Positions 1 to 64,000 of a stretch of 64,000 bases of DNA are shown piece after piece. The notes under the pieces were generated by a model that saw nothing but the letters and a program-made list of their open reading frames with translations, did not search any database and was not told where the DNA came from. The first letter of the stretch is position 1. Each line of letters opens with the position of its first letter. The DNA comes from Knoellia sinensis KCTC 19936 (GTDB taxonomy: Bacteria > Actinomycetota > Actinomycetes > Actinomycetales > Dermatophilaceae): contig NZ_AVPJ01000011.1 of assembly GCF_000768705.1 (NCBI RefSeq), forward strand, positions 1-64,000. The letters run 5' to 3'. Both the position numbers and the translations under genes were made by a program.

Positions 1-200
1 CCAATCCCCACCACTCCCCGGGGCTCTGTCGTAGGTCCAGCCGCCGGACGGCTCTCAGGATCGATCCGGGTTTTTCGGTTCCAGGATGGAACCACCATTA
101 ATGTCGCGAATGGGCGGGACTTGCCCGGATTTCTGCGGGTGGCACGTGCTGCGCAAGATCGCCCGCGCGCTTAGAAGCGCTCGTAGTTGGGAAGGCTGAA

Positions 201-725
201 GTGTCACTTAGTCGGGTCTACGCCACACTCGGCGGTGCATGTTGTGTGATCTCGGCGTATCTCGTAGCCCTTGCCAAGGAGCCGCTGCCCTGGTCGGCCC
301 TGATCGCCTTGGGCGCGACTTCGTTAGGGGCGATGATTCACGCCATCGGTTCGGCCATTGGTCGACTTTCATACCGCATGGATGACCGAAGGTCGAATCG
401 CTTTCGCGACATATTCGGACATCCGTCCAGAGCGACGATGATCGTCGGCGCTGGCCTAGGTGTAGTCGCTTGGGCGCTGCTGCTGATTGGCGTTGCCGCG
501 CCGAGCCAAGGGGTCCCCTATTCGGACGGTCCGGAGAATTGCCAGTATTATCTTGCTGATGCCGGAAAGCGAAAGTGCGTACCACTTTCCGAATACCAAC
601 AGGAGCTCGCTACGCAGACCTCTCTGGGGTTCGCTGCCGCGGGTTTCTTTTTTGCGTTGAGCAGCATCGTGGTGATGAGTCGTGCCCAGCGCCGGGAAAG
701 CGCCATCGCATTGACAGGCGGGTAA
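201..725 (+). CDS. Hypothetical multi-pass membrane protein
   Basis: I do not recognise the family. The 174-residue product has about four hydrophobic segments (roughly residues 10-25, 34-52, 82-100 and 141-158), so it is probably an inner-membrane protein. The loop between the third and fourth segments carries two cysteines (in ENCQYY and RKCVPL) that could form a disulfide outside the cell. The GTG start is chosen because a purine-rich GGGAAGG lies 5-11 bases upstream. The gene is visibly richer in A/T than its neighbours, which hints at acquired DNA. It stands alone and nothing around it suggests a function. The 200 bases before it hold no gene that I can see. Confidence 0.6.
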   Translation: MSLSRVYATLGGACCVISAYLVALAKEPLPWSALIALGATSLGAMIHAIGSAIGRLSYRMDDRRSNRFRDIFGHPSRATMIVGAGLGVVAWALLLIGVAAPSQGVPYSDGPENCQYYLADAGKRKCVPLSEYQQELATQTSLGFAAAGFFFALSSIVVMSRAQRRESAIALTGG

Positions 726-836
726 AGCGGCCTCATCAAGTCGAAGGCGTAGGTGGCTTCGGTCCCCACCCAACCCCTCGATTTTAGAGCCTACGGGCAC
801 ATCGACCGGATGGCCGCGACAGTCCATGATGGCGCG

Positions 837-2042
837 ATGAGCGACGTCGACCTCACTGATCCTGCCCTCATCGACGACCCCTATCCGACACTGGCGGAGT
901 GGCGGTCCCAGGGCCCCATGCTGCGGGCGCAGGACGGTCGGTGGGTCGCGACGACCCATGCGGCGGTGGGCGCCACCCTCCGCGATCGAGCCCTGGGTCG
1001 GATCTGGTCCGACTGGCAGCCGGTCGAGGAGATGGAGCCCTTCAACTTCCTGCACCGCAACCAGCTCATGGAGAACGAGCCACCGGAGCACACGCGGATG
1101 CGGCGCCTCCTCGCCGGTGCCTTCGCCAAGGGGCACGTCGAGCGCATGCGACCACGGATCGAGGAGCTGGCCGAAGCGATGCTCGACGACCTCGACCCAG
1201 ACCCCGCCCGCCCGCTCGACATCCTCGCCACCTACGCCGAGCCGATGCCGGTCTTCGTCATCGCCGACCTACTCGGGGTCCCGCGTGAGGACCACGTCCG
1301 GCTGAGGGACTGGTCGCAGGCGATCGTCCACATGTATGAGCAGGGCGTCGACGAGACCACGCGCCAAGCAGCCGTCCGCGCCAGTGTCGACTTCGCGGCC
1401 TACGTCCGCGAGGTCATCGAGATGCGCCGCGAACGCCCCGGGGAGGACCTCGTGAGCGACCTCATCGCCGAGCGGGACGATGACGCTGCCGGCTTCACCG
1501 ATGACGAGCTTGTGGCGACCGTCGTCCTGCTGCTCAACGCGGGTCACGAAGCCTCGGTCAACACCTTCGGCAATGGCCTCGTCTCGCTCCTCCATCACCC
1601 CGACCAGCTGCGTCGGATCACGTCCGGTGAGGTCAGCGCGGCAACGGCGCTCGAGGAGCTCATCCGCTTTGACGCGCCGCTGCAGATGTTCGAGCGGACG
1701 GCCACCCAGGACGTCGAGATCGCGGGCGCGAACATCCGGGCAGGGGAGACGGTCGCCTGCCTCATGGGGTCGGCCAATCGTGACGCGGACGTCTTCGGCG
1801 ACGACTCCCTCACCGGCGCCGACGCCTTCGACGTGTCCCGTGACCCCAACCCGCACGTCGGCTTCGGGCTGGGCCGGCACTTCTGCCTCGGCGCGCCCCT
1901 GGCCAGGGTCGAGCTCGAGGTCACACTCCGCCGGCTCCTCGCCCGCTTCCCCTCGATCGCCCTCTCCGACACCCCTCCCCGCCGGCCGACGTGGGTGCTG
2001 CGCGGCTACGAGTCAGTCCCCGTGAACCTCACCTTCGCCTGA
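837..2042 (+). CDS. Cytochrome P450
   Basis: A 401-residue bacterial class I cytochrome P450, a soluble haem monooxygenase fed electrons by ferredoxin/ferredoxin reductase. Neither partner is encoded nearby. The I-helix reads LLLNAGHEASVNTF, so the usual Asp-Thr proton-relay pair is Glu-Ala; some actinobacterial P450s share this change. The K-helix EELIR gives the ExxR motif, and the haem loop FGLGRHFCLG supplies the cysteine ligand. I place the start at the ATG opening MSDVDLTDP because an N-terminus of this kind is usual for soluble P450s. Two upstream in-frame starts, at 753 and 810, would add an atypical leader. The substrate cannot be predicted. The gene ends just before a strong hairpin terminator. 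Confidence 0.9.
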   Translation: MSDVDLTDPALIDDPYPTLAEWRSQGPMLRAQDGRWVATTHAAVGATLRDRALGRIWSDWQPVEEMEPFNFLHRNQLMENEPPEHTRMRRLLAGAFAKGHVERMRPRIEELAEAMLDDLDPDPARPLDILATYAEPMPVFVIADLLGVPREDHVRLRDWSQAIVHMYEQGVDETTRQAAVRASVDFAAYVREVIEMRRERPGEDLVSDLIAERDDDAAGFTDDELVATVVLLLNAGHEASVNTFGNGLVSLLHHPDQLRRITSGEVSAATALEELIRFDAPLQMFERTATQDVEIAGANIRAGETVACLMGSANRDADVFGDDSLTGADAFDVSRDPNPHVGFGLGRHFCLGAPLARVELEVTLRRLLARFPSIALSDTPPRRPTWVLRGYESVPVNLTFA

Positions 2043-2062
2043 GCGCACCTCTGAAGAGTCTC

Positions 2063-2110
2063 CGTATGCCGTCCGCTCGCCTTCACGTGAAGGCGGGCGG
2101 ACGGCATACG
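2063..2110. terminator. Bidirectional hairpin between convergent P450 and TetR genes
   Basis: Two 24-base arms meet with no loop and differ at one position, which still pairs as G-U in RNA. Each arm carries one copy of the dispersed 9-mer GTATGCCGT (2064-2072 and, inverted, 2101-2109), extended to GTATGCCGTCCGCTC. The hairpin lies between two convergent genes and probably ends both transcripts. Confidence 0.75.
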
Positions 2111-2142
2111 AAGGCTTTGAAGCGCCGAGACAACGGGCGTGG

Positions 2143-2817
2143 TCAGCCCAGCAGGGAGTGCTGGAGCGCAGCGACGAGCCACTCCACGTACTGGTCGTGC
2201 GTCCAGTCGTAGGTGTTCACGAGGCTCTCGTATGTGGCAAAGGAACCGAGGGTGACGATGATGTCTGCAGCGCGCTCCGGCGTCAGGCCCACCTTGAGCG
2301 CTCGTCGCTCGTCGAGGAGGCGCGCGAAATCTGTGAGGCCCGCATGCCGCACCGCCTCCTGTTCGGCCTGCATTGCCCGCAACTCAGGCTCCGACTCGGC
2401 GGCGGTGGCGAGGACCCTGAGCAGTGGGCCGACTCGTGCCCAGATGCCTGGCTGCGTCTTGGCATAGAGCCGCAACTGTTGGGCCGGATCCGGCTCCTCT
2501 GTGATGGCGCGAATGGCAGGACGCTCCACGACGGGGACCTCCCCGCGCGCCACGCCGCCGGCCACGGCAGCTGTCACGGACGCGGCGAGCAGCCCCGCCT
2601 TGCCGGGGGCAGCCCGGTAGACCGTCTTGAGCGCAACACCGGCTCGTGCGGCGATGTCAGGGACGGTGGCGCCGACGTAGCCCAACTCCAGGAAGGCTTC
2701 GGTGGCTGCCAGCACGACACGGGCGCGCGTCGCCTGCGCCTGGCTCCGGCGGGACGTGGCGTCGTAGCGGCGTTTGGGTCTTGCGTTCTCCAACATTGAG
2801 GAGAATGATAGTGCCAT
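2143..2817 (-). CDS. TetR/AcrR-family transcriptional regulator
   Basis: A repressor of about 224 residues. The N-terminal helix-turn-helix spans about residues 30-75 (ARVVLAATEAFLELGY, then a degenerate VALKTVYRAAPGKAGLL in place of the usual YYHFxSKE-type recognition helix). The C-terminal half is an all-helical ligand domain of unknown specificity. It is divergent from the SnoaL-like gene at 2863, which makes that gene its likely target. The start is uncertain: ATG at 2817 and ATG at 2796 are both possible and neither has a clear ribosome-binding site, so the transcript may be leaderless. Short AT-rich half-palindromes lie in the intervening 45 bases, but I would not name an operator. Confidence 0.8.
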   Translation of the reverse strand: MALSFSSMLENARPKRRYDATSRRSQAQATRARVVLAATEAFLELGYVGATVPDIAARAGVALKTVYRAAPGKAGLLAASVTAAVAGGVARGEVPVVERPAIRAITEEPDPAQQLRLYAKTQPGIWARVGPLLRVLATAAESEPELRAMQAEQEAVRHAGLTDFARLLDERRALKVGLTPERAADIIVTLGSFATYESLVNTYDWTHDQYVEWLVAALQHSLLG

Positions 2818-2862
2818 CAATACGTCGCCACTGAGGACGACGCGCCCGGAAGGAGAGGCGAG

Positions 2863-3267
2863 ATGGGACTCGACAACAAGACGGCGGCCCGGCGGGTTCT
2901 GGAAGAGGTCTTCCCCGCCAACGATCAGGAGGCGTTGCGCGACCTCGTGAGCGACCAGTTCGTCAATCACGAGGCGCCAGAAGGGACTCCACCCGGACTG
3001 CAGGGCATCACGATGTTCATGGACATCCTCAATCGGGCGTTCAGTGACCAGCATTGGGAGATCCACGACGTCATCGCCGAGGGTGACAAAGTGGTGATCC
3101 GTTGCACCCACAGCGGTGTGCACACCGGTGAGTACTTCGGACTGCCCGCCTCTGGGCGGCGGTTCGCCTACAAGCAGATGCACATCCTGCGCATGGCCGA
3201 CGGCAAAGGCGCCGAGCACTGGGCCGTCCGCGACGACGCCACGCTGATGAGACAACTCACTGCCTAG
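2863..3267 (+). CDS. SnoaL-like / ester cyclase family protein
   Basis: A 134-residue single-domain protein of the SnoaL-like NTF2 fold (ester cyclase branch). The family pattern is visible: N-terminal helices, then FVNHEAPEGTPPG, the strand pair HDVIAEGDKVVIRCTHSG, and the closing FAYKQMHILRMADGK. Members are small cyclases, isomerases or binding proteins acting on polyketides or other small carbonyl compounds; the reaction here is unknown. The ATG follows a strong GGAAGGAG ribosome-binding site. It is divergent from a TetR regulator, which suggests ligand-inducible expression. Confidence 0.8.
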   Translation: MGLDNKTAARRVLEEVFPANDQEALRDLVSDQFVNHEAPEGTPPGLQGITMFMDILNRAFSDQHWEIHDVIAEGDKVVIRCTHSGVHTGEYFGLPASGRRFAYKQMHILRMADGKGAEHWAVRDDATLMRQLTA

Positions 3268-3297
3268 CGTGCAGAGTCGACGCTGGCTGCGGCTGGG

Positions 3298-3738
3298 TTA
3301 CTCGTTGACGAGGGTGGTCTGGTGCCGGACGGCGGCATCGATGAGTTCGCGGAGTTCCGGTCGGTCGAGGTCCTCGTGTCGGGTCACCTTGAGGCTCCGC
3401 ATCGAGAGCGTCCCGGAGACCTGCGTGCCGCCCGCCTCGGGCAGCAGACCGGCGGGGTCCGGCAGTTCGCCGCCGTTGTAGAAGCCGAGCGTGGCGTGCT
3501 TCTTGAACGTCATGAGATAGGCGAACTGCTCGGTGAACTTCTTGGGGCCGACGCCCCAGCCGATGGAACGCTGCTTCGGCCACACGACCTCCACCGTGTC
3601 CGGATAGACGTCATAGACCAGCGCGCGGACAGCGATCGCCAGCTCTTGGACTTCAGCCGGCGAGGTTGAGATGGCGTCCCGGAACTCTGAGTCGTGGGTG
3701 CGCCCGTCCCGATTGACGACCCCTGCTGCCTCTGCCAC
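3298..3738 (-). CDS. DUF1801 domain-containing protein
   Basis: A 146-residue protein with the YdhG-like DUF1801 fold. The recognisable core runs from VVWPKQRSIGWGVGPKKFTE through the strand YLMTFKKHATLGFYNG to the C-terminal helix. The family is structurally known but functionally uncharacterised, probably binding a small molecule or iron-containing cofactor. I prefer the GTG at 3738, opening VAEAAGVVN, because AGGGAG lies six bases upstream. A longer form starting at 3783 has no such site. It is downstream of, and in the same orientation as, the lipoprotein gene, separated by about 215 bases, so it may be transcribed separately. Confidence 0.7.
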   Translation of the reverse strand: MAEAAGVVNRDGRTHDSEFRDAISTSPAEVQELAIAVRALVYDVYPDTVEVVWPKQRSIGWGVGPKKFTEQFAYLMTFKKHATLGFYNGGELPDPAGLLPEAGGTQVSGTLSMRSLKVTRHEDLDRPELRELIDAAVRHQTTLVNE

Positions 3739-3953
3739 GTCGATCTCCCTATCTCGTGTGCCGTGGAACGCCTTCGCTCCCACGTTACGGGCCTGGAGCG
3801 ACCGGCGATTGGGGCGCCTGCTGCGCGCCGCACCGCGGGCGATTCGCTGCGTTGTGACCGCTCAACAGGCCTCCGGCCTGCCTTCGCGTCCGCGCCTTGC
3901 GATTCATCCCGCGGATGCGACGCTCGCGACGGCGTCCCAGTCGCCGGTCGCTC

Positions 3954-4514
3954 CTACGGCGCCCGGGAGATCGTGACGTCGGCGGCGCCGTCCGACAGAT
4001 CGAAGGCCGCTGCGTCGTCCACAGTCATCCGGGCCAGCGGGATCAGCCCAGGCTCGGGCACGGGTGTGCCAGCGCGCTTGTGGTACACCGCGATTCCGTT
4101 CGTCGGTGGCCAGTAGACGAGCTCACCGATCTCGTATGCCGTCCGGCGCGGTGCGTCGTCCGTCAGGTCCGTCGGTAGTCCGGTTCCGTACGCCTCCCGG
4201 CCGAGCATGTCGCCCATCCGCATCGTGAGGGGCAGAAGTGCCGCGAACTCTCGTGAGGTGGCGTTGTCGACCATCGTCGCGTCGATGACCGTGTCGTTCA
4301 CTGTCAGGCGTAGGGCCTGCCCCTCGACACTTCCGGACTCGTCAGTCGCGGACGAAGTGCCGGTCGAACCAGACGGGCTCGCCGACTCGATCGAACTCGT
4401 CGGGGCAGTCGCCCCCGGGACGGGCTCCCCGCCCTGGCTGCATCCAGCCAGGGCGAGGAGAGCCGCGCCCACCACAAGGGCGGGAGTGCGCCAGCGCATC
4501 CTCGGCTCGCTCAT
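3954..4514 (-). CDS. Lipoprotein with cyclophilin-like fold domain
   Basis: A 186-residue secreted lipoprotein. Residues 1-25 form a signal peptide ending in the lipobox LAGC (Cys25). A Ser/Thr-rich linker follows (about 30-65), and then the cyclophilin-like domain that begins LRLTVNDTVIDATMVDN. That domain has the family signatures FAALLPLT, GELVYWPP, IAVYHKR and GLIPLARM. Such domains resemble cyclophilins but lack proven isomerase activity. The ATG overlaps the stop codon of the upstream quinone-reductase gene by four bases, so the two are translationally coupled. It belongs to the redox operon that begins with the aldo/keto reductase, and cyclophilin-like proteins commonly accompany such reductases. 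Confidence 0.85.
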   Translation of the reverse strand: MSEPRMRWRTPALVVGAALLALAGCSQGGEPVPGATAPTSSIESASPSGSTGTSSATDESGSVEGQALRLTVNDTVIDATMVDNATSREFAALLPLTMRMGDMLGREAYGTGLPTDLTDDAPRRTAYEIGELVYWPPTNGIAVYHKRAGTPVPEPGLIPLARMTVDDAAAFDLSDGAADVTISRAP

Positions 4515-5502
4515 CGGTCGGCGAAGGTCAGCACGACCTTGCCCACCGCGTCGCCGGGGCGGAGCCGGTCGGCGGCCTTCTGGAAGTCCGCGATGTCGAC
4601 AGTGGAGTCGATGACTGGCCGGATCTCCCCACGCTCAAGAGCGGGCAGCACGTCCGCCCGCAATCCCTCGAGGATCGGCACCGTCTCCCAGTCGCGCGAG
4701 AAGCCGAACGACACACCATGCAGGTGAGGTGCCGATACGACAGGGCGTCCAGGTCGATCGTCGAGGCCGGGCCGGCGAGGCGACCGATGTTCACGACATG
4801 GCCGTCCTCAGCGGTGGCGGGCAGGCACTGCGCGAAGGTCTCACCGGCGACGTGGTCCAACACGACATCGACGCCCTTGCCGTCCGTGGCTGCCAGTACG
4901 GCCTCGGTGAGGTCCTCCTCGTCCGTCACCATCACGACATCGGCACCGACACCGACCAGCAGTTCCTTCTTGGCCCCACCGCGAGTCGTCGCGATGATGC
5001 GCGACGCACCTACCGCCTTCGCGATCTGGACACCGATGAGCCCGATCCCGGTCGTGGCACCGGTGACCAGCACGCTCTGACCGGCCTCGAAGCCTGCGAC
5101 CCGCAGCGCGCCGAACTCGGTGAGCAGAGCCGTTGGCAACGCACAGGCCACCTCCGGAGCCAAGCGCGCCGGCCGCGGCAGCACGAACCGATGGTCAGCC
5201 ACGACGTACTCGGCGAACGCCGACGGGAAGGTGCCCATCACGAGGTCGCCAACCTGCCACGCACCCGCGTCCGCTCCGAGCGCATCGACCTCGCCGGCAT
5301 ACTCAAATCCGGCGATGAACTGCTCACCGGACCCACCGCTGGAGGGGTCCGCCTCGGCGAGCATCGGCAGGTCGGCGTTGTTGGTTGCGCTGGCCCGGTT
5401 GCGGATCAGCACCTGCCCGGGGGCCGGCTGCGGGACTGGCACGTCGGCCAGCACCCACTCGGGGCCGCGACCGGACACGAGCGCGCGCATCGTCTCAGTC
5501 AT
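4511..5502 (-). pseudogene. Zinc-independent quinone reductase / MDR-family oxidoreductase, frameshifted
   Basis: An NADPH:quinone-oxidoreductase-like member of the medium-chain dehydrogenase family. The first 265 or so residues are intact: catalytic domain, then the Rossmann motif VLVTGATTGIGLIGVQIAKAVGA. After SYRHLT the frame breaks. The next frame supplies the missing C-terminus, FGFSRDWETVPILEGLRADV through VGKVVLTFADR. Restoring one base in a short G run at about 4723 (a C run on the coding strand, giving SYRHLTLHGVSFGFS) rejoins the two parts. It is therefore either a recent single-base deletion or a sequencing error in a homopolymer. It lies 15 bases after the aldo/keto reductase and overlaps the lipoprotein gene, as in a working operon. 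Confidence 0.8.
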
Positions 5503-5517
5503 CTGCGATCCCGCCGC

Positions 5518-6375
5518 TCACTTGCCGCTGTAGACGGGGAAGGCGCTGTGCTCGCCGTAGTCGGCCGCGCGCATCCAGCGCAGCGTCTCCATGTCCTCGT
5601 CGGAGATGACGAAGTCGACCTGGGCGTTGGAGCGCATGTGCTCCGGGTTCGAGGTCTTGGGCAGCGACACAGTGCCGAGCTGCAGCGTGTAGCGGATGCC
5701 GAGCTGCGGCACCGTCACGCCATAGCGCTCAGCCATCGCCTGCACCTCGGCGTTCTTGAGCATCTCGCCGTGCGCGATCGGCGAATACGCCTGCACGAGA
5801 ATGCCGTTCGCCTGGCAGTAGTCGATGAGCTCACTGGGCGTGTTGCCCACGTGGACGAGGACCTGGTTCACGTGCGGTGCGACCGTCGCCGACGACATCA
5901 CGTTCTCCAGGTCGGACTGCTGGAAGTTCGAGACGCCGATCGACCGCAGCTTGCCGGCCTTGTGCGCATCCTCCAGGGCGCGCCACGCCTCCCGGTTCCC
6001 CTCCGCGTAGTCGCCACCGCGGAAGTCGTCCCACGGCTGAGGGCTGTGGATGAGCATCAGATCGATGTGGTCCAGGCCCATCGTCGCGAGCGACTCGTCG
6101 ATCGCCAGAGCCGCGGAGTCGTAGTCCTTGATCTCGGCCGCGAGTTTGGTCGACACGAAGAGCTCGTCACGAGCGACGCCGCTCGTGCGCACCCCCTCGC
6201 CGACGCCGCGCTCGTTGCCGTAGGCCTGCGCCGTGTCGATGTTGCGATAGCCGGCTGCGACCGCGTCGCGCACAACCTGCGCGGCCACGTCGTCGTCGAT
6301 GAACCACGTGCCGAGTCCCAGCTTCGGGATCGTCACTCCGTTGGACAGGCCATAGGTCTCGTTGAGAATTGCCAT
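5518..6375 (-). CDS. Aldo/keto reductase
   Basis: A 285-residue NADPH-dependent aldo/keto reductase of the 2,5-diketo-gluconate reductase type (AKR5-like). The TIM-barrel catalytic tetrad is present: Asp47 and Tyr52 in NIDTAQAYGNE, Lys77 in VSTKL, and His110 in LMLIHSP. SIGVSNF and the cofactor strand VSLPKTSNPEHM are also clear. It probably reduces aldehydes or ketones in the cytoplasm. It is the first gene of a leftward operon with the quinone reductase and the cyclophilin-like lipoprotein, and it faces an XRE/MmyB regulator across about 100 bases. That layout is typical of reductases controlled by the divergent regulator. Confidence 0.92.
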   Translation of the reverse strand: MAILNETYGLSNGVTIPKLGLGTWFIDDDVAAQVVRDAVAAGYRNIDTAQAYGNERGVGEGVRTSGVARDELFVSTKLAAEIKDYDSAALAIDESLATMGLDHIDLMLIHSPQPWDDFRGGDYAEGNREAWRALEDAHKAGKLRSIGVSNFQQSDLENVMSSATVAPHVNQVLVHVGNTPSELIDYCQANGILVQAYSPIAHGEMLKNAEVQAMAERYGVTVPQLGIRYTLQLGTVSLPKTSNPEHMRSNAQVDFVISDEDMETLRWMRAADYGEHSAFPVYSGK

Positions 6376-6426
6376 GCCTCCATGCTCGAACCCAGAGCCG
6401 AATCTGTGCAGAGGAAGGATTCATCC

Positions 6427-6444
6427 GGGGAGGGATTCCTCCCC
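6427..6444. promoter_or_regulatory. Inverted repeat in the AKR/XRE divergent promoter region
   Basis: GGGGAGG and CCTCCCC arms surround a four-base centre in the 104-base gap between the divergent reductase and regulator genes. By position it could be the operator of the XRE regulator. This is an inference from symmetry alone. Confidence 0.4.
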
Positions 6445-6479
6445 CTCAGGGATCGGCGATCGGCTGCGACACTCGAACG

Positions 6480-7355
6480 ATGAGCCGCGACCCGAAGCAG
6501 AACGAGCTCGGCACCTTCCTCAAGGCCCGCCGTGCCGAACTGTCACCTCGCGATGCGCTGTTGCCGGAGGGTGTCGGCGCGCGTCGCGTCGCCGGACTCC
6601 GCCGCGAGGAGGTCGCCCAACTCGCCTCGATCAGCACCGACTACTACACCCGCATCGAGCAGGGCCGCATCCAGGCGTCGGCACCCGTCCTTGGGCAACT
6701 CGCGGACGCGCTGCAACTCGATGAGGACCAGCGCCGCTATCTCTTCAGCCTGGCCGGCAAGACCTCGACGAGGACACCTCGGCAGTCCATCCAGAAGGTC
6801 AAGCCGCAACTCCGCCGCCTCATGGACGACCTGTCTGCCACCCCCGCGATCGTCATGGGACGACGGATGGACGTCCTCGCGTGGAACCGGCTGGCCGCAG
6901 CGATGATCACCGACTTCGGACAGGTGCCAGCGAAGCACCGCAACTACGTCCGCATCCTCTTCACCGACCCCGCGATGCGCACGCTCTATCAGGACTGGGA
7001 GTCGGTCGCCAAGACCGCCGTCGCCCAACTGCGCATGCAGGCCGCCAAGAACCCCGCCGATCCACGCCTGACCGCGCTGGTCGGCGAGTTGTCGGTGCAC
7101 GATCCCCAGTTCGCCCAGTGGTGGGCCGCCCGCAACGTCGCCAGCCTGAGCACCGGCACCAAGACCCTCGTCCACCCGATGGTGGGCGAGTTGGTCCTCG
7201 ACTGGGACACCCTTGCCGACGTCGCCGATGCGGACCAGCAACTGGTCGTGTGGACGGCGGCACCCGACAGCGCCACGCACGAGGCCCTGCGCATCCTCGC
7301 CTCGTGGACCGCAGCTGACTCCGCAAACGCCCCGAGCGAGCGAACGCAGTCTTGA
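6480..7355 (+). CDS. XRE-family regulator with MmyB-like ligand domain
   Basis: A 291-residue regulator. Residues about 5-80 form the helix-turn-helix (LGTFLKARRAEL, GLRREEVAQLASISTDYYTRIEQGR). The remainder is the MmyB-like PAS-type domain, recognisable by MGRRMDVLAWNRLAAAMITDF, NYVRILFTDPAMR and LSTGTKTLVHPMVGELVLDWD. In this large actinobacterial family the C-terminal domain is thought to bind a lipid-like ligand, and members usually control a divergent short-chain dehydrogenase or reductase. Here the partner is the aldo/keto reductase operon. No ribosome-binding site is visible before the ATG, so the transcript is probably leaderless. Confidence 0.9.
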   Translation: MSRDPKQNELGTFLKARRAELSPRDALLPEGVGARRVAGLRREEVAQLASISTDYYTRIEQGRIQASAPVLGQLADALQLDEDQRRYLFSLAGKTSTRTPRQSIQKVKPQLRRLMDDLSATPAIVMGRRMDVLAWNRLAAAMITDFGQVPAKHRNYVRILFTDPAMRTLYQDWESVAKTAVAQLRMQAAKNPADPRLTALVGELSVHDPQFAQWWAARNVASLSTGTKTLVHPMVGELVLDWDTLADVADADQQLVVWTAAPDSATHEALRILASWTAADSANAPSERTQS

Positions 7356-7430
7356 CCGTCGCTCGCCTCCGGCGAGACATGCACGTGGGTATGCCGTCCG
7401 CTCGCCTCCGCGCGTGCGCCTCGGGCCCGT

Positions 7431-7772
7431 TCAGGCGGTGTAGCGGGGGCGGGTGACGATCAGTGCAGCGGCGCTGACGGCCGCGAAGATGCCGTCCGGG
7501 ACCCAGGTGCCGAGGAGCGCTGCATGGGCGAGGAAGAACGCCGGCAGCACCCACAGCGCCAACCAAGCCCATCGTTCGCCCGAGTTGATGCCAGCGGTGG
7601 CCAGGGCGATGACCAGCACGCCCAGAGCCGCGCCCCCGGTGGCAATGAGGGCATTGGCATCGCTGGGGAAGGCGTCCGCGCCTGCGGCCGCATAGACAGA
7701 GGCGTAGAAGACGATGGTCAGCAGGCCGAAGATCACCATGAGGCCTTGGGCCGAGCGCTGAATGGCGGTCAT
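7431..7772 (-). CDS. Hypothetical four-helix membrane protein
   Basis: A 113-residue protein made almost entirely of four hydrophobic segments (about 10-30, 42-62, 66-86 and 92-107), with a short acidic outer loop AGADAFPSDA. I do not recognise a named family, though small four-helix proteins of this kind are common in actinobacteria. The ATG follows a GGGACTC-type weak ribosome site. It is divergent from a membrane-bound LuxR-type regulator, which makes it that regulator's most likely target. Downstream, at 7389-7397, lies one copy of the dispersed GTATGCCGT motif, beside a small GC-rich hairpin. Confidence 0.65.
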   Translation of the reverse strand: MTAIQRSAQGLMVIFGLLTIVFYASVYAAAGADAFPSDANALIATGGAALGVLVIALATAGINSGERWAWLALWVLPAFFLAHAALLGTWVPDGIFAAVSAAALIVTRPRYTA

Positions 7773-7834
7773 GAGAGTCCCTTTCGATTCGTGGAGTGGG
7801 CGTCTCGGACGCTAGGGAGATGGCCGCACCTGGT

Positions 7835-7880
7835 ACCACGTGGTTGACCGCAGTTGTGGCGCTTTTACGGTCGACCGCAG
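7835..7880. promoter_or_regulatory. Palindrome and direct repeats in a divergent promoter region
   Basis: Between the membrane-protein gene and the LuxR-type gene lie a perfect ten-base palindrome ACCACGTGGT (7835-7844) and two direct repeats GGTTGACCGCAG (7842-7853) and GGTCGACCGCAG (7869-7880), 27 bases apart. These are candidate binding sites for the adjacent regulator. Confidence 0.45.
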
Positions 7881-7914
7881 GGTGGGCAGCGCCCGTCGGG
7901 GCCACACTTGAGGC

Positions 7915-8892
7915 GTGCTCCAGATCCTCATCGCGCCCGCCTGCTTCCTCGTGGCGGGACTGATCGGCCACCTGCTGGGTACGCCCGCGCGAGTGGCAGG
8001 CGGGCTGGCGGCCCTGGGATCTGCCCACCTCCTCGCCTTCCTCGGTGCCGGGCAGGCCCTCGCCTCGGACGGAGCCATGGCCGGATGGGTCCATGTCGCG
8101 TCGCAACTGCTGTTCGTCGGCGGCTTCGTGGCGCTGGTGTGGCTTGCTGCGGCGTACCCAGACGAGAAGCCGTCGCCAAAGGTGGTGACCGCGGCTGCCC
8201 TGCTGGCAGTCACCGGGCCAGTTCTGGCTGCGATGTCAGGCCCGACGCCGAGCATCATCGACGCCGACCGTGAGTTGGGGCCTGTCGTGCAACTCCTTCC
8301 GGAGGGAGTCGCCAATCTCGGGGGGCTGGCGCTCGTGCTCCTGCCGGTGCTCGCGCTCGTCCTCTTCGTCGTGCGCTACCGCAGGGCGGGGGCCGACGAT
8401 CGCGCCGCCATGCGTTGGCCCATTGCGGGCCTGGGCGTCGTCGCCGGACTTGTCCTTCTCGGGGTGGTGGCTGGCTCGCGATACGACAACGCCGTCACGT
8501 GGATGTGGCTGCTCGCTGCGCCGGTCCTTCCGCTGACCCTCGCGCTCGGACCCGTCCTGCGCCGTCTCGACTCCATGACCGGAGAGCTCGCGCACCTGCG
8601 GGACGCGGCACGTCGCCCACCCAGACCCGAGGCCACGCCAGAGGCTCTCGCTCGGTTGACCCCCCGGGAGCTGACCGTGCTCAGGGCCATGGCCGAAGGC
8701 CTGTCCAATCCGGAGATCGCCAAGAGCATGCACCTGTCCCTCTCCTCGGTCGAGAAGCACGCCACCTCGATCTTCCGGAAGTTCGGTCTGACCGACGCGA
8801 CTCAAGGACACCGTCGCGTGTCCGCCGTGGTCACGTACCGAGACGCCGTGGAGTCAGCGCGCGACGAGCGTCAGGACGAGGTGCGGCCGTAG
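7915..8892 (+). CDS. Membrane-anchored LuxR-family transcriptional regulator
   Basis: A 325-residue fusion of a membrane domain and a DNA-binding domain. The first 215 residues contain six or seven hydrophobic segments resembling the sensor part of actinobacterial histidine kinases, but no kinase domain follows. Instead residues about 240-300 form a LuxR/GerE helix-turn-helix: LTPRELTVLRAMAEGLSNPE, IAKSMHLSLSSVEKHATSIF, RKFGLT. The protein may sense a membrane or lipid signal and bind DNA directly, a one-component design. GTG start. The 3' end overlaps the convergent oxygenase gene by 22 bases. Confidence 0.8.
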   Translation: MLQILIAPACFLVAGLIGHLLGTPARVAGGLAALGSAHLLAFLGAGQALASDGAMAGWVHVASQLLFVGGFVALVWLAAAYPDEKPSPKVVTAAALLAVTGPVLAAMSGPTPSIIDADRELGPVVQLLPEGVANLGGLALVLLPVLALVLFVVRYRRAGADDRAAMRWPIAGLGVVAGLVLLGVVAGSRYDNAVTWMWLLAAPVLPLTLALGPVLRRLDSMTGELAHLRDAARRPPRPEATPEALARLTPRELTVLRAMAEGLSNPEIAKSMHLSLSSVEKHATSIFRKFGLTDATQGHRRVSAVVTYRDAVESARDERQDEVRP

Positions 8893-9689
8893 AACAGCTC
8901 GGACGTCAGGTCGCTGAGTTTCATGTCGGGGCGCTCGCCGTAGGTCAGCACTGAGTTGATCCGTGGGGTGTCGCCCTGGATCGGCGTGACCTGGTGCAGT
9001 GCGTGCTCGCCGCGGAAGAAGGCCATGGTGCCCGGCGCGCTCGGCAGCACCTTGAGAGGGCTGCGGTCACCCTGAAGGACCGCCTGGACGCCCTCATAGT
9101 TCTCATCGCTGTCGGACCGGAGCCCGGGGGCGTACTCGAAGTTGCCGCCCTCCTGCGCCTGCTGATACATCACCGTCACCGAGAACTCGCTGTTGTCGAA
9201 ATGCCATCCGAGCTCCTCGCCCGGGTGGAACGCGGTGACCTGCAGCGCATCCAGTGGGTCAGCGCTGCGATAGAGGACCGGCCGCCCAAGGGCTGCGGCG
9301 ATGAAGGCGGTGAGGTCGTCGCTCTCGTAGAGCCGCCGCATCGGCGCGTCACTCGGGATGTAGTCGTAGGCGATTCCATGCTTTGCCGAACGCACCTGGT
9401 GGGCGCGGGGATGCTCAGCCGGCACGCTCTCGTCCACTGGCTCGAAATAGATGGTGTGGGTCTGGTCCGAGGCCCACGCCTTGGGCCCGAGTCGTCCGGC
9501 GAGTTCGACCATCGCCTGCACGGCCTCGGGGCGGATGAATCCCTCCAGGGTGCACACACCGTCCTTCGCCAGTGCGGCTCGGCAGTCGTCCACGAGCCGC
9601 TGGCCGGCGTCACTGTCGAGCCGATGGATCGGGTACCGCTCCAGATCCACGACGTCTGCGTACGTGGGGCTGCTGGCGGTCTGCGTCAT
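8871..9689 (-). CDS. 2-oxoglutarate/Fe(II)-dependent oxygenase, BesD/HalD-like
   Basis: A 272-residue non-haem iron enzyme. [10 protein letters not shown] supplies His163 and Asp165; the distal His is in [12 protein letters not shown] (His232) and Arg243 in TPRINS would bind 2-oxoglutarate. The surrounding sequence ([13 protein letters not shown]-like segment, [13 protein letters not shown]) resembles the BesD/HalD family, in which amino-acid halogenases have Gly in place of the iron-binding Asp. Asp165 is kept here, so hydroxylation is more likely than halogenation. The substrate is unknown, perhaps a free amino acid. The ATG at 9689 has GAGGAG upstream; a longer reading frame lacks support. 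Confidence 0.82.
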
Positions 9690-9832
9690 GGCCGTCTCCT
9701 CAGGTCGGAAGGGTTCGATTCCAGCCTGCACCCACCCCCTCGCCGGGACAACAGCATCGGGACCGGTGTCGGATCCTCGCGGCACCGGATCAGTCCGCTG
9801 CCTCACGAAATCTCCGGATTAGTCTGGCCACT

Positions 9833-10450
9833 GTGAGCGATCTCGACCATCTTGTCGTCGCGGCAGCGGACCTCACCGAGGGCGCCCGGTGGGTCGAGCA
9901 GCGCCTCGGCGTGACCATGGACCCAGGGGGGCAGCACGAGGTCTTCGGCACGCACAACCGCCTCCTCTCCCTCGGCCCCGACTGCTACCTGGAGGTCGTC
10001 GCCGTCGACCCGCAGGCGCCCTCCCCGGGGCGGGCGCGATGGTTCGAGCTCGACACCGAGGTGATGCGTGCCCGGCTCGCAGGTGGTCCCGCGCTCGTGC
10101 ACTGGGTGGTCCGCGTCCCAGCGCTCGCAGGTGAGCACGTCATGGAGTTGGCTCGGGGGAGCAACCGGTGGGCGCTCACAGTTGAGCCAGACGGTCGTAT
10201 GCCGTGGGGCGGGCTCGCGCCGTCACGCATCCTTTGGCGCACCCCACCACCGTCGTCGCTCCTGCCCGACAAGGGGATTCGTCTGGAGATGCTGAGGATC
10301 TCCACTCCCGAAGACGCCGCGATCCGTCCCCTCATCGGCGACGTGGTCGGTCCCGTCACCGTTGGACCGGGCGAACCGGGGTTGCTCGCCACGTTCTCAA
10401 CCCCATCGGGTCCCGCGGCGATCGGCGGCCTCACGGCCGGTGGTGCGTGA
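9833..10450 (+). CDS. VOC / glyoxalase-like domain protein
   Basis: A 205-residue protein of the glyoxalase-like (VOC superfamily, Glyoxalase_3) type. It opens [20 protein letters not shown], with the first metal-ligand-type histidine in [25 protein letters not shown] and VHWVVRVP follow, as in that family. Members act on or bind small metabolites through a metal held in a paired beta-alpha-beta fold; the substrate is unknown here. The GTG start lacks a ribosome-binding site and may be leaderless. It is divergent from the 2-oxoglutarate oxygenase, with 143 bases between, and is followed after about 50 bases by the UvrA paralogue. Confidence 0.8.
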
Positions 10451-10503
10451 CCCGAGCGCCCAATCCACGCGCTCACGCCGGGTGAATCTGGTGGGATGGA
10501 GGC

Positions 10504-12780
10504 ATGGTGGCCGTGGGGGAGACAGCGAACCTCGACACGATCCAGCTCCGCGGGTTGCGTCAGAACAACCTCACCGGCTTCGACCTCGATCTGCCCAAGC
10601 GCTCGCTGATCGTGGTCGTCGGCGTCTCAGGATCGGGCAAGTCGTCGCTGGTGTTCGACACCATCGCGGCTGAGGCTCAACGGCAGGTCAACTCGCAGTT
10701 CAGCGCCTTCGCCCAGAACTACCTCCCGTCCTACGGCCGCCCCGAGGCAGACCGGATCGAGAACCTCTCGGCCTGCATCGTCATCGACCAGAGCCGACTC
10801 CATGGCGGGCCGCGATCGACTCTTGCGACCATCACCGGCATCGGCGACTGGATGCGGATGCTCTGGTCCCGCGGCGCCGAGCCCTTCGTCGGCTACTCCA
10901 ACGCGTTCTCCTTCAACGACCCCGCCGGCATGTGTCCCACCTGTCACGGCCTGGGCGTCCAGAAGATCCTCGACGTCGACGCGTTCCTCGACGAGTCGCG
11001 TTCCCTGCGCGAGGGCCCGTTCAACCACCCCGACTATCAGCCGGGCAAGCTCACCTGGCGTCGCTTCGCCGACAGCGGTCTCTTCGACGTCGACGTCCCC
11101 ATCGAGCACTACACGGCCAAGGAGCGCCACCGCCTCCTCGAGGCCCAGCCCGGTGAGGTCGAGACCACCGGCGCCCACGCACTGCCCGGCCCCTATGAGG
11201 GTGTCCTCGTCAGGTTCCGACGAATCGAGCTCACCAAGGACCCCGCGTCCCTCAAGGGCGAGGCCAAGAAGGCCTACGAGCGGCTCGTCACCCAAGGACC
11301 CTGCACGGAGTGCGAGGGCACGAGACTCAACGCGGCTGCACGGAAGGCGACGGTGGGCGGACTCACTCTGCCGACGGCATACGGAATGCAGGTCAACGAT
11401 CTCGCGACTCTCATGGCGACCTGGGATCTCGGATCACTGGCTCCTCTCGCAACCGACGTGGTCACGCAGCTCACGAGGCTCGGGGACCTCGGCCTCGGCT
11501 ACCTCCACCTCGCCCGCGAGACCGGGACGCTCTCCGGTGGGGAGGCGCAGCGCGTCAAGATGGTGCGGCACCTCGGCAGCACCCTCAACGACATGCTCTA
11601 TGTCTTCGACGAGCCGACGACAGGACTTCACGCTCGTGACGTCGACCGGCTCGGGCAGATGCTGATCACGTTGCGGGACAAGGGAAACACCGTCCTCGTC
11701 GTCGAACACGACCCGGCCGTGATGGCGCTCGCCGACCAGATCATCGAGATCGGCCCCGGCGCTGGACACGACGGTGGCAATCTCATTCACCAAGGGTCCT
11801 TCGACGACCTCCGTGGCGCGGACACACCGACGGGCAAGGCCCTCACCGAGGGCGTGCAAGCCGCACGCGAGCCGCGCAAACCCGATGGAGCCATCCGAAT
11901 CGAGGGGGCCAACAGCAACAACCTCAAGGACGTCTCGGTCGAGATCCCCACTGGCGTCCTCACCGTCGTGTCGGGTGTCGCGGGATCGGGGAAGTCCAGC
12001 CTCATTCACGGACACCTGCCTGATGCCGCGCCTGATGCGGTCATCATCGACCAGGCCCCGATCCGCGGCTCGCGTCGCTCCACCCCGGCGTCGTGGACCG
12101 GGATGCTCGACGAGATCCGCCGCATCTTCGCGCGCAGGACCGGGCAGCCCGCCGCCAGCTTCTCGCCGAACTCCGACGGCGGGTGTCGCGACTGCGAGGG
12201 GACGGGGATCAAGTTCGTCGACCTCGGCTTCACCGACGCTGTCACGACGCGGTGCGAGACGTGCCAGGGCCGGCGCTTCCGACAGGGCGTCCTCAAGTAC
12301 ACCGTCGACGGCCGGTCCATCGCCGACGTCTTCGAGTTGACGATGGAGGACGCCCGACAGGCCTTCACCGACAAGAAGCTCGTCGCGCTCCTCGACCGCA
12401 CCATCCAGGTTGGCCTGGGCTACCTCACGCTGGGGCAGAACCTCACGACGCTGAGCGGTGGCGAGCGTCAGCGGCTCAAGCTCGCCCGCGAGCTCACCGA
12501 CGACGCGCCGATCATCGTCCTCGATGAACCGACCACGGGCCTCCACATCAAGGACACCCAGCGCCTCGTCGGCCTCCTCCAGGACATGGTCGACGCAGGC
12601 CGCACCGTCATCGTCATCGAGCACGACCTCGGCGTCATCCGCGCCGCCGACCACGTCATCGACCTTGGCCCCGAAGGCGGCCACGACGGTGGGACGATCC
12701 AGTTCAGCGGGACGGTCGACGAACTTCTCGAGACCGACACCCACACCGCCCGAGCTCTGCGAGCCGTCGCAGCAGAGTGA
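10504..12780 (+). CDS. UvrA-like ABC ATPase (short excinuclease subunit A paralogue)
   Basis: A 758-residue tandem ABC ATPase of the UvrA family, about 190 residues shorter than housekeeping UvrA, so much of the UvrB-binding/insertion region is probably missing. Both ATPase halves are complete: Walker [10 protein letters not shown] (residues 40-48) and GVAGSGKSS (about 487), signatures [11 protein letters not shown] and [12 protein letters not shown], and Walker B DEPTTGLH twice. The zinc-finger CxxC pairs CPTC, CTEC, CRDC and CETC remain. Such UvrA2-type proteins are linked to DNA-damage or drug tolerance rather than classical excision repair. Its stop codon overlaps the operator of the next gene. 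Confidence 0.88.
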
Positions 12781-12797
12781 TACCCCGAGGGGGTATC
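12779..12797. promoter_or_regulatory. CsoR-like copper operator overlapping the uvrA-like stop codon
   Basis: GATACCCC and GGGGTATC surround a three-base centre GAG. This closely matches the pseudo-palindrome bound by CsoR-family copper sensors (TACCCC...GGGGTA). It sits 83 bases before the copper-type ATPase, and TATCAT at 12794-12799 could be the -10 box, so a bound repressor would block it. No csoR gene is present in the window. Confidence 0.7.
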
Positions 12798-12880
12798 ATG
12801 GTGAACCTGACGCCGGACTGACCGCCGCCACGGTTTGCGACACTGGACATCCAGACCTTCGTTCAAGGAGGACCCGGACA

Positions 12881-15232
12881 ATGCAGCACGACCACCACGA
12901 GACCGTGGCCACGGGGCAACTCGTCACCGACCCGGTGTGCGGGATGCAGGTTGACCCGGAGACGGCACTGTCGTTGGAGCACGACGGCACGACGTACTAC
13001 TTCTGCTCCGAGCGGTGCCGCGATCGGTTCCGGGAGGAGGGCCCCGACAGCTTCCTCGCTCCCGCAACCCACGACGCAGGCTCAGACGCGGGCGACACGG
13101 AGCCGGACGACGACGTCGCCGAGTGGACGTGCCCGATGCACCCGGAGATCCGTCAGCCCGGTCCGGGGTCGTGCCCGATCTGCGGGATGGCGCTCGAGCC
13201 GGTGACGATCACCGCGGACTCCGGCCCGAGCCCGGAGCTGGCCGACATGACCCGTCGCTTCTGGATCGCGACCGCCCTGACGATCCCCATCGTCATCCTC
13301 GAGATGGGCCGCCACTTCATCCCGTGGCTGCACGATCTCATCCCGACCCGCGTCTCGGTCTGGACCCAGCTGATCCTTGCCACACCCGTGGTTCTGTGGG
13401 CAGGCTGGCCCTTCTTCGTGCGTGGCTGGGCCTCGGTCCGCACGCGCAACCTCAACATGTTCACCCTCATCGCGATGGGCACGGGCATCGCCTGGCTGTT
13501 CAGCGTCGTGGCCACCCTCGCGCCGGGGATCTTCCCCGACTCCTTCCGCGACGAGGACGGCACAGTCGCCGTCTACTTCGAGGCCGCCGCGGTCATCACC
13601 ACGCTGGTCCTGCTCGGCCAGGTCCTCGAACTCCGAGCTCGCGAGCAGACCTCCGGCGCCATCAAGGCACTGCTCGACCTCAGCCCCAAGACCGCCCGAC
13701 GCATCACAGCCACCGGCGACGACGAGGAGATCCCGCTGGAGCACGTCCAGTTGGGTGACCGCCTCCGCGTCCGTCCCGGAGAGGCCGTGCCCGTCGATGG
13801 GAAGGTCGAGGAGGGCCGTTCCGCAGTCGACGAGTCCTTGGTGACGGGTGAGTCCATGCCCGTGACGAAGAGCAGCGGCGACCCGGTCATCGGCGGCACC
13901 ATCAACGGCAGCGGGGCCTTGGTCATGCTCGCCGAGAAGGTCGGCCGCGACACGATGTTGGCCCGCATCGTCGCGATGGTCGCCGACGCGCAGCGCTCCC
14001 GTGCACCGATCCAGCGCATGGCCGACAAGGTCGCCGGCATCTTCGTGCCGATCGTCATCGTCATCGCCGTCGTGGCGTTCGCCGTCTGGGCGATCGTCGG
14101 GCCCGACCCGAAGTTCGCGCATGCGCTCGTCGTGGCAGTGGCCGTCCTGATCATTGCCTGCCCCTGTGCACTGGGCCTGGCCACCCCGATGTCGATCATG
14201 GTCGGCGTGGGTCGAGGCGCCCGCCTCGGTGTGCTGATCAAGAACGCCGAAGCCCTCGAACGCATGGAGAAGGTCGACACCATCGTCGTCGACAAGACGG
14301 GAACGCTCACCGAGGGTCGGCCCAGCGTCACGGGCATCGTCGCCACTGGCGACCGCTCGGAGGACGACCTGCTCCGCATCGCCGCCGGGGTCGAGCGAGC
14401 CTCCGAGCACCCGCTCGCGCTGGCCATCGTCGAAGCCGCGAATGAGCGTGGGCTGAAGATCCCCGACGTGACCGACTTCGACTCGCCCGTCGGTCGCGGT
14501 GCCCTCGGTACCATCGAGGGCGATCACGTCGTGATCGGCAGCGCGAAGTTCCTCGCCTCCCACGACATCGACACCAGCGAGTTGTCGGATCGCGCCGCCG
14601 AGCTGGGCGACACCGGAGCAACCGTCATCTACACCGGCATTGGTGGCCGGCTCGCCGGGTTGTTCGCGATCGCCGACCCGATCAAGGAGACCACCCCCGC
14701 TGCGCTGAAGGCGCTGCGAGAGGACGGCATCGAGGTCGTCATGCTCACTGGCGACAACCGGGTCACCGCACAGGCCGTCGCCAAGACCCTCGGCATCGAC
14801 CAGGTGGAAGCAGAGGTCCTGCCCGACCACAAGAGCGACATCGTCAACAAGCTCCGAAGCGAGGGCCACGTGGTCGCCATGGCAGGGGACGGTGTCAACG
14901 ACGCCCCCGCGCTCGCCGCCGCAGATGTCGGCATCGCCATGGGTTCGGGCACCGACGTCGCCATGGAGAGCGCGGGCGTCACCCTCCTCAAGGGCGACCT
15001 CACCGGCATCGTCCGGGCCCGGGAGCTGTCGCAGAAGACGATGAGCAACATCCGGCAGAACCTGTTCTTCGCCTTCATCTACAACGCCCTCGGCATCCCC
15101 ATCGCCGCAGGCGTGCTCTACCCGGTCTTCGGGATCCTGCTCTCCCCGATCATCGCCGCCGCTGCCATGGCCCTCTCCAGTGTGAGCGTCATCGCCAACG
15201 CCTTGCGCCTTCGCACCCAGGCCCTTCGCTGA
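12881..15232 (+). CDS. Heavy-metal (copper-type) translocating P1B-ATPase with YHS domain
   Basis: A 783-residue metal exporter of the inner membrane. Order: a YHS domain with DPVCGM (Cys20) and a second cysteine pair Cys42/Cys46; a heavy-metal-binding segment CPMHPE...CPICGM (Cys84-Cys101); membrane helices; the actuator TGES; the ion motif Cys427-Pro-Cys429 in ACPCALGLA; the phosphorylated Asp471 in DKTGTLT; SEHPLA; and the hinge [10 protein letters not shown] (Asp670). The CPC motif with an N-terminal His/Cys-rich region indicates Cu(I), or possibly Ag(I). AAGGAGG precedes the ATG. The upstream CsoR-like operator points to induction by copper. Confidence 0.93.
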
Positions 15233-15312
15233 TCGTCTCGTGGACGGCGCTCGCGCCACGCCGGCCACGTCCTCTGATTCGCGAGATCGAAACCCTTGCC
15301 CCCAGTTCGACG

Positions 15313-16134
15313 TCAGGTGGCCGACTTCCAGAAGTCCAGGAGGAGGTTGATGACACGGCGTGGTTGTTCGAGCGGAAGCAGGTACGCGGCGTTTTCCACG
15401 ACCTCGAGTTGGCCACCCTCCACGAGGCCGATGGCCATGGCCGCCTCGTCGGGTGTGAAGCCGGAGTGATCGCGCCCGGTGGCGAACATGACCGGGAGCG
15501 CGAGTCGGGGCAGCCGAGCTGCGAGGTCCTCACGATGCAGTGAAATCGACTGGATCGCGTTGTAGAGGCCGTGTCGATCCGCAGTGCGCAGGCATCGATT
15601 CGACAGCGCCACGGCCTCCGGGTCTTCGGCCCGGGTGGAGGGTGAGAGTTGTACCTCGGTCACACCGTCGGTGAGATAGCGGATCGGACCGAGCAAGCGA
15701 TACGCATGAGCGAGGAGCGCGACACGGAGCCGCTCCGCTGGGCGATAGGAGTGCACGGGGGTGCCCAGCGCAGTCAGGGACCGGAGGCGGGGCCTGGACT
15801 CGTCCGCAGCGATGATCCCGACGTGCCCACCCCAGGCGTTGCCCACCCAGTCAACGGGCTCAGTGACTCCAAGGGTGTCGAGAACCTCGAGGGCCGCGAC
15901 GGCACAGTCGGACTGGGTGTAGCGGTGGCCCGGGTCACCGCTCTTGCCATGGCCCGGTCCGTCGACCAGGACGAGTCGGCGGTGATCGGCCAGCTCGCGT
16001 TCGACTCGGTTCCAGCTCGAACTGTCCACGAAGAGCGAGTGCCAGAGGAAGGCCGGCGGCCCGTCGCCCAGCTCGCGCACGTGAAGTGGGCCGACCCGGG
16101 TCAGCACCCGTCGTGTCGTCGCCTGCGATGCCAT
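15313..16134 (-). CDS. Alpha/beta-hydrolase fold protein lacking nucleophile and catalytic histidine
   Basis: A 273-residue alpha/beta hydrolase by fold: oxyanion-side FLWHSLFVDSSSW, VLVDGPGHGKSG, nucleophile elbow VGNAWGGHVG, FATGRDHSG, then ENAAYLLPLEQPRRV. The expected Ser of the GNSWGG elbow is Ala100, and the usual His of the GH-(M/L)-PLEQP segment is Tyr251. Only the acid Asp222 survives. It is therefore probably not an esterase; a binding, sensing or lyase role is possible. The frame is intact, with GGGAGG before the ATG. It is divergent from a TetR regulator whose twin operators lie in the shared promoter. Confidence 0.85.
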   Translation of the reverse strand: MASQATTRRVLTRVGPLHVRELGDGPPAFLWHSLFVDSSSWNRVERELADHRRLVLVDGPGHGKSGDPGHRYTQSDCAVAALEVLDTLGVTEPVDWVGNAWGGHVGIIAADESRPRLRSLTALGTPVHSYRPAERLRVALLAHAYRLLGPIRYLTDGVTEVQLSPSTRAEDPEAVALSNRCLRTADRHGLYNAIQSISLHREDLAARLPRLALPVMFATGRDHSGFTPDEAAMAIGLVEGGQLEVVENAAYLLPLEQPRRVINLLLDFWKSAT

Positions 16135-16157
16135 CTCGACCTCCCGACGCGGTCGTC

Positions 16158-16172
16158 CTTGACACTGTCAAG
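16158..16172. promoter_or_regulatory. TetR operator O1
   Basis: CTTGACACTGTCAAG is a perfect odd palindrome centred on C. It contains a -35-like TTGACA reading towards the tetR gene, so binding would block that promoter. It lies in the 59-base gap between the divergent hydrolase and tetR. Confidence 0.7.
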
Positions 16173-16193
16173 TGCTACGGTAGGACCGCCGCC

Positions 16194-16207
16194 ATGACAG
16201 TGTCAAG
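16194..16207. promoter_or_regulatory. TetR operator O2 over the tetR start codon
   Basis: TGACAGTGTCA is a perfect palindrome, with AAG following as in O1. It begins within the ATG of the tetR gene. O1 and O2 are centred about 35 bases apart, consistent with autorepression and repression of the divergent hydrolase gene. Confidence 0.65.
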
Positions 16208-16892
16208 TGCCTCCCCCTCGCTGCCCGCGGGCGCCGACTGGGCGCCCGCGGGCCTTGAGGCGCGACTCGTCGAAGCCGCCCTGACCGCGCTCGAGACGAC
16301 ATCGGTCGACCGCCTCAGCATGCGCAGCGTCGCCAGTTCCGTGGGGGTCAGTCACCAGGCGCCCTACACGCACTTCCGCAGCCGCACTCGTTTCCTTGCC
16401 GCGGTGGCCGGGTCGGGTCTCGCGGGCGTGGTCACGGAGGCCGAAGTCGCGGTGGAGCGAGCCGGCGATGATCCGATCGCCCGGTTGCTCGCGCTCGGCG
16501 ACCACTACGCGTCATTCATCGAGCGCCGCCCGCACCTTTTTGATCTGGCCTTCGGCCCAGTGGTGGCGATGCGCGACCACCGGGTGCTGCAGGAGGCAGC
16601 CATCGCCTATTGGTCGCTTCTGCGGGGGGTCGTCCTTGCCTGTCAGCCGCCCGGCACTCCGGACGGTGAGGTGCAGAATCGCTGCGAGATCGCGGCGAGC
16701 ACCGTCTATGGGATCGCCCGCATGGGTGCCCACCACAAGATCCCGCGCGTCGTGCCAGCCACTCCGCGTGAGCTCGTGAATTCTGCCCTCCGCACCCTCC
16801 ATGACGGCTGGCATGTGATTCCGGGCCAGGCGCCGAGAACGCCAACTCCCGGACCAGACCACCAAGCCGACGAATCCCGAGGACTCCCATGA
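16194..16892 (+). CDS. TetR/AcrR-family regulator
   Basis: A 232-residue repressor. The helix-turn-helix occupies about residues 22-70 (RLVEAALTALETTSVDRLSM, VASSVGVSHQAPYTHFRSRT). The C-terminal domain (FIERRPHLFDLAFGP, then the helix ending in LVNSALRTLHDGWH) resembles the WHG-type TetR C-terminus. Two palindromic operators precede and overlap its start codon, so it very likely represses itself and the divergent pseudo-hydrolase. Its stop codon overlaps the start of the SIS-domain gene by four bases, making it the first gene of a tetR-SIS-kinase operon. Confidence 0.88.
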   Translation: MTVSSASPSLPAGADWAPAGLEARLVEAALTALETTSVDRLSMRSVASSVGVSHQAPYTHFRSRTRFLAAVAGSGLAGVVTEAEVAVERAGDDPIARLLALGDHYASFIERRPHLFDLAFGPVVAMRDHRVLQEAAIAYWSLLRGVVLACQPPGTPDGEVQNRCEIAASTVYGIARMGAHHKIPRVVPATPRELVNSALRTLHDGWHVIPGQAPRTPTPGPDHQADESRGLP

Positions 16893-17695
16893 CCCCGTCT
16901 CTGCCTCCTGCCCCCGCCCAGGTGCCGGTGGCCCACGAACTCAGCGGCACGGCATACGCCGGGGTTGCCGTCGAAGCGATCCGCAGCGTCAGTGAGTCGC
17001 AAGCGGAAGCAATCGCAGCCGCAGCCGACGTCATCGCCCGCTGCGTCGCGAACGGCGGTGTGCTGCAGGCGTTCGGGACCGGCCACTCCGAGGCGTTCGC
17101 CATGGAGATTGCCGGGCGCGCGGGTGGCTATATCCCCACGAACCGGCTGGCCCTGCGTGACGCGGTCGCGGCAGCGACGGCGGCCGCGAGCAGCGCCGGG
17201 ACAGGTGCAGGGGAACTCGAGCGAGACCCGGACTTCGCGCAGTTCATCTACGGCCTCGTCCCGGACGTGCAACCGCAGGACGTCTTCCTCATCGCCTCGA
17301 ACTCCGGAGGCAACGGCAGCATCGTCGAGTTCGCGCGCCTCGTGAAGGCCAAGGGGCACCCGCTCATCGCGGTCACGTCGCTCGCGCACACGACGCGGAT
17401 CGAGTCGCGGCACCCGAGCGGTCAGCGCCTTTTCGAGGTGGCCGACATCGTGCTTGACAACGGTGCGCCCTACGGCGATGCGGTGCTGCCGCTGCCCGGG
17501 GGTGGCGCCGCCTGTGGTCTGTCCTCGATCACGGCTGCGCTCTTGGCGCAGATGATGGTTGCCGAGTCGCTCGCCCGGCTCATCGCCGACGGCCACGAGC
17601 CGCCCGTGTACCTGTCGGCCAACATCCCCGAGGGCGACGCTCACAACAACGAACTCGAAGCCCGGTATGCCGGCCGGCTCCGTCGCGGACTGTGA
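16889..17695 (+). CDS. SIS-domain protein (UPF0309-like sugar isomerase family)
   Basis: A 268-residue protein with a sugar-isomerase (SIS) fold. VLQAFGTGHSEAFAMEIAGRAGG is the phosphosugar-binding N-terminal region, and FLIASNSGGNGSIVEFARLVK holds the Ser-rich loop typical of SIS domains. IAVTSLAHT and the C-terminal helices follow. It resembles the UPF0309 group rather than the N-acetylmuramic acid etherase MurQ. It is coupled to tetR by a four-base overlap and followed 36 bases later by a sugar kinase of the N-acetylglucosamine kinase family, so it probably handles a phosphorylated amino sugar, perhaps from cell-wall recycling. That role is inferred. Confidence 0.85.
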   Translation: MTPSLPPAPAQVPVAHELSGTAYAGVAVEAIRSVSESQAEAIAAAADVIARCVANGGVLQAFGTGHSEAFAMEIAGRAGGYIPTNRLALRDAVAAATAAASSAGTGAGELERDPDFAQFIYGLVPDVQPQDVFLIASNSGGNGSIVEFARLVKAKGHPLIAVTSLAHTTRIESRHPSGQRLFEVADIVLDNGAPYGDAVLPLPGGGAACGLSSITAALLAQMMVAESLARLIADGHEPPVYLSANIPEGDAHNNELEARYAGRLRRGL

Positions 17696-17731
17696 CTGCG
17701 CCTTCCGTGGGTGGCCGCCTTCTGTGGATGG

Positions 17732-18694
17732 ATGGCTGACGTGACTGACCTCGTCCTGGGAATGGACATTGGCGGGACCAACAGCCGCGCAATCGTCGCC
17801 GACCTGACCGGACGAATCCTGGGGCGGGGGATCGGGGGCGGGGGCAACCCCGTCTCGCGCGGGATCGGCCCGGCGATGGCTGAGATCCGTACGGCCCTCG
17901 AGGGTGCGCTGGCCGGACTGGACGGGCAGCCCGTCGATCGAACCCAACTGCGCGGCAACGTCATTGGCGCGGCTGGGTTCGGCGCGATGCCGGCGCACGA
18001 GGCTCTGACCGGGGTCTGGGCCGAGCTCGGTCTGCCGGGCACACCAGTCGTCGCGGGCGATGTCGAGGTGGCGTTCGCGTCAGGGACGGATGCCCTCAAC
18101 GGATCGGTCCTCATCGCCGGCACCGGGTCGGTCGCGGCAGCCATCGTCGACGGCAAGCAGGACCTGGTGGCCGACGGGTTCGGGTGGTTGCTCGGCGACC
18201 ACGGGTCAGGGTTCTGGGTGGGTCGCGAAGCGATCCGGCGCGCCCTCGCGCAGAGGCGGGACGAGGGCGACCCACTCGGAGCAGAGGTCGCGGTGTTCCT
18301 GACCGGCCAGCGACACGTGGACCGCAACGCCCTCATCGCGGCAGCCCATGCGCTGGAACCGGTGCGGCTCTCCGAGCTCGCCGGGGTCGTCGTCGCTGCC
18401 GCCGACGCGGGGTCGGCAGAGGCGCTGGCGATCCTGGAGACTGCGGCTGAGGAGCTCAGCCAGACCCTGGCGGCGGTGCGCGATGCGGGTGACCAGTCAG
18501 TTGTTGGGCTGGGCGGCGGGCTCCTGGGGACACCGCGACTCCACCAGCTCGTGGTCGAGCGCATCGCGGATCGCTGGCCTGGAAGTGCGGTGCGGCACAC
18601 CGGTTCTGGTGTCGGGGGAGCGGCCTGGCTCGCCGCCCGCGCGCTGGGGGTCGAGCTCCCGGACGGGCTGCATGCCGCCCTGACTAGACCTTGA
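17732..18694 (+). CDS. N-acetylglucosamine kinase-like (BadF/BadG/BcrA ATPase family)
   Basis: A 320-residue ASKHA-fold kinase of the BadF/BadG/BcrA/BcrD family, the group that includes bacterial and eukaryotic N-acetylglucosamine kinases. Phosphate-1 loop: VLGMDIGGTNSRAIVADLTG. Phosphate-2 region: GSVLIAGTGSVAAAI. The catalytic-domain segment DGFGWLLGDHGSGFWVGREA is a family hallmark, and GLGGGLLG is the adenosine motif. It probably phosphorylates an amino sugar in the cytoplasm as partner of the SIS protein. The ATG at 17732 is preferred; an upstream GTG (17711) would add seven residues. Its 3' end overlaps the convergent toxin gene by 11 bases. Confidence 0.85.
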   Translation: MADVTDLVLGMDIGGTNSRAIVADLTGRILGRGIGGGGNPVSRGIGPAMAEIRTALEGALAGLDGQPVDRTQLRGNVIGAAGFGAMPAHEALTGVWAELGLPGTPVVAGDVEVAFASGTDALNGSVLIAGTGSVAAAIVDGKQDLVADGFGWLLGDHGSGFWVGREAIRRALAQRRDEGDPLGAEVAVFLTGQRHVDRNALIAAAHALEPVRLSELAGVVVAAADAGSAEALAILETAAEELSQTLAAVRDAGDQSVVGLGGGLLGTPRLHQLVVERIADRWPGSAVRHTGSGVGGAAWLAARALGVELPDGLHAALTRP

Positions 18695-19094
18695 TGACCG
18701 TGAGGGCGCCGAGTTCGTCGAGCGGATCGAAGTCGTCGTCCTGCGTGACGACCGGCAGGTTGTTGCTGATCGCGATCGCGGCAATCCACAAGTCATTGAC
18801 GTTGATCCGACGGCCAGCCTCCCGCAGGAGCACGCGGAGTTCTGCCCAGACCTGAGCTGCGCGAACATCGACCTGCAGGACCTCGGCGTCCAAGGCGACG
18901 TGCAACGTATCGAGGCGGCGCGACCGGGAAGTGCTGTCCTGTGCCGCGATCACACCGGCCTGGAGCTCGGCGATGGTGATGACGCAGACCAGTGCCTCGT
19001 CCGGGAGGCGGCCGCGGTCGACCGTGCGACCGAGTTCACCCGAGATCCAGACACTGGTGTCGACGAGGGCCCGGCTCGGGCTCCGTTCAGCCAA
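18684..19094 (-). CDS. vapC: VapC-family PIN-domain toxin
   Basis: A 136-residue PIN-domain ribonuclease, the toxin of a type II toxin-antitoxin pair. The metal-binding acidic residues are all visible: Asp12 in LVDTSVW, Glu43 in TIAELQAG, Asp101 in VNDLWIAA and the DDD cluster 119-121 in VTQDDDFDPL. Targets of this family are tRNAs or rRNA. The likely start is a TTG at 19094 that overlaps the antitoxin stop codon, giving tight translational coupling. No internal defect is seen, so the pair looks functional. Confidence 0.88.
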   Translation of the reverse strand: MAERSPSRALVDTSVWISGELGRTVDRGRLPDEALVCVITIAELQAGVIAAQDSTSRSRRLDTLHVALDAEVLQVDVRAAQVWAELRVLLREAGRRINVNDLWIAAIAISNNLPVVTQDDDFDPLDELGALTVIKV

Positions 19095-19347
19095 GATCGT
19101 CGAGCTCGTCCGTCGTGCCCTCGGTGATCCACGCCATGTCCGCCGCCAACGTCGCATCGATGCGCTGTCGGTCCAGAAGTGCGACAAGGTCTGCCTTCGG
19201 CACTGCTGGCCTGCGCTGGCTCGAAACGCGTCGCAACTCAGCGACTGGGCGGCCATGGACGGTGACGGTGTAGGTCTCGCCCCTGCTCACGCCGTCGAGC
19301 ACCGTCGCGGTGTGGTTCCGCAGGTCCCTCGAGGCAATGTTCGGCAT
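19087..19347 (-). CDS. Phd/YefM-type antitoxin
   Basis: An 86-residue antitoxin. The N-terminal half has the Phd/YefM DNA-binding fold: IASRDLRNHTATVLDGVSRG, then the strands TYTVTVHGRPVAELR. The acidic C-terminus (ITEGTTDELDDLG) would wrap the PIN toxin. A Phd-type antitoxin paired with a PIN toxin is a common actinobacterial combination. It is the first gene of the operon, and an inverted repeat over its start codon is a likely autoregulatory operator. Confidence 0.88.
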   Translation of the reverse strand: MPNIASRDLRNHTATVLDGVSRGETYTVTVHGRPVAELRRVSSQRRPAVPKADLVALLDRQRIDATLAADMAWITEGTTDELDDLG

Positions 19348-19375
19348 GTGCGCAAGTGTAGCATTTCACGCACAT
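19346..19375. promoter_or_regulatory. Inverted repeat at the toxin-antitoxin promoter
   Basis: ATGTGCG and CGCACAT, each seven bases, are 16 bases apart. The repeat overlaps the antitoxin start codon, and on the coding strand TACACT inside it could serve as the -10 box. This fits conditional autoregulation by the antitoxin-toxin complex. Confidence 0.5.
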
Positions 19376-19454
19376 CCGTTCGATGGTGCTCCTGGCGACG
19401 GCAGCGGACCGTGAGCCGGTCGGGGTGTCGGCACCACGGCATACGGTCTCGTTC

Positions 19455-20777
19455 GTGCTCACGACCGTCGCGATCTCGGGATACCGATCCTTGCGCGACG
19501 TCGTCGTGCCGCTGCGCGGCCTCGACGTGGTCACGGGCGCCAACGGGTCCGGCAAGTCGAGCCTCTATCGCAGCCTGCGACTCCTCGCCGGCTGTGGCCG
19601 CGGCGACGTCATCGGGACCCTGGCTCGCGAAGGTGGCCTCCAGTCCGCGCTGTGGGCCGGCCCGGTCTCGCTTTCCGGTGCCCGGACACATGGGTATGCC
19701 GTTCAGGGGACTGTCCGGAAGTCTCCCGTCAGTCTTCGGCTGGGGTTCGCGACCGAGGAACTCGGCTATCTCGTCGATCTGGGGCTGCCCGTGCAGGGCC
19801 CGGCGTCGGACAACAGTGGCTCGGCGTTCCTGCGCGACCCGGAGATCAAGCGTGAGATCGTCTGGGCCGGACCGGTGATGCGTCCGAATGCGGTTCTCGT
19901 GCGTCGCCGTTGGGGCACTGTCGAGGTGCGCGGGGGCGCCCGTGGCCGGCCCGGAACCGAGGACGACTGGTATTCGGGTCGTGACGCCGGCTGGGAATCC
20001 GATCCCGAACCGGTCGAGCCGACGCCCGGTCGGACTCGGGGCTGGACGCCGTTGACGACGTCGTTGCGACCGTGGGAGTCGATGCTCACCGAGCTGGCCG
20101 ACCCCGATCGTGCTCCCGAGCTGTTGCAGGTGCGCAGGCTCATTCAGGGGTGGCGGTTCTACGACGGGTTCCGCGCGGACGCTGCGGCCCCTGCCCGTCA
20201 GGCTCACGTCGGCACTCGCACTCCCGTCCTCGCCGATGACGGCGCCGATCTGGCGGCCGCGCTGCAGACGATCCGGGAGAACGGGAGGTCCGGGCTCGAC
20301 GCCGCGATCGCCGACGCGTTCCAGGGTGCGACCCTCGACATCCCGGTCAGCGACGGCCGGTTCGACGTGCACCTCCACCAGCCGGGGATGCTCCGCCCAC
20401 TCGCCGCTGCCGAACTCTCCGACGGCACGCTTCGCTATCTCTGCCTCGTGGCTGCCCTGCTCACCGTCGACCCGCCGCCCCTCATGGTCCTCAACGAGCC
20501 GGAGACGTCGCTTCACCCCGACCTCCTCCCGCCTCTGGCGCGACTCATCCGCACGGCGGCGGAGCGGAGCCAGGTGATGGTCGTGTCCCACTCCGAGGCC
20601 CTGGCCCGTGAGCTCGGCCTCGGCGAAGGCGATGACGACGCCGACGAGGACGATCCTCAGGTGGGGCTGGGCTCGTCCGCGCGGCGAATCACGCTGGTCA
20701 AGGATCTCGGCGAGACGTTCGTCGAAGGGCAGGGCCTGCTCACCACCCCTGCCTGGAACTGGGGGTCCCGCCGATGA
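19455..20777 (+). CDS. AAA_21-type SMC/RecF-like ATPase
   Basis: A 440-residue predicted ATPase of the RecF/OLD-like AAA_21 group. The N-terminus TVAISGYRSLRDVVVPLRGL leads into Walker A GANGSGKSS (residues 28-36). The C-terminal part has the ABC-like signature LSDGTLRYLCL, Walker B LMVLNEPETSLHP and the switch histidine in VVSHSEAL. A long middle segment (about 100-240) has no coiled coil that I can see, and no TOPRIM nuclease domain follows, so it is a stand-alone ATPase. Family members are often annotated as RecF-like repair or defence ATPases; there is no partner gene here beyond the neighbouring toxin-antitoxin pair. GTG start chosen just before the conserved beta strand. Confidence 0.8.
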   Translation: MLTTVAISGYRSLRDVVVPLRGLDVVTGANGSGKSSLYRSLRLLAGCGRGDVIGTLAREGGLQSALWAGPVSLSGARTHGYAVQGTVRKSPVSLRLGFATEELGYLVDLGLPVQGPASDNSGSAFLRDPEIKREIVWAGPVMRPNAVLVRRRWGTVEVRGGARGRPGTEDDWYSGRDAGWESDPEPVEPTPGRTRGWTPLTTSLRPWESMLTELADPDRAPELLQVRRLIQGWRFYDGFRADAAAPARQAHVGTRTPVLADDGADLAAALQTIRENGRSGLDAAIADAFQGATLDIPVSDGRFDVHLHQPGMLRPLAAAELSDGTLRYLCLVAALLTVDPPPLMVLNEPETSLHPDLLPPLARLIRTAAERSQVMVVSHSEALARELGLGEGDDDADEDDPQVGLGSSARRITLVKDLGETFVEGQGLLTTPAWNWGSRR

Positions 20778-20801
20778 GCGACCGCAGGAGGTGCGACGAC
20801 A

Positions 20802-21113
20802 ATGCGTGGCATGGACATGGGTGACCCGATCGAGTTCACCGGCCCAATGGTGGAGTGGCGTGGCCCGGCGCCCTACTACTTCGTCGCGATCCCGGCCCCC
20901 GAGAGCGACGACATCAAGGACGCCGCCAAGGGCTTGGAGTACTGGGGGCAGGTGCCCGTGCGTGTCCGCATCGGGGAGACCGACTTCAGCACCGCGCTCT
21001 TCCCCAAGGACGGCGCCTACCTTCTGCCGGTCAAGGACGCCGTGCGGCGCGCCACCGGCGTCGAGGTGGACGATGTGATCGGTGTCACGCTCTGGGTGGG
21101 GCGTCAGGGCTGA
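20802..21113 (+). CDS. DUF1905 domain-containing protein
   Basis: A 103-residue protein with the DUF1905 beta-barrel pattern: IEFTGPMVEWRGPAPYYFVA, then WGQVPVRVRIGETDFSTALFPKDGAYLLPVKDAVR and a final strand DVIGVTLWVG. The function of the family is unknown; it is often encoded near or fused to YdeI-like proteins. Start codons exist at 20802, 20811 and 20817; the first is best spaced from AGGAGGT at 20786. It begins 24 bases after the ATPase gene and may share its transcript. Confidence 0.8.
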   Translation: MRGMDMGDPIEFTGPMVEWRGPAPYYFVAIPAPESDDIKDAAKGLEYWGQVPVRVRIGETDFSTALFPKDGAYLLPVKDAVRRATGVEVDDVIGVTLWVGRQG

Positions 21114-21166
21114 AACGGCAGGTTCTTCAACGCGCGGATTCAACGATGTTCGCCTACGGTGTCCGG

Positions 21167-21490
21167 ATGGATTCGCTGCTCTCGACTGACGCCTGCACGC
21201 TCCCGAGCCCGGAGCGACCCCTGCGCGTGGCGGAATTCGACGAGCTTTTCGCCAGCCACGTGCACCAGGTCGAGTTCAGTGGCGAGGACGTGCGACTGCA
21301 ACTCTCCGGCACCGAGGGCCTGGTGGACCGAGTGCGCGATCTCGCCGAGCGTGAGTCCTACTGCTGCTCGTTCTTCACCTTCACCGTGACGGGAACCGAC
21401 GAGAAGTTGACGCTCGACATCTCGGTCCCGCCGGAGCACCACGCGATCCTCGACGATCTCGCCGCCCGGGCCCACATGCTGTCCGCCTGA
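21167..21490 (+). CDS. Conserved small protein with CCSFF motif
   Basis: A 107-residue cytoplasmic protein. It begins with ACTLPSPERPLRVAEFDELF, continues through a two-strand hairpin and has the adjacent cysteines in ERESYCCSFFTFTVT, closing with VPPEHHAILDDLAARA. I recognise the pattern as a conserved actinobacterial hypothetical, often encoded near MerR-type or metal-resistance genes, in which the Cys pair may bind metal; that link is from memory of gene neighbourhoods and is not shown here. The ATG at 21167 is preceded by TACGGT at a spacing suited to a leaderless transcript. An ATG at 21146 is possible. Confidence 0.6.
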   Translation: MDSLLSTDACTLPSPERPLRVAEFDELFASHVHQVEFSGEDVRLQLSGTEGLVDRVRDLAERESYCCSFFTFTVTGTDEKLTLDISVPPEHHAILDDLAARAHMLSA

Positions 21491-21550
21491 GCCCAAGCCT
21501 GAACCGACACGGACGCAGCCTCAGGGGCCGCACCCTGACACGATGACCGG

Positions 21551-21886
21551 GTGGATGCCCTCAAGTCGATGGTTCTGTTCGTGGCAGCAGCCCTGGCCGA
21601 GATCGGGGGCGCGTGGCTCGTCTGGCAGGGCGTGCGCGAACATCGCGGCTGGCTCTGGATCGGAGCGGGAGTCATCGCGCTCGGTCTCTACGGCTTCGTG
21701 GCCACCCTGCAACCGGAAGCGCACTTCGGAAGGATCCTCGCGGCATACGGAGGGGTCTTCGTCGCAGGATCGCTCGCCTGGGGGATGGCGATGGACGGAT
21801 TCCGCCCCGACCGCTACGACGTCGCGGGCGCTTTGCTGTGTCTCGCGGGGGTCGCCGTGATCATGTATTCGCCGCGCGCCAGCTGA
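21551..21886 (+). CDS. YnfA/UPF0060-family membrane protein
   Basis: A 111-residue four-helix membrane protein of the YnfA (UPF0060) family, related to small multidrug resistance transporters. Typical features: [20 protein letters not shown] at the start, [31 protein letters not shown] in the middle, and [20 protein letters not shown] at the end. The conserved Glu in the first helix (LAEIGG) matches the functional acidic residue of SMR proteins. It is probably a small efflux subunit. GTG start at 21551, with no strong ribosome-binding site. Confidence 0.88.
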
Positions 21887-21926
21887 CGCCTCGAGGGGCG
21901 CCCGGGAGCGCCAGCGATCCGCGAAC

Positions 21927-22790
21927 TCACCGGCGGACTCGGTCCCACCTCTCGTGGATCGCGGCGAATCCTGCGGCCCCATAGGTCGCGACGGCTCCGA
22001 CGTTGCTGGTCGGCGTCGCGACCAATGCACTCGACGACCCCAACTCGCGCAGCGCGGCCGCGGCCGCGACACAGATCGCCGCTCCATGACCGCGGCCTCG
22101 ATGGTCGGCGTGGACGCCCATGGGTTCGATGATCCCGGGTCGACCCTCACCGGCCGACCACACCGTCACCGCAGCGACGGTGCGGTCCTCCTCGTCGTGG
22201 GCCACGAGCGAGCGAGCGTCGGCATGCGCAATTCCGGCCGCCATCGCGAACCACCGCTCGTCGACGGCGGCAGGGTTGTCGAAGGCCGAACGCTGAACGG
22301 CGGCCCACACGTCCGCACGCTCCGGTCCGACGACTTCGATTCGCAGGTCGGGCGCCTCGACCGGCTCGGCCAGGTCACGACGAAGGACAGTCCACGGCTC
22401 ATCCTCGGCCCAGCCGCGCTCACCGAGGAGGTCGTGCACGGCTGCTCCCACCGGCGTCTCGACGCACACCTCGCCGTCGGGCAGCACGCCTGCGGACGGA
22501 TCGGCGATGTCAGCCACCACCTGCGCAGCGAGACGCATGTCGGCCTCTGCCTGCGGATGGAACGCCAACCGCAACAGGTCGTCACCGTCGAGCAGCCCGA
22601 TCGCGACAAGGTCGCCGTCCCGGCTCCACGTACGAACGGCAGCCGCAGTGGCCTCCGCTCCGAACCGCCAGAACCAGCCGATGTCGCCCGGGTGCAGTTG
22701 CATCGGCGCAGTGTTGTCCTGCCACTCCCGGAGGGTCATCACGACGTCGTCAAGCTCGTCCACCGTCGGAGTTCCGCGAGTCGTCGTCAT
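21927..22790 (-). CDS. GNAT-family N-acetyltransferase
   Basis: A 287-residue acetyltransferase with a tandem arrangement. The N-terminal half (about 1-140) is a degenerate GNAT-like domain. The C-terminal half has the acetyl-CoA site GVHADHRGRGHGAAICVAAA followed by LGSSSALVATPTSNVGAVATYGAAGF. The substrate is unknown. The ATG opens a run of three threonines. It stands alone between two unrelated genes, and its 3' end is about 40 bases from the YnfA gene, which converges on it. Confidence 0.82.
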   Translation of the reverse strand: MTTTRGTPTVDELDDVVMTLREWQDNTAPMQLHPGDIGWFWRFGAEATAAAVRTWSRDGDLVAIGLLDGDDLLRLAFHPQAEADMRLAAQVVADIADPSAGVLPDGEVCVETPVGAAVHDLLGERGWAEDEPWTVLRRDLAEPVEAPDLRIEVVGPERADVWAAVQRSAFDNPAAVDERWFAMAAGIAHADARSLVAHDEEDRTVAAVTVWSAGEGRPGIIEPMGVHADHRGRGHGAAICVAAAAALRELGSSSALVATPTSNVGAVATYGAAGFAAIHERWDRVRR

Positions 22791-22905
22791 GGCTGCAATC
22801 CCACAACAGGGCGAGCAGCGCTGTCGAACGAATACTTGACCGACACGAGAACGTGGGCGGACGGCATACCGGCTAAGACGTCGGCAAAAGGGGGAAGATC
22901 GGCAG

Positions 22906-24012
22906 GTGACCACCCTAGAAGTGAGCGTCTTCGTCGCCGTGATCGCCGCGCGCTTCTTGGTGCCGCTGTTCATCTTCCGCTTCCCGCTCCCGGCGATCAT
23001 CGCGGCCCTCATCCTCGACGGCGTCGACCAGACGATCTTCCAGACGATGGGCTACGACCCGCCCGGCTATCAGGGCTACGACAAGGCGATGGACGTCTTC
23101 TATCTCGCGATCGCCTATCTCGCGATGTTGCGCAACTGGACGTCGATGGCGGCGTTCGCGATCGGGCGCGCGCTCTACTTCTATCGCCTCGTGGGGGTGG
23201 TCGCGTTCGAGTTCAGCCAGGAGCGTGCGCTGCTCCTGATCTTCCCCAACACGTTCGAGTACTTCTTCATCGCCTACGAGCTCATCCGCCTCCGCTGGGA
23301 CCCGACGCGCTTGTCGAGGAGTGCCTGGCTCGCGATCGCCGCCGGGATCTGGATCTTGGTGAAACTCCCTCAGGAGTATTGGATTCACATCGCGCAGCGA
23401 GACATGACTGACGAACTGGCCGCGCACGCCTGGCTCGGTCCCCTTTTGCTCGTGGTCGTCTCGGTGATCCTGTATGCCGTGTGGCGGCTTCTCGTCCCGC
23501 GTCTCGGTCCGGTGGCGTGGCCGTGGCGAGTGGTCGCGGACCCGCTGCCCGAGTCCGTGGACGAGGCGAGCGAGCGAGCCTTGTGGACGGCCAAGTACGC
23601 CCGGGTGTGGTCGATCCCGACGCTGGAGAAGGTGCTGCTCGTCGGCCTGATCAGCGTGATCTTCGGCCAGGTGCTTCCGGGGCTGCGGACGACCGGTACG
23701 CAACTCTTCATCGGCATCGCGGCGGTCGTTCTGGCGAACGCGGCCATGACCCTGGCGTTCGCACGGGCAGGGCGTTCGGTGGAGGGAGCCTTCGCGGCGT
23801 TCGGGACGAGGGTGCTCATCAACGTCAGCCTCGTCATCGTCGGAGGGTGGCTCCTCGGCCGGGGTGGTGGCGACTCCAACCAGCCCGCCACCCTGTTCTT
23901 CATCCTGCTGCTCAGCCTCATCACGACGCTCCACGACCGCTACTGGCCCGTCCACGCCGTGCGCGACCACGAAGACCCCCCGGACACTGCTGTCAGGCGA
24001 GCTGGATCATGA
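22906..24012 (+). CDS. Hypothetical polytopic membrane protein
   Basis: A 368-residue integral membrane protein with about nine hydrophobic segments in two groups (residues 5-190 and 240-350), separated by a charged cytoplasmic stretch LPESVDEASERALWTAKYAR. I do not recognise a functional family. The motif LILDGVDQTIFQTMGYDPPGY in the first loop and EYFFIAYELIRLRWDP look conserved in style. The GTG start follows AAGGGGGAAG. One copy of the dispersed GTATGCCGT motif lies upstream at 22861 and another within the gene at 23472. The end overlaps the convergent dehydrogenase gene by 20 bases. Confidence 0.65.
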   Translation: MTTLEVSVFVAVIAARFLVPLFIFRFPLPAIIAALILDGVDQTIFQTMGYDPPGYQGYDKAMDVFYLAIAYLAMLRNWTSMAAFAIGRALYFYRLVGVVAFEFSQERALLLIFPNTFEYFFIAYELIRLRWDPTRLSRSAWLAIAAGIWILVKLPQEYWIHIAQRDMTDELAAHAWLGPLLLVVVSVILYAVWRLLVPRLGPVAWPWRVVADPLPESVDEASERALWTAKYARVWSIPTLEKVLLVGLISVIFGQVLPGLRTTGTQLFIGIAAVVLANAAMTLAFARAGRSVEGAFAAFGTRVLINVSLVIVGGWLLGRGGGDSNQPATLFFILLLSLITTLHDRYWPVHAVRDHEDPPDTAVRRAGS

Positions 24013-25036
24013 CCTTCGACGAGCCCACCGAGCGATCGGCGGCGAGCTCGAAGCCACGCACCGCCTCGTCGATCGAGACCTCGTGCGTCATGAGCGGGCT
24101 GACGTCGACGCGACCGGCCATGAGGTCGAGAGCGGTCGAGATCTCGTCGACGAAGCGATAGGCGCCCCGGTAGTCGATCTCGCGGGTGACGACGTTGCCG
24201 AGTGCCGCGGAGACCTCACCGGCCGGCAGGTTTCCCACCTGGACCACGACCCCGCCACGGCGAACCGCGGCGAACACGCCACCGAGGGCGCGTGGGGCCC
24301 CGGAGGCCTCGATGGCGACGTCGATGTCCTGCGGAAGCAGCTCTCCCGAGCCCGGGTTCACCGTCTCGTGCGCCCCCATCCGTCGGGCGATGTCGAGCGC
24401 GGCGTCCGAGAGGTCGGCGGCCACGACGCGGGAGGCGCCGGCCTCCCTCGCAGCGGCCACGGCGAGCGCGCCGATGGGTCCGGAACCGTTGACGAGAACG
24501 CTGCGGCCGGAGATGTCGCCAGCCCGTGCGACGGCATGCAGCGCGACACCGAATGGCTCGGCGACCGCGGCCTCCTTCGTCGAGACACCCCCGGGAAGGA
24601 CGCGGAGCTGGTCCGGGCGGACCGCGCGGAACTGGCTGAAACCACCCTGCTCATGCGGCTGGAACGCGGCCGAACCGAAGTAGCGGACCTCGGGCCACAG
24701 GTTGGTGCGGGCGGCCAGCTCCGGCGCGACGCTGTGATCGCCGACCAGCGTCGCCGGGTGGACCGTCACCGGTGTGCCGACCTCGATCCCGAGCCGAGCC
24801 ATCTCGGCGGCAGCCCCAGACCCGATTGTCTCGACCACCCCTGACACCTCGTGCCCGAGCACCAGAGGCTCCTTGAGGACTGCGGTGCCGGACACTCCGC
24901 TCTTCCAGTAGGCGACGTCCGAGCCGCAGATCCCTCCCCACTGCATCGCGACGATGACGGTGTCCTGCGCGTCGGCGGGGTCCGGGACCTCGTCGACCCG
25001 CAGGTCGTTGGCGCCGTGGACGACCACTGCCTTCAT
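23993..25036 (-). CDS. Zinc-dependent alcohol dehydrogenase, L-idonate 5-dehydrogenase-like
   Basis: A 347-residue medium-chain zinc dehydrogenase closest in pattern to L-idonate 5-dehydrogenase (IdnD). Zinc and catalytic residues are seen in GGICGSDVAYWKSG and GHEVSGVV; the usual four-cysteine structural zinc loop is absent. The Rossmann segment is VLVNGSGPIGALAVAAAREAGASRV, followed by AADLSDAALDIARRMGA. FVDEISTALDLM is typical of the sorbitol/idonate group. It probably oxidises a sugar acid or polyol in the cytoplasm. It lies 16 bases after the Nramp-like transporter gene and is almost certainly co-transcribed, so the transporter may import its substrate. Confidence 0.85.
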   Translation of the reverse strand: MKAVVVHGANDLRVDEVPDPADAQDTVIVAMQWGGICGSDVAYWKSGVSGTAVLKEPLVLGHEVSGVVETIGSGAAAEMARLGIEVGTPVTVHPATLVGDHSVAPELAARTNLWPEVRYFGSAAFQPHEQGGFSQFRAVRPDQLRVLPGGVSTKEAAVAEPFGVALHAVARAGDISGRSVLVNGSGPIGALAVAAAREAGASRVVAADLSDAALDIARRMGAHETVNPGSGELLPQDIDVAIEASGAPRALGGVFAAVRRGGVVVQVGNLPAGEVSAALGNVVTREIDYRGAYRFVDEISTALDLMAGRVDVSPLMTHEVSIDEAVRGFELAADRSVGSSKVMIQLA

Positions 25037-25052
25037 GTCTGTGCCCCAGCCC

Positions 25053-26363
25053 TTAGAAGAGGTTGTACAGACCGACGAGGCCGACGGCGACGATGGACGC
25101 TGCCGAAACCCAGAGCATGACCTCGAACGCCCTGCCGTCCCGGACCGCAGGATCAGTCTGGTTGCGCGACAGGTAGACGGTCGAGATCGCCACCCCCATG
25201 AGGAAGACCGCGTTGAGGATGCCGGCGAGGATGACCAGGGCCAACGGTGAGGAGATCACCGTCCCGAACACGCCCCAGACGATGGGCAGGACGATCATGA
25301 TGATCCGCATCCAGCGGTCGCGCTGGGCGCGATCACTCCAGTCGAAGGCCCCGAACACTGCGAGCGTGTTGGCCACCTGCCGACCCAGGCTCGGAACGTT
25401 GGCGATGATCGTCTTGAAGAGGCCGATGCCGGCGCCGATGAGGAAGATGATCCCGCCCCATCTGCCGACCGCGGAGTCGAAGATGCTCGAGATCGTCCTC
25501 ATGACCTCGTCACCCTCGGGGACGAGTCCCTGCGGGTGCAGGACCGCGGCGCCGAGGATGTAGAACGCCATGGTCGAGATCGTGTAGATGACCCACGCGA
25601 CCCAGGCATCGAGCTTCATGACCGAGACCCAGCCTCGCGCTCGCTCGGCCCACGCCTCGGTTCCGTCGTTCTCACCGGCCCACGCGGCATACCCCTTCTC
25701 CACGCACCAGTAGGTGTAGGCCGTGACCTCACCGGCACCGACACCCGTCAGGCCGAACATGGACAGGGCCACTCCCATGGAGCCTGCTGCGATCTGGAAC
25801 CGCATCCCGTCGCTCACGTCAGCGAGGTTCCAGCTGAACTCCGTGCCCTGGATGAGGAACACGACGGTCACCGCGAATGCCGTGACGAGCACGACCAGGA
25901 TCGTCGACACTCCCTCGACGATCGTGTAGCGGTTGGCGAGGTGGATGGCGATGGCGATCGCGACGAGGATCGCGACCCAGATGCCGATCGACTGCACGGA
26001 GTAGGGATCGTCGCCGAAGGGCATCAGCGACGAGAAGGCGAAGGCCGACGCGCTGATGACTCCCGCCTGGCTGGTGAGGAACTGGACGAACATGAGCAAG
26101 ACGAGCCAGGCCATCCAGCCACGGCCGGCGATCTTGGGTGGGACCTCGTTGTAGCCCGTCACCGCGACCTTGCCGGTCGAGATCGCCCAGCGGCCGAGCT
26201 CGATCTGCACCCACACCTTGAGGAACGTGGAGACGAGGACCAGCCAGAGAAGGATGAACCCGACCCGGGCGCCCAACGTCGTCGCAGTCAGCAACTCGCC
26301 GGACCCGACGACGGCCGCGGAGGTGATCATCCCGGGGCCGAGGAACTTCAGGCGGCCCCGCAT
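25053..26363 (-). CDS. Nramp-related transporter lacking the canonical metal-binding motif
   Basis: A 436-residue transporter with about 11 helices and an Nramp-family architecture. The start LGPGMITSAAVVGSGELLTA corresponds to TM1, where true metal transporters have DPGN; here the sequence is GSGE. The TM6 position that should read MPH instead reads VGAGEVTAYTYWC. The main metal ligands are therefore absent, and a non-metal substrate is plausible. The neighbouring idonate-type dehydrogenase, 16 bases downstream, supports uptake of a sugar acid or related organic compound; this is inference. No in-frame start codon lies upstream of the chosen ATG, and no ribosome site is clear. Confidence 0.8.
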   Translation of the reverse strand: MRGRLKFLGPGMITSAAVVGSGELLTATTLGARVGFILLWLVLVSTFLKVWVQIELGRWAISTGKVAVTGYNEVPPKIAGRGWMAWLVLLMFVQFLTSQAGVISASAFAFSSLMPFGDDPYSVQSIGIWVAILVAIAIAIHLANRYTIVEGVSTILVVLVTAFAVTVVFLIQGTEFSWNLADVSDGMRFQIAAGSMGVALSMFGLTGVGAGEVTAYTYWCVEKGYAAWAGENDGTEAWAERARGWVSVMKLDAWVAWVIYTISTMAFYILGAAVLHPQGLVPEGDEVMRTISSIFDSAVGRWGGIIFLIGAGIGLFKTIIANVPSLGRQVANTLAVFGAFDWSDRAQRDRWMRIIMIVLPIVWGVFGTVISSPLALVILAGILNAVFLMGVAISTVYLSRNQTDPAVRDGRAFEVMLWVSAASIVAVGLVGLYNLF

Positions 26364-26533
26364 TGTCGTGGGTGGATCCTGGACGTCCCGCGGATCCAGT
26401 GCATAGGGATCGACGATGTCTGCGGTGTCCAGCGTGGGTTCGGATCCGGTTGCGGCGATGGCGGTCCTTGTCGGTGGTGACGAACGACGAACTGACCCTG
26501 CATCCCTCGCGACGTTGCGGGACCCCTCTGACG

Positions 26534-27358
26534 CTAGCGGCGTGGCATCCCTCCGACAACCCGTGCCGAGCCGCGTGGTTCAGCCGGGTCGATGCGGCGG
26601 ATGTCGGTCCAACCAGTCCAGCCGCGCTCCTCGAGCAGGCGGAGCAGGCGGGGCGCGCTGGGGACCGCCTCGATGAACACCGTGTCGAGCAGCTCGATGA
26701 GGTCGGAACTCACGGGTGGGAAGTCGGCATCGAGCTCCTCGGCGCCGGCGACCTCGGCCGCGCCCTCGATGAACGCTGCGACCCGGTCGGCCATCGCAGG
26801 CAGGCGCGGGTCGTCCGGCTCGATGTCGACCATCTCGCCGACATCGAGGTAGAGGGTTCGTAGCCCTTCGTTCTCGAGTTGCGCATGCTTGAGGGCCATG
26901 AGGGTCGGCACCTCCTCAGGCATCCGGGCCGCGAGGAGGATCCAGCTGTCCCGCTCGATCTCGATGAGGCGCTCGTTGAAGCCGAACTCTCGCATCCGTT
27001 CGAGATAGGACACGGCTTCGGGCGGGAGCGCGAGGCTGTCGCCGGCAGCCAGCAGCGCGATCCGGCTGCGGTGCTGCTGGCGTTCACGGATCTCGGCCCG
27101 GAGGCGGCGGTCGATCTCCTCGACCGCCGCCGTGAACTCCTCGTCATCCGCCTCGAGGAGCTCTGCGACCCGGGACAGCGGGACGCCCGCATCGGCCAGG
27201 GTGCGGATCCTCACCAGGTCCACGACGGCTGAGGCGTCGTAGCGCCGGTAGCCGGAGTGGTCCCGATCGGGCTCCGGGAGAAGCCCTTTGGCGTGGTAGT
27301 GGCGGACCGCTCGGACCGTCACCCCCGCGTAGGCCGCGAGCTGGCTGATGGTGAGCAT
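26534..27358 (-). CDS. MerR-family transcriptional regulator
   Basis: A 274-residue MerR-type regulator. The winged helix occupies residues 1-70 (LTISQLAAYAGVTVRAVRHY, GLLPEPDRDHSGYRRYDAS), followed by the dimer helix and a long helical C-terminal domain of about 160 residues without metal-binding cysteines. It is the last gene of a leftward operon with an ABC exporter and DUF1048, starting four bases after the DUF1048 stop codon. A textbook MerR-type palindromic promoter precedes the first gene of the operon, so it probably activates the exporter in response to a drug-like ligand. Confidence 0.88.
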   Translation of the reverse strand: MLTISQLAAYAGVTVRAVRHYHAKGLLPEPDRDHSGYRRYDASAVVDLVRIRTLADAGVPLSRVAELLEADDEEFTAAVEEIDRRLRAEIRERQQHRSRIALLAAGDSLALPPEAVSYLERMREFGFNERLIEIERDSWILLAARMPEEVPTLMALKHAQLENEGLRTLYLDVGEMVDIEPDDPRLPAMADRVAAFIEGAAEVAGAEELDADFPPVSSDLIELLDTVFIEAVPSAPRLLRLLEERGWTGWTDIRRIDPAEPRGSARVVGGMPRR

Positions 27359-27362
27359 GGCC

Positions 27363-27713
27363 CTATTCTGCGAGTTTCGCGGCGACCGCGCGATTGAGGG
27401 TGTCGCGCCATGTGCCCGGCAGGTCGTCCAGCCACGACGCCGTGCCGGCGAGTCGCTCGTCGCAGAACGCTGCCACGTCGGGCCCGGTGACGTCGAGGGC
27501 CGATTTGCCTTGTGCTGCACCTGTTTCGAAGAGTGACAGGATCTCGTCGAGGGCGGCAACGGTCTGCATGCCGTCGCCCGCACTGAGTCGGAACGAGTAG
27601 GACGTCACCTCGTCCCACACGACGCGGTAGTCGCGGGGGAGCGCAGCTGCCCTCTCCTGCATGGCCTTCCAGGCCTTCTTGTCGCCGATGACCTTCGTGA
27701 GGATGTTGCGCAT
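27363..27713 (-). CDS. DUF1048 domain-containing protein
   Basis: A 116-residue all-helical cytoplasmic protein of the DUF1048 family: IGDKKAWKAMQERAAALPRD, YRVVWDEVTSYSF, then MQTVAALDEILSLFETGAAQG and DVAAFCDERLAG. The function is unknown, but the family is repeatedly encoded with PadR- or MerR-type regulators and DrrAB-like drug exporters, as here. GAAAGAGAAGGAGAG provides a strong ribosome-binding site. It sits between the permease gene and merR; one GTATGCCGT copy lies in the 56-base gap after the permease at 27753. Confidence 0.85.
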   Translation of the reverse strand: MRNILTKVIGDKKAWKAMQERAAALPRDYRVVWDEVTSYSFRLSAGDGMQTVAALDEILSLFETGAAQGKSALDVTGPDVAAFCDERLAGTASWLDDLPGTWRDTLNRAVAAKLAE

Positions 27714-27769
27714 CGTTCTCTCCTTCTCTTTCGCTTCAGTTCCGATGGATTCGTATGCCGTGACGCGAG

Positions 27770-28531
27770 TCAGGCGATCTTGCTGCGGTAGGTGCGCATC
27801 GCCAGGGCGTAGGCCACGACGAGCAGGCCGACGCTCCAGGCCACGGCGATCCATCCGTCGTTGCCCACCGGCTGCTCGGCCAGGAGGTTGCGCAGGGTGT
27901 TGACGATCGGCGTGACCGGCTGGTGCTCCGCGAACCAACGGACCGGACCCGGCATACCGGCCGTGGGCACGAAGGCCGAGCTGATGAACGGCAGGAAGAT
28001 CAGTGGATAGGAGAACCCGCTCACGCCGTCGACCGACTTGGCAGTCAGACCAGGGATCACGGCAAGCCAGGTCAGGGCCAGCGTGAAGAGGACGAGCAGC
28101 CCGAGGACTGCCAACCACGCGAGAACGCCTGCGCCGGAACGGAATCCCATGATCAATGCCACCCCGATGACCAGGGCCAGCGAGACGAGATTGGCCACGA
28201 CCGAGGTGAGCACGTGACCCCACAGCAGTGACGACCGGGCGATGGGCATCGACTGGAACCGCTCGAACAGTCCGGTCGAGACGTCCGTGAAGAGGCGGAA
28301 CGCCGTGTAGGCGATGCCCGACGCGATGGTGATGAGGAGGATCCCCGGGAGCAGGTAGTTCACGTAGGACCCGCCGCCGACGTCGATCGCGCCGCCGAGG
28401 ACGTAGGTGAAGAGGAGGAGCATCGCGATCGGCGTGACTGCCGTCGTGATGATCGTGTCGGGGCTGCGCAGGATGTGTCGCAGCGAGCGGGAGAACAGGA
28501 CGGTGGAGTTGCTGATGACGTGGGTGGTCAT
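27770..28531 (-). CDS. ABC-2 type permease, DrrB-like
   Basis: A 253-residue membrane subunit of an ABC-2 exporter. Six helices are visible. The family features are SLRHILRSPDTIITTAVTPI at the N-terminal amphipathic helix, YLLPGILLITIASGIAYTAF, and the ABC-2 signature region FISSAFVPTAGMPGPVRWFAEHQPVTPIV. It forms the pore for the ATPase encoded ten bases upstream. The class includes DrrB and actinobacterial drug or lipid exporters. The substrate is unknown; the MerR regulator in the operon suggests an amphipathic toxic compound. Confidence 0.9.
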   Translation of the reverse strand: MTTHVISNSTVLFSRSLRHILRSPDTIITTAVTPIAMLLLFTYVLGGAIDVGGGSYVNYLLPGILLITIASGIAYTAFRLFTDVSTGLFERFQSMPIARSSLLWGHVLTSVVANLVSLALVIGVALIMGFRSGAGVLAWLAVLGLLVLFTLALTWLAVIPGLTAKSVDGVSGFSYPLIFLPFISSAFVPTAGMPGPVRWFAEHQPVTPIVNTLRNLLAEQPVGNDGWIAVAWSVGLLVVAYALAMRTYRSKIA

Positions 28532-28540
28532 GGTGAGTCC

Positions 28541-29356
<816 letters not shown>

Positions 29357-29373
29357 GCGGCCAGCGTCCAACG

Positions 29374-29394
29374 TTGACCCTGCGTCAGGGTCAA
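29374..29394 (-). promoter_or_regulatory. MerR-type operator-promoter of the drrAB operon
   Basis: TTGACCCTG and CAGGGTCAA form a perfect palindrome around three bases. On the coding strand it starts with a -35-like TTGACC, and the -10 region falls about 19-20 bases downstream near 29365-29370. This is the elongated spacer geometry that MerR-family activators correct by bending DNA. The cognate MerR is the last gene of the operon. Confidence 0.7.
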
Positions 29395-29440
29395 GCCCGA
29401 AATTTCCCAAGGGGCTCAAGGGGCTGACGTCGCTCGCGGA

Positions 29441-29472
29441 CCTCAGCCGTAGCCGTTGGATATCGGCTGAGG
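29441..29472. terminator. Hairpin after the restriction endonuclease gene
   Basis: CCTCAGCCG and CGGCTGAGG, nine bases each, surround a 14-base loop. It lies 77 bases beyond the endonuclease stop codon on its coding strand, in the 190-base gap that otherwise contains only the drrA promoter. It probably ends the restriction-modification transcript. Confidence 0.55.
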
Positions 29473-29548
29473 CTAGTCATGGCCGAGGCCGCGCTCGGTT
29501 CGTCGCCACGGATTCCGTACCATCATTGAGTGGTGTGGCGTCCGGGAC

Positions 29549-30262
29549 CTATCGCCAGTTGCCGGCCGCCCGAGCCAATCCGGCCTTGAACTCAGCCCAG
29601 CCAACCGACGGGTCCGGCTCGAAGAAGTCGAGCGGCTCGCGACGGACTCCGACCGCCCACGTGAGGTCATAGAGGCCTGTTTCACGGACGCGGTGACACA
29701 TGATCGCCATCCGATCCATGTAGGTCAGGCCCGAGAACACGGGATCAATATGGCCGGCGGCGCGCTCGAGACGCACGGGCCGTGTGGTCGCCGACGTCTC
29801 CTCCATAAGAAAGATGTAAGCCGTCCTCAGATCAGGATTGACGAGCCCGCGGCTCCGAGCCTGAGAGAGATCCTCGGCGATACCGAAGGCCTCGTCAGCC
29901 CGGTTGTTCATGTTGCGGCCTTCGCTGCCTGTCATGGACTTGTATTCCACGGCCAAGACCGGTTCTCCTCGCCAGATCGCGAGGAGATCCCAAGCTTTCG
30001 TCGACCGGTAGAAGCCGGGAAGGACCGCCCCGCGGTCGAACTTAAGGTCGAGGTCATGGAGCCCAAGGCGATCCAACTCATCAACGATAAGTTGGTTCAC
30101 GCCGGCGAGGTGCCTTCCGCCGGTCACCGCCCCGCGGTTGCCGCCTTGCGCTCGTCCGCTCGCTTGGGTGGCGTCAAGTTGATCGCCCTTGGATCTAATC
30201 CAGAAGTCGATTGCGTCCAAGATGCGTACCTGGTCTTCGTCCGAGATCAGGTACGCGTCCAT
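29549..30262 (-). CDS. Type II restriction endonuclease, XhoI/PaeR7I family
   Basis: A 237-residue endonuclease resembling PaeR7I and XhoI, which cut CTCGAG. The PD-(D/E)xK core is visible: Asp92 in KAWDLLAIW and Glu106-Tyr-Lys108 in VLAVEYKSMTGSEGRN. The flanking LPGFYRSTKAWD and SGLTYMDRMAIMCHRVRETG are typical of this family. The length is close to the 246 residues of PaeR7I. It starts 19 bases after the stop codon of the methyltransferase gene, in the usual order that protects the host first. The GC content is lower than in the surrounding genome, indicating acquisition. Specificity for CTCGAG is inferred from family. Confidence 0.88.
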   Translation of the reverse strand: MDAYLISDEDQVRILDAIDFWIRSKGDQLDATQASGRAQGGNRGAVTGGRHLAGVNQLIVDELDRLGLHDLDLKFDRGAVLPGFYRSTKAWDLLAIWRGEPVLAVEYKSMTGSEGRNMNNRADEAFGIAEDLSQARSRGLVNPDLRTAYIFLMEETSATTRPVRLERAAGHIDPVFSGLTYMDRMAIMCHRVRETGLYDLTWAVGVRREPLDFFEPDPSVGWAEFKAGLARAAGNWR

Positions 30263-30281
30263 GATGAGGGACCCTAGCGGC

Positions 30282-31928
30282 TCAGCCCGGTGGGAGCGCG
30301 TCCATTCCGAAAGCCTGAAGCGCCCAAGCCGTCGCGGCGGCCCGGTCGCGAGTCCTAAATGCCTCCGCCAAGCCATCGAGGATCTGTTGGTCCAGGTCAT
30401 GGGGTCGGGGGGCACGAACCTGACGCAGGACTGTGGCTTGGAAGCGCAGAGTGCCCCCTCGCATCTTGACGCAGTATGCGGCGACCTGACGCTCCACGAC
30501 CTCCGAGAGCAAGAGGCCTCCGAGTGCGTCAAGGTCCCACGCGTCCGAAACAATCCAATACAGATTGTGGTGCGGGTAGTAACCCGCCGGGACGCGGACC
30601 GGATGCGCCGTTGCCTTCATGTCTTCCATGACAAGTAGGTCCCGGTCGAGCAGACCGTCGTTGACTCGGTCGATCGTGCGGTACCAGCGCGGGCCCGACC
30701 GCTTGGCGACGCTGCGACTCTTCAGGGCCTCCATCGAGTCCTCGTAGTACCCCGCGAGTTTCGGGAAATCGCCGAGCTCGACTGGTCCGGTCGGGGTCCA
30801 TGGATTGACCAAGTGGTGACCTGTCCACTGGAAGGTGCCGGACTTGATGTCGGCCGAAGTGACCATTGGTAGGAGCCGGTCTGGTTCAACATCCGGTGGG
30901 GGGGCCTTTCGGACATAGACCTTGTCGTTTCCGGTTGCGATCCCGATGCCAAGTTTCGTCCCGTCCTCGGCACACTCCAGCGGCGGGAGCGTCTCCTGAA
31001 TGCGCTCCAGCCAGGCCAGGGTCTCTGGTGAGCCGTCGGGCCACACCCCCTCGGTCTCGTACCACGAGGGCATCCGGGCGGCCCGAACAGCAGGCGTTGT
31101 GAGTCGCACGTCCTTGCCTCTGCGCCAAGAGGCGAGTTCTCCTGCCGCCGCACCATCGAACGATGCAGTTGCGACCGCCGAAATGACCTCACCCTGCCCG
31201 CGGTTCGACAGAACTGTGATCGCGGGATACGCCGATACGTCCGCTTCGAAGGCGTCTGCGTCATGCATCACAATCACGTCGTCAACCGAGAAGCGATCGA
31301 CAACCTTGCGGCGCAATGCTTTTCCATATGAGTTACGCATCCAGCGGTCGGCGCAGATGAAGGCGAGACGGCCACCCGGCTTGAGCATGTCTAGACCGTG
31401 TTCGTAGAAGCCGACAAAGATGTCTGCTCGGCCGCCCATGGTCGGGGCCGCTGATCTGTAGGCCGCGAGCAACCGGGGGTCAAGGTTCTCGATGCGGATA
31501 TAGGGGGGATTCCCTATCACGAGATCAGCCTTGAGATCGCCGTGGTCGGTTAGGAGGAAGTCGCCGTGCCTGACCCACATCTCGGCGAGCCGCCGAGCGA
31601 TTTCGTTCGGACATCCGGCCGCGGTCAACTCTGTCAGGACGACCTGGCGTGACGTCTCGACATGTTGTTCCTGCAGCTCGAACCCTCGAACTGCGGTCGA
31701 TAGTGATGACCAGTTCGGCTCTGGCCGCTGACCAAATTGGCCCGCAAGCCTCTCAACGAGCGGACCGAGAAAGGCACCTGATCCGACAGAGGGCTCGACG
31801 ACGACGAGCTGCGAGAGATCGACTTTGTCCGTGTAACCGGCCAGATCGAGCATCAGATCCACAACCCAGCGCCGCGTGAAGACCTCGCCATGAATTTGGG
31901 AAGGGTCGGTCGCAGATCGAGTAGCCAT
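30282..31928 (-). CDS. Type II N6-adenine DNA methyltransferase, M.XhoI/PaeR7I-like
   Basis: A 548-residue adenine methyltransferase. The S-adenosylmethionine motif VVEPSVGSGAF is at residues 43-53 and the catalytic NPPY at 140-143 (VIGNPPYIRIENL). The large C-terminal part (about 300-500), with FQWTGHHLVNPWTPTGPVEL and YYPHHNLYWIVSD, would be the target-recognition region; this is the single-chain arrangement of type II gamma-class methylases. The length matches that of M.PaeR7I. It pairs with the endonuclease just downstream. Its start codon overlaps the last stop codon of the decayed vapC. Codon use is less GC-rich than in neighbours. Confidence 0.9.
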   Translation of the reverse strand: MATRSATDPSQIHGEVFTRRWVVDLMLDLAGYTDKVDLSQLVVVEPSVGSGAFLGPLVERLAGQFGQRPEPNWSSLSTAVRGFELQEQHVETSRQVVLTELTAAGCPNEIARRLAEMWVRHGDFLLTDHGDLKADLVIGNPPYIRIENLDPRLLAAYRSAAPTMGGRADIFVGFYEHGLDMLKPGGRLAFICADRWMRNSYGKALRRKVVDRFSVDDVIVMHDADAFEADVSAYPAITVLSNRGQGEVISAVATASFDGAAAGELASWRRGKDVRLTTPAVRAARMPSWYETEGVWPDGSPETLAWLERIQETLPPLECAEDGTKLGIGIATGNDKVYVRKAPPPDVEPDRLLPMVTSADIKSGTFQWTGHHLVNPWTPTGPVELGDFPKLAGYYEDSMEALKSRSVAKRSGPRWYRTIDRVNDGLLDRDLLVMEDMKATAHPVRVPAGYYPHHNLYWIVSDAWDLDALGGLLLSEVVERQVAAYCVKMRGGTLRFQATVLRQVRAPRPHDLDQQILDGLAEAFRTRDRAAATAWALQAFGMDALPPG

Positions 31929-32165
31929 CAGCCAAAACTACCGGCCACCACCGACACGGGCACCACATCGACTTCGGGGCTGGGCCTCGACGAGGATCCG
32001 GTGCAGAAGCTCGCCCACGTGCCGCGGGACGAGTCCGCCACGAAGGACACCGTATCGAGCCGAGTCGCCACAGACATCCGACATGGCTGGGGCGGCCCGG
32101 AGAATACGCTCGGCGTCCGCCTCGCCTTTGATGGTCGCCATCAACGCGGACGAGTCGACGATCAG
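31928..32165 (-). pseudogene. Decayed VapC PIN-domain toxin remnant
   Basis: Reading on from vapB, the sequence IVDSSALMATIKGEADAERI is a clear VapC N-terminus, but its first codon is CTG rather than ATG/GTG. After about 28 residues the frame shifts at an imperfect seven-base duplication (ATGTCGG then ATGTCTG), and the next frame continues MSVATRLDTVSFVAD. Further fragments (RHVGELLHRILVEAQP, EVDVVPVSVV) alternate between the two frames. The match stops near residue 85 of about 130, exactly where the methyltransferase begins. The gene has lost its start, its frame and its C-terminus with the remaining active-site residues, so no active toxin can be made. Confidence 0.75.
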
Positions 32166-32431
32166 CGGGGCAGCCCGGTCGCGTCGTCGCAGAGGTCCTC
32201 GACGGCCAGGATCGTGCGCGTCCGGTCGCCTGCGTCGGCCCGGTATTCGCTGGCGAGCTCCGCGACGAGGGCGATCTTGCTGCGGGCGCGTGCCCCACCG
32301 GTGTCGTGACCACGCTCGCGCAGCAGCAGCTCCAGTGCATCCCCGATGGCTTTGGTCTGGCTCTGGCCGGTGAGCCGCGCTGCCTCACGGGCGAGAGCCT
32401 GGACCCGTTCGTTGCTGATGTGCAGACCCAT
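32162..32431 (-). CDS. vapB: VapB-type antitoxin (Rv0623-like), orphan
   Basis: An 89-residue antitoxin of the Rv0623-like/VapB group. The N-terminal part MGLHISNERVQALAREAARL, TGQSQTKAIGDALELLLRER is a ribbon-helix-helix-type DNA-binding region; the charged tail binds toxin. Its cognate vapC is degenerate, so it is an orphan antitoxin that may still repress or neutralise related toxins, for example in trans. The ATG at 32431 is favoured by the family's usual N-terminus; a second ATG nine bases upstream is possible. Confidence 0.8.
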   Translation of the reverse strand: MGLHISNERVQALAREAARLTGQSQTKAIGDALELLLRERGHDTGGARARSKIALVAELASEYRADAGDRTRTILAVEDLCDDATGLPR

Positions 32432-32491
32432 GGAACCCATCTTGCGTCTCAACGGACAGCCGATCCACCCTCGCGGTCCACGGGAAGGCGA

Positions 32492-32533
32492 GCGGACGGC
32501 ATACGGAAAAATGCTTGTCGGTATGCCGTCCGC
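32492..32533. terminator. Hairpin terminator after the TRAP operon
   Basis: GCGGACGGCATAC and its perfect complement GTATGCCGTCCGC surround a 16-base loop. Both arms contain the dispersed 9-mer (32496-32504 and 32521-32529). The hairpin lies 24 bases beyond the stop codon of the last TRAP gene, with a run of A/T in the loop. Confidence 0.7.
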
Positions 32534-32556
32534 CCACCTCACGCGGATCGCTCCCG

Positions 32557-33873
32557 TCAGGGGCCGGGAGCCATGAGACCCATCTGCGTCGGCAGCCACG
32601 TCGACAGGGCGGGCAGGAAGGTCACGATGAGCAGCCCGATGCAGAGCGCCCAGAAGAACGGCATGACCTTGCGCATCAACGGTTCGATCCGGACACCGGC
32701 CACCCTCGCCGCCACGAACAGGTTGTTGCCGATCGGTGGCGAGATGTTGCCGAGGCACATGTTGAACACCATCATCGCGCCGAAGTGGATCGGGTTGACC
32801 CCCATGGCCGTCACCGCCGGCAGGAAGATCGGCGTGAAGATCAGGATGGCTGGCGTCGGGTCCATGACCGTGCCCGCGAGGAGCAGCACGATCATGATGA
32901 TGATCAGGACGATGACGACGTTGTCGGTGAGCCCGAGGAGCGACTCGGCCACGGCCTCGGGGATGCGAGCGAACGAAAGCACCCAGGCGAGGATCCCGGA
33001 GACACCGACGAGCAGCATGACGATGGACGTCGTCTTCGTCGCCTCGAGCAGGATCTTCGGCAGGTCCTTCACGCTCAACGTGCGCTGGAGGAGCCCGAGG
33101 ATGAGCGCATAGAACACCGCGATCACGGCCGACTCCGTCGCGGTGAAGAAGCCGGCGAGGATGCCGCCGATCACGACGACGATCATGAACAGCGCCGGGA
33201 TCGCCTTGAGGAGAACGGTGAGTGCCTGCCGGGCCGTCGGGCGCCCGGTCGAGCGCAGCTCCGGGTGCTTCCGGGCATAGAGCGCGACGACCACGACACA
33301 GATGAGCGCCCAGAGCAGTCCCGGCCCGACACCGGCCATGAACAGGGCGGCGATCGAGGTGCCGGAGACGAGCGAGTAGACGATGAACGTGTTGCTCGGC
33401 GGGATGAGCATGCCAGCAGGGGAGGCGACGGCGTTGACCGCAGCGGCCCACGAGGGGTCGTAGCCCTCCTTCTTCATCCGCGGTGACAGCACCGTGCCCA
33501 CGGCCGCGGCCGAGGCGACTGAGGCGCCAGACACAGCGCCGAACATGGCGTTGGCGACGACCGTGGTCTGCGCGAGCGAGGCGGGCAGCCGGCCCGAGAT
33601 GACGAGAGCTAGGTCGATGAGTCTCGTCGCTATCCCTCCGGTGTTCATCAGCCCTCCGGCGAGGATGAAGGACGGGATCGCCAGCAGGGCGAACGAGTTG
33701 TTGGCAGCGAAGAGGCGCTGGGCCGAGGTGAGCGCTGCACCCTGCGTGCCGAGGAGGATCGCGATGGCGATCGCGGACGGCACCGCCATCGAGACGGCGA
33801 CCGGGACGCCGAGCATGAGGAGCAGCGCGATGCCGACGAGCAGGACCGTGGTGGCGAGTGCGACGTTGTCCAT
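32557..33873 (-). CDS. dctM: TRAP transporter large permease DctM
   Basis: A 438-residue large membrane subunit of a tripartite ATP-independent periplasmic (TRAP) transporter, with 12 helices and re-entrant loops. Typical segments: VPVAVSMAVPSAIAIAILLG, LLAIPSFILAGGLMNTGGIA, ASVASAAAVGTVLSPRMKKEGYD, SPAGMLIPPSNTFIVY, and MCLGNISPPIGNNLFVAARV near the end. It moves the substrate with sodium ions. It begins seven bases after dctQ. The substrate is not fixed by sequence, but the separate DctQ and DctM and LacI regulation are usual for sugar-acid systems such as uronates. Confidence 0.93.
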   Translation of the reverse strand: MDNVALATTVLLVGIALLLMLGVPVAVSMAVPSAIAIAILLGTQGAALTSAQRLFAANNSFALLAIPSFILAGGLMNTGGIATRLIDLALVISGRLPASLAQTTVVANAMFGAVSGASVASAAAVGTVLSPRMKKEGYDPSWAAAVNAVASPAGMLIPPSNTFIVYSLVSGTSIAALFMAGVGPGLLWALICVVVVALYARKHPELRSTGRPTARQALTVLLKAIPALFMIVVVIGGILAGFFTATESAVIAVFYALILGLLQRTLSVKDLPKILLEATKTTSIVMLLVGVSGILAWVLSFARIPEAVAESLLGLTDNVVIVLIIIMIVLLLAGTVMDPTPAILIFTPIFLPAVTAMGVNPIHFGAMMVFNMCLGNISPPIGNNLFVAARVAGVRIEPLMRKVMPFFWALCIGLLIVTFLPALSTWLPTQMGLMAPGP

Positions 33874-33880
33874 GGTGGCC

Positions 33881-34459
33881 TCAGATCCCCTGTGCGGATT
33901 CGTCGAGCTCGGGCACAGCCGCCTCAGTGCCGGCGAGGACGCTGACGAGATGGCAGATCGCGAAGTACGCGATGAGGACCCCGGCGACCGGCAGCACGGC
34001 GTAGATCTGGCCAACGCTCACCGGCATGGTGGGGATGTTCTGGCCCCAGGCGTTGCTCGCAGCACGCATCCCGCCATAGATGAGGACGAATGCGGCGAAG
34101 AAGACCACCGTGAGCTCGACGACCACCGCGAGGACCTTCTGTGCGACGCCGGGAAGGCGTTCCGCCAGCAGTTCCACGGCGATATGGCCGCGCTCCGAGA
34201 AGACCAGTGCACTGCCGAGCATCGCGAGCACGACGAAGACGTAGCGCGCCGACTCCTCGGTCCAGGTCGCCGGGGTCGGGAGCACCTGGCGGGAGAACAC
34301 CTGCCAGCCGACGATGAGGACGAGCGCCGTGAAGATCACGACGCACAGGACGGCAAGGATCTTGTCGATGACCCGCCTCGGGGCGTTGAGGATCGCGGCC
34401 AGGGTCGTGAGCGCCCCGCCCCGCGCTGTGTCGGGTGGGCTTGCGTCGTTGCTGTCCAC
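33881..34459 (-). CDS. dctQ: TRAP transporter small permease DctQ
   Basis: A 192-residue small permease with four helices. VIFTALVLIVGWQVFSRQVLPTPATWTEESARYVFVVLAMLGSALVFSERGHIAVELL carries the DctQ signature (W-T-E-E-x-A-R, then GH-I-x-x-E). A cytoplasmic N-terminal extension of about 35 residues precedes the first helix. It stabilises DctM and contacts the solute-binding protein. It lies 47 bases after lacI and seven bases before dctM. Confidence 0.92.
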   Translation of the reverse strand: MDSNDASPPDTARGGALTTLAAILNAPRRVIDKILAVLCVVIFTALVLIVGWQVFSRQVLPTPATWTEESARYVFVVLAMLGSALVFSERGHIAVELLAERLPGVAQKVLAVVVELTVVFFAAFVLIYGGMRAASNAWGQNIPTMPVSVGQIYAVLPVAGVLIAYFAICHLVSVLAGTEAAVPELDESAQGI

Positions 34460-34506
34460 GGGTTCGTCCTTCGTTGGAGAGGTGTGGGGTGTCGCTGTGA
34501 GGGCCG

Positions 34507-35499
34507 TCAGGGCCGTCGGCGGAGGCCGGTGGAGGCTCGTTGCACGAGTCGAGTGGGCAGCACGGTCGGCTGACCAGCGGGCGACCAGTCCTCGCGGGGA
34601 GTCAGCAGGGTCTGCACCGCAGCGCTGCCCATGAGCCGCAGGGGTGCGGAGACCGTGGTGAGGGACGGCCAGGAGAGGTCGGCGATGAGGGTGTTGTCGA
34701 AGCCGATGACGCTCACGTCCTCGGGCACGGAACGTCCGAGGCGCTGGAGGCCGCGGATCACGCCCACGGCGACGAGGTCGTTGTAGCAGAGAGCGGCAGT
34801 GTCACCGTCGGCGGCGAGCTCCTGTGCGGCATACGCTCCGCCCTCGAGTGTGGGTGCGAAAGGCCCGACGCGTCGTGCGCGCAGGCCCAGTTCGGCGGCC
34901 GCCGCGACCAGCTCGGACCACCGTATGCCGTCCGCCCAGGACTCGCTCGGACCCGCCACGTAGGTGACCGATTCGTGGCCCAGCTCCCTGAGGTGCTCGG
35001 CCGCCCGGCGCACCCCTCGGGAGGTGTCGGTGACGATGCAGTGCACGTCGGGGACGGCGCGGTTGAGAACGACGATCGGGCGCTGCTTCGACAGCACACG
35101 GATCGCGGCTTCGGGCATCCGCGTGCTGGTGAGGATGAGGCCCTGCACGGCGGGCATGGCTCGTTCGATCGCCTCGCGCTCGAGGCGTTGGGACTCCTCG
35201 GCATCGGAGAGCAGGAGGGTGAATCCCGCCTCCGCTGCGGCCGACTCGGCGCCGCGGATGATCTCGGCATAGAAGGGGTTCGTGATGTCCTGGACGACGA
35301 GGCCGAGGATGCGTGTTCCGGTGGGGGGGAGTCCGGTGGTGCGAGTCCTGGACCGGTAGCCGAGTTCGGTGGCGACCTCGCGGATGCGTTGTGCCGTCTC
35401 GGCGTTGACCCGGCCCGGCCGGGAGAAGGCTCGCGAGACCGTCGACGGTGCCACGCCTGCAGCGCGGGCAACGTCATAGATCGTCGGGGGCGTACTCAT
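34507..35499 (-). CDS. LacI-family transcriptional regulator
   Basis: A 330-residue sugar-responsive regulator. The N-terminal helix-turn-helix and hinge are TIYDVARAAGVAPSTVSRAF, GRVNAETAQRIREVATELGY. The ligand domain has the periplasmic-binding-protein fold: ILGLVVQDITNPFYAEIIRG, FTLLLSDAEESQRLEREAI, and DVSVIGFDNTLIADLSWPSLTTV. It is inserted between dctP and dctQ, so it is part of the TRAP operon it presumably controls. The effector is probably the transported substrate or a derivative. Confidence 0.92.
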   Translation of the reverse strand: MSTPPTIYDVARAAGVAPSTVSRAFSRPGRVNAETAQRIREVATELGYRSRTRTTGLPPTGTRILGLVVQDITNPFYAEIIRGAESAAAEAGFTLLLSDAEESQRLEREAIERAMPAVQGLILTSTRMPEAAIRVLSKQRPIVVLNRAVPDVHCIVTDTSRGVRRAAEHLRELGHESVTYVAGPSESWADGIRWSELVAAAAELGLRARRVGPFAPTLEGGAYAAQELAADGDTAALCYNDLVAVGVIRGLQRLGRSVPEDVSVIGFDNTLIADLSWPSLTTVSAPLRLMGSAAVQTLLTPREDWSPAGQPTVLPTRLVQRASTGLRRRP

Positions 35500-35551
35500 G
35501 GCCGGGCCGGTGTCTGTTGTTGTCGGTGGGGTGGTGGGTGACCTGGCGGCG

Positions 35552-36574
35552 TCAGCTGCCGGCGGACTGGGCGGCGTCGTAGATCTTGCGCTGCGCGTCC
35601 GAGGTGAGGAACTTGTCGGTGAGCGGCTTGAGCACGGCCTCGAAGGCTGCCGCGTCGACCTCGTTGAACTTCGCGCCAGCGGCCTCGGCCGTGGCGATCG
35701 ACTTCTCCGTGTCCTTGGCCCAGAGGTCGGTGTGCTCGGCGTAGGCAGCTGCCCACTCCTTGTCGAAGGCGGCCTTGTCCTCGGCCGAGAAGCCCTTGAG
35801 GAGGTCGCTGTTGACGATGAGGAAGTCGAGTCCGACGAGGTGGTTGGTGCGCGAGTAGAACTTCGCGACCTCGTAGTGCTTCTGGGTCACGTAGGAGACC
35901 TCGTTGTTCTCCGCGCCGTCGAGGACGCCGGACTGGAGGGCGGTGTAGACCTCACCGAACTCCATCGGCGTTGCGGAGGCTCCCATCGCCGAGATCATCG
36001 AGGTGTGGAGCTCGCTCTCCTGGACCCGGATCTTCTGGCCAGAGAGGTCGGCCGGGGTGTTGACCGGACCCTTCTTGGAGTAGACGTTGCGCGTGCCCTG
36101 GGTGAACCCGCCCACAACCGTGACCTTGTTGTTGGCCTCGAGGGAGGAGTAGAGGTCGCCGACCACGGCGGGGTCGTGGATGGTCTTCATCTGGCTCTCG
36201 ATGGAGTCGAAGACCAGGGGGAGGTTGAAGACGGAGAAGTCCTTGTTGAGGTTCTCCAACTGGGTGCCGGAGACGATCGCGAGGTCGACGGTGCCGTCGC
36301 TCACGAGCTGCAGGGCTTCCTGCTGCGCGCCGAGGGTGGCGTTCGGGTAGACCTGAATGCCGAGGCGTCCGTCCGTGGCCTCCTCGAGTCGCTTGCCGAA
36401 GTTGTCCAGCGCGACGAAGGAGGGGTGCTGTTCGGTCTGGTTGAGGGCAAGGCGCAGGGTCTTGGTCTCGCCGCCGCCGGCAGCGTCGCCGTCGTCGCCG
36501 CTGCCGCAGGCAACAAGTGTCAACGAAGCGGCAAGGGCAACAGCTCCGAGCCGCACAGGGGTGGTGATTCGCAT
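35552..36574 (-). CDS. dctP: TRAP transporter solute-binding lipoprotein DctP
   Basis: A 340-residue extracellular binding protein anchored as a lipoprotein: signal peptide ending LTLVAC, then a Gly/Asp-rich linker. The mature part shows the DctP fold: LALNQTEQHPSFVALDNFGKRLEE, LGIQVYPNATLGAQQEALQLV, and the carboxylate-binding Arg in GQKIRVQES. TPMEFGEVYTALQSGVLDGAENN is the family's most conserved region. It captures an organic acid for DctQM. It is the first gene of the operon. The upstream region has imperfect CG-centred palindromes near 36677-36710 that could be LacI-type operators. Confidence 0.93.
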   Translation of the reverse strand: MRITTPVRLGAVALAASLTLVACGSGDDGDAAGGGETKTLRLALNQTEQHPSFVALDNFGKRLEEATDGRLGIQVYPNATLGAQQEALQLVSDGTVDLAIVSGTQLENLNKDFSVFNLPLVFDSIESQMKTIHDPAVVGDLYSSLEANNKVTVVGGFTQGTRNVYSKKGPVNTPADLSGQKIRVQESELHTSMISAMGASATPMEFGEVYTALQSGVLDGAENNEVSYVTQKHYEVAKFYSRTNHLVGLDFLIVNSDLLKGFSAEDKAAFDKEWAAAYAEHTDLWAKDTEKSIATAEAAGAKFNEVDAAAFEAVLKPLTDKFLTSDAQRKIYDAAQSAGS

Positions 36575-36753
36575 GGTGTTCCTCTCGTGCCCACGACCTT
36601 TGTGGACTTATCCGGCCCGGCCGATCCCGGTGCCAGAGCTGCTCGGACCCGGTTGTTCGGGCCGCCTCGCTCATTACCGCAACCGCTGCGAAAGGACTGC
36701 AATCTGTTGCCATTTGTTGTCGCGGACCGCGCCAGGTGACGTCACTCGCATCG

Positions 36754-36801
36754 GTGAGCGGACGGCATACGAAGGATCCCTCCGTATGCGCGTCCGCTCA
36801 C
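36754..36801. repeat. Inverted repeat carrying the dispersed motif
   Basis: Arms GTGAGCGGACGGCATACG (36754-36771) and CGTATGCGCGTCCGCTCAC (36783-36801) pair with one bulged or mismatched spot. It contains ACGGCATAC at 36762. It lies in the 364-base gene-free stretch between dctP and the acetyltransferase (36575-36938), which also holds the dctP promoter region and the two CCAATTGG repeats that follow. Confidence 0.6.
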
Positions 36802-36807
36802 CCTGCG

Positions 36808-36916
36808 TACCGAGCTCACCCAATTGGACGGTTGGGCACGCGGACCAATCGATCCGGTATGCCGTCGGCTCGCCGGGCGTGTGCCGAACTCACCCAATTG
36901 GACGGTTGGGCACGCG
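36808..36916. repeat. Two direct copies of a CCAATTGG-centred repeat
   Basis: Two near-identical copies (about 36808-36843 and 36884-36916) share ACTCACCCAATTGGACGG or its GCTC variant and the tail GTTGGGCACGCG. They are separated by a spacer with one GTATGCCGT (36857). Three more copies occur at 40162-40295, on the other side of the oxidase/PLP-enzyme block. Confidence 0.75.
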
Positions 36917-36938
36917 AAAGGTGCCCCAGCCGTCCATG

Positions 36939-37514
36939 TCAGGTCAGCGAGAGGCGCATGACCCAGCGCCATTTCGCGATCTTGCGGTCGCGCTCGAACC
37001 CGAACTCCTCGAAGAGGTTCTCGGGGCCGGTGTGGAGGTAGGCCCCTCGTTGCGGCGGTCGGTCCTCCACCTGCTCCGGATAGGCCTCGACGACGCCGCC
37101 GCCAGCGGTGCGAATCTCCTCCAACACGCCTGCGACGGCGGCACGCGCCACTCCGTGACGGCGGTGCTTGCTCCCGGTGAAAATGCACCCGATCCGCCAG
37201 TCGGGCGGTGTCGTCAGTTCGCGTTCGTAGGCCTTCTGGTTCTTGTGGTTCGGCAACTCAGCAGGGCTGCCGAACTGGCCCCAGCCCACGCACTGGTCAC
37301 CGTCGTAGACGAGCACCTGGTGCACGGTCCCCGCTCGCGCGTGGGCCTCCTTGTTGGCCCGGTTGGTCTCGGCGCTCGGCGGTGACTGGAAGCCTTCGGG
37401 GTGGAAGCCGATGCACCAGCAGCCGCCCCACACACCGTTGTTCGCCTCGACGAGAGTGGCAAAGTCGGGCCACGTCTCCGCCGTCAGCAACCGCGTCGTG
37501 AAGTCGCGCTCCAT
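36939..37514 (-). CDS. GNAT-family N-acetyltransferase
   Basis: A 191-residue acetyltransferase. The acetyl-CoA region is GCIFTGSKHRRHGVARAAVA (Arg-rich Q/RxxG/A loop), preceded by VLVYDGDQCVGWGQFGSPAE, a strand typical of this GNAT subgroup. The N-terminus GVWGGCWCIGFHPEGF has two cysteines. The substrate is unknown. It is divergent from the sugar-lactone oxidase gene. An inverted repeat covers its start codon, and the shared promoter contains the 16-base operator also found before the sulfatase operon, so it is probably co-regulated with both. Confidence 0.85.
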   Translation of the reverse strand: MERDFTTRLLTAETWPDFATLVEANNGVWGGCWCIGFHPEGFQSPPSAETNRANKEAHARAGTVHQVLVYDGDQCVGWGQFGSPAELPNHKNQKAYERELTTPPDWRIGCIFTGSKHRRHGVARAAVAGVLEEIRTAGGGVVEAYPEQVEDRPPQRGAYLHTGPENLFEEFGFERDRKIAKWRWVMRLSLT

Positions 37515-37532
37515 GGGATCCACGGTCCCATG
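37512..37532. promoter_or_regulatory. Inverted repeat over the GNAT start codon
   Basis: CATGGGA and TCCCATG, seven bases each, are separated by seven bases, and the first arm includes the start codon of the leftward acetyltransferase gene. It may be an operator or an mRNA hairpin that limits translation. Confidence 0.4.
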
Positions 37533-37548
37533 GTTCGGGCCACTCGTG

Positions 37549-37564
37549 TAGGTCACTTGACCTG
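37549..37564. promoter_or_regulatory. Shared TetR-type operator, copy 1
   Basis: TAGGTCACTTGACCTG contains the palindrome AGGTCA-CT-TGACCT. It lies in the 78-base promoter between the divergent acetyltransferase and lactone oxidase genes. The identical 16 bases recur at 41022-41037 before the MFS-sulfatase operon. The TetR encoded between the two sites is the obvious candidate to bind both. Confidence 0.75.
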
Positions 37565-37592
37565 TTCGCTCCGTGAAGGAATCCTTGCCGCC

Positions 37593-38936
37593 ATGACGAC
37601 GGTGGCAACGAGGCCAGGCGAGGCACGCGACGGCTGGCGCAACTGGGCAGGCACCGAACGGGTCACGCCCCGTCGGGTGGTGACACCCCACTCGCCCGAG
37701 GAACTCTCCGACGCGATCCGCGCCGCCGTTCGGGACGGACTGCCCGTCAAGGCAGTCGGCTCGGGCCACTCGTTCACCGGGGCAGCAGTCGCACCCGGCG
37801 TGCAGGTCCGCCCGGAGGGGATGGCGGGGATCGTCGACGCCGACGTGGAGGCCGGGCTGGTCACCGTCGAGGCGGGCATGCCACTGCATCAACTCAACCC
37901 ACGCCTGGCCCAACTCGGCCTCGCGATGGAGATCCTCGGCGACATCGATCGGCAGACGATCGCCGGCGCGATCTCCACGGGCACGCACGGGAGCAGCCGA
38001 CTCTTCGGCAGCATCTCCACCCAGGTGCGGGCGCTGGAGATGGTGTTGGCCGACGGGTCGATCGTCACCTGCTCCGAGTCGGAGAACCCGGACCTCTTCG
38101 CCGCCGCCCGGATCTCCCTCGGCGCGCTCGGGGTCGTCACCAAGGTGACGCTCCAGTGCGTGCCGCTCTATGCGCTCGAAGCTGTCGACGCGAAGCTCCC
38201 ACTCGACGAGACGTTGGACTGGGTCGATGAACTCGTGGAGGCCAACGACCACTTCGAGTTCTTCTGGTTCCCGCACACGACGACGGCACTGACCCGCCGC
38301 TTCAAGCGGGTCCCCGGGGACACGCCACTGCGACCGAGATCGAGCGTGAGCCGTTGGCTGGACGACCGCGTCGTCACCAACATCGGCTACGACGCCCTGT
38401 TGCGGGTCGGCGCGCTTCTGCCTCGCACCGTCCCGGCCATCACCTGCCTGGTCACCGCTGCGGTGAGTGCGCGCGAGTTCACGGAGTTGGCGCCGAGCGT
38501 CTTTGCGTCGGATCGCGACGTCCGCTTCGTGGAGGGGGAGTATGCCGTCCCGCGGGCTGCGCTCCCCGACGTCCTTCGCGAATTGCGGAGTTGGGTCGAC
38601 ACCCACGACGAGCCGATCGCCTTCCCGTTCGAGGTCCGGTTCGTCAAGGCGGACGACATCTGGCTGTCGCCGGCGTATGAACGCGACGTCGCCTATGTCG
38701 CCTTCCACCAGTACCACCGGATGTCGCACGAGCGGTGGTTCCGGGTCTGTGAGGACGTGCTGGGCGCCGCAGGGGGGCGTCCGCACTGGGGCAAGATGCA
38801 CCGGCTGACCCACGTGGATTTCGCCGAGCGAGTGCCACGCTTTGGCGACTTCCTCGCCGTGCGCGAGGACGTGGATCCCCTCGGCGTCTTTGCGAATCCG
38901 TACCTCGATCGTGTCCTCGGGGAGGTCGGCCAGTGA
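37593..38936 (+). CDS. FAD-linked oxidase, D-arabinono-1,4-lactone oxidase-like
   Basis: A 447-residue flavoenzyme. The FAD-binding domain (about 25-200) contains VKAVGSGHSFTGAAV with His59, the site of covalent flavin attachment in aldonolactone oxidases, and DRQTIAGAISTGTHGSSRLFGSIS. The C-terminal ALO domain ends with GRPHWGKMHRL and DVDPLGVFANPYLDRVLG, both diagnostic. It oxidises a sugar lactone or polyol and passes electrons to oxygen or another acceptor. Its stop overlaps the GTG of the PLP-enzyme gene, a pairing seen repeatedly in actinobacteria. The shared operator upstream links it to the sulfatase operon. Confidence 0.9.
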   Translation: MTTVATRPGEARDGWRNWAGTERVTPRRVVTPHSPEELSDAIRAAVRDGLPVKAVGSGHSFTGAAVAPGVQVRPEGMAGIVDADVEAGLVTVEAGMPLHQLNPRLAQLGLAMEILGDIDRQTIAGAISTGTHGSSRLFGSISTQVRALEMVLADGSIVTCSESENPDLFAAARISLGALGVVTKVTLQCVPLYALEAVDAKLPLDETLDWVDELVEANDHFEFFWFPHTTTALTRRFKRVPGDTPLRPRSSVSRWLDDRVVTNIGYDALLRVGALLPRTVPAITCLVTAAVSAREFTELAPSVFASDRDVRFVEGEYAVPRAALPDVLRELRSWVDTHDEPIAFPFEVRFVKADDIWLSPAYERDVAYVAFHQYHRMSHERWFRVCEDVLGAAGGRPHWGKMHRLTHVDFAERVPRFGDFLAVREDVDPLGVFANPYLDRVLGEVGQ

Positions 38937-40153
38937 CCGTCATGGAAGCACGGGCGTTGCCGCTCGAGAGGGGTCGCTTCGAGGAGTTGGCCGCCGCGAC
39001 GGCTCACCTCGATGCCCCGTATGCCGTGGTCGACCTAGACGCGTTCGAGGCCAACGCCGCGGATCTGGAGCGACGTGCTGGTGGCAAGCGGATCCGCCTC
39101 GCGAGCAAGTCCGTGCGCTGCCGGTCGTTGATGCGCGACGTCCTGGGGCGCCCGGGCTGGCATGGGGTCCTGGCCTTCACGCTGCCCGAGGCGCTCTGGC
39201 TCGCCCGTGAGGTCGACGACGTGGTCGTCGGCTATCCGAGCGTGAACCGAGAAGCGCTGCGGGCGCTGGCTTCTGACGAGGATCTGGCAGCCCGGATCAC
39301 GCTCATGGTCGACGGCGTGGAGCAGCTCGACTTCATCGAGTCGGTCGTCGGCGGGGTCGGGCGAGGTCCGAAGGTGCGCGTGTGTCTCGACCTCGACGCC
39401 TCGCTCCGCCTCGCCTCCGGGCGAGTCCACCTCGGCCCGCGCCGGTCCCCGCTCCACACTGCCGACGACGCCCGCCGGATGGCCTTGGCCGTGCGTGGCC
39501 GCCCCCGGTTCCGACTGGTTGGCCTGATGTCCTACGAGGGTCAGATCGCCGGGCTGGGGGACGACGCTCCCGGGCTGCGACGGTTCGCGGTGCGAGCGGT
39601 GCAGGCCCTCTCCGAGCGCTCACTGCGGGAGCAACGAGGTGCCATGGTGCTGGCCGTGCGGGGGGTGGCAGACCTCGAGTTCGTCAACGGCGGTGGCACC
39701 GGGAGTCTCGAGTTCACCTCTTCCGACGCGTCGGTCACGGAACTCGCGGCCGGTTCGGGCCTGCTCGCGCCCGCGCTCTTCGACACCTACCGGCACTTCC
39801 AGCCCAGTCCAGCGTCATTCTTCGCGCTGCCCGTGGTTCGCCGTCCTTCGCCGGATCACGCCACGCTCCTGGGTGGCGGCTGGATCGCATCCGGGCCGAG
39901 CGGTGCCGACCGGCTGCCCACCCCCGTGTGGCCCGAGGGTCTGTCCCTGCTCGGAGCCGAAGGTGCTGGTGAGGTCCAGACACCCGTCACGGGGCCCGGC
40001 GTACGCGACCTCCGGGTCGGCGACCTCGTGTGGTTGCGGCATGCCAAGGCCGGCGAACTCTCCGAGCACGTCGACGCCCTCCATCTCGTGCGGGGCGACC
40101 TAGTCGTCGACACCGTCCCCACCTACCGCGGCGAGGCCCAAACCTTCCTCTGA
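38933..40153 (+). CDS. PLP-dependent alanine racemase-like enzyme (amino acid deaminase/aldolase type)
   Basis: A 406-residue fold-type III PLP enzyme related to D-threonine aldolase and D-serine dehydratase. The PLP lysine is Lys59 in IRLASKSVR, after DLDAFEANAADLERR. The beta-barrel motifs FRLVGLMSYEGQIAG and FVNGGGTGSLEFTSSD follow. In the C-terminal domain LRHAKAGELSEHVDALHLV corresponds to the metal site of D-serine dehydratase, but the usual cysteine is not seen. The substrate is unknown. It overlaps the oxidase gene by four bases, so the two are translated together and may act on related sugar or amino compounds. Confidence 0.85.
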   Translation: MTVMEARALPLERGRFEELAAATAHLDAPYAVVDLDAFEANAADLERRAGGKRIRLASKSVRCRSLMRDVLGRPGWHGVLAFTLPEALWLAREVDDVVVGYPSVNREALRALASDEDLAARITLMVDGVEQLDFIESVVGGVGRGPKVRVCLDLDASLRLASGRVHLGPRRSPLHTADDARRMALAVRGRPRFRLVGLMSYEGQIAGLGDDAPGLRRFAVRAVQALSERSLREQRGAMVLAVRGVADLEFVNGGGTGSLEFTSSDASVTELAAGSGLLAPALFDTYRHFQPSPASFFALPVVRRPSPDHATLLGGGWIASGPSGADRLPTPVWPEGLSLLGAEGAGEVQTPVTGPGVRDLRVGDLVWLRHAKAGELSEHVDALHLVRGDLVVDTVPTYRGEAQTFL

Positions 40154-40161
40154 GCGCCGCG

Positions 40162-40295
40162 TACCGAACTCACCCAATTGGACGGTTGCGTACCGAACTC
40201 ACCCAATTGGGTGAGTTCGGGACGGGACGTGAGCGGACGGCATACGTCCGGCTTGTTCAGGGTTTGTCCCCAACCGTCCAATTGGGTGAGTTCGG
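40162..40295. repeat. Three CCAATTGG-centred repeats forming a nested palindrome
   Basis: Copy 3 (40162-40188) and the inverted copy 5 (40271-40295) form a long stem of ACTCACCCAATTGGACGG-type sequence. Between them lies copy 4 (40193-40220), a perfect 28-base palindrome around CCAATTGG. ACGGCATAC at 40237 lies in the same loop. It sits after the PLP-enzyme gene and just before tetR, so it may end transcription. Confidence 0.75.
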
Positions 40296-40326
40296 GACAG
40301 TGCGCGGCGCGGGTAAAGTCGCGGCC

Positions 40327-40950
40327 ATGCCACGGATGCCGATCGCCGAGCGTCGGCAGCAACTCGTTGAGGCGGCCATCGCCGTCATGACCCGCGACGG
40401 CGTCCGCAAAGCCACGACCCGCGCCATCGCCAGCGAGGCCGGGACGTCCCTGAGCGTCTTCCACTACTGCTTCGACTCCAAGCAGGAGTTGCTCGAGTCC
40501 GTCGTCACGACGATCGTCGGCAAGACCGTGACGCTCGCCGAGGAATCTCTGGCTCAGGCCATGCCCTCCAACGGCGCCACCATGGACAAGAAGGAGCGGC
40601 TCGACGTCGTCCGCTTGGCCATGCACGCCTACTGGGACCACGTCACGGCCAACCCCGAAGAGCACCTGCTGACCTACGAAGTGACCCAGTTCTGCCTGCG
40701 TGACCCAGAGTTCGCGCACGTGGCGCAACGTCAGTACGAGCTCTACGCGCAGGCCTACGTCATGGTGTTCGAGAACGTGGGGCTCACGTCGACCTGGCCG
40801 GTGGCGACGGTCGCAAGACTGCTCGCCGTGACGTTCGACGGGCTCACCCTCGACTGGCTGGTGCGTCGCGACAGCGAGTCGTCCGTGGCCGTGCTCGACG
40901 CCGTCGCGCAGCAGCTCAACGCCGTGCTCGTGCCGGTCGCGTCCAGCTGA
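40327..40950 (+). CDS. TetR-family regulator of the sulfated-glycoside gene block
   Basis: A 207-residue repressor. The helix-turn-helix is at about residues 8-55: RRQQLVEAAIAVMTRDGVRK, ATTRAIASEAGTSLSVFHYC, FDSKQELL. The C-terminal domain resembles the BetI-like TetR group (YWDHVTANPEEHLLTYEVTQ, TFDGLTLDWLVRRD). It is encoded between two divergent or downstream gene groups that each carry the identical palindromic operator AGGTCACTTGACCT, and it is the only local regulator not otherwise paired. It is thus inferred to repress both, releasing them when the substrate or its product is present. Confidence 0.87.
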   Translation: MPRMPIAERRQQLVEAAIAVMTRDGVRKATTRAIASEAGTSLSVFHYCFDSKQELLESVVTTIVGKTVTLAEESLAQAMPSNGATMDKKERLDVVRLAMHAYWDHVTANPEEHLLTYEVTQFCLRDPEFAHVAQRQYELYAQAYVMVFENVGLTSTWPVATVARLLAVTFDGLTLDWLVRRDSESSVAVLDAVAQQLNAVLVPVASS

Positions 40951-41021
40951 CGGAACGTCGCAACCCGTCCCCGAGAACTCCTCGCCATGGCAGGGTCGCG
41001 AGTGTTAGCGTCACCCGCGAC

Positions 41022-41037
41022 TAGGTCACTTGACCTG
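41022..41037. promoter_or_regulatory. Shared TetR-type operator, copy 2
   Basis: TAGGTCACTTGACCTG, identical to the site at 37549-37564. It lies 30 bases before the GTG of the MFS transporter, where binding would block transcription of the MFS-sulfatase-FGE-GH1 genes. Confidence 0.75.
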
Positions 41038-41067
41038 AACGAGCAGCACAAGCAAAGGAGCTCACCG

Positions 41068-42327
41068 GTGAGCACCTCCGTGGCCCCCACGACCGAGCGC
41101 GCCCCCGTCACCACGGGCTGGATCGCGCGCTTCGGCCTGATGTATTTCGGCCAGCACATCTCGTGGGCCACCCCCGCCCAGATCCTCCTCGCCGTCCAGG
41201 TGCTCGCGATGTACCCCGACGACAAGGAGCGGATGCTCGCTTGGCTCATGGGCGTCGGTGGCCTCGCGGCGGTCATCGCCGGTCCGCTCGCCGGTCGCTT
41301 CTCCGATCGGACCCGCAGCTCCTTCGGACGTCGGCGTCCTTGGATCGTCGGCGGCACCGTGGTCGCTTCGGCCATGCTCGTGGTCGCCGGAATCACGGGC
41401 TCGTATGCCGTCCTCTTCGGTGCGTGGGTCGTCTTCCAGATCGCGCTCGCGACCTCTCAGACCAGCGTCCAGACGATCCCGCCGGACCGCGTGCCGCACC
41501 AGCAGTACGGTCTCATCTCCGGGGTCATGGGCCTCACCTACACCGCGGCAGTCGTCGTCGGCGCGGCCCTCGGCGCGCTGCTGCCGGTCCGCGGGGCCTA
41601 CCTCGCCACGGCCCTGTTCATGCTCCTCTTCCTCGTCCCCTTCGTGGCGACCTACCGCGAACCCGAAGGCGAGGCGGTCCCGAAGGTCGAGTCACGGCAT
41701 ACGGAATCGGGGGTGAAGCCGACCGGGCTGGGACGGGTCGGGTTCAACCTCCCGTCGTTCCGCGAAGCGCCCGACTTCTGGTGGGTCTTCATCGCCCGCC
41801 TGCTCGTGACGATGACCCAGGCGATCGCGCTGTTCTACCTGCTCTATTTCCTCCGCGACCGGGTCCAGCACCCCGACCCGGAGACCGGCGTCCTCATCCT
41901 GTCTGCGGTCTATGCGGTGTTCGTCATCCTCACCGCCGTGTGGTCGGGTCGGGCGAGTGACCGCAGCGGCAAGCGTCGGGTCTTCGTATCGCTGAGTTCC
42001 TTCGGGGTGGCCGTCGCCTGCCTCGTCATGGCATTCGCGACGTCGTTCACCGTCGTCATCGGCGCGGCCGCGCTGCTCGGCCTGAGCTGGGGCGTCTTCC
42101 AGGCGATCGACCAGGCCCTCATCAACCACGTCCTGCCGTCCGCCGAGGACCGAGCCGCCCACATCGGCATCGTCAACCTCGCCGTGCACATCCCCAACAC
42201 CGCCGCCCCCGCCATCGCCGCCGTGCTCGTCACCCAGGCCGGTGGCTATCCCGGCCTGTATGCCGTCGCCGCGGCTCTCACGACCATCGGCGGCATCGTG
42301 GTCTGGAAGGTCCGCAACGTTCCCTGA
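41068..42327 (+). CDS. MFS sugar transporter
   Basis: A 419-residue major facilitator transporter with 12 helices. The loop after helix 2 reads GRFSDRTRSSFGRRRPWIVGG, a form of the A motif typical of sucrose/glycoside (GPH-like) transporters with the extended RSxxGRRRPW. The matching loop in the second half is GRASDRSGKRRVFVSL. The GTG start follows AAGGAG by seven bases. It is first in an operon with sulfatase, FGE and GH1 genes and is preceded by the shared TetR operator, so it probably imports a sulfated glycoside intact by proton or sodium symport. The substrate is inferred. Confidence 0.87.
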   Translation: MSTSVAPTTERAPVTTGWIARFGLMYFGQHISWATPAQILLAVQVLAMYPDDKERMLAWLMGVGGLAAVIAGPLAGRFSDRTRSSFGRRRPWIVGGTVVASAMLVVAGITGSYAVLFGAWVVFQIALATSQTSVQTIPPDRVPHQQYGLISGVMGLTYTAAVVVGAALGALLPVRGAYLATALFMLLFLVPFVATYREPEGEAVPKVESRHTESGVKPTGLGRVGFNLPSFREAPDFWWVFIARLLVTMTQAIALFYLLYFLRDRVQHPDPETGVLILSAVYAVFVILTAVWSGRASDRSGKRRVFVSLSSFGVAVACLVMAFATSFTVVIGAAALLGLSWGVFQAIDQALINHVLPSAEDRAAHIGIVNLAVHIPNTAAPAIAAVLVTQAGGYPGLYAVAAALTTIGGIVVWKVRNVP

Positions 42328-42373
42328 CCGCCGTCCTCACTCGAGACGTCCGCACCACACGCAAGGAGAGACG

Positions 42374-44188
42374 ATGCGCGCCATCGTCGTCATGTACGAC
42401 ACGCTCAACCGCCGCTACCTGCCGCCCTACGGCGCGACCGACGTCCACGCCCCGAACTTCACCGAGTTGGCGCAGCGCGCGGTCACCTTCGACAACGCCT
42501 ACGGCGGGTCGATGCCCTGTATGCCGGCCCGTCGCGAGATGCACACCGGTCGCCACAACTTCCTCCACCGGGCGTGGGGTCCGCTCGAGCCGTTCGACGA
42601 CTCGGCGCCGGAGATGCTCAAGCAGGCCGGTGTCCACACGCACCTCGTCACGGATCACCAGCACTACTGGGGTGACGGTGGCGCGACCTATCACATGCGC
42701 TTCAACACCTTCGAGTTCGTGCGCGGGCAGGAGGGTGACGAGTGGAAGGGCGTGGTCGACGACCCCAAGGAGTGGGCCGACGAGCCGTGGCAGGAGGCCA
42801 CGACCAACCACGCGCTGCGCCGCCAGGACCGCATCAACCGCGAGTGGACCAACACGGAGGCGACCCACCCGCAGACGCAGGTCTTCGACCTCGGCCTCGA
42901 GTTCATCGAGCGCAACGCCGACGCCGACAACTGGCTCGTGCAGATCGAGACCTTCGACCCGCATGAGCCGTTCTTCGCGCCCGAGGACTTCCGGCGCCTC
43001 TACGGCGACCGGGGTGCGCAGCGCGACGGACCGGACCTCGACTGGCCCGACTACCGACCGGTGACGGAGTCGGAGGACGACGTCGAGCACGTCCGCACGC
43101 TCTATTCAGCGCTGCTGTCCATGTGCGACAAGAGCCTCGGCCGAGTCATCGAGGCGATGGACCGCCACGACATGTGGGACGACACGATGCTCATCGTCTG
43201 CACAGACCACGGCTTCCTCCTCGGCGAGCATGACTGGTGGGGCAAGAACACCCCGCCGTACTACAACGAGACGATCCACCTGCAGATGTTCGCGTGGGAT
43301 CCGCGCGATCGCGTTGCGGGCGAGCGGCGTTCGTCCCTGGTCCAGACCATCGACCTCGCCCCCACGTTGCTCGACTTCTTCGGCCTCGCCCCGACGCCCG
43401 ATATGGAGGGGCGGCCGCTACGCGAGGTCATCACGCGCGACGAGCCGCTGCGCACGGCTGGGCTGTTCGGGATCTTCGGTGGGCACGTCAACGTCACGGA
43501 CGGGCGCTGGGTCTACATGAGGGCGCCGGTCGACCCGGGCAACGACGGCCTTCAGGAGTTCACGCTCATGCCGACCCTCATGCGGGGTCGGATGCCGGTC
43601 TCGATGCTGCGTGAGGCCGAGTTGGTCGAGCCCTTCCGCTTCACCAAGGGCGTGCCGGTGCTGTCGCTTCCCGGTGTCACGTACTCGGATCCGCACGCCT
43701 TCGGCACCATGCTCTTCGACCTCCACGCCGACCCGTTGCAGGCGAACCCCGTCATCGACGACGAGACTGAACTCCGCCTCGCCACCCTCATGCGTGACCT
43801 CATGGTCGCCAACGACGCTCCGACGTCGCAGTTCGTGCGGCTCGGCCTGCCCGAGAAGGATGCCCTCGACGAGAGCCACCTCCTGTGCCGGGCGCACGAG
43901 GGCCAGGTGCAGGGCGCGCGCATGGCGTTCCTCAAGCCGGAGGACTTCCCGACCGGCGGCGTCCCCGTCACGACGAGCATCGGTGCGCTGCGGTCGAACC
44001 CGGCCACGCTCGACGTCCTGCGAAGGCACCTCGGACCGCTCGCCGACATGGACGTGCCCGAGGAAGCGCTCGCGATGAACCTGCTCGATCTCGCCGTGGT
44101 CGCTGTCGGCGTCATCAGCCCGGCCCAGCTGCGCGCCATCGCCGCCGACCTCGCCACGCTTCCGGAGCCGGTGACCGCCGATGGCTGA
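42374..44188 (+). CDS. FGly-dependent sulfatase, cytoplasmic
   Basis: A 604-residue sulfatase of the alkaline-phosphatase superfamily. The modification motif is Cys49-Met-Pro-Ala-Arg53 in GSMPCMPARREMHTGRH; Cys49 would become the catalytic formylglycine. Metal and substrate residues are seen in VVMYDTLNRR, FDPHEPFFAPEDF and IVCTDHGFLLGEHDWWGK. No signal peptide or lipobox is present, so it acts in the cytoplasm, unlike most sulfatases of polysaccharide degraders. The modifying enzyme is encoded next to it with an eight-base overlap. AAGGAGAG precedes the ATG. The substrate is probably a small sulfated sugar or glycoside brought in by the MFS protein. Confidence 0.93.
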   Translation: MRAIVVMYDTLNRRYLPPYGATDVHAPNFTELAQRAVTFDNAYGGSMPCMPARREMHTGRHNFLHRAWGPLEPFDDSAPEMLKQAGVHTHLVTDHQHYWGDGGATYHMRFNTFEFVRGQEGDEWKGVVDDPKEWADEPWQEATTNHALRRQDRINREWTNTEATHPQTQVFDLGLEFIERNADADNWLVQIETFDPHEPFFAPEDFRRLYGDRGAQRDGPDLDWPDYRPVTESEDDVEHVRTLYSALLSMCDKSLGRVIEAMDRHDMWDDTMLIVCTDHGFLLGEHDWWGKNTPPYYNETIHLQMFAWDPRDRVAGERRSSLVQTIDLAPTLLDFFGLAPTPDMEGRPLREVITRDEPLRTAGLFGIFGGHVNVTDGRWVYMRAPVDPGNDGLQEFTLMPTLMRGRMPVSMLREAELVEPFRFTKGVPVLSLPGVTYSDPHAFGTMLFDLHADPLQANPVIDDETELRLATLMRDLMVANDAPTSQFVRLGLPEKDALDESHLLCRAHEGQVQGARMAFLKPEDFPTGGVPVTTSIGALRSNPATLDVLRRHLGPLADMDVPEEALAMNLLDLAVVAVGVISPAQLRAIAADLATLPEPVTADG

Positions 44189-45098
44189 CGTCGAGACGAA
44201 GGCCTGCTGCACGCCAGCGCGCAACTCCGGACTTCAGCTCAAGGCGCCACAACGACTGCGGCACAGTGCTGTTCACGATCTGGCCGACACCATGCGTACG
44301 CGCGCCTTGAGTATCGAGGCACAGACGTTCCTCATGGGCACCGATGACGGGATCGGCCTGCCTGAGGACGCCGAGGGACCCCAGCGCCCAGTCGCCGTGA
44401 GTGCCTTCGGCATTGACCCGTATGCCGTCCGCACCAGTGAGTTCGCCGCCTTCGTCTCCGCGACCGGTCACGTGACGGACGCCGAACGGTTCGGATGGAG
44501 CCACGTCTTCGCCGGGCTGGTGCCCGAATCGATCGCGGCCGCGAGTCCACGTCCGGCGAGTGCGCCGTGGTGGTGCGCCGTCGATGGGGCCTCGTGGCGT
44601 CAGCCCGAGGGGCCGGGCAGCGACCTCGATGGACGAGCCGACCACCCGGTCACACACGTCTCCCACCGCGACGCGACAGAGTTCGCGCAGTGGGTTGGGG
44701 CACGGCTGCCCACCGAGGCGGAGTGGGAGTGCGCGGCTCGAGGGGGACTCGTGGGTGCCCGCTACCCGTGGGGCGACGACTTCGAGGATGGGGGCGCCGA
44801 ACGCCTCAACATCTTCCGCGGCGACTTCCCCGAGAGCCCGGCAGTGAGCCGGACCGAGGGCTGGGTCGGCACGATGCCCGTCGACGGCTTCGCGCCCAAC
44901 GGTTTCGGGCTCCACCACGTCAGCGGCAACGTCTGGGAGTGGACCGCGGACAACTGGCGAGGCGGCAAGTCCCTGCGCGGTGGCTCGTACCTCTGCCACG
45001 ACTCCTACTGCAACCGCTACCGGGTGGCCGCCCACACCGCCAACGAACCCGACGCGAGCAGCGGCCACTGCGGCTTCCGCCTCGCCTGGACCGTGTGA
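44181..45098 (+). CDS. Formylglycine-generating enzyme (sulfatase-modifying factor)
   Basis: A 305-residue FGE/SUMF1-type enzyme, a copper-dependent oxidase that turns the sulfatase cysteine into formylglycine. The catalytic pair Cys272 and Cys277 sits in GSYLCHDSYCNRYRVAAHTA, the arrangement of proven bacterial FGEs. Other hallmarks are FLMGTDD at the core start, ARLPTEAEWECAARGG, YPWGDDF, GLHHVSGNVWEWTADNW and CGFRLAW. The N-terminal 45 residues, including CC at 9-10, precede the core; an internal ATG at 44292 could be the real start. It overlaps the sulfatase gene by eight bases, giving coupled production of enzyme and activator. Confidence 0.94.
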   Translation: MADVETKACCTPARNSGLQLKAPQRLRHSAVHDLADTMRTRALSIEAQTFLMGTDDGIGLPEDAEGPQRPVAVSAFGIDPYAVRTSEFAAFVSATGHVTDAERFGWSHVFAGLVPESIAAASPRPASAPWWCAVDGASWRQPEGPGSDLDGRADHPVTHVSHRDATEFAQWVGARLPTEAEWECAARGGLVGARYPWGDDFEDGGAERLNIFRGDFPESPAVSRTEGWVGTMPVDGFAPNGFGLHHVSGNVWEWTADNWRGGKSLRGGSYLCHDSYCNRYRVAAHTANEPDASSGHCGFRLAWTV

Positions 45099-45129
45099 CG
45101 AACGTGAAAACCGGAGAAAGTGACTGACC

Positions 45130-46416
45130 TTGCCTGACGACCTGCTCTTCAGCACCCGCGAACTGCTCATCGGGACGGCCACCGCCTCCCTCCAGATCGA
45201 GGGCGGCGACCGCAACAACAACTGGTACGACTGGGCCTCGGTCCCCGGCAACATCAAGGACGGCTCGACGCCGTTGCGCGCCACCGACCACTGGAATCGC
45301 TGGCGCGAGGACACCGCCCTCATGGCCGACCTCGGCCTGCAGGTCTATCGCATGTCGCTCGAGTGGTCGCGCATCGAACCGCGCCCGGGGGAGTTCGATC
45401 GGGAGGCGATCGACCGCTATCGGGAGGAGATCTCCGCGATCCGGGCGGCCGGCATACAACCGCTGGTGTCTCTCCACCACTTCTCGCACCCGTCCTGGTT
45501 CCAGGGGCTGGGCGGCTGGACGAGCTCCGCCGCTCCGGACATCTTCCTGAGGTTCGTCGACGTCGTCCCCGCCTTGTCGGACCTCGTCACCGAGTGGGCG
45601 ACGATCAACGAACCCAACGTGTATGCCGTCCAGGCCCACCTTTTCGGTGAGACGCCGCCGGGGAACCGCTCGTGGTCCGCTGTCCGCAGCACGTTGCGGC
45701 ACATGGCGATCGCGCACTGCCGCGCCTACCGCCGCATCCACGAGTTGCAGTCCGACGCGAAGGTCGGATTCGCCCACCACGCACGGGTTTTCGCGCCCCT
45801 CAACCCGCGCAACCCGTTGCACCGAGCCCTGTCTCTGTTCAACAGCGCGATGTTCCAGGACCAGCTTGCTGACGCCATGCTCGGTGGACGCTTCCCGAAG
45901 GTGCTCGGCGCGAAGCCCGACGACATCACGCCGGGGAAGTACTACGACTACCTCGGCATCAACTACTACTCGCGCACCGCGGTCAAGGGCATCGAGGACG
46001 GCACCTTCCCCGAGTCGCCGATCAACAACCTCGGGTGGGAGATCTATCCCGAGGGGCTCGTCCAGGTCGCGCGCGAGCTGCACTCGCGCTATCCGGCGCC
46101 GATCTGGGTCACCGAGAACGGCACCGCCGACGCTGCCGACGCCTTCCGGTCCCGCTACATCCACGACCACCTCAAGGCCATCGTCGAGAGCGGGCTGCCG
46201 TTCGAGCGCTACTACCACTGGTGCTTCGTCGACAACTGGGAGTGGGCCGAGGGTGAGGTGCCGCGCTTCGGCATCGTCGAGAACAACTACGAGACCCAGC
46301 AGCGCACCGTCCGCGACAGTGGCTGGTTCCTGTCGCAGGTCATCGCCGACGGTGGCGTGAGCCAGTCGACCTTCGACAAGTACGTCGCAGACCAGTCGTA
46401 CCCACTCAACTCCTGA
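45130..46416 (+). CDS. Glycoside hydrolase family 1 enzyme
   Basis: A 428-residue GH1 beta-glycosidase, a TIM-barrel retaining enzyme. The acid/base Glu161 lies in WATINEPNVYAV, the nucleophile Glu329 in IWVTENGTAD, and the aglycone-side WCFVDNWEWAEG near the end. Sequence such as ATASLQIEGGDRNNNWYDW at the start fits GH1. There is no signal peptide. The TTG start at 45130 lies 16 bases after GGAG, an uncommon start codon, but no better one exists in frame. As last gene of the MFS-sulfatase-FGE operon it probably hydrolyses the glycoside once the sulfate is removed. Confidence 0.9.
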   Translation: MPDDLLFSTRELLIGTATASLQIEGGDRNNNWYDWASVPGNIKDGSTPLRATDHWNRWREDTALMADLGLQVYRMSLEWSRIEPRPGEFDREAIDRYREEISAIRAAGIQPLVSLHHFSHPSWFQGLGGWTSSAAPDIFLRFVDVVPALSDLVTEWATINEPNVYAVQAHLFGETPPGNRSWSAVRSTLRHMAIAHCRAYRRIHELQSDAKVGFAHHARVFAPLNPRNPLHRALSLFNSAMFQDQLADAMLGGRFPKVLGAKPDDITPGKYYDYLGINYYSRTAVKGIEDGTFPESPINNLGWEIYPEGLVQVARELHSRYPAPIWVTENGTADAADAFRSRYIHDHLKAIVESGLPFERYYHWCFVDNWEWAEGEVPRFGIVENNYETQQRTVRDSGWFLSQVIADGGVSQSTFDKYVADQSYPLNS

Positions 46417-46437
46417 ACCCGGGACTGGTGACCGTGC

Positions 46438-46529
46438 CGACGGACATGCAGTAGTCGTCGCGCCGTGCGCCAGCCGTGCTCAGGGGGACGCATGGCCAGC
46501 GAGGTGGGTTGACCACTGCATGTCCGCCG
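46438..46529. terminator. Long-armed inverted repeat between convergent genes
   Basis: Imperfect arms around GGACATGCAGT (left 46438-46456) and ACTGCATGTCC (right 46511-46529) are separated by about 54 bases of GC-rich sequence. It lies between the GH1 gene and the convergent reductase gene, so it probably serves both as a terminator. It belongs to none of the other repeat families here. Confidence 0.5.
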
Positions 46530-46540
46530 ACCCGCCTGGC

Positions 46541-47509
46541 TCACAGCGTCACGACGACCTTGCCGAGGGCGTTGCCGGCGCCGACGTGGTCGATGGCGCG
46601 CGGCACGTCCTCGAAGGGCACGGTCAGGTCGATGACGGGTCGCACCTTCGACTCCTCGACGATGGCGTCGAGTTCGGCAAGGTCACTCCCCAACTCCTTG
46701 GACATGTGCATGACGAGCCGCTGCTTCACGAAAGGGCTCAGCAGCGCCGCAGCGATCGAGCGGTGCAGCCCGCCCGTCAGCCCACCGGTCTCCGTGCCGA
46801 CGCAGACCAGCGTGCCGCGTTCGGTCAGAACGCTGCGGAGTTCGCGCCGTGGTCGGTTGCTCGCGATGTCGATGACGTCGTCGTATTGGACGCCCTCTGA
46901 GTCCAGGGCGTCACTCGTCCGGTCGATGACGTGCTTGGCACCCAACTGGTGCATGAGCGCGATGCCGGCCGGACGGCATACGGCAGTGACAACGGCACCC
47001 GCCGCGATGGCCAGCTGAACGGCCAGGTGGCCCACGCCCCCGGAAGCTCCCACGACGAGAACTCGCTGTCCCGCAACGACTTTCGCGCCTCGAACCGCCT
47101 GGTATGCCGTGAGTCCCGAGATCGGGAGCGCCGCCGCTTCCGCGGTCGTCAGGTTCGCAGGCGGACGGGCGATCCGCTTCACCGAAGCGGTGACGAGCTC
47201 GGCGAGCGAGCCGTTCGTCGTGCCATGCACCGCGTCGCCGACCGCCCACCCGACGGCATCGGAACCGACGGCTTCGACGACGCCAGCGAAGTCGCGCCCC
47301 GGCGTGCTGAAGCCGGCGCGGGGCCCGCGGAAGCCGAGTGCTGGTCGGGCGATGAGCGGCGTTCCCGTCATGACGTGCCAGGTGCCCCGGTCGACTGCGG
47401 CGGCCTTGACGCGCACGACGACCTCGCCGGCGCCGGGGGTGGGCTCGGTCGCCTCGGTGAGGCGGAGTTGCTCGGTGCCGCCGTAGTGCTTCTGCGTCCA
47501 GGTGCGCAT
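46541..47509 (-). CDS. NADPH:quinone reductase-like MDR oxidoreductase
   Basis: A 322-residue medium-chain reductase without zinc ligands. The catalytic half opens MRTWTQKHYGGTEQLRL and includes STPGRDFAGVVEAVGSDAVG. The Rossmann half has VLVVGASGGVGHLAVQLAIAAGA and KHVIDRTSDAL. The ending VPFEDVPRAIDHVGAGNALGKVVV is typical of this subgroup, often annotated as NAD(P)-dependent alcohol dehydrogenase. It reduces quinones or enones in the cytoplasm. It is divergent from a TetR regulator, and two perfect operators lie in the 102-base gap, so it is almost certainly repressed by that protein. Confidence 0.9.
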   Translation of the reverse strand: MRTWTQKHYGGTEQLRLTEATEPTPGAGEVVVRVKAAAVDRGTWHVMTGTPLIARPALGFRGPRAGFSTPGRDFAGVVEAVGSDAVGWAVGDAVHGTTNGSLAELVTASVKRIARPPANLTTAEAAALPISGLTAYQAVRGAKVVAGQRVLVVGASGGVGHLAVQLAIAAGAVVTAVCRPAGIALMHQLGAKHVIDRTSDALDSEGVQYDDVIDIASNRPRRELRSVLTERGTLVCVGTETGGLTGGLHRSIAAALLSPFVKQRLVMHMSKELGSDLAELDAIVEESKVRPVIDLTVPFEDVPRAIDHVGAGNALGKVVVTL

Positions 47510-47517
47510 CGCACCCT

Positions 47518-47532
47518 CCTTACGCCGTAAGG
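47518..47532. promoter_or_regulatory. TetR operator O1 of the reductase/TetR pair
   Basis: CCTTACGCCGTAAGG is a perfect palindrome (one central base) located just upstream of the reductase start codon on its strand. It matches the second site in this gap in all but the central base and one edge base. Confidence 0.8.
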
Positions 47533-47554
47533 CTATTGTCTCGTGTCAGAGTAG

Positions 47555-47569
47555 GCTTACGGCGTAAGG
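47555..47569. promoter_or_regulatory. TetR operator O2 of the reductase/TetR pair
   Basis: GCTTACGGCGTAAGG repeats the CTTACG-CGTAAG palindrome, centred 37 bases from O1. It lies 43 bases before the tetR start codon. The pair suggests control of both divergent promoters. Confidence 0.8.
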
Positions 47570-47611
47570 TTTGGCAAGAGTGTTCGTGGCACATCGGCAG
47601 GAGAAGGGCAG

Positions 47612-48259
47612 ATGACGGCACAACCCAAGGTGACCTTGACCCGCGAACGCGTGGTGGCGGAGGCGGTGGCGCTGGCGGACGAGTCCGGCCTGGGGTCGCT
47701 GTCGATGCGCGCCCTGGCGACCAGGCTCGGGGTCGAGGCGATGTCGCTCTATCACCACGTCCGCAACAAGGACGAGCTGCTCGACGCCATGATCGACGTG
47801 GTCTTCGGCGAGATGCACCCGCCCAGGCCGCGCGCTCGGTGGCGGCCGGAGCTGCGGCGTCGCTCGGTCTCCGGGCGGGAGGCCCTGCGCCGGCACCGGT
47901 GGGCGGTCGGACTCATGGACGCGCGGCGCACCCCCGGCCCCGCATCCATCGCCCACCACGATGCCGTTCTTGGGTGCCTCTTCGCGGGCGGCTTCTCGCT
48001 CGTGGCGGCAGGGACGGCCTTCGCGTTGCTCGACGCCCACCTCTACGGATTCCTCGTCCAGGAGAACGCCCTGCCCTTCGAGACCGAGGCCGAACTGGCG
48101 GACATCGGCGCTGCGATCATCGGGCCGGAGGTGCGCGCGGCGTTCCCGCACTTCACGCGCTACGCCGAGGAGCGGGCCATGCAACCGGGCTACCGGTTTG
48201 CCGACGAATTCGAGCGCACCCTCGACCTCACGCTCGATGCGGTTGCCAGCCTGCGCTGA
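47612..48259 (+). CDS. TetR-family regulator with TetR_C-type domain
   Basis: A 215-residue repressor. The DNA-binding part RERVVAEAVALADESGLGSL, SMRALATRLGVEAMSLYHHV, RNKDELLDAMIDVVFGE is close to that of classical TetR and its actinobacterial relatives. The C-terminal domain of the TetR_C type (ALRRHRWAVGLMDARRTPGP and the helix ending LDLTLDAVASL) follows. It is divergent from the quinone-reductase gene with two perfect operators between. Its stop codon touches an ATG in frame with lutA, but the better lutA start is 18 bases later; read-through transcription into the lut operon is possible. Confidence 0.88.
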   Translation: MTAQPKVTLTRERVVAEAVALADESGLGSLSMRALATRLGVEAMSLYHHVRNKDELLDAMIDVVFGEMHPPRPRARWRPELRRRSVSGREALRRHRWAVGLMDARRTPGPASIAHHDAVLGCLFAGGFSLVAAGTAFALLDAHLYGFLVQENALPFETEAELADIGAAIIGPEVRAAFPHFTRYAEERAMQPGYRFADEFERTLDLTLDAVASLR

Positions 48260-48276
48260 TGTTGTTGGATGGGGGC

Positions 48277-49044
48277 ATGACGGCAGCGCAGCCTCGCACG
48301 GACCTTCGCGTCGCGCTCTTCGCGACGTGCTTCAACGACACGATGTGGCCGGAGACGCCCAAGGCCGTGGTGCGGCTCCTCGAGCGGCTCGGCGTCCGGG
48401 TCGAGTTCCCCATGGACCAGACCTGTTGCGGTCAGATGATGACGAACACCGGGTATGCCGGTGACGCCGTTCCGCTCGTCCGTCACTTCGTCGACGTGTT
48501 CGAGAAGTACGACGCCGTCGTGGCGCCCTCGGGTTCGTGCGTGGGCTCGGTCCGTGACCAGCACCCGATGATTGCCCACCTGGCGGGCGACCCCGGGCTG
48601 GCCTCCGAGGTCGAGGAGGTGCGACCCAAGGTCTACGAACTGTCGGAGTTCCTCGTCGACGTGTTGGGTGTGACGGACGTGGGGGCCTGGTTCCCCCACC
48701 GGGTGACCTATCACCCGACGTGCCACTCGTTGCGGATGCTGCGGGTCGGTGACCGACCGTTGCAGCTGCTCCGGGCCGTCGAGGGCATCGACCTCGTCGA
48801 ACTCCCCGGCGCAGAGGAGTGTTGTGGCTTCGGAGGCACGTTCGCCGTGAAGAACGCCGACGTCTCCGTGGCCATGGGTACCGACAAGGCTGAGCACGTC
48901 GCCGAGACCGGGGCCGAGGTCCTCGTCGCCGGCGACAACTCCTGCCTGGCGCACATCGGCGGGATCCTCGGAAGGCAACGCTCCGGCATACGGACGATGC
49001 ATTTGGCCGAGATCCTTGCCTCGACGAAGGAGAACCCGGCATGA
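48277..49044 (+). CDS. lutA: Lactate utilization protein LutA-like, Fe-S oxidoreductase
   Basis: A 255-residue protein of the LutA/YkgE type with two CCG domains. Cysteine motifs are visible in DQTCCGQMM, APSGSCVGS, YHPTCHSLRM and EECCGFGG...GDNSCLAHIGG. These cysteines bind an iron-sulfur cluster or a heterodisulfide-type centre. With LutB and LutC it forms the cytoplasmic or membrane-associated complex that oxidises L-lactate to pyruvate. The ATG at 48277 is preferred over 48259. It overlaps lutB by four bases. The gene order lutA-lutB-lutC is canonical. Confidence 0.92.
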   Translation: MTAAQPRTDLRVALFATCFNDTMWPETPKAVVRLLERLGVRVEFPMDQTCCGQMMTNTGYAGDAVPLVRHFVDVFEKYDAVVAPSGSCVGSVRDQHPMIAHLAGDPGLASEVEEVRPKVYELSEFLVDVLGVTDVGAWFPHRVTYHPTCHSLRMLRVGDRPLQLLRAVEGIDLVELPGAEECCGFGGTFAVKNADVSVAMGTDKAEHVAETGAEVLVAGDNSCLAHIGGILGRQRSGIRTMHLAEILASTKENPA

Positions 49045-50504
49045 GCATCGGACCGGTGCAGGAGACGTCACCGACCTTCGTCGGAATGCCGGCCTTCCCG
49101 GAGGCCGCGCGGGAGGCGCTCGCGAACACGCAGCAGCGCCAGAACCTCCACAACGCGACCCACACGATCCGCGCCAAGCGCGCCGCGGTGGTCGCCGAGG
49201 TGGACGACTGGGAGGCGCTGCGCGTCGCCGGCGCGGACGCCAAGGACGAGGCGCTGCACCACCTCGGTGACTACCTCGAGCAGGTCGAGGAGTCACTGAC
49301 GGCGAACGGGGCGATCGTGCACTGGGCGCGCGATGCGGCCGAGGCCAACCGGATCGTCATCGACATCGCTCGCGCCAAGGAGGTCGACGAGGTCGTCAAG
49401 GTCAAGTCCATGGCGACGCAGGAGATCGAGCTCAACGAGGCCCTCGAGGAGGCGGGGATCAGCGCGTGGGAGACCGACCTCGCCGAACTCATCGTCCAGC
49501 TCTTCGGCGACCGGCCGAGCCACATCCTCGTCCCCGCGATCCACCGCAACCGCACCGAGATTCGTGACGTGTTCCTGCGCGAGATGGCGAGGTTCGGACG
49601 CCCGGCGCCGGACGACCTCACCGACGATCCTGCTCGGTTGGCCGAGGCCGCTCGGCTCCACCTGCGCGAGAAGTTCCTGCGCGCCAAGGTCGCCGTGTCC
49701 GGCGCGAACTTCGCCATCGCTGACACGGGGACGCTCGTCGTCGTCGAGTCCGAGGGCAACGGCCGCATGTGTCTGACGCTCCCCGAGACACTCATCTCCG
49801 TCGTCGGCATCGAGAAGGTCCTGCCGACGTGGGACGACCTCGGCCCGATGCTCCAGCTGCTGCCGCGGTCGAGCACGGGGGAGCGGATGAACCCCTACAC
49901 GACCATGTGGTCCGGGGTACACGACGGCGACGGGCCGCAGGAGGTCCACGTGATCCTCCTCGACAACGGTCGCAGCCACGTGCTGGCGGATTCGGTTGGG
50001 AGACAGGCGCTTCGGTGCATCCGGTGCTCGGCTTGCCTCAACGTGTGCCCGGTCTATGAGCGCACGGGTGGGCATGCCTACGGGTCGGTCTATCCCGGGC
50101 CGATCGGCGCCGTGCTCAACCCGCAGCTGCGCGGCACCTCGAGCGAGGTCGATGCGTCGTTGCCCTATGCCTCGAGTCTGTGTGGTGCCTGCTTCGACGC
50201 GTGCCCGGTGCGGATCAACATCCCCGAACTGCTCGTCGAGCTGCGCGGCACGGTGGCCGAGCAGGGCGGTCACCGGGCCGAGTCGGCCGCGATGAAGGCC
50301 GCGGCGTGGGTGCTGTCGGATCCTCGACGGCTCGCCGTGGCCCAGAAGGGCGCAACCACGGCAGGCAAACTCATCGGCAAGCGCACCATCACGAAGGTGC
50401 CGGGCCTCGGCGCCTGGACCGACGCCCGCAACCTCCCCACGCCACCGAAGGAGACCTTCCGCCAGTGGTGGGCTCGCGAGCACGAGGAGGGTGGTCAGCG
50501 ATGA
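49041..50504 (+). CDS. lutB: Lactate utilization iron-sulfur protein LutB
   Basis: A 487-residue electron-transfer subunit of the lactate oxidation complex. The N-terminal two-thirds is the LUD domain (LRVAGADAKDEALHHLGDYL, then VSGANFAIADTGTLVVVESE). The C-terminal part carries two 4Fe-4S ferredoxin motifs, CIRCSACLNVCPVYERTGGH and CGACFDACPVRINIPEL. It is translationally coupled on both sides by four-base ATGA overlaps with lutA and lutC. Confidence 0.94.
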   Translation: MSIGPVQETSPTFVGMPAFPEAAREALANTQQRQNLHNATHTIRAKRAAVVAEVDDWEALRVAGADAKDEALHHLGDYLEQVEESLTANGAIVHWARDAAEANRIVIDIARAKEVDEVVKVKSMATQEIELNEALEEAGISAWETDLAELIVQLFGDRPSHILVPAIHRNRTEIRDVFLREMARFGRPAPDDLTDDPARLAEAARLHLREKFLRAKVAVSGANFAIADTGTLVVVESEGNGRMCLTLPETLISVVGIEKVLPTWDDLGPMLQLLPRSSTGERMNPYTTMWSGVHDGDGPQEVHVILLDNGRSHVLADSVGRQALRCIRCSACLNVCPVYERTGGHAYGSVYPGPIGAVLNPQLRGTSSEVDASLPYASSLCGACFDACPVRINIPELLVELRGTVAEQGGHRAESAAMKAAAWVLSDPRRLAVAQKGATTAGKLIGKRTITKVPGLGAWTDARNLPTPPKETFRQWWAREHEEGGQR

Positions 50505-51196
50505 GTCCCTCGACCAGTGCCCGCGAGGAGATCCTGGCCCGGGTCCGCTCAGCCACAGCCGACATCACCTCCGAACCTCGACTTATTGCCCGTTCGGCCA
50601 GTGGCTCGCTGCCCTCGCAACTGGCCGAACGGGCAATAAGTCGGGCGGTGGGTGCGGAGGAGGGGACGCTGGAGCTGTTTGCGGAGAACGTCGCGGACTA
50701 TCGCGCGGCCGTCGTGCGGGTCCCGGCCGCCGAGGTCGGTGGTGCCGTCGTCGACGCCCTGCGATCGGCCGGCGTGCAATCCGTCGTCACACCGACCGGA
50801 CTCGACCAGAGCTGGGCCGAGGCGGTGGGTGCGGCGTTCGACGTCGTCACCGAAGCTGCGGCCACGTCGGCACAGCAGCTCGACCAGGTCGACGCCGTCG
50901 TCACCGGATCCGCCATCGGCATCGCCACGACCGGCACGATCGTCCTCGACCACCAGCCCGACCAGGGGCGGCGGGAGCTCACGCTCGTCCCCGACACCCA
51001 CGTGTGCGTCATCCGCGACGATCAGGTGGTGCACGACGTTCCCGAGGCAGTGACGCGACTGCGGACCGCCGCCGGGCAGCAGCGTCCCCTCACGTGGGTC
51101 AGCGGACCGAGTGCCACGAGCGACATCGAGCTGCAGCGGGTCGAGGGCGTCCACGGCCCCCGCACCCTCGTCGTCATCATCGCGGGGACGCCCTGA
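50501..51196 (+). CDS. lutC: Lactate utilization protein LutC
   Basis: A 231-residue LUD-domain protein, third subunit of the lactate oxidation complex. The conserved core runs from VADYRAAVVRVPAAEVG through DAVVTGSAIGIATTGTIVLD, RRELTLVPDTHVCVIRDDQV to TWVSGPSATSDIELQRVEGVHGP. The stretch encoding about residues 27-48 is not typical of LutC: there the DNA is a perfect palindrome (next entry) read in frame as RLIARSASGS then LPSQLAERAIS. The open frame is kept, so the insertion appears tolerated in a surface segment. Its stop codon overlaps the ATG of the PPSR gene. Confidence 0.92.
   Translation: MSPSTSAREEILARVRSATADITSEPRLIARSASGSLPSQLAERAISRAVGAEEGTLELFAENVADYRAAVVRVPAAEVGGAVVDALRSAGVQSVVTPTGLDQSWAEAVGAAFDVVTEAAATSAQQLDQVDAVVTGSAIGIATTGTIVLDHQPDQGRRELTLVPDTHVCVIRDDQVVHDVPEAVTRLRTAAGQQRPLTWVSGPSATSDIELQRVEGVHGPRTLVVIIAGTP
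50579..50643. repeat. Perfect inverted repeat inside lutC
   Basis: Arms of 24 bases (50579-50602 and 50620-50643) are exact complements, separated by 17 bases. Each arm contains TTATTGCCCGTTCGGCCAGT or its complement, including an AT-rich stretch out of keeping with the 70% GC gene. It looks like a palindromic element inserted in frame within a coding region. Confidence 0.85.
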
Positions 51197-52053
51197 TGAG
51201 GCCGCTCAGTGGTGTCGCGACCAACGGCACAGGGGCCCCGGCCAGGACGCCCGTGTTCTTCGTCGCAGGGGGCACCGGCATCTCGGCCGAGACGCTCGGC
51301 AACCTCCTGCTCGCGCAGTTCCCGGGGCTGAGCTTCGTCCGGCGCAAGATCCCGTTCATCACGACGGTCGAGCACGCGCGCACCGTCCTGGCGCAGATCG
51401 ACAAGGCGATGACCGACACGGTGACGCCCATCGTCTTCTCCACGGTCTCCGACGAGCCGATCCGCCAGGAGTTGCAGGCGACCAAGGCCGCGTTCATCGA
51501 CCTCTTCGGGTCCCACCTCGACACCGTCGAGCGGGTGCTCCACGTCAACGCGACCCACAGCGCCATGGCCCTCCACGGAGTCGGCGACACCGTCCGCTAC
51601 GAGCAGCGGATGAAGGCCATCGAGTTCGCGATGGAGCACGACGACGGGGCGAGTCTGCGCAACCTCGAGCAGTCCGACCTCATCCTTGTCGCCCCCTCGC
51701 GGTGCGGCAAGACGCCGACGTCGATGTACCTCGCGCTCCAGCACGGTCTCAAGGTCGCGAACTACCCACTGGTGCCCGAGGACTTCGAGACCGAAGCCCT
51801 TCCAAGACCCCTCGCAGGCCTCGCTGACAAGTGCTTCGGACTGCTCTCGACCCCCGCCAGACTCAGTCAGGTGAGAGGGGAGCGCAGACCCGGATCCACG
51901 TATGCCACGCTCGCCCAGTGCAGTTTCGAACTGCGCCGCGCGGAGGCGATGTACAGGGCGCATCGCATCCCCTCAATCAACTCCGCCAAGATGTCCGTCG
52001 AGGAGATGGCTGCAGTGATCATGCAGAGCAGTCGCCTCCCCGACCTCGGCTGA
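51196..52053 (+). CDS. Pyruvate, water dikinase regulatory protein (PPSR, DUF299)
   Basis: A 285-residue bifunctional kinase/pyrophosphorylase that switches PEP synthetase off (ADP-dependent threonine phosphorylation) and on. Family marks: [20 protein letters not shown] at the start (the usual serine of SDGTG is Gly/Ala here), [33 protein letters not shown], and the P-loop-like [19 protein letters not shown] before [13 protein letters not shown]. Its target is encoded 38 bases downstream. The start overlaps the lutC stop codon, tying lactate oxidation to PEP synthesis at the level of translation. Confidence 0.9.
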
Positions 52054-52091
52054 CCAGAGACGCTGACGCCGAACCGACGAAAGGGACGATC

Positions 52092-54500
<2,409 letters not shown>

Positions 54501-54534
54501 CCTCCCCGCCCGGGACCCGGGAAGCGGGACGTGA

Positions 54535-54570
54535 CGAAACGGCATACAACCGAGGTTGTATGCCGTTTCG
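54535..54570. terminator. Perfect hairpin after ppsA
   Basis: Arms CGAAACGGCATACAACC and GGTTGTATGCCGTTTCG, 17 bases each, meet over a two-base loop. Both contain the dispersed 9-mer (54539-54547 and 54558-54566). It lies between ppsA and the convergent epoxide hydrolase gene and probably terminates both. Confidence 0.8.
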
Positions 54571-54577
54571 CTGCGGT

Positions 54578-55693
54578 TCACGCGTAGAAGGCGCGGATCG
54601 CTTCGGCCAGTTCTGCCGGAACCTCCATCGAGGCGAAGTGGCCGCCCTTGGGGTGCTCGGTCCACGACACGATGTTGGTGTTGTCGCGCTCGGCGAAGGG
54701 CCGCATCGAGCGGAAGTCGTCGGCGAAGACCGCGACACCGATCGCGCCCTCGTTGACGCGCGCCTCAACCGACTTCTCGGTGAAGTAGTAGCGACTCGCA
54801 GCCGCGCTGCTGTTGGTGAACCAGTAGAGGCTCACCTGGGTGAGGACCTGGTCGCGCGTCAGGGTCGCCGTGCCGTTGCCGAAGTTCTCGAAGAGCTCGT
54901 TGTAGGCGAGCTGCCCGACCGGTGAGTCGCTGAGGGCTGCCGAAATCGTCTGCGGCCGTGAGGCATTCATCTGCGCAAAGCCGTTGACCGTCTGGAACCA
55001 GCCGGCGAACTCGAGAGCCGCGTAGTCGGCCGGCGTCATGGTCTCGAACTCGGTCGGGTCGCCCGATGGGAACGCGAAGAGCTGCAGCACGTGCGCCCCG
55101 AGGAAGCCCTCCGGTGCCTGCATCGCGAGCTCACGCGACACCATCGCGCCGTTGTCGGATCCGTGGGCGCCGTAGGACTCATAGCCGAGGCCACGCATCA
55201 GGGCGTCCCACGTGCGCGCGACCCTTGCGGTGTCCCACTCGCCGTCCGAGAGCGGCTGGCTGAAGCCGATGCCGGGGAGGGTCGGGATGACGAGGTGAAA
55301 CGTGTCGGTGAGGTGAGGGATGAGATCGAGGAAGTCGACGAAGGAGCCGGGGTAGGTGTGGCAGAGCAGCAGCGGCGTGGCGTCCTCGTTGGCCGAGCGG
55401 ACGTGGAGGACGTGGATCGTCTGACCGTCGATCTCGGTGAGGAACTGAGGATGGGCATTCATCGCCTTCTCCTGGGCTCGCCAGTCGAAGCCGTCCTGCC
55501 AGTGGTCGACCATCGTGCGCAGGTAGGAGACCGGGGCGCCGTGGGTCCAGTCCTCGGTGCCGGTCTCGGTGGTCGGCTCGGCTGCGAAGCGGGTCCGGGC
55601 GAGGCGGCTCTGGAGGTCGTCGAGCTCGGACTGCGGGAGCGCGACGGTGAACGGGCGGAGGGACAGGGCCTGGGTCTTCTGGTTGGTGTCCAT
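54578..55693 (-). CDS. Epoxide hydrolase
   Basis: A 371-residue alpha/beta-hydrolase-fold epoxide hydrolase. The N-terminal EHN domain (about 10-115: LRPFTVALPQSELDDLQSRL through DGQTIHVLH) is followed by the oxyanion motif CHTYPGS (usually HGWPGS), nucleophile Asp180 in AHGSDNGAMVS, and His352 in PKGGHFASME. It opens an epoxide to a diol in the cytoplasm, probably for detoxification. It is divergent from a WYL-domain regulator across 83 bases; a ten-base palindrome GTTCCGGAAC at 55712 lies in the gap. Confidence 0.92.
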   Translation of the reverse strand: MDTNQKTQALSLRPFTVALPQSELDDLQSRLARTRFAAEPTTETGTEDWTHGAPVSYLRTMVDHWQDGFDWRAQEKAMNAHPQFLTEIDGQTIHVLHVRSANEDATPLLLCHTYPGSFVDFLDLIPHLTDTFHLVIPTLPGIGFSQPLSDGEWDTARVARTWDALMRGLGYESYGAHGSDNGAMVSRELAMQAPEGFLGAHVLQLFAFPSGDPTEFETMTPADYAALEFAGWFQTVNGFAQMNASRPQTISAALSDSPVGQLAYNELFENFGNGTATLTRDQVLTQVSLYWFTNSSAAASRYYFTEKSVEARVNEGAIGVAVFADDFRSMRPFAERDNTNIVSWTEHPKGGHFASMEVPAELAEAIRAFYA

Positions 55694-55711
55694 GGAAGGA
55701 CCGTATGAGGG

Positions 55712-55721
55712 GTTCCGGAAC
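55712..55721. promoter_or_regulatory. Palindrome in the epoxide hydrolase/WYL promoter
   Basis: GTTCCGGAAC, a perfect ten-base palindrome, 19 bases upstream of the epoxide hydrolase start. It is a candidate operator for the divergent WYL regulator; evidence is position and symmetry only. Confidence 0.35.
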
Positions 55722-55776
55722 GATGCATTCCTATTTATTCTGAGCTGCGAAAGAACTTCTGGAAGGAGAAGTGCTT

Positions 55777-56760
55777 GTGCTCCAGACATCGGCGCGACTG
55801 CTCGCCATGCTCGGCCAGCTGCAGGCGCGTGACATCGTCTCGGGCACCGAACTCGCGGCGCGCCTCGACGTGGGCGAGCGCACGATCCGCAAGGACATCG
55901 AGCGACTGCGCGAACTCGGCTACCCGATCGACTCGGTGCGTGGGCCGGCCGGTGGCTATCGGTTCGGCGAACACGGCCGGATGCCGCCTCTGCTCCTTGA
56001 ACCGGACGAGGCCGTCGCCGTCGCCGTGGGGCTCGGATCCGTCGCCACGGTGCGGGGTATCGAGGAGTCGAGCGCTCTTGCCCTGGCCAAGTTGGAACAT
56101 GTCTTGCCCGACCGGCTGCGTCGGCGGGTGCGAGCCCTCCACGAGAGCACCGAGGTCGGGCCGGTCAACACCGGCACCAACGTCGAGGCGCCTCCGGTTG
56201 ACGTCGCCCTCCTCGCTGAGCTGGCGGCCGCCGTTCGTGACCGAGAGGGCCTGCGGTTCGACTACCAGCCCGGCGGGCGCGAGGACGCGGAGGAGCGGGT
56301 CGAGGCCGACCCCTATCGGCTCGTGAGCTGGCAGGAACGGTGGTACGTCGTGGCGCGGCGACGACCCACGGGCCAGTGGCAGGCGTTCCGGGCTGATTGG
56401 CTGGCGCTCCGGACGCCCAGCGCTGGACGATTCGTCGCGAATCCCCTTGAGGGAGGCGACTACTCGGCCTTCGTCCTGCGCGATGTCGCGTTCTCGGGGT
56501 GGAGTGTCCACTGTCGGATCGCCGTCGACGCGCCCGCCGCCGAGGTGCTCTCGCGCATCAACCCGACCGTGGGAGTCGTCGAGACCATCGACGACACGCA
56601 CTCCGTCCTCGTCACGGGCGGTGACAGTGTCGAGGTCGTGGCGGTGTGGATCGGGATGCTCGGGCTCGACTTCCACATCAGCGAGCCGCCCGAACTCGTC
56701 GAGCACCTGCGTGTGTTGAGCCATCGCTATGCAAGGGCGACCCCGGCACAGGCAGACTGA
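55777..56760 (+). CDS. YafY-type WYL-domain transcriptional regulator
   Basis: A 327-residue regulator. Residues about 1-60 form a DeoR-like winged helix (LQTSARLLAMLGQLQARDIV, AARLDVGERTIRKDIERLRE, GYPIDSVRGPAGGYRF). The WYL domain (about 140-225) reads LRFDYQPGGREDAEERVEADPYRLVSWQERWYVVA, and a WCX-like C-terminal domain follows. WYL proteins sense small ligands or nucleic acids. GTG at 55777 is chosen because GGAAGGAG ends eight bases before it; a GTG at 55771 is too close to that site. It probably controls the divergent epoxide hydrolase. Confidence 0.87.
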   Translation: MLQTSARLLAMLGQLQARDIVSGTELAARLDVGERTIRKDIERLRELGYPIDSVRGPAGGYRFGEHGRMPPLLLEPDEAVAVAVGLGSVATVRGIEESSALALAKLEHVLPDRLRRRVRALHESTEVGPVNTGTNVEAPPVDVALLAELAAAVRDREGLRFDYQPGGREDAEERVEADPYRLVSWQERWYVVARRRPTGQWQAFRADWLALRTPSAGRFVANPLEGGDYSAFVLRDVAFSGWSVHCRIAVDAPAAEVLSRINPTVGVVETIDDTHSVLVTGGDSVEVVAVWIGMLGLDFHISEPPELVEHLRVLSHRYARATPAQAD

Positions 56761-56802
56761 GGCGAGCACACGGCATACGAAATCTGCCCCTGCCGGAACC
56801 GT

Positions 56803-57255
56803 TCAGAGCGGCAGCGGCCGGTCCGCCACGACGCTCTTCATCACGAGCGTCGAACTGAGCCGCTGGACGCCGGGCAGCGCCGTGATCTGCTCGTCATACA
56901 GGGTCTGGAACGCCGGCAGATCACGTGCGACCACCTGCAACAGGTAGTCGGGGTCCCCGAAAAGTCGCTGGGCCCGGATGACCTGCGGGATCTCTCCGAC
57001 GGCTGACTCGAAGCCCACCACGGTGTCCCGGTCTGCCGCCGCCATGGTGACGAAGACCAGTGCTTCGAACGTGAGGCCCAACGCGTGGGCATCGAGGTGG
57101 GCGCGGTAGCCGCCGATCACGCCAGAACCCTCGAGAGCCTTGAGTCGACGGTGGGTGGGGGACACGCTGAGCCGGATCCGATCAGCGATCTCGGTGATGC
57201 TCAGCCGCCCGTCAACTTGCAGCTCGGCAAGGATCTTCTTGTCCACGGCGTCCAT
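56803..57255 (-). CDS. Lrp/AsnC-family transcriptional regulator
   Basis: A 150-residue Lrp-type regulator. Helix-turn-helix: AVDKKILAELQVDGRLSITE, IADRIRLSVSPTHRRLKALE, GSGVIGGYRAHLDAHALG. The RAM ligand domain follows (FEALVFVTMAAADRDTVVGF, GDPDYLLQVVARDLPAFQTL, GVQRLSSTLVMKSVV). It is divergent from a LysE-type exporter, the standard pairing for amino-acid export control; the ligand is probably an amino acid. The convergent WYL gene ends 42 bases away, with one ACGGCATAC (56770) in that gap. Confidence 0.93.
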   Translation of the reverse strand: MDAVDKKILAELQVDGRLSITEIADRIRLSVSPTHRRLKALEGSGVIGGYRAHLDAHALGLTFEALVFVTMAAADRDTVVGFESAVGEIPQVIRAQRLFGDPDYLLQVVARDLPAFQTLYDEQITALPGVQRLSSTLVMKSVVADRPLPL

Positions 57256-57382
57256 GAGGTCGATTCTCCCTCAAGAGCGCCTGTGTGTGGCAGAACTTGG
57301 AATCGCTTTTGGGGTGGTCGTCAATAACCTTCCATCAGGTGTCGGATCACCCGGATCCGGACCAGCGAAGGCAGGAGCGACC

Positions 57383-58015
57383 GTGGCACTGAGCAGCATC
57401 ACGGCTTTCTGGGCGGTGTCGATCCTCCTCGTCCTCACGCCAGGGGCCGAGTGGGCGTACGCGATCAGCGCGGGGCTGCGGCACCGCAGTGTCCTACCGG
57501 CAGTGGGGGGAATGCTGTCCGGTCACCTCCTCGCGACTGCCCTGGTGGCCGCGGGCCTCGCGGCGGCGATCTCGCGCTCGCCCCTCGTCCTGGCGGCCCT
57601 CACCGCGACCGGTGCTGCCTATCTCGTCTGGCTGGGCGTCTCGACCCTGACTCAGGAGGCGCCCCACCCTGCCGACCTTGCGAGCGGCCCCGTGACGGAG
57701 GAGTCCACCTGGTCTCGGCAGCTCGTGAAGGGCCTGGGCGTGAGCGGGCTCAACCCCAAGGTGTTCCTGCTCTTCCTCGCGCTGCTTCCCCAGTTCGTCC
57801 AGCCGCAGCAGCCAGCGTCCGTGCCGGTCCAGATCGCGGCGCTCGGAATCCTCCACGTCGCTACCTGTGCGGTGGTCTACATCGCGGTCGCCGTCGGTGC
57901 GAAGCGGGTCCTGCGCGCGAGGCCGCGGGCCGCGATGGTCGTGACCCGGATCTCCGGTGTGGTCATGGTGGCAATGGGGGTGTTCCTGCTCGTCGAGCAG
58001 GTCCTGCACGCGTGA
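57383..58015 (+). CDS. LysE/RhtB-family amino-acid exporter
   Basis: A 210-residue membrane transporter with six helices. It opens ITAFWAVSILLVLTPGAEWAYAISAGLRHR, containing the family motif (TPG-x-(D/E)) and the conserved GLRHG-like turn, then GGMLSGHLLATALVAAGLAA and, after a hydrophilic loop, KGLGVSGLNPKVFLLFLALLPQFV. It exports an amino acid or analogue. AGGAG precedes the GTG. The divergent Lrp-type regulator is its likely controller. Confidence 0.93.
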   Translation: MALSSITAFWAVSILLVLTPGAEWAYAISAGLRHRSVLPAVGGMLSGHLLATALVAAGLAAAISRSPLVLAALTATGAAYLVWLGVSTLTQEAPHPADLASGPVTEESTWSRQLVKGLGVSGLNPKVFLLFLALLPQFVQPQQPASVPVQIAALGILHVATCAVVYIAVAVGAKRVLRARPRAAMVVTRISGVVMVAMGVFLLVEQVLHA

Positions 58016-58048
58016 GGGGAAGGCGTTCGAGAGTCAACAGACGAGAAC

Positions 58049-58088
58049 GCGCGTATGCCGTGGGGCTGGGGCCCCACGGCATACGCGC
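58049..58088. terminator. Perfect hairpin between LysE and LVIVD genes
   Basis: Eighteen-base arms GCGCGTATGCCGTGGGGC and GCCCCACGGCATACGCGC are separated by four bases. Each carries the dispersed 9-mer (58053-58061 and 58076-58084). It lies between convergent genes. Confidence 0.8.
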
Positions 58089-58107
58089 TTCTTGGTTGGG
58101 TCGGCTC

Positions 58108-59886
58108 CTACAAGGTGCCGACCAGGTCACGGATGGACTGCTGCAGCGCCGGGTGGCTCGAACCGAGCTTCCGGAGTGCGTTGTTCAACTCGGCCACCGA
58201 CGACTTGCCGTTGCCGACGAGCTTCTCGGCCTGGTCGATGTGCTTCCCGACCTGCTTGGCTGTGTTGCCCGACAGGGTGCCGGCCCGCACGGCCTGGTCG
58301 TAGTGCGAGCCGACGACTGCGAAGCTCGGCTCCCACGTCAGCTCGGACTGGAGCTGGGCGTTGAACTCGTCCTGCTTCACCTGCGCCGCCGCCTCGAGCT
58401 CGTTGTCCGACATCTGCGCGCTGCGTGTCAGGGCGAAGGCGTCGAAGCCACGGGCGATCTCGGTGCCGTAGAAGTGGCCGTTGTACCAGTACGTCGACCA
58501 GAATCCGCCGAGGTTGAGACCGGTCGGGTTCGGGCTGTTGATCGCGCCACGGTCGTAGTAGCCGATCTCCTTCGGATTGGCCGCGTCGGTGAAGTCGACG
58601 ACGGACATTCCGCCCTGGTACCACGCCTGGACGAGGATGTCGCGACCCGGGACGGGGACGATGGAGGCGTTGTGCGCGACGCAGTTCTGGGTGGAGTCCT
58701 GCGGCACCGGCAGCTTGTAGTAGCTCTTGAACTGCATCTTGCCGTTCACGATCTCGAAGATCGCGTCCGCGCCCCACTCCTTCCTGTCGGTCGGCCGGCA
58801 GCGGGGGGAGGTGCCGCCGCCCCACTCGTCCGTGAAGATGACCTTCGACCCGTCGTTGCTGAACGTCGCCGAGTGCCAGTAGGAGAAGTTCGGGTCGGCG
58901 ACCGCGTCGAGCCGCTTCGGGTTCACCGGATCCGAGATGTCGAGCAGCACGCCGTTGCCCTGGCACGCGCCGGCGGCCACACCGAGTTCGGGGAAGGCCG
59001 TGATGTCGTGGCACGTGTTCGTGTTGGGCAACGGGCCGTAGGGAACGCCCGATGGGTGCAGTGCGCCCGGGAGGGTGTTCTGGAGTCCGTTGAAGGCGCC
59101 GGTGGCGGCATCGGTGAAGATCCGCGGCTGGCTGACAATGCTGGCGGTCTGGGGTGCCGCGAGCGGGACCTTGATGACGTCGATCCGCCACTGCGTCGGA
59201 TTGCCGGTCGTGACCGGGGCGGCCGTCAGGGCGGCGTTTTGGCAGCCGGCCAGCTCGGTCGCGGAGCGCACGCCGGCGGTGCCGGAGTTGTAGACGTAGA
59301 TGTTGTTCGGGTCATCGGGATCGGTGACGAGGGTGTGGGTGTGCGACCCACGGCAGGTCTGCACGCCGGGAAGCTGCTTCGGGCTGCTCATGTTCGAAAT
59401 GTCGAAGATGCGCACCCCCCGGAAGCGTTGTGCTTCGGAGCCCGCGGGTACGCCCTGCGTGCCGCAGTCGATCCGGCCGCGACCCTCCTCGACCGACATG
59501 AAGAGCAGGTCGCCGAAGACCGAGACGTCACCCTGACCGCCCGGGCAGACGAACGAACTCGCCAGCACCGGTGCCTTCGGGTCCTTGAGGTCGTAGACCT
59601 GGAAGCCGTTGAACGAGCCGACGACCGCCTTGTCGCCGGTGAAGGCCAGGTCGGAGTTGACGAAGCCGAAGTTGCCGGGAGCCGCGTCGAACGGTGCCAC
59701 CCGGGGCGTGTTCTTGAGCAGTTGGACATTGCTGCTCGCATCGGAATAGGGGAAGTAGCCGGGGGCAAGACCGGGCCTCGGGTCGACCGCGGCGGTGGCC
59801 ACGGCCGGGACGAGGGCCACGGCGGCCGCGATGGCGGCCGTCATGGCGATCTTGCGCGTGCGGCTTCGAGCAGAGAGGACAGCCAC
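58108..59886 (-). CDS. Secreted LVIVD-repeat protein with C-terminal FIMAH-like domain
   Basis: A 592-residue exported protein. A Sec signal peptide (about residues 1-32, AVATAAVDP cleavage region) is followed by a beta-propeller-like domain with repeated LVIVD-type blocks: FNGFQVYDLKDPKAPVLASS, VRIFDISNMSSPKQLPG, VLLDISDPVNPKRLDAVADP, MSVVDFTDAANPKEIGYYDR. The last 60 residues (GTLSGNTAKQVGKHIDQAEK, then AVAELNNAL-like helix) resemble the FIMAH small helical module. Four or more cysteines could form disulfides. The function is unknown; binding of metal or wall components is possible. GTG start. It is divergent from a DUF305 gene. Confidence 0.85.
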   Translation of the reverse strand: MAVLSARSRTRKIAMTAAIAAAVALVPAVATAAVDPRPGLAPGYFPYSDASSNVQLLKNTPRVAPFDAAPGNFGFVNSDLAFTGDKAVVGSFNGFQVYDLKDPKAPVLASSFVCPGGQGDVSVFGDLLFMSVEEGRGRIDCGTQGVPAGSEAQRFRGVRIFDISNMSSPKQLPGVQTCRGSHTHTLVTDPDDPNNIYVYNSGTAGVRSATELAGCQNAALTAAPVTTGNPTQWRIDVIKVPLAAPQTASIVSQPRIFTDAATGAFNGLQNTLPGALHPSGVPYGPLPNTNTCHDITAFPELGVAAGACQGNGVLLDISDPVNPKRLDAVADPNFSYWHSATFSNDGSKVIFTDEWGGGTSPRCRPTDRKEWGADAIFEIVNGKMQFKSYYKLPVPQDSTQNCVAHNASIVPVPGRDILVQAWYQGGMSVVDFTDAANPKEIGYYDRGAINSPNPTGLNLGGFWSTYWYNGHFYGTEIARGFDAFALTRSAQMSDNELEAAAQVKQDEFNAQLQSELTWEPSFAVVGSHYDQAVRAGTLSGNTAKQVGKHIDQAEKLVGNGKSSVAELNNALRKLGSSHPALQQSIRDLVGTL

Positions 59887-60056
59887 AGCAATTCACCAAT
59901 CACTCAGGTGGCCTGGTGCCCGATGAGGCCGAACACGCCGTCGTGGGCCCTAGGATCATGACGAACCTAGTGGTGGATCAACCCCTTTGACCAGAGCTGG
60001 ATTGACCAGCTTTGCGCGGGTCGCGGGTCGCCGCCACTGCCGGATGCGAGGAGTCC

Positions 60057-60806
60057 ATGGACGTCACCAAGGCGACGTATGCCGGTGCCGCGGCACTGCT
60101 GGTGGTCACGACGGGTGCGCTCGCGGTCGCCCTCACCCGCGACGACGACCCTCGGCCTGCACAGGCCGCGCGGCCCACGTCGACCGCTCCCGTCGTCCAG
60201 TTGGGTGCTCCCGGTCAGCCGAACCGGACCCTGTCACCGAACGAGGCGGCCCCGTCGGCCATCGCCCACACCGCTGCGGACGTGGCGTTCATGGAGGGGA
60301 TGGTGGCGCACCACGAGCAGGCACTCGTCATGACGGCCCTCACGCGGACGAACACGAGCAACTCCGATCTGGCCCTCATGGCCGAGCGGATGGATGTCTC
60401 CCAGCGCGATGAGATCGTGCTCCTGCAGAACTGGCTGAAGCAGCACGCCTCGGGATCGGCGGACGCCTCGGGAACAGTGGGGGGCCATGCCGGACACGGT
60501 TCGACGGGCGTCGGCACGCGCAGTGCGACCCCGACGGGCTCCGGGGGAGCCGCCACCCACACGATGCCCGGCATGCTCAGCGATACCGAACTCGCCCAGC
60601 TCCGGTCAGCGAGGGGCGCCGAGTTCGACCGACTCTTCCTTCAATACATGATTCGCCACCACGAGGGCGCGATCGTGATGGTCGAGGAGCTGCTGACGGG
60701 GGGCGAGGGCGGGCAGGCCAGCGATGTCTTCCTCGTGGCTCAGGACATGTCCTCGGACCAGGGGATCGAGATCGCCAAGATGAAGGCGATGCTCGCCGCC
60801 AGGTGA
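60057..60806 (+). CDS. DUF305 domain-containing exported protein
   Basis: A 249-residue protein with an N-terminal membrane anchor or signal (about 8-27) and two DUF305 ferritin-like halves. Each has the family histidine pair: FMEGMVAHHEQALVM (His85-His86) and FLQYMIRHHEGAIVMVEELL. Between them is a Gly/His-rich linker (GGHAGHGS) and a Met-rich THTMPGML segment, features suited to copper binding. GAGGAG precedes the ATG. It is divergent from the LVIVD-repeat gene, with 170 bases between. A copper-related envelope role is plausible given DUF305 precedents, but inferred. Confidence 0.88.
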   Translation: MDVTKATYAGAAALLVVTTGALAVALTRDDDPRPAQAARPTSTAPVVQLGAPGQPNRTLSPNEAAPSAIAHTAADVAFMEGMVAHHEQALVMTALTRTNTSNSDLALMAERMDVSQRDEIVLLQNWLKQHASGSADASGTVGGHAGHGSTGVGTRSATPTGSGGAATHTMPGMLSDTELAQLRSARGAEFDRLFLQYMIRHHEGAIVMVEELLTGGEGGQASDVFLVAQDMSSDQGIEIAKMKAMLAAR

Positions 60807-60967
60807 GGTGTCGGAGTCACCCGGATCGCGGCCCCTCCACCGCGATCGGGCGAACATTCGTGCGCTCCGTCGCGACGCCTCGCGTCGTCAGGGTGTGGCC
60901 CGCCCCGGTAGCCGGTCCGAGGCGGGCCAGTCGTGCGACCGACGTGGGTCGGTCAGTCCCCTGAGCG

Positions 60968-61399
60968 TCAGACCGCCTCGCAGTCGACGGAGTTCGCGCC
61001 CTCGACCCAGGTGTCGATCATCTGGAACGGGAGCTCGGAGCCGGCTTCGAAGTACTCGAGGCCCTTGCCGTTGGCCCCGTTCGGGTTCATGCGGCCGGTG
61101 TGCTTCGGGTCGCCGATGACCATGTCGTCCCGGATCTTGATGCCGACCGGGAGCTTCTCGGCCCGCAGTGCCGCATAGCCTGCGTCCACGGCTTCTGGAC
61201 AGGCGGCGACGTAGCCGTGCTCGAACTGGGCGCCGAGCTCGGCGCTGACCACGAACCAATTCGCACTCACGGGGCCCTTGAGGCTGTACATCGGGATGAA
61301 GCAGTGGTGGGCCATCGCCGGGGCGGCGGCAAGGACGGTCGCGGTCGCCGCGCCGGCGACGGCGAGGCCGGCGCGACGAAGGCTGAGTCGATGGGTCAT
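60968..61399 (-). CDS. Small secreted protein with HHC N-terminus
   Basis: A 143-residue exported protein. The signal peptide ends AAAPAMA, and the predicted mature protein starts HHCFIPMYSLKGP, with adjacent histidines and a cysteine exposed at the N-terminus, a possible metal-binding site. Two more cysteines (VAACPEA and VDCEAV) could pair. I do not recognise a family. GGAGGAACGC upstream of the ATG is a strong ribosome site. It lies close to the DUF305 and LVIVD genes, so it may share an extracellular copper- or wall-related role; this is inference from position only. Confidence 0.72.
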   Translation of the reverse strand: MTHRLSLRRAGLAVAGAATATVLAAAPAMAHHCFIPMYSLKGPVSANWFVVSAELGAQFEHGYVAACPEAVDAGYAALRAEKLPVGIKIRDDMVIGDPKHTGRMNPNGANGKGLEYFEAGSELPFQMIDTWVEGANSVDCEAV

Positions 61400-61595
61400 G
61401 CGTTCCTCCTGCTGAGTGGTTGATGCGGTGCCTGTGCAAGCAAGCACACCGCGTTGAGCCGGGCAGGCGCATCGCTCTCAAGGCTGATCGTGGTCATCCT
61501 CAAGGCCAGTGCGCCTCGTCCTCAGAGTGGTTGGACCGGTGTCCCGGACGACAGGGGCGCCTGTCCCGACGTTCCGGGAATCCAGCCCGTTCGAA

Positions 61596-61609
61596 GTGGA
61601 CCTGTCCAC
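61596..61609. promoter_or_regulatory. Palindrome upstream of the ACT-domain gene
   Basis: GTGGAC-CT-GTCCAC is a perfect palindrome 47 bases before the ACT-domain gene, just upstream of its presumed promoter (TACGAT at 61642-61647). It is a candidate operator. A second, shorter inverted repeat, GACAGG...CCTGTC, lies about 40 bases further upstream. Confidence 0.4.
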
Positions 61610-61655
61610 GTCGGAGACCTGATCGCCGGCGGCGAACCGTCGCTACGATCGGGTG

Positions 61656-62189
61656 ATGACCACGACACTCGTTCTGTCCGTTATCGGTGACGACCGTGCC
61701 GGACTCGTCAAGGCCCTCGCCGACGTCATCGAGGAGGGCGGTGGCAACTGGGAGCGCAGCCACCTGAGCGAGCTCGCCAGCAAATTCGCGGGCATCGTCG
61801 TGGTCACCGTGCCCGAGGGGCGTGCCGACGCCCTGCGCGATGCTCTCGCCCCACTCGAGGGTCTCCTCGACGTCACGGTCCATGACGGTGGATCTCCCAT
61901 TGACGAGGGCGACCGTCAGGAGGTGCGGGTCGAACTCCTCGGCAACGACCAGCCGGGCATCGTCGGTGCCGTGTCCGGTGTCCTGGCCCAGCACGGCCTG
62001 AGCGTGGCCGAGCTCGTCAGCACCACGCGGGATGCGCCGATGGCAGGCGGTCGGCTGTTCGAGGCGATCGCCGTTGCGACCGTGCCGGAAGGCGGCGACC
62101 TCGAGGCGCTGCAGGCCGACCTCGAGCAGCTGGCCACCGAGATCGTTGTTGACCTGACCCTCAGCCCCCACGACGACGAGAGCGACTGA
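61656..62189 (+). CDS. Tandem ACT-domain protein, GcvR-like
   Basis: A 177-residue protein of two ACT domains, like the glycine cleavage repressor GcvR. The first is VLSVIGDDRAGLVKALADVI, EEGGGNWERSHLSELASKFA, GIVVVTVPEG; the second VRVELLGNDQPGIVGAVSGV, LAQHGLSVAELVSTTRDAPM. ACT domains bind amino acids, often glycine or serine, and regulate partner proteins. There is no DNA-binding domain. TACGAT sits about nine bases before the ATG, so the mRNA is probably leaderless. No glycine cleavage genes are in the window. Confidence 0.87.
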   Translation: MTTTLVLSVIGDDRAGLVKALADVIEEGGGNWERSHLSELASKFAGIVVVTVPEGRADALRDALAPLEGLLDVTVHDGGSPIDEGDRQEVRVELLGNDQPGIVGAVSGVLAQHGLSVAELVSTTRDAPMAGGRLFEAIAVATVPEGGDLEALQADLEQLATEIVVDLTLSPHDDESD

Positions 62190-62211
62190 GTCAGCTCCGG
62201 GGGACTCGCGC

Positions 62212-62323
62212 AACGTCAGCGTGAGCGGCTGCTCTTGCGACCGTTGGCGCTGACGTTGCTGGTATGCCGTGTGCTTGCGTCAGCGTGAGGGGCTGCTCTA
62301 GCGACCATTGGCACTGACGTTGC
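62212..62323. repeat. Two tandem copies of a 46-base hairpin repeat
   Basis: Copies at 62214-62259 and 62278-62323 differ at only a few positions (CAGCGTGAGCGGCTGCTC against CAGCGTGAGGGGCTGCTC). The first is itself an inverted repeat, AACGTCAGCG...CGCTGACGTT (62212-62257). One GTATGCCGT (62262) lies between them. They fill the gap between two convergent genes and may act as terminators. Confidence 0.75.
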
Positions 62324-62334
62324 GGCTGTGGCCG

Positions 62335-62955
62335 TCAGAGCATGCGGCGCAGGTGTCCGTGCCGGGCGTGCACGAGGTGGAGCCCGACGTGGACGGCGAC
62401 GGCCGCGAAGAACACGTAGTGCGTGGCGATGTGCAGCGAGAGCCAGTCGTATCCGCCGAACAGGAGCAGGAGTCCGCTGGCCGGGATCACGAAACACAGG
62501 CCCAGGAGGACCTTCTCGGTGATGCCTGCGATGGTCCGCGCCGTTCCGCCGAGGTAGGGCGCCCAGGGTGGCAGGCCTGTGCGACGCCACAGCACGCGTG
62601 CGAGACCGAGCCCCATGATGAGGACCCCGAGGGCGACGTGCAACAACGGTAGGGATGGGTCGGTCGGACGGTTGAGGCTGTCGCGCACGAACGAGTCCTC
62701 GGCGTCGTCCTCACGCGCGTCGAGTTCGTCCTCGAGCCGGTCGGCCTCGGCCCTTGCCGCGTCGCGTGCGGCACCGTCGAGATTCTCGGCCTGCGCGTCG
62801 AGTTGCTCGATGCGCGCCTGCTCCGCGGGGAAGGCGACGTCGGCGGGCTCCATGTTCTTGCCCACCCAGAACTGAGCAACGATCGCCAGCACCGTCGTCC
62901 AGTGCAGGATCTTGGACACGAGTCCGTAGCCGTGCTCTCCGTTGCGCCAGTGCAC
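62335..62955 (-). CDS. Cytochrome b561-type membrane protein with charged insertion
   Basis: A 206-residue di-haem cytochrome b/b561 of the inner membrane with four helices. Haem-ligand histidines are likely in KILHWTTVLAIVAQF (TM1), LLHVALGVLIMGLGLARVLW (TM2) and the last two helices (LHIATHYVFFAAVAVHVGLH). Between TM1 and TM2 is an unusual insertion of about 50 residues (44-93) rich in Glu, Asp, Ala and Arg, probably a coiled coil, which typical CybB proteins lack. It probably moves electrons between quinol and a partner. GTG start. The region downstream holds the tandem hairpins. Confidence 0.83.
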   Translation of the reverse strand: MHWRNGEHGYGLVSKILHWTTVLAIVAQFWVGKNMEPADVAFPAEQARIEQLDAQAENLDGAARDAARAEADRLEDELDAREDDAEDSFVRDSLNRPTDPSLPLLHVALGVLIMGLGLARVLWRRTGLPPWAPYLGGTARTIAGITEKVLLGLCFVIPASGLLLLFGGYDWLSLHIATHYVFFAAVAVHVGLHLVHARHGHLRRML

Positions 62956-63009
62956 CCCTCGACGATAGCGAGGTCGGGGACCTCACGGCGATGCTCCAGA
63001 GAACGCCGT

Positions 63010-63075
63010 GGGTCGGGGGCTGTGTGATGGGTCGGGGCTACCGGGCGCCCCGACCCATCACACAACCCCCGACCC
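63010..63075. terminator. Very long hairpin upstream of the cytochrome gene
   Basis: Twenty-eight-base arms (63010-63037 and 63048-63075) pair fully apart from one position that can form G-U, over a ten-base loop. The arms contain GTGTGATGGGTCGGGG and its complement. It lies downstream of the flavoprotein gene on the minus strand and probably terminates it. Confidence 0.75.
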
Positions 63076-63105
63076 GTGGCCACGTCCGCCGCCGAGTCGG
63101 GAGAG

Positions 63106-64000
63106 TCAGAGGCCCATGCCTGCGCGGTACTGCCAGACCGACAGCACCGCGCTCGCCCCCTCGCCGACGGCTGTCGCGACCCGCTTCGCCGACCCGAGGC
63201 GGACGTCTCCCGCGGCGAACACCCCGGGGATGCTCGTCTCGAGGAGGTAGGGGTCCCGCTCCTCGGACCATGCCTTGGCGCTGTCCCCCGCGAGGATGGC
63301 CGTGCCCGTGGTGATGAACCCGTGCTCGTCGCGTACCACCGCCCCGTCCAGCCAGCTCGTGCGCGGTGCCGCCCCGATGAAGACGAAGACGTGGTTCGCG
63401 GACTCCGTCGTGCTCTCACCGCTGGCACCGTCGAGGATGACCACCTCCTCGAGGTGGTCGGTGCCACGCACCTCGGCGATGGTCGCCCGGCAACGGACCT
63501 CGATGTTGTCGGTGGAGAGGATCCGGTCGGCGAGGTACTGCGACATCTTCGCCTCGAGTGCGGCGCCCCGGACGAGAATCGTCACGCGCCGGGCCAGGGT
63601 CGCGAGATGGATCGCGGCCTGACCGGCCGAGTTCGCCGAGCCGACGATGTAGACGTCCTCGTCCTTGACCGTTGCCGCCTCGGACAACGCGGCGCCGTAG
63701 TAGACGCCGCGCCCGGTGAACTCGTCCACGCCCGGCGCCGCCAGGCGGTTGTAGGCGACACCGGTCGCGATCACGACCGAGTGGCCCCGGATCGTCGAGC
63801 CGTCGCTCAGCGTCACGGCGAGGGCTCCGGGGTCGGAGCTGATCGCCGTGACCTCGCGGGCGAGCAGCAGCTCCGCGCCGAACCGTCGCGCCTGCGTGAG
63901 CGCACGTCGCGACAGGTCCGACCCGGACAGGCCCTTGGGGAAGCCGAGGTAGTTCTCGATCCGACTGCTCTGCCCGGCCTGACCGCCCGCGGCCTCACCT
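63106..64000 (-). CDS. Thioredoxin reductase-like FAD oxidoreductase, 5' end missing
   Basis: The last 298 codons or so of a flavoprotein whose start lies beyond the window. The FAD/NAD(P) folds match thioredoxin reductase: GGQAGQSSRIENYLGFPKGL, VVIATGVAYNRLAAPGVDE, the NADPH loop YIVGSANSAGQAAIHLA, VFVFIGAAPRTSWLDG and SIPGVFAAGDVRLGSAKRVA. The redox CxxC of thioredoxin reductases is absent: the expected CATC position reads GVYYGAALSEA. Homologues with this pattern are often fused at the N-terminus to a cyclic-nucleotide-binding or receiver domain, which cannot be seen here. It is probably an oxidoreductase with a different partner. Confidence 0.85.
   Translation of the reverse strand, partial: GEAAGGQAGQSSRIENYLGFPKGLSGSDLSRRALTQARRFGAELLLAREVTAISSDPGALAVTLSDGSTIRGHSVVIATGVAYNRLAAPGVDEFTGRGVYYGAALSEAATVKDEDVYIVGSANSAGQAAIHLATLARRVTILVRGAALEAKMSQYLADRILSTDNIEVRCRATIAEVRGTDHLEEVVILDGASGESTTESANHVFVFIGAAPRTSWLDGAVVRDEHGFITTGTAILAGDSAKAWSEERDPYLLETSIPGVFAAGDVRLGSAKRVATAVGEGASAVLSVWQYRAGMGL

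Follow-up and report, generated by a model that had tools for sequence, protein, structure and literature searches.

The window analysed here is a 64,000-nucleotide stretch of the genome of Knoellia sinensis KCTC 19936, in which four consecutive and co-directional open reading frames occupy positions 41068-46416 of the forward strand. They encode an MFS transporter (41068..42327, with a GTG start codon; PF07690 MFS_1, 2e-36), which is the predicted importer of a sulfated glycoside, a formylglycine (FGly)-dependent sulfatase (42374..44188; PF00884, 1.2e-33), a formylglycine-generating enzyme (FGE; 44181..45098; PF03781, 6.8e-62) and a GH1 beta-glycosidase (45130..46416, with a TTG start codon; PF00232 Glyco_hydro_1, 1.4e-69). 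All four Pfam matches exceed the curated cut-offs. The sulfatase and FGE reading frames overlap by 8 bases (44181-44188), and the gaps before the sulfatase and before the GH1 gene are 46 bp and 31 bp, respectively. Hydropathy analysis of the sulfatase, FGE and GH1 proteins detected neither a signal peptide nor an N-terminal hydrophobic segment in any of the three. A sequence-only reading of this DNA had described the four genes, their overlap, the CMPAR motif of the sulfatase, the paired cysteines of the FGE and the lack of signal peptides in the enzymes, and on all of these points it proved correct. Scans with Rfam (at gathering level) and for tRNA genes gave zero matches across the window, and a promoter scan of positions 40900-46700 found no sigma-70 match.

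A TetR-family regulator gene (40327..40950, forward strand; PF00440, 3.7e-10) ends 117 bp before the MFS gene, and is itself preceded on the same strand by a gene for a FAD-linked sugar 1,4-lactone oxidase-like protein (ALO, 37593..38936; PF04030, 2e-75, and TIGR01679 above its cut-off) and one for a PLP-type protein with an alanine-racemase N-terminal fold (38933..40153; PF01168, 9.6e-7), the two overlapping by 4 bp. An identical palindromic 14-mer, AGGTCACTTGACCT, has just two occurrences in the entire genome, with the TetR gene between them: at 37550..37563, 30 bp ahead of the ATG start of the lactone-oxidase gene, and at 41023..41036, 32 bp ahead of the GTG start of the MFS gene. Because the same predicted operator precedes both the ALO and the MFS genes, the ALO/PLP pair probably belongs to the same response as the four downstream genes, and the gene set is probably wider than the four, taking in the TetR gene and the lactone-oxidase pair as well. 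The predicted regulon would then span positions 37550-46416. The sequence-only reading had mentioned neither the TetR gene, nor the second palindrome, nor the lactone oxidase. The ALO and PLP-type genes are paired in 7 of 8 congeners, and relatives of the TetR protein adjoin three homologous sulfatase loci (L008, L013 and L015) and the ALO pair of genome G007.

The identity of the sulfatase is supported by a PF00884 match of 117 bits against a cut-off of 25 and by the maturation motif CxPxR, found as C49-M-P-A-R53, of which C49, P51 and R53 are present in 30 of 30 aligned relatives; C49 is the residue predicted to become FGly. The second calcium site (D-[NHQ]-G) and the active-site His211 of the S1 family are likewise represented in all 30, by D278-H279-G280 and H197. 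Other features set this protein family apart, including a motif of its own, TDHQHYW. At calcium site 1, D9 is invariant (30/30) and is followed by Ser in 17 and Thr in 13 of the 30, where the nearest solved relatives have Gln; the Asp-Asp pair usual at this site is not defining, as Asp14 is retained in only 76% of S1 members. The second S1 signature, G-Y-x-T-x3-G-K with its Lys113, is missing from the window sulfatase, and is usual rather than defining, occurring in 94% of S1 members according to the available text of the SulfAtlas paper (PMC5066984). The Lys of the usual sulfate site is replaced by Asp within T/S93-D94-H95 in all 30 relatives, a position mapped by hand onto the published S1 pattern.

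These substitutions of the Lys and of the second Asp of the calcium site raise the question of whether the CMPAR protein might in vivo hydrolyse phosphonates or phosphodiesters, as other members of its superfamily do, instead of acting as a sulfatase. The predicted structure (pLDDT 85.7, from an alignment in which 30 of 32 rows were used, L118 and L119 being left out) leaves some room for this interpretation, since phosphonate monoester hydrolases reach a Z of ~32, tied with several sulfatases; they account by title for 5 of the 50 entries listed in the VIA structure comparison (Z 29-34), the others being sulfatases or sulfamidase. Phosphonate monoester hydrolases and the SpAS1/SpAS2 enzymes (2w8s, 4uph, 4upi, 4upl) are also among the nearest solved relatives in sequence (E 1e-24 to 8e-33), but are only 20-24% identical to the window protein and differ from its family, which has TDHQHYW. 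We nevertheless regard a phosphonate or phosphodiester substrate as very improbable, in view of the glycosidase genes that recur near the CMPAR protein, the second sulfatases that adjoin it in other loci and include close relatives of 6-O-sulfatases, and the precedent of 87 sequences, among 4058 of the S1 family, that carry Asp where the Lys usually stands (PMC5066984, available text). The S1 entries listed by Foldseek and VIA run to dozens, at 13-24% identity, and since no single one among them stands out, no specificity can be read from the structure.

The cellular location of the sulfatase can be judged from where its gene begins. Residue 1 is encoded by ATG, GTG or TTG in 78 of 80 homologous loci, an SD-like stretch lies upstream of the start in 70 of the 80, and the first core strand of the predicted structure comprises residues 2-10. 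Because the gene thus starts at the first core strand in 78 of the 80 loci, the subfamily is, by this measure, cytoplasmic. Secretion of the sulfatase was considered and rejected, since gene starts and hydropathy leave no export signal.

The FGE has a PF03781 match of 210 bits and aligns to the solved FGE 5nxl with an E of 1.8e-83. Its LCHDSYC segment corresponds residue for residue to the C272/C277-type pair in 5nxl and 6s07. Pfam profiles matched across the genome identified a single PF00884 sulfatase and a single PF03781 FGE-family gene, and because these two lone genes adjoin and overlap, the proposal that the FGE is dedicated to activation of this sulfatase is supported.

The GH1 protein has the features of a retaining beta-glycosidase. 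Its catalytic residues, the acid/base E161 (in NEP) and the nucleophile E329 (in TENG), are conserved in 10 of 10 aligned sequences, as are Q22, H117, N160, Y280, W364, E371 and W372; these include residues that presumably bind an unmodified sugar through its O4 and O6. The predicted structure (pLDDT 86.7) retrieved general beta-glucosidases and beta-glycosidases among the matches listed. The 6-phospho-beta-glycosidases of GH1 have generally lost the glycone-binding Glu of NWEW. Such an activity was rejected for the window enzyme, which keeps E371-W372 of this motif and scores far below the cut-offs of the NCBIfam 6-phospho models.

To what extent the four functions belong together can be judged from the 80 GTDB loci homologous to the sulfatase that were used for linkage counts and the 85 other loci mapped for gene order, in which genes were labelled by clustering and by Pfam scans of representatives. 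In these counts, which are non-independent because the loci are related by descent, an importer lies within seven genes of the sulfatase in 63 of 80 loci (MFS genes being credited from tblastn in L010, L013, L015 and L023, where the ORF picker chose overlapping frames), and 17 loci, some of them bounded by contig ends, have no nearby importer of the kinds counted. A maturase is close by in 45 of the 80 (FGE in 41, anSME in 4) and a glycosidase in 38 (GH1 in 8, GH3 in 31). The FGE and GH1 genes are concentrated near the sulfatase, with 39 FGE genes at 0-5 kb versus 3 at 5-10 kb and 7 GH1 genes versus 1; the corresponding figures for GH3 are 25 and 13. The partners vary widely in kind. Serratia has a PTS with the sulfatase and anSME; in Enterobacter a PTS accompanies the sulfatase and the anSME lies further off; in Rhizobium there are a sugar ABC importer, the sulfatase and FGE; a Streptomyces plasmid carries TetR, FGE, PadR, MFS, GH1 and sulfatase genes; and a Bifidobacterium locus (L056), whose sulfatase is 51% identical to that of the window, has MFS, DUF202 and anSME genes. 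The proposal that the compound is taken up intact and then desulfated inside the cell is well supported in its first two steps, because the sulfatase starts at its core strand and importers of unrelated kinds adjoin it, while its last step, hydrolysis by the GH1 enzyme, is supported indirectly.

The exact order MFS-sulfatase-FGE-GH1, for which a search had been suggested, was found in none of the 85 other mapped loci; in L005 and L006 the contig stops after MFS-sulfatase-FGE, so that a GH1 gene may lie beyond its end, and in L008 the same three genes are followed by GH1 at a distance of 4.7 kb, behind genes of the opposite strand. GH1 recurs with the sulfatase in several gene orders, and is present in 6 of the 8 nearest full-flank loci in which MFS directly precedes the sulfatase. 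The chance expectation is ~0.017 per locus (37 GH1 genes in 48.1 Mb, with fragmented matches merged), so the linkage of MFS, sulfatase and GH1 exceeds chance. In the nearest orthologous locus, G064, the MFS (74% identical), sulfatase (81-82%) and FGE (68%) are kept, and the accompanying GH1 is only 30% identical to that of the window and belongs to another clade, so that the GH1 step has been replaced there and not lost. That GH1 recurs, and that the MFS-sulfatase-FGE core is served by either of two unrelated lineages of it, indirectly supports action of the GH1 enzyme on the desulfated product. Relatives of the window GH1 at 50-60% identity, however, occur in loci without a sulfatase match: in all nine of the loci fetched with flanks (9 of the 10 non-own matches) there was no sulfatase or FGE match.

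The latter loci lend some weight to a different explanation, in which the sulfatase serves as a sulfur scavenger, releasing sulfate from its small aryl, alkyl or sugar esters, and the GH1 and MFS genes constitute a neighbouring glycoside module that shares its transcript by chance. In three of these nine loci (L144, L148 and L149) a GH1 gene adjoins an MFS gene of the window clade. Furthermore, among six independent genomes chosen without the peptide-pattern step, which were all the remaining matches of that search, none has a GH1 or GH3 match near the sulfatase (one being represented by a 5.6-kb contig); FGE is near it in three, anSME in a fourth, and importers in three of the six. There is also a precedent in the acesulfame sulfatase of Shinella, an FGly sulfatase which, like the one proposed here, has a small imported molecule as its substrate, in that case a non-sugar compound; it differs in its setting of amidase, LysR and TauE/SafE genes, with no glycosidase mentioned in the available text (PMC11500405). 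On balance we consider sulfur scavenging rather unlikely; against it stand the recurrence of GH1 in those six of eight loci and in several orders, the unrelated GH1 that serves the same core in G064, the GH3, GH2, GH78 and GH120 genes of other homologous loci, and the presence of a local TetR gene.

A further question concerns the position of the sulfate on the glycoside. The sulfate might be on the aglycone, as in a sulfated phenol, flavonoid or glucosinolate, and the sulfatase and GH1 enzyme would then work at opposite ends of the molecule and in either order. Such an arrangement would be compatible with the residues for an unmodified glycone that the GH1 enzyme keeps. Plant myrosinases are not known to keep the acid/base Glu, unlike the window enzyme, and its retention here (NEP) speaks against this placement, as do the second sulfatases of several partner loci, whose nearest solved relatives are the GlcNAc-6-sulfatase BT4656 and galactose-6-sulfatases, which point to sulfates on the sugar. 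Further evidence comes from the GH3 genes that stand beside the sulfatase subfamily in some Streptomyces-type loci (those of L014, L016 and part of L017 being 70-73% identical to the one in L019), for which the best solved relative is 7PJJ, the BcpE2 enzyme of Streptomyces scabiei. BcpE2 is a promiscuous beta-glucosidase that scavenges glucose from plant heterosides and accepts glucosides of very varied aglycones, which favours an aglycone sulfate; it differs from the window glycosidase in being of family GH3, and no sulfatase appears in the available description (PMC9426481). Taken together, the observations make a sulfate on the aglycone possible but unlikely.

The reading that we consider reasonably likely is that of a TetR-controlled catabolic unit through which a small sulfated beta-glycoside would be imported whole, desulfated and hydrolysed in the cytoplasm. 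Because relatives of BcpE2 are present in some related loci, a sulfated plant-type glucoside is the favoured candidate for the substrate. The MFS protein would import the intact, negatively charged compound; the FGE, judged by the motifs of both proteins, would act in the cytoplasm to turn residue C49 of the sulfatase into formylglycine; the sulfatase would take off the sulfate ester; and the GH1 enzyme would cleave the unsulfated beta-glycoside to sugar and aglycone. The TetR protein would act as repressor by binding at the two identical predicted operators, before the MFS gene and before the ALO/PLP pair. Some of these partnerships may be partly accidental. A close orthologue of the sulfatase was found in only 1 of 9 genomes of the genus (its own) and in 2 of 186 of the family (its own included), which makes the unit either recent or patchy in its distribution, and the predicted regulon is not conserved in G064, because its TetR gene belongs to another cluster and no such palindrome precedes its operon.

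Cytoplasmic sulfatases are known from other settings. Choline sulfatase BetC is cytoplasmic, as is the sulfatase of the Bifidobacterium breve clusters, reportedly the ats1/ats2 glycosulfatase clusters described by Egan in 2016; the substrate of ats2 is reportedly GlcNAc-6-sulfate, and to our knowledge the ats1/ats2 clusters have no GH1 gene and a regulator of a family other than TetR. We likewise know of no FGE-GH1 operon in choline catabolism. With these two examples, the earlier statement that secretion of the sulfatase is the usual case in known systems was too strong. BetC (6fny, 6g5z) resembles the window protein as an FGly sulfatase with Asp-His at the second calcium-site pair and a structural Z of 31.4, but the two are only 24% identical. 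The published B. breve clusters, as described in the available text, are compact assemblies of transporter, regulator, sulfatase and maturase (PMC9239261) and in this are like the window locus. They differ from it in having anSME where the window has FGE, and for this difference in maturase ats2 was rejected as the same system.

More tentatively, the comparisons hint at a type of cytoplasmic route for the use of small sulfated glycosides that would be built around a single S1 subfamily with an altered sulfate site (TDHQHYW, and Asp for Lys), present in records of five phyla, and in which the importer (MFS, GPH, two ABC kinds or PTS), the maturase (FGE or anSME) and the beta-glycosidase (two or three GH1 lineages, or GH3) would be exchanged; in the window, the TetR operator would tie in an aldonolactone oxidase for the released sugar or lactone. 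We think such a generalization possible, if doubtful. In open PMC literature, which leaves most subscription literature outside its scope, neither the operon nor the sulfatase subfamily appeared in a title or abstract among the matches listed.

Most of what is known about how bacteria degrade sulfated glycosides concerns marine and gut species and the enzymes that they secrete. If the present interpretation is true, a cytoplasmic version distributed across bacteria of soil and plants would point to small sulfated natural products as a class of food for these organisms, and the locus would provide a sulfatase whose specificity is new and which comes with an activator and a glycosidase of its own. 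Because this genome has a lone sulfatase and a lone FGE, deleting single genes would put the question to a direct test.

The four genes that a sequence-only reading had described as consecutive do lie side by side on one strand of this genome (3.99 Mb in 61 contigs, of which the window comprises bases 1-64000 of contig 3), and the products all pass their Pfam cut-offs: an MFS transporter (41068-42327), a sulfatase (42374-44188), a formylglycine-generating enzyme (FGE; 44181-45098) and a GH1 glycosidase (45130-46416). The 8-bp overlap of the sulfatase and FGE genes is present, and the cysteine pair of the FGE aligns with those of solved FGEs, which match its residues 42 to 302. Both catalytic Glu residues and the checked glycone-site residues of the GH1 are kept in 10 of 10 aligned sequences. 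The window sulfatase and FGE are the single matches to PF00884 and PF03781 genome-wide, and there are two GH1 matches. The earlier view of these genes as a cytoplasmic pathway for a sulfated glycoside was largely right but incomplete.

Hydropathy shows no signal peptide in the sulfatase, the FGE or the GH1, as had been stated. For the sulfatase, gene starts and a structural model make the evidence on location stronger than hydropathy alone. Its residue 1 aligns with a start codon in 78 of 80 homologous loci (ATG 58, GTG 14, TTG 6), a Shine-Dalgarno-like stretch lies upstream in 70 of the 80, and in the model (mean pLDDT 85.7) residues 2-10 already form the first core strand, so that an export signal could not be accommodated.

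The subfamily was sampled by a peptide-pattern scan of GTDB genomes. By record title, the best 80 of 171 relatives come from Actinomycetota, Rhizobiales and their relatives, Paenibacillus and other Bacillota, Chloroflexi and one Planctomycetota bin, and the window sulfatase shares 48-81% identity with the 31 members that were aligned. Close members are rare: they occur in 7 of 396 genomes of the phylum at E 1e-100 (own genome counted), in 2 of 186 of the family (this genome and G064, which holds the nearest orthologue, 82%) and in 1 of 9 of the genus, the window's own. No close solved structure was found (best profile match, E 8e-33), and none of the 50 structural matches listed is close (15-24% identity, Z 29-34). 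The 30 sulfatases compared all keep the CxPxR motif, His197 and Asp278-His279. They also all have Asp94 at the Lys113 site of Pseudomonas AtsA, as placed by manual mapping to the published pattern, and Ser or Thr at the Asp14 site. Passages of the SulfAtlas paper give Lys113 in 94% of sequences and Asp in 87 of 4058 (PMC5066984).

An importer of one of the kinds counted lies within seven genes of the sulfatase in 63 of the 80 loci (overlapping kinds: oligopeptide-type ABC 27, sugar-type ABC 24, MFS 18, GPH 5). A maturase lies within ~10 kb in 45 (FGE 41; the anaerobic-type anSME 4), and a glycosidase is near in 38 (GH1 8, GH3 31); the 61 loci with full flanks include 36 with a maturase and 34 with GH1 or GH3. 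Linkage to the sulfatase declines with distance, from 39 genes at 0-5 kb to 3 at 5-10 kb for FGE, from 7 to 1 for GH1 and from 25 to 13 for GH3. Against this linkage counts an even draw across the phylum, whose six other matches had GH1 or GH3 near the sulfatase in 0 of 6; the same six had FGE in three, anSME in one more and an importer in three. GH2-, GH78- and GH120-type glycosidases each occur in single loci. Among plasmid records, a Rhizobium one joins sugar ABC genes, sulfatase and FGE, and one of Streptomyces anulatus groups TetR, FGE, PadR, MFS, GH1 and sulfatase. PTS genes adjoin the sulfatase in a Serratia record, with anSME, and in an Enterobacter record, with anSME ~8.6 kb away. At L117 and L120, the loci from Enterobacter and Serratia records, the PTS-adjoining sulfatase is of the same subfamily (50-55%), DUF202 proteins and anSME are nearby, and the PTS probably imports a sulfated sugar.

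A suggested search for the same four-gene order elsewhere came back empty: MFS-sulfatase-FGE-GH1 occurs in 0 of 85 other mapped loci, of which L005 and L006 are uninformative on GH1 because their MFS-sulfatase-FGE run ends with the contig. Among full-flank loci whose MFS gene immediately precedes the sulfatase gene, six of the nearest eight (L007, L008, L009, L010, L011, L013, L015 and L020) carry GH1, which is missing from L009 and L020, against a background in eight searched genomes of ~0.77 per Mb, or 0.017 per locus (37 genes in 48.1 Mb, fragmented matches merged). The GH1s of these six loci and of G064 make up one clade. That of the window belongs to another, with ~30% identity to the six and 50-60% to its relatives at L143-L150; no sulfatase or FGE was matched beside window-clade GH1s in nine fetched loci, three of which (L144, L148 and L149) have the GH1 adjoining an MFS of the window MFS clade. 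In G064 a TetR gene is followed by GH1-MFS-sulfatase-FGE, with identities to the window of 74% for MFS, 81-82% for sulfatase, 68% for FGE and 30% for GH1. The two genomes share an MFS-sulfatase-FGE core and differ in their GH1s, and two unrelated GH1s therefore serve one core, which is the best evidence for the importance of the predicted beta-glycosidase step.

Hints to the substrate come from other partners of the subfamily. In Streptomyces-type loci, the GH3 of L019 has 7PJJ as by far its best solved relative (1068 bits), and it shares 70-73% identity with the GH3s of L014, L016 and part of L017. 7PJJ is BcpE2, a Streptomyces scabiei beta-glucosidase that freed glucose from all tested plant heteroside types (PMC9426481). 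BcpE2-like beta-glucosidases linked to the subfamily lie at L019:18029-20506 and also in L014, L016 and L017; rhizobial loci have GH3s of other types, 26-42% identical to that of L019. The main sulfatase has a second one next to it, from a mixed cluster, in 37 of the 80 loci, which suggests multi-sulfated substrates. Twelve loci, mostly rhizobial (L022, L024, L025, L029-L031, L033-L035, L038, L043 and L058), have one at least 77% identical to that at L025:11805-13349, which like the main sulfatase starts beside its first core strand and is closest to the GlcNAc-6-sulfatase BT4656 (E 1e-126) and galactose-6-sulfatases. Because of the BcpE2-like GH3 partners and 6-O-sulfatase-like second sulfatases, a small sulfated beta-glycoside, whatever the position of its sulfate, is the favoured substrate class.

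The operon probably also has a regulatory partner. A 6-2-6 palindrome, AGGTCACTTGACCT, predicted to be an operator, is present in two copies: that at 41023-41036 precedes the MFS start by 32 bp, and that at 37550-37563 precedes, by 30 bp, the start codon (ATG) of a FAD-linked sugar lactone oxidase gene (37593-38936, paired with a PLP-type protein, 38933-40153). A TetR gene (40327-40950) sits between the two copies. The whole genome holds the exact 14-mer only at these two sites, and AGGTCA-NN-TGACCT at one further (G000:C33:268859-268872, centre GA); with one mismatch allowed, 2 matches were found versus a mean of 0.04 in window shuffles. TetR relatives (36-44%) adjoin the sulfatase in L008, L013 and L015, and the same lactone-oxidase pair in the congener G007, where no sulfatase operon was found in the 20 kb fetched. 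The palindrome there, between the pair, is TGGTCAATCGTCCAAGTCTATTGACTTGG; L008 has TGGTCAATCGTCCAAGACGATTGACCA upstream of MFS-sulfatase-FGE, L015 has TGGGTCACCTGACCCA upstream of its TetR, and that of L013 differs (ACTGGGACGATCGTCCCAGT). No GGTCA-TGACC site was found in the 350 bp before MFS in the seven mapped MFS-type loci that lack this TetR; palindromes with arms of at least 10 number 168 in 1.59 Mb (80 loci). Against a regulon counts G064, with no such palindrome before its operon and a TetR of a different cluster. Within this genome, the paired palindrome ties the sulfatase operon to the lactone-oxidase pair, and the predicted operators probably place both in one regulon. A paralogous pair (46-54% identity) lies on contig 12.

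Other repeats occur in the region. A perfect palindrome, GCTCACCGGTGAGC (41060-41073), overlaps the MFS start codon. The repeat CCGAACTCACCCAATTGG, at 36812-36901 and 40164-40295, has 100 exact genomic copies (52 + 48), often in tandem at spacings of ~29 or 63-75 bp. The congener G004 has 39 copies, and neither the 7 further congeners nor the reversed control gave any; the region 40193-40220 of the repeat is a perfect 28-bp palindrome just upstream of TetR. Near 50550-50650, frames on both strands give peptides that resemble each other (YCPFGQ ... GRTGNKS) and point to an inverted repeat.

The likely function of the four genes is the use of a sulfated glycoside, which would be taken up, then desulfated and then hydrolysed. 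A transporter with a cytoplasmic sulfatase and its maturase is an already known kind of system, of which this one is a novel version.
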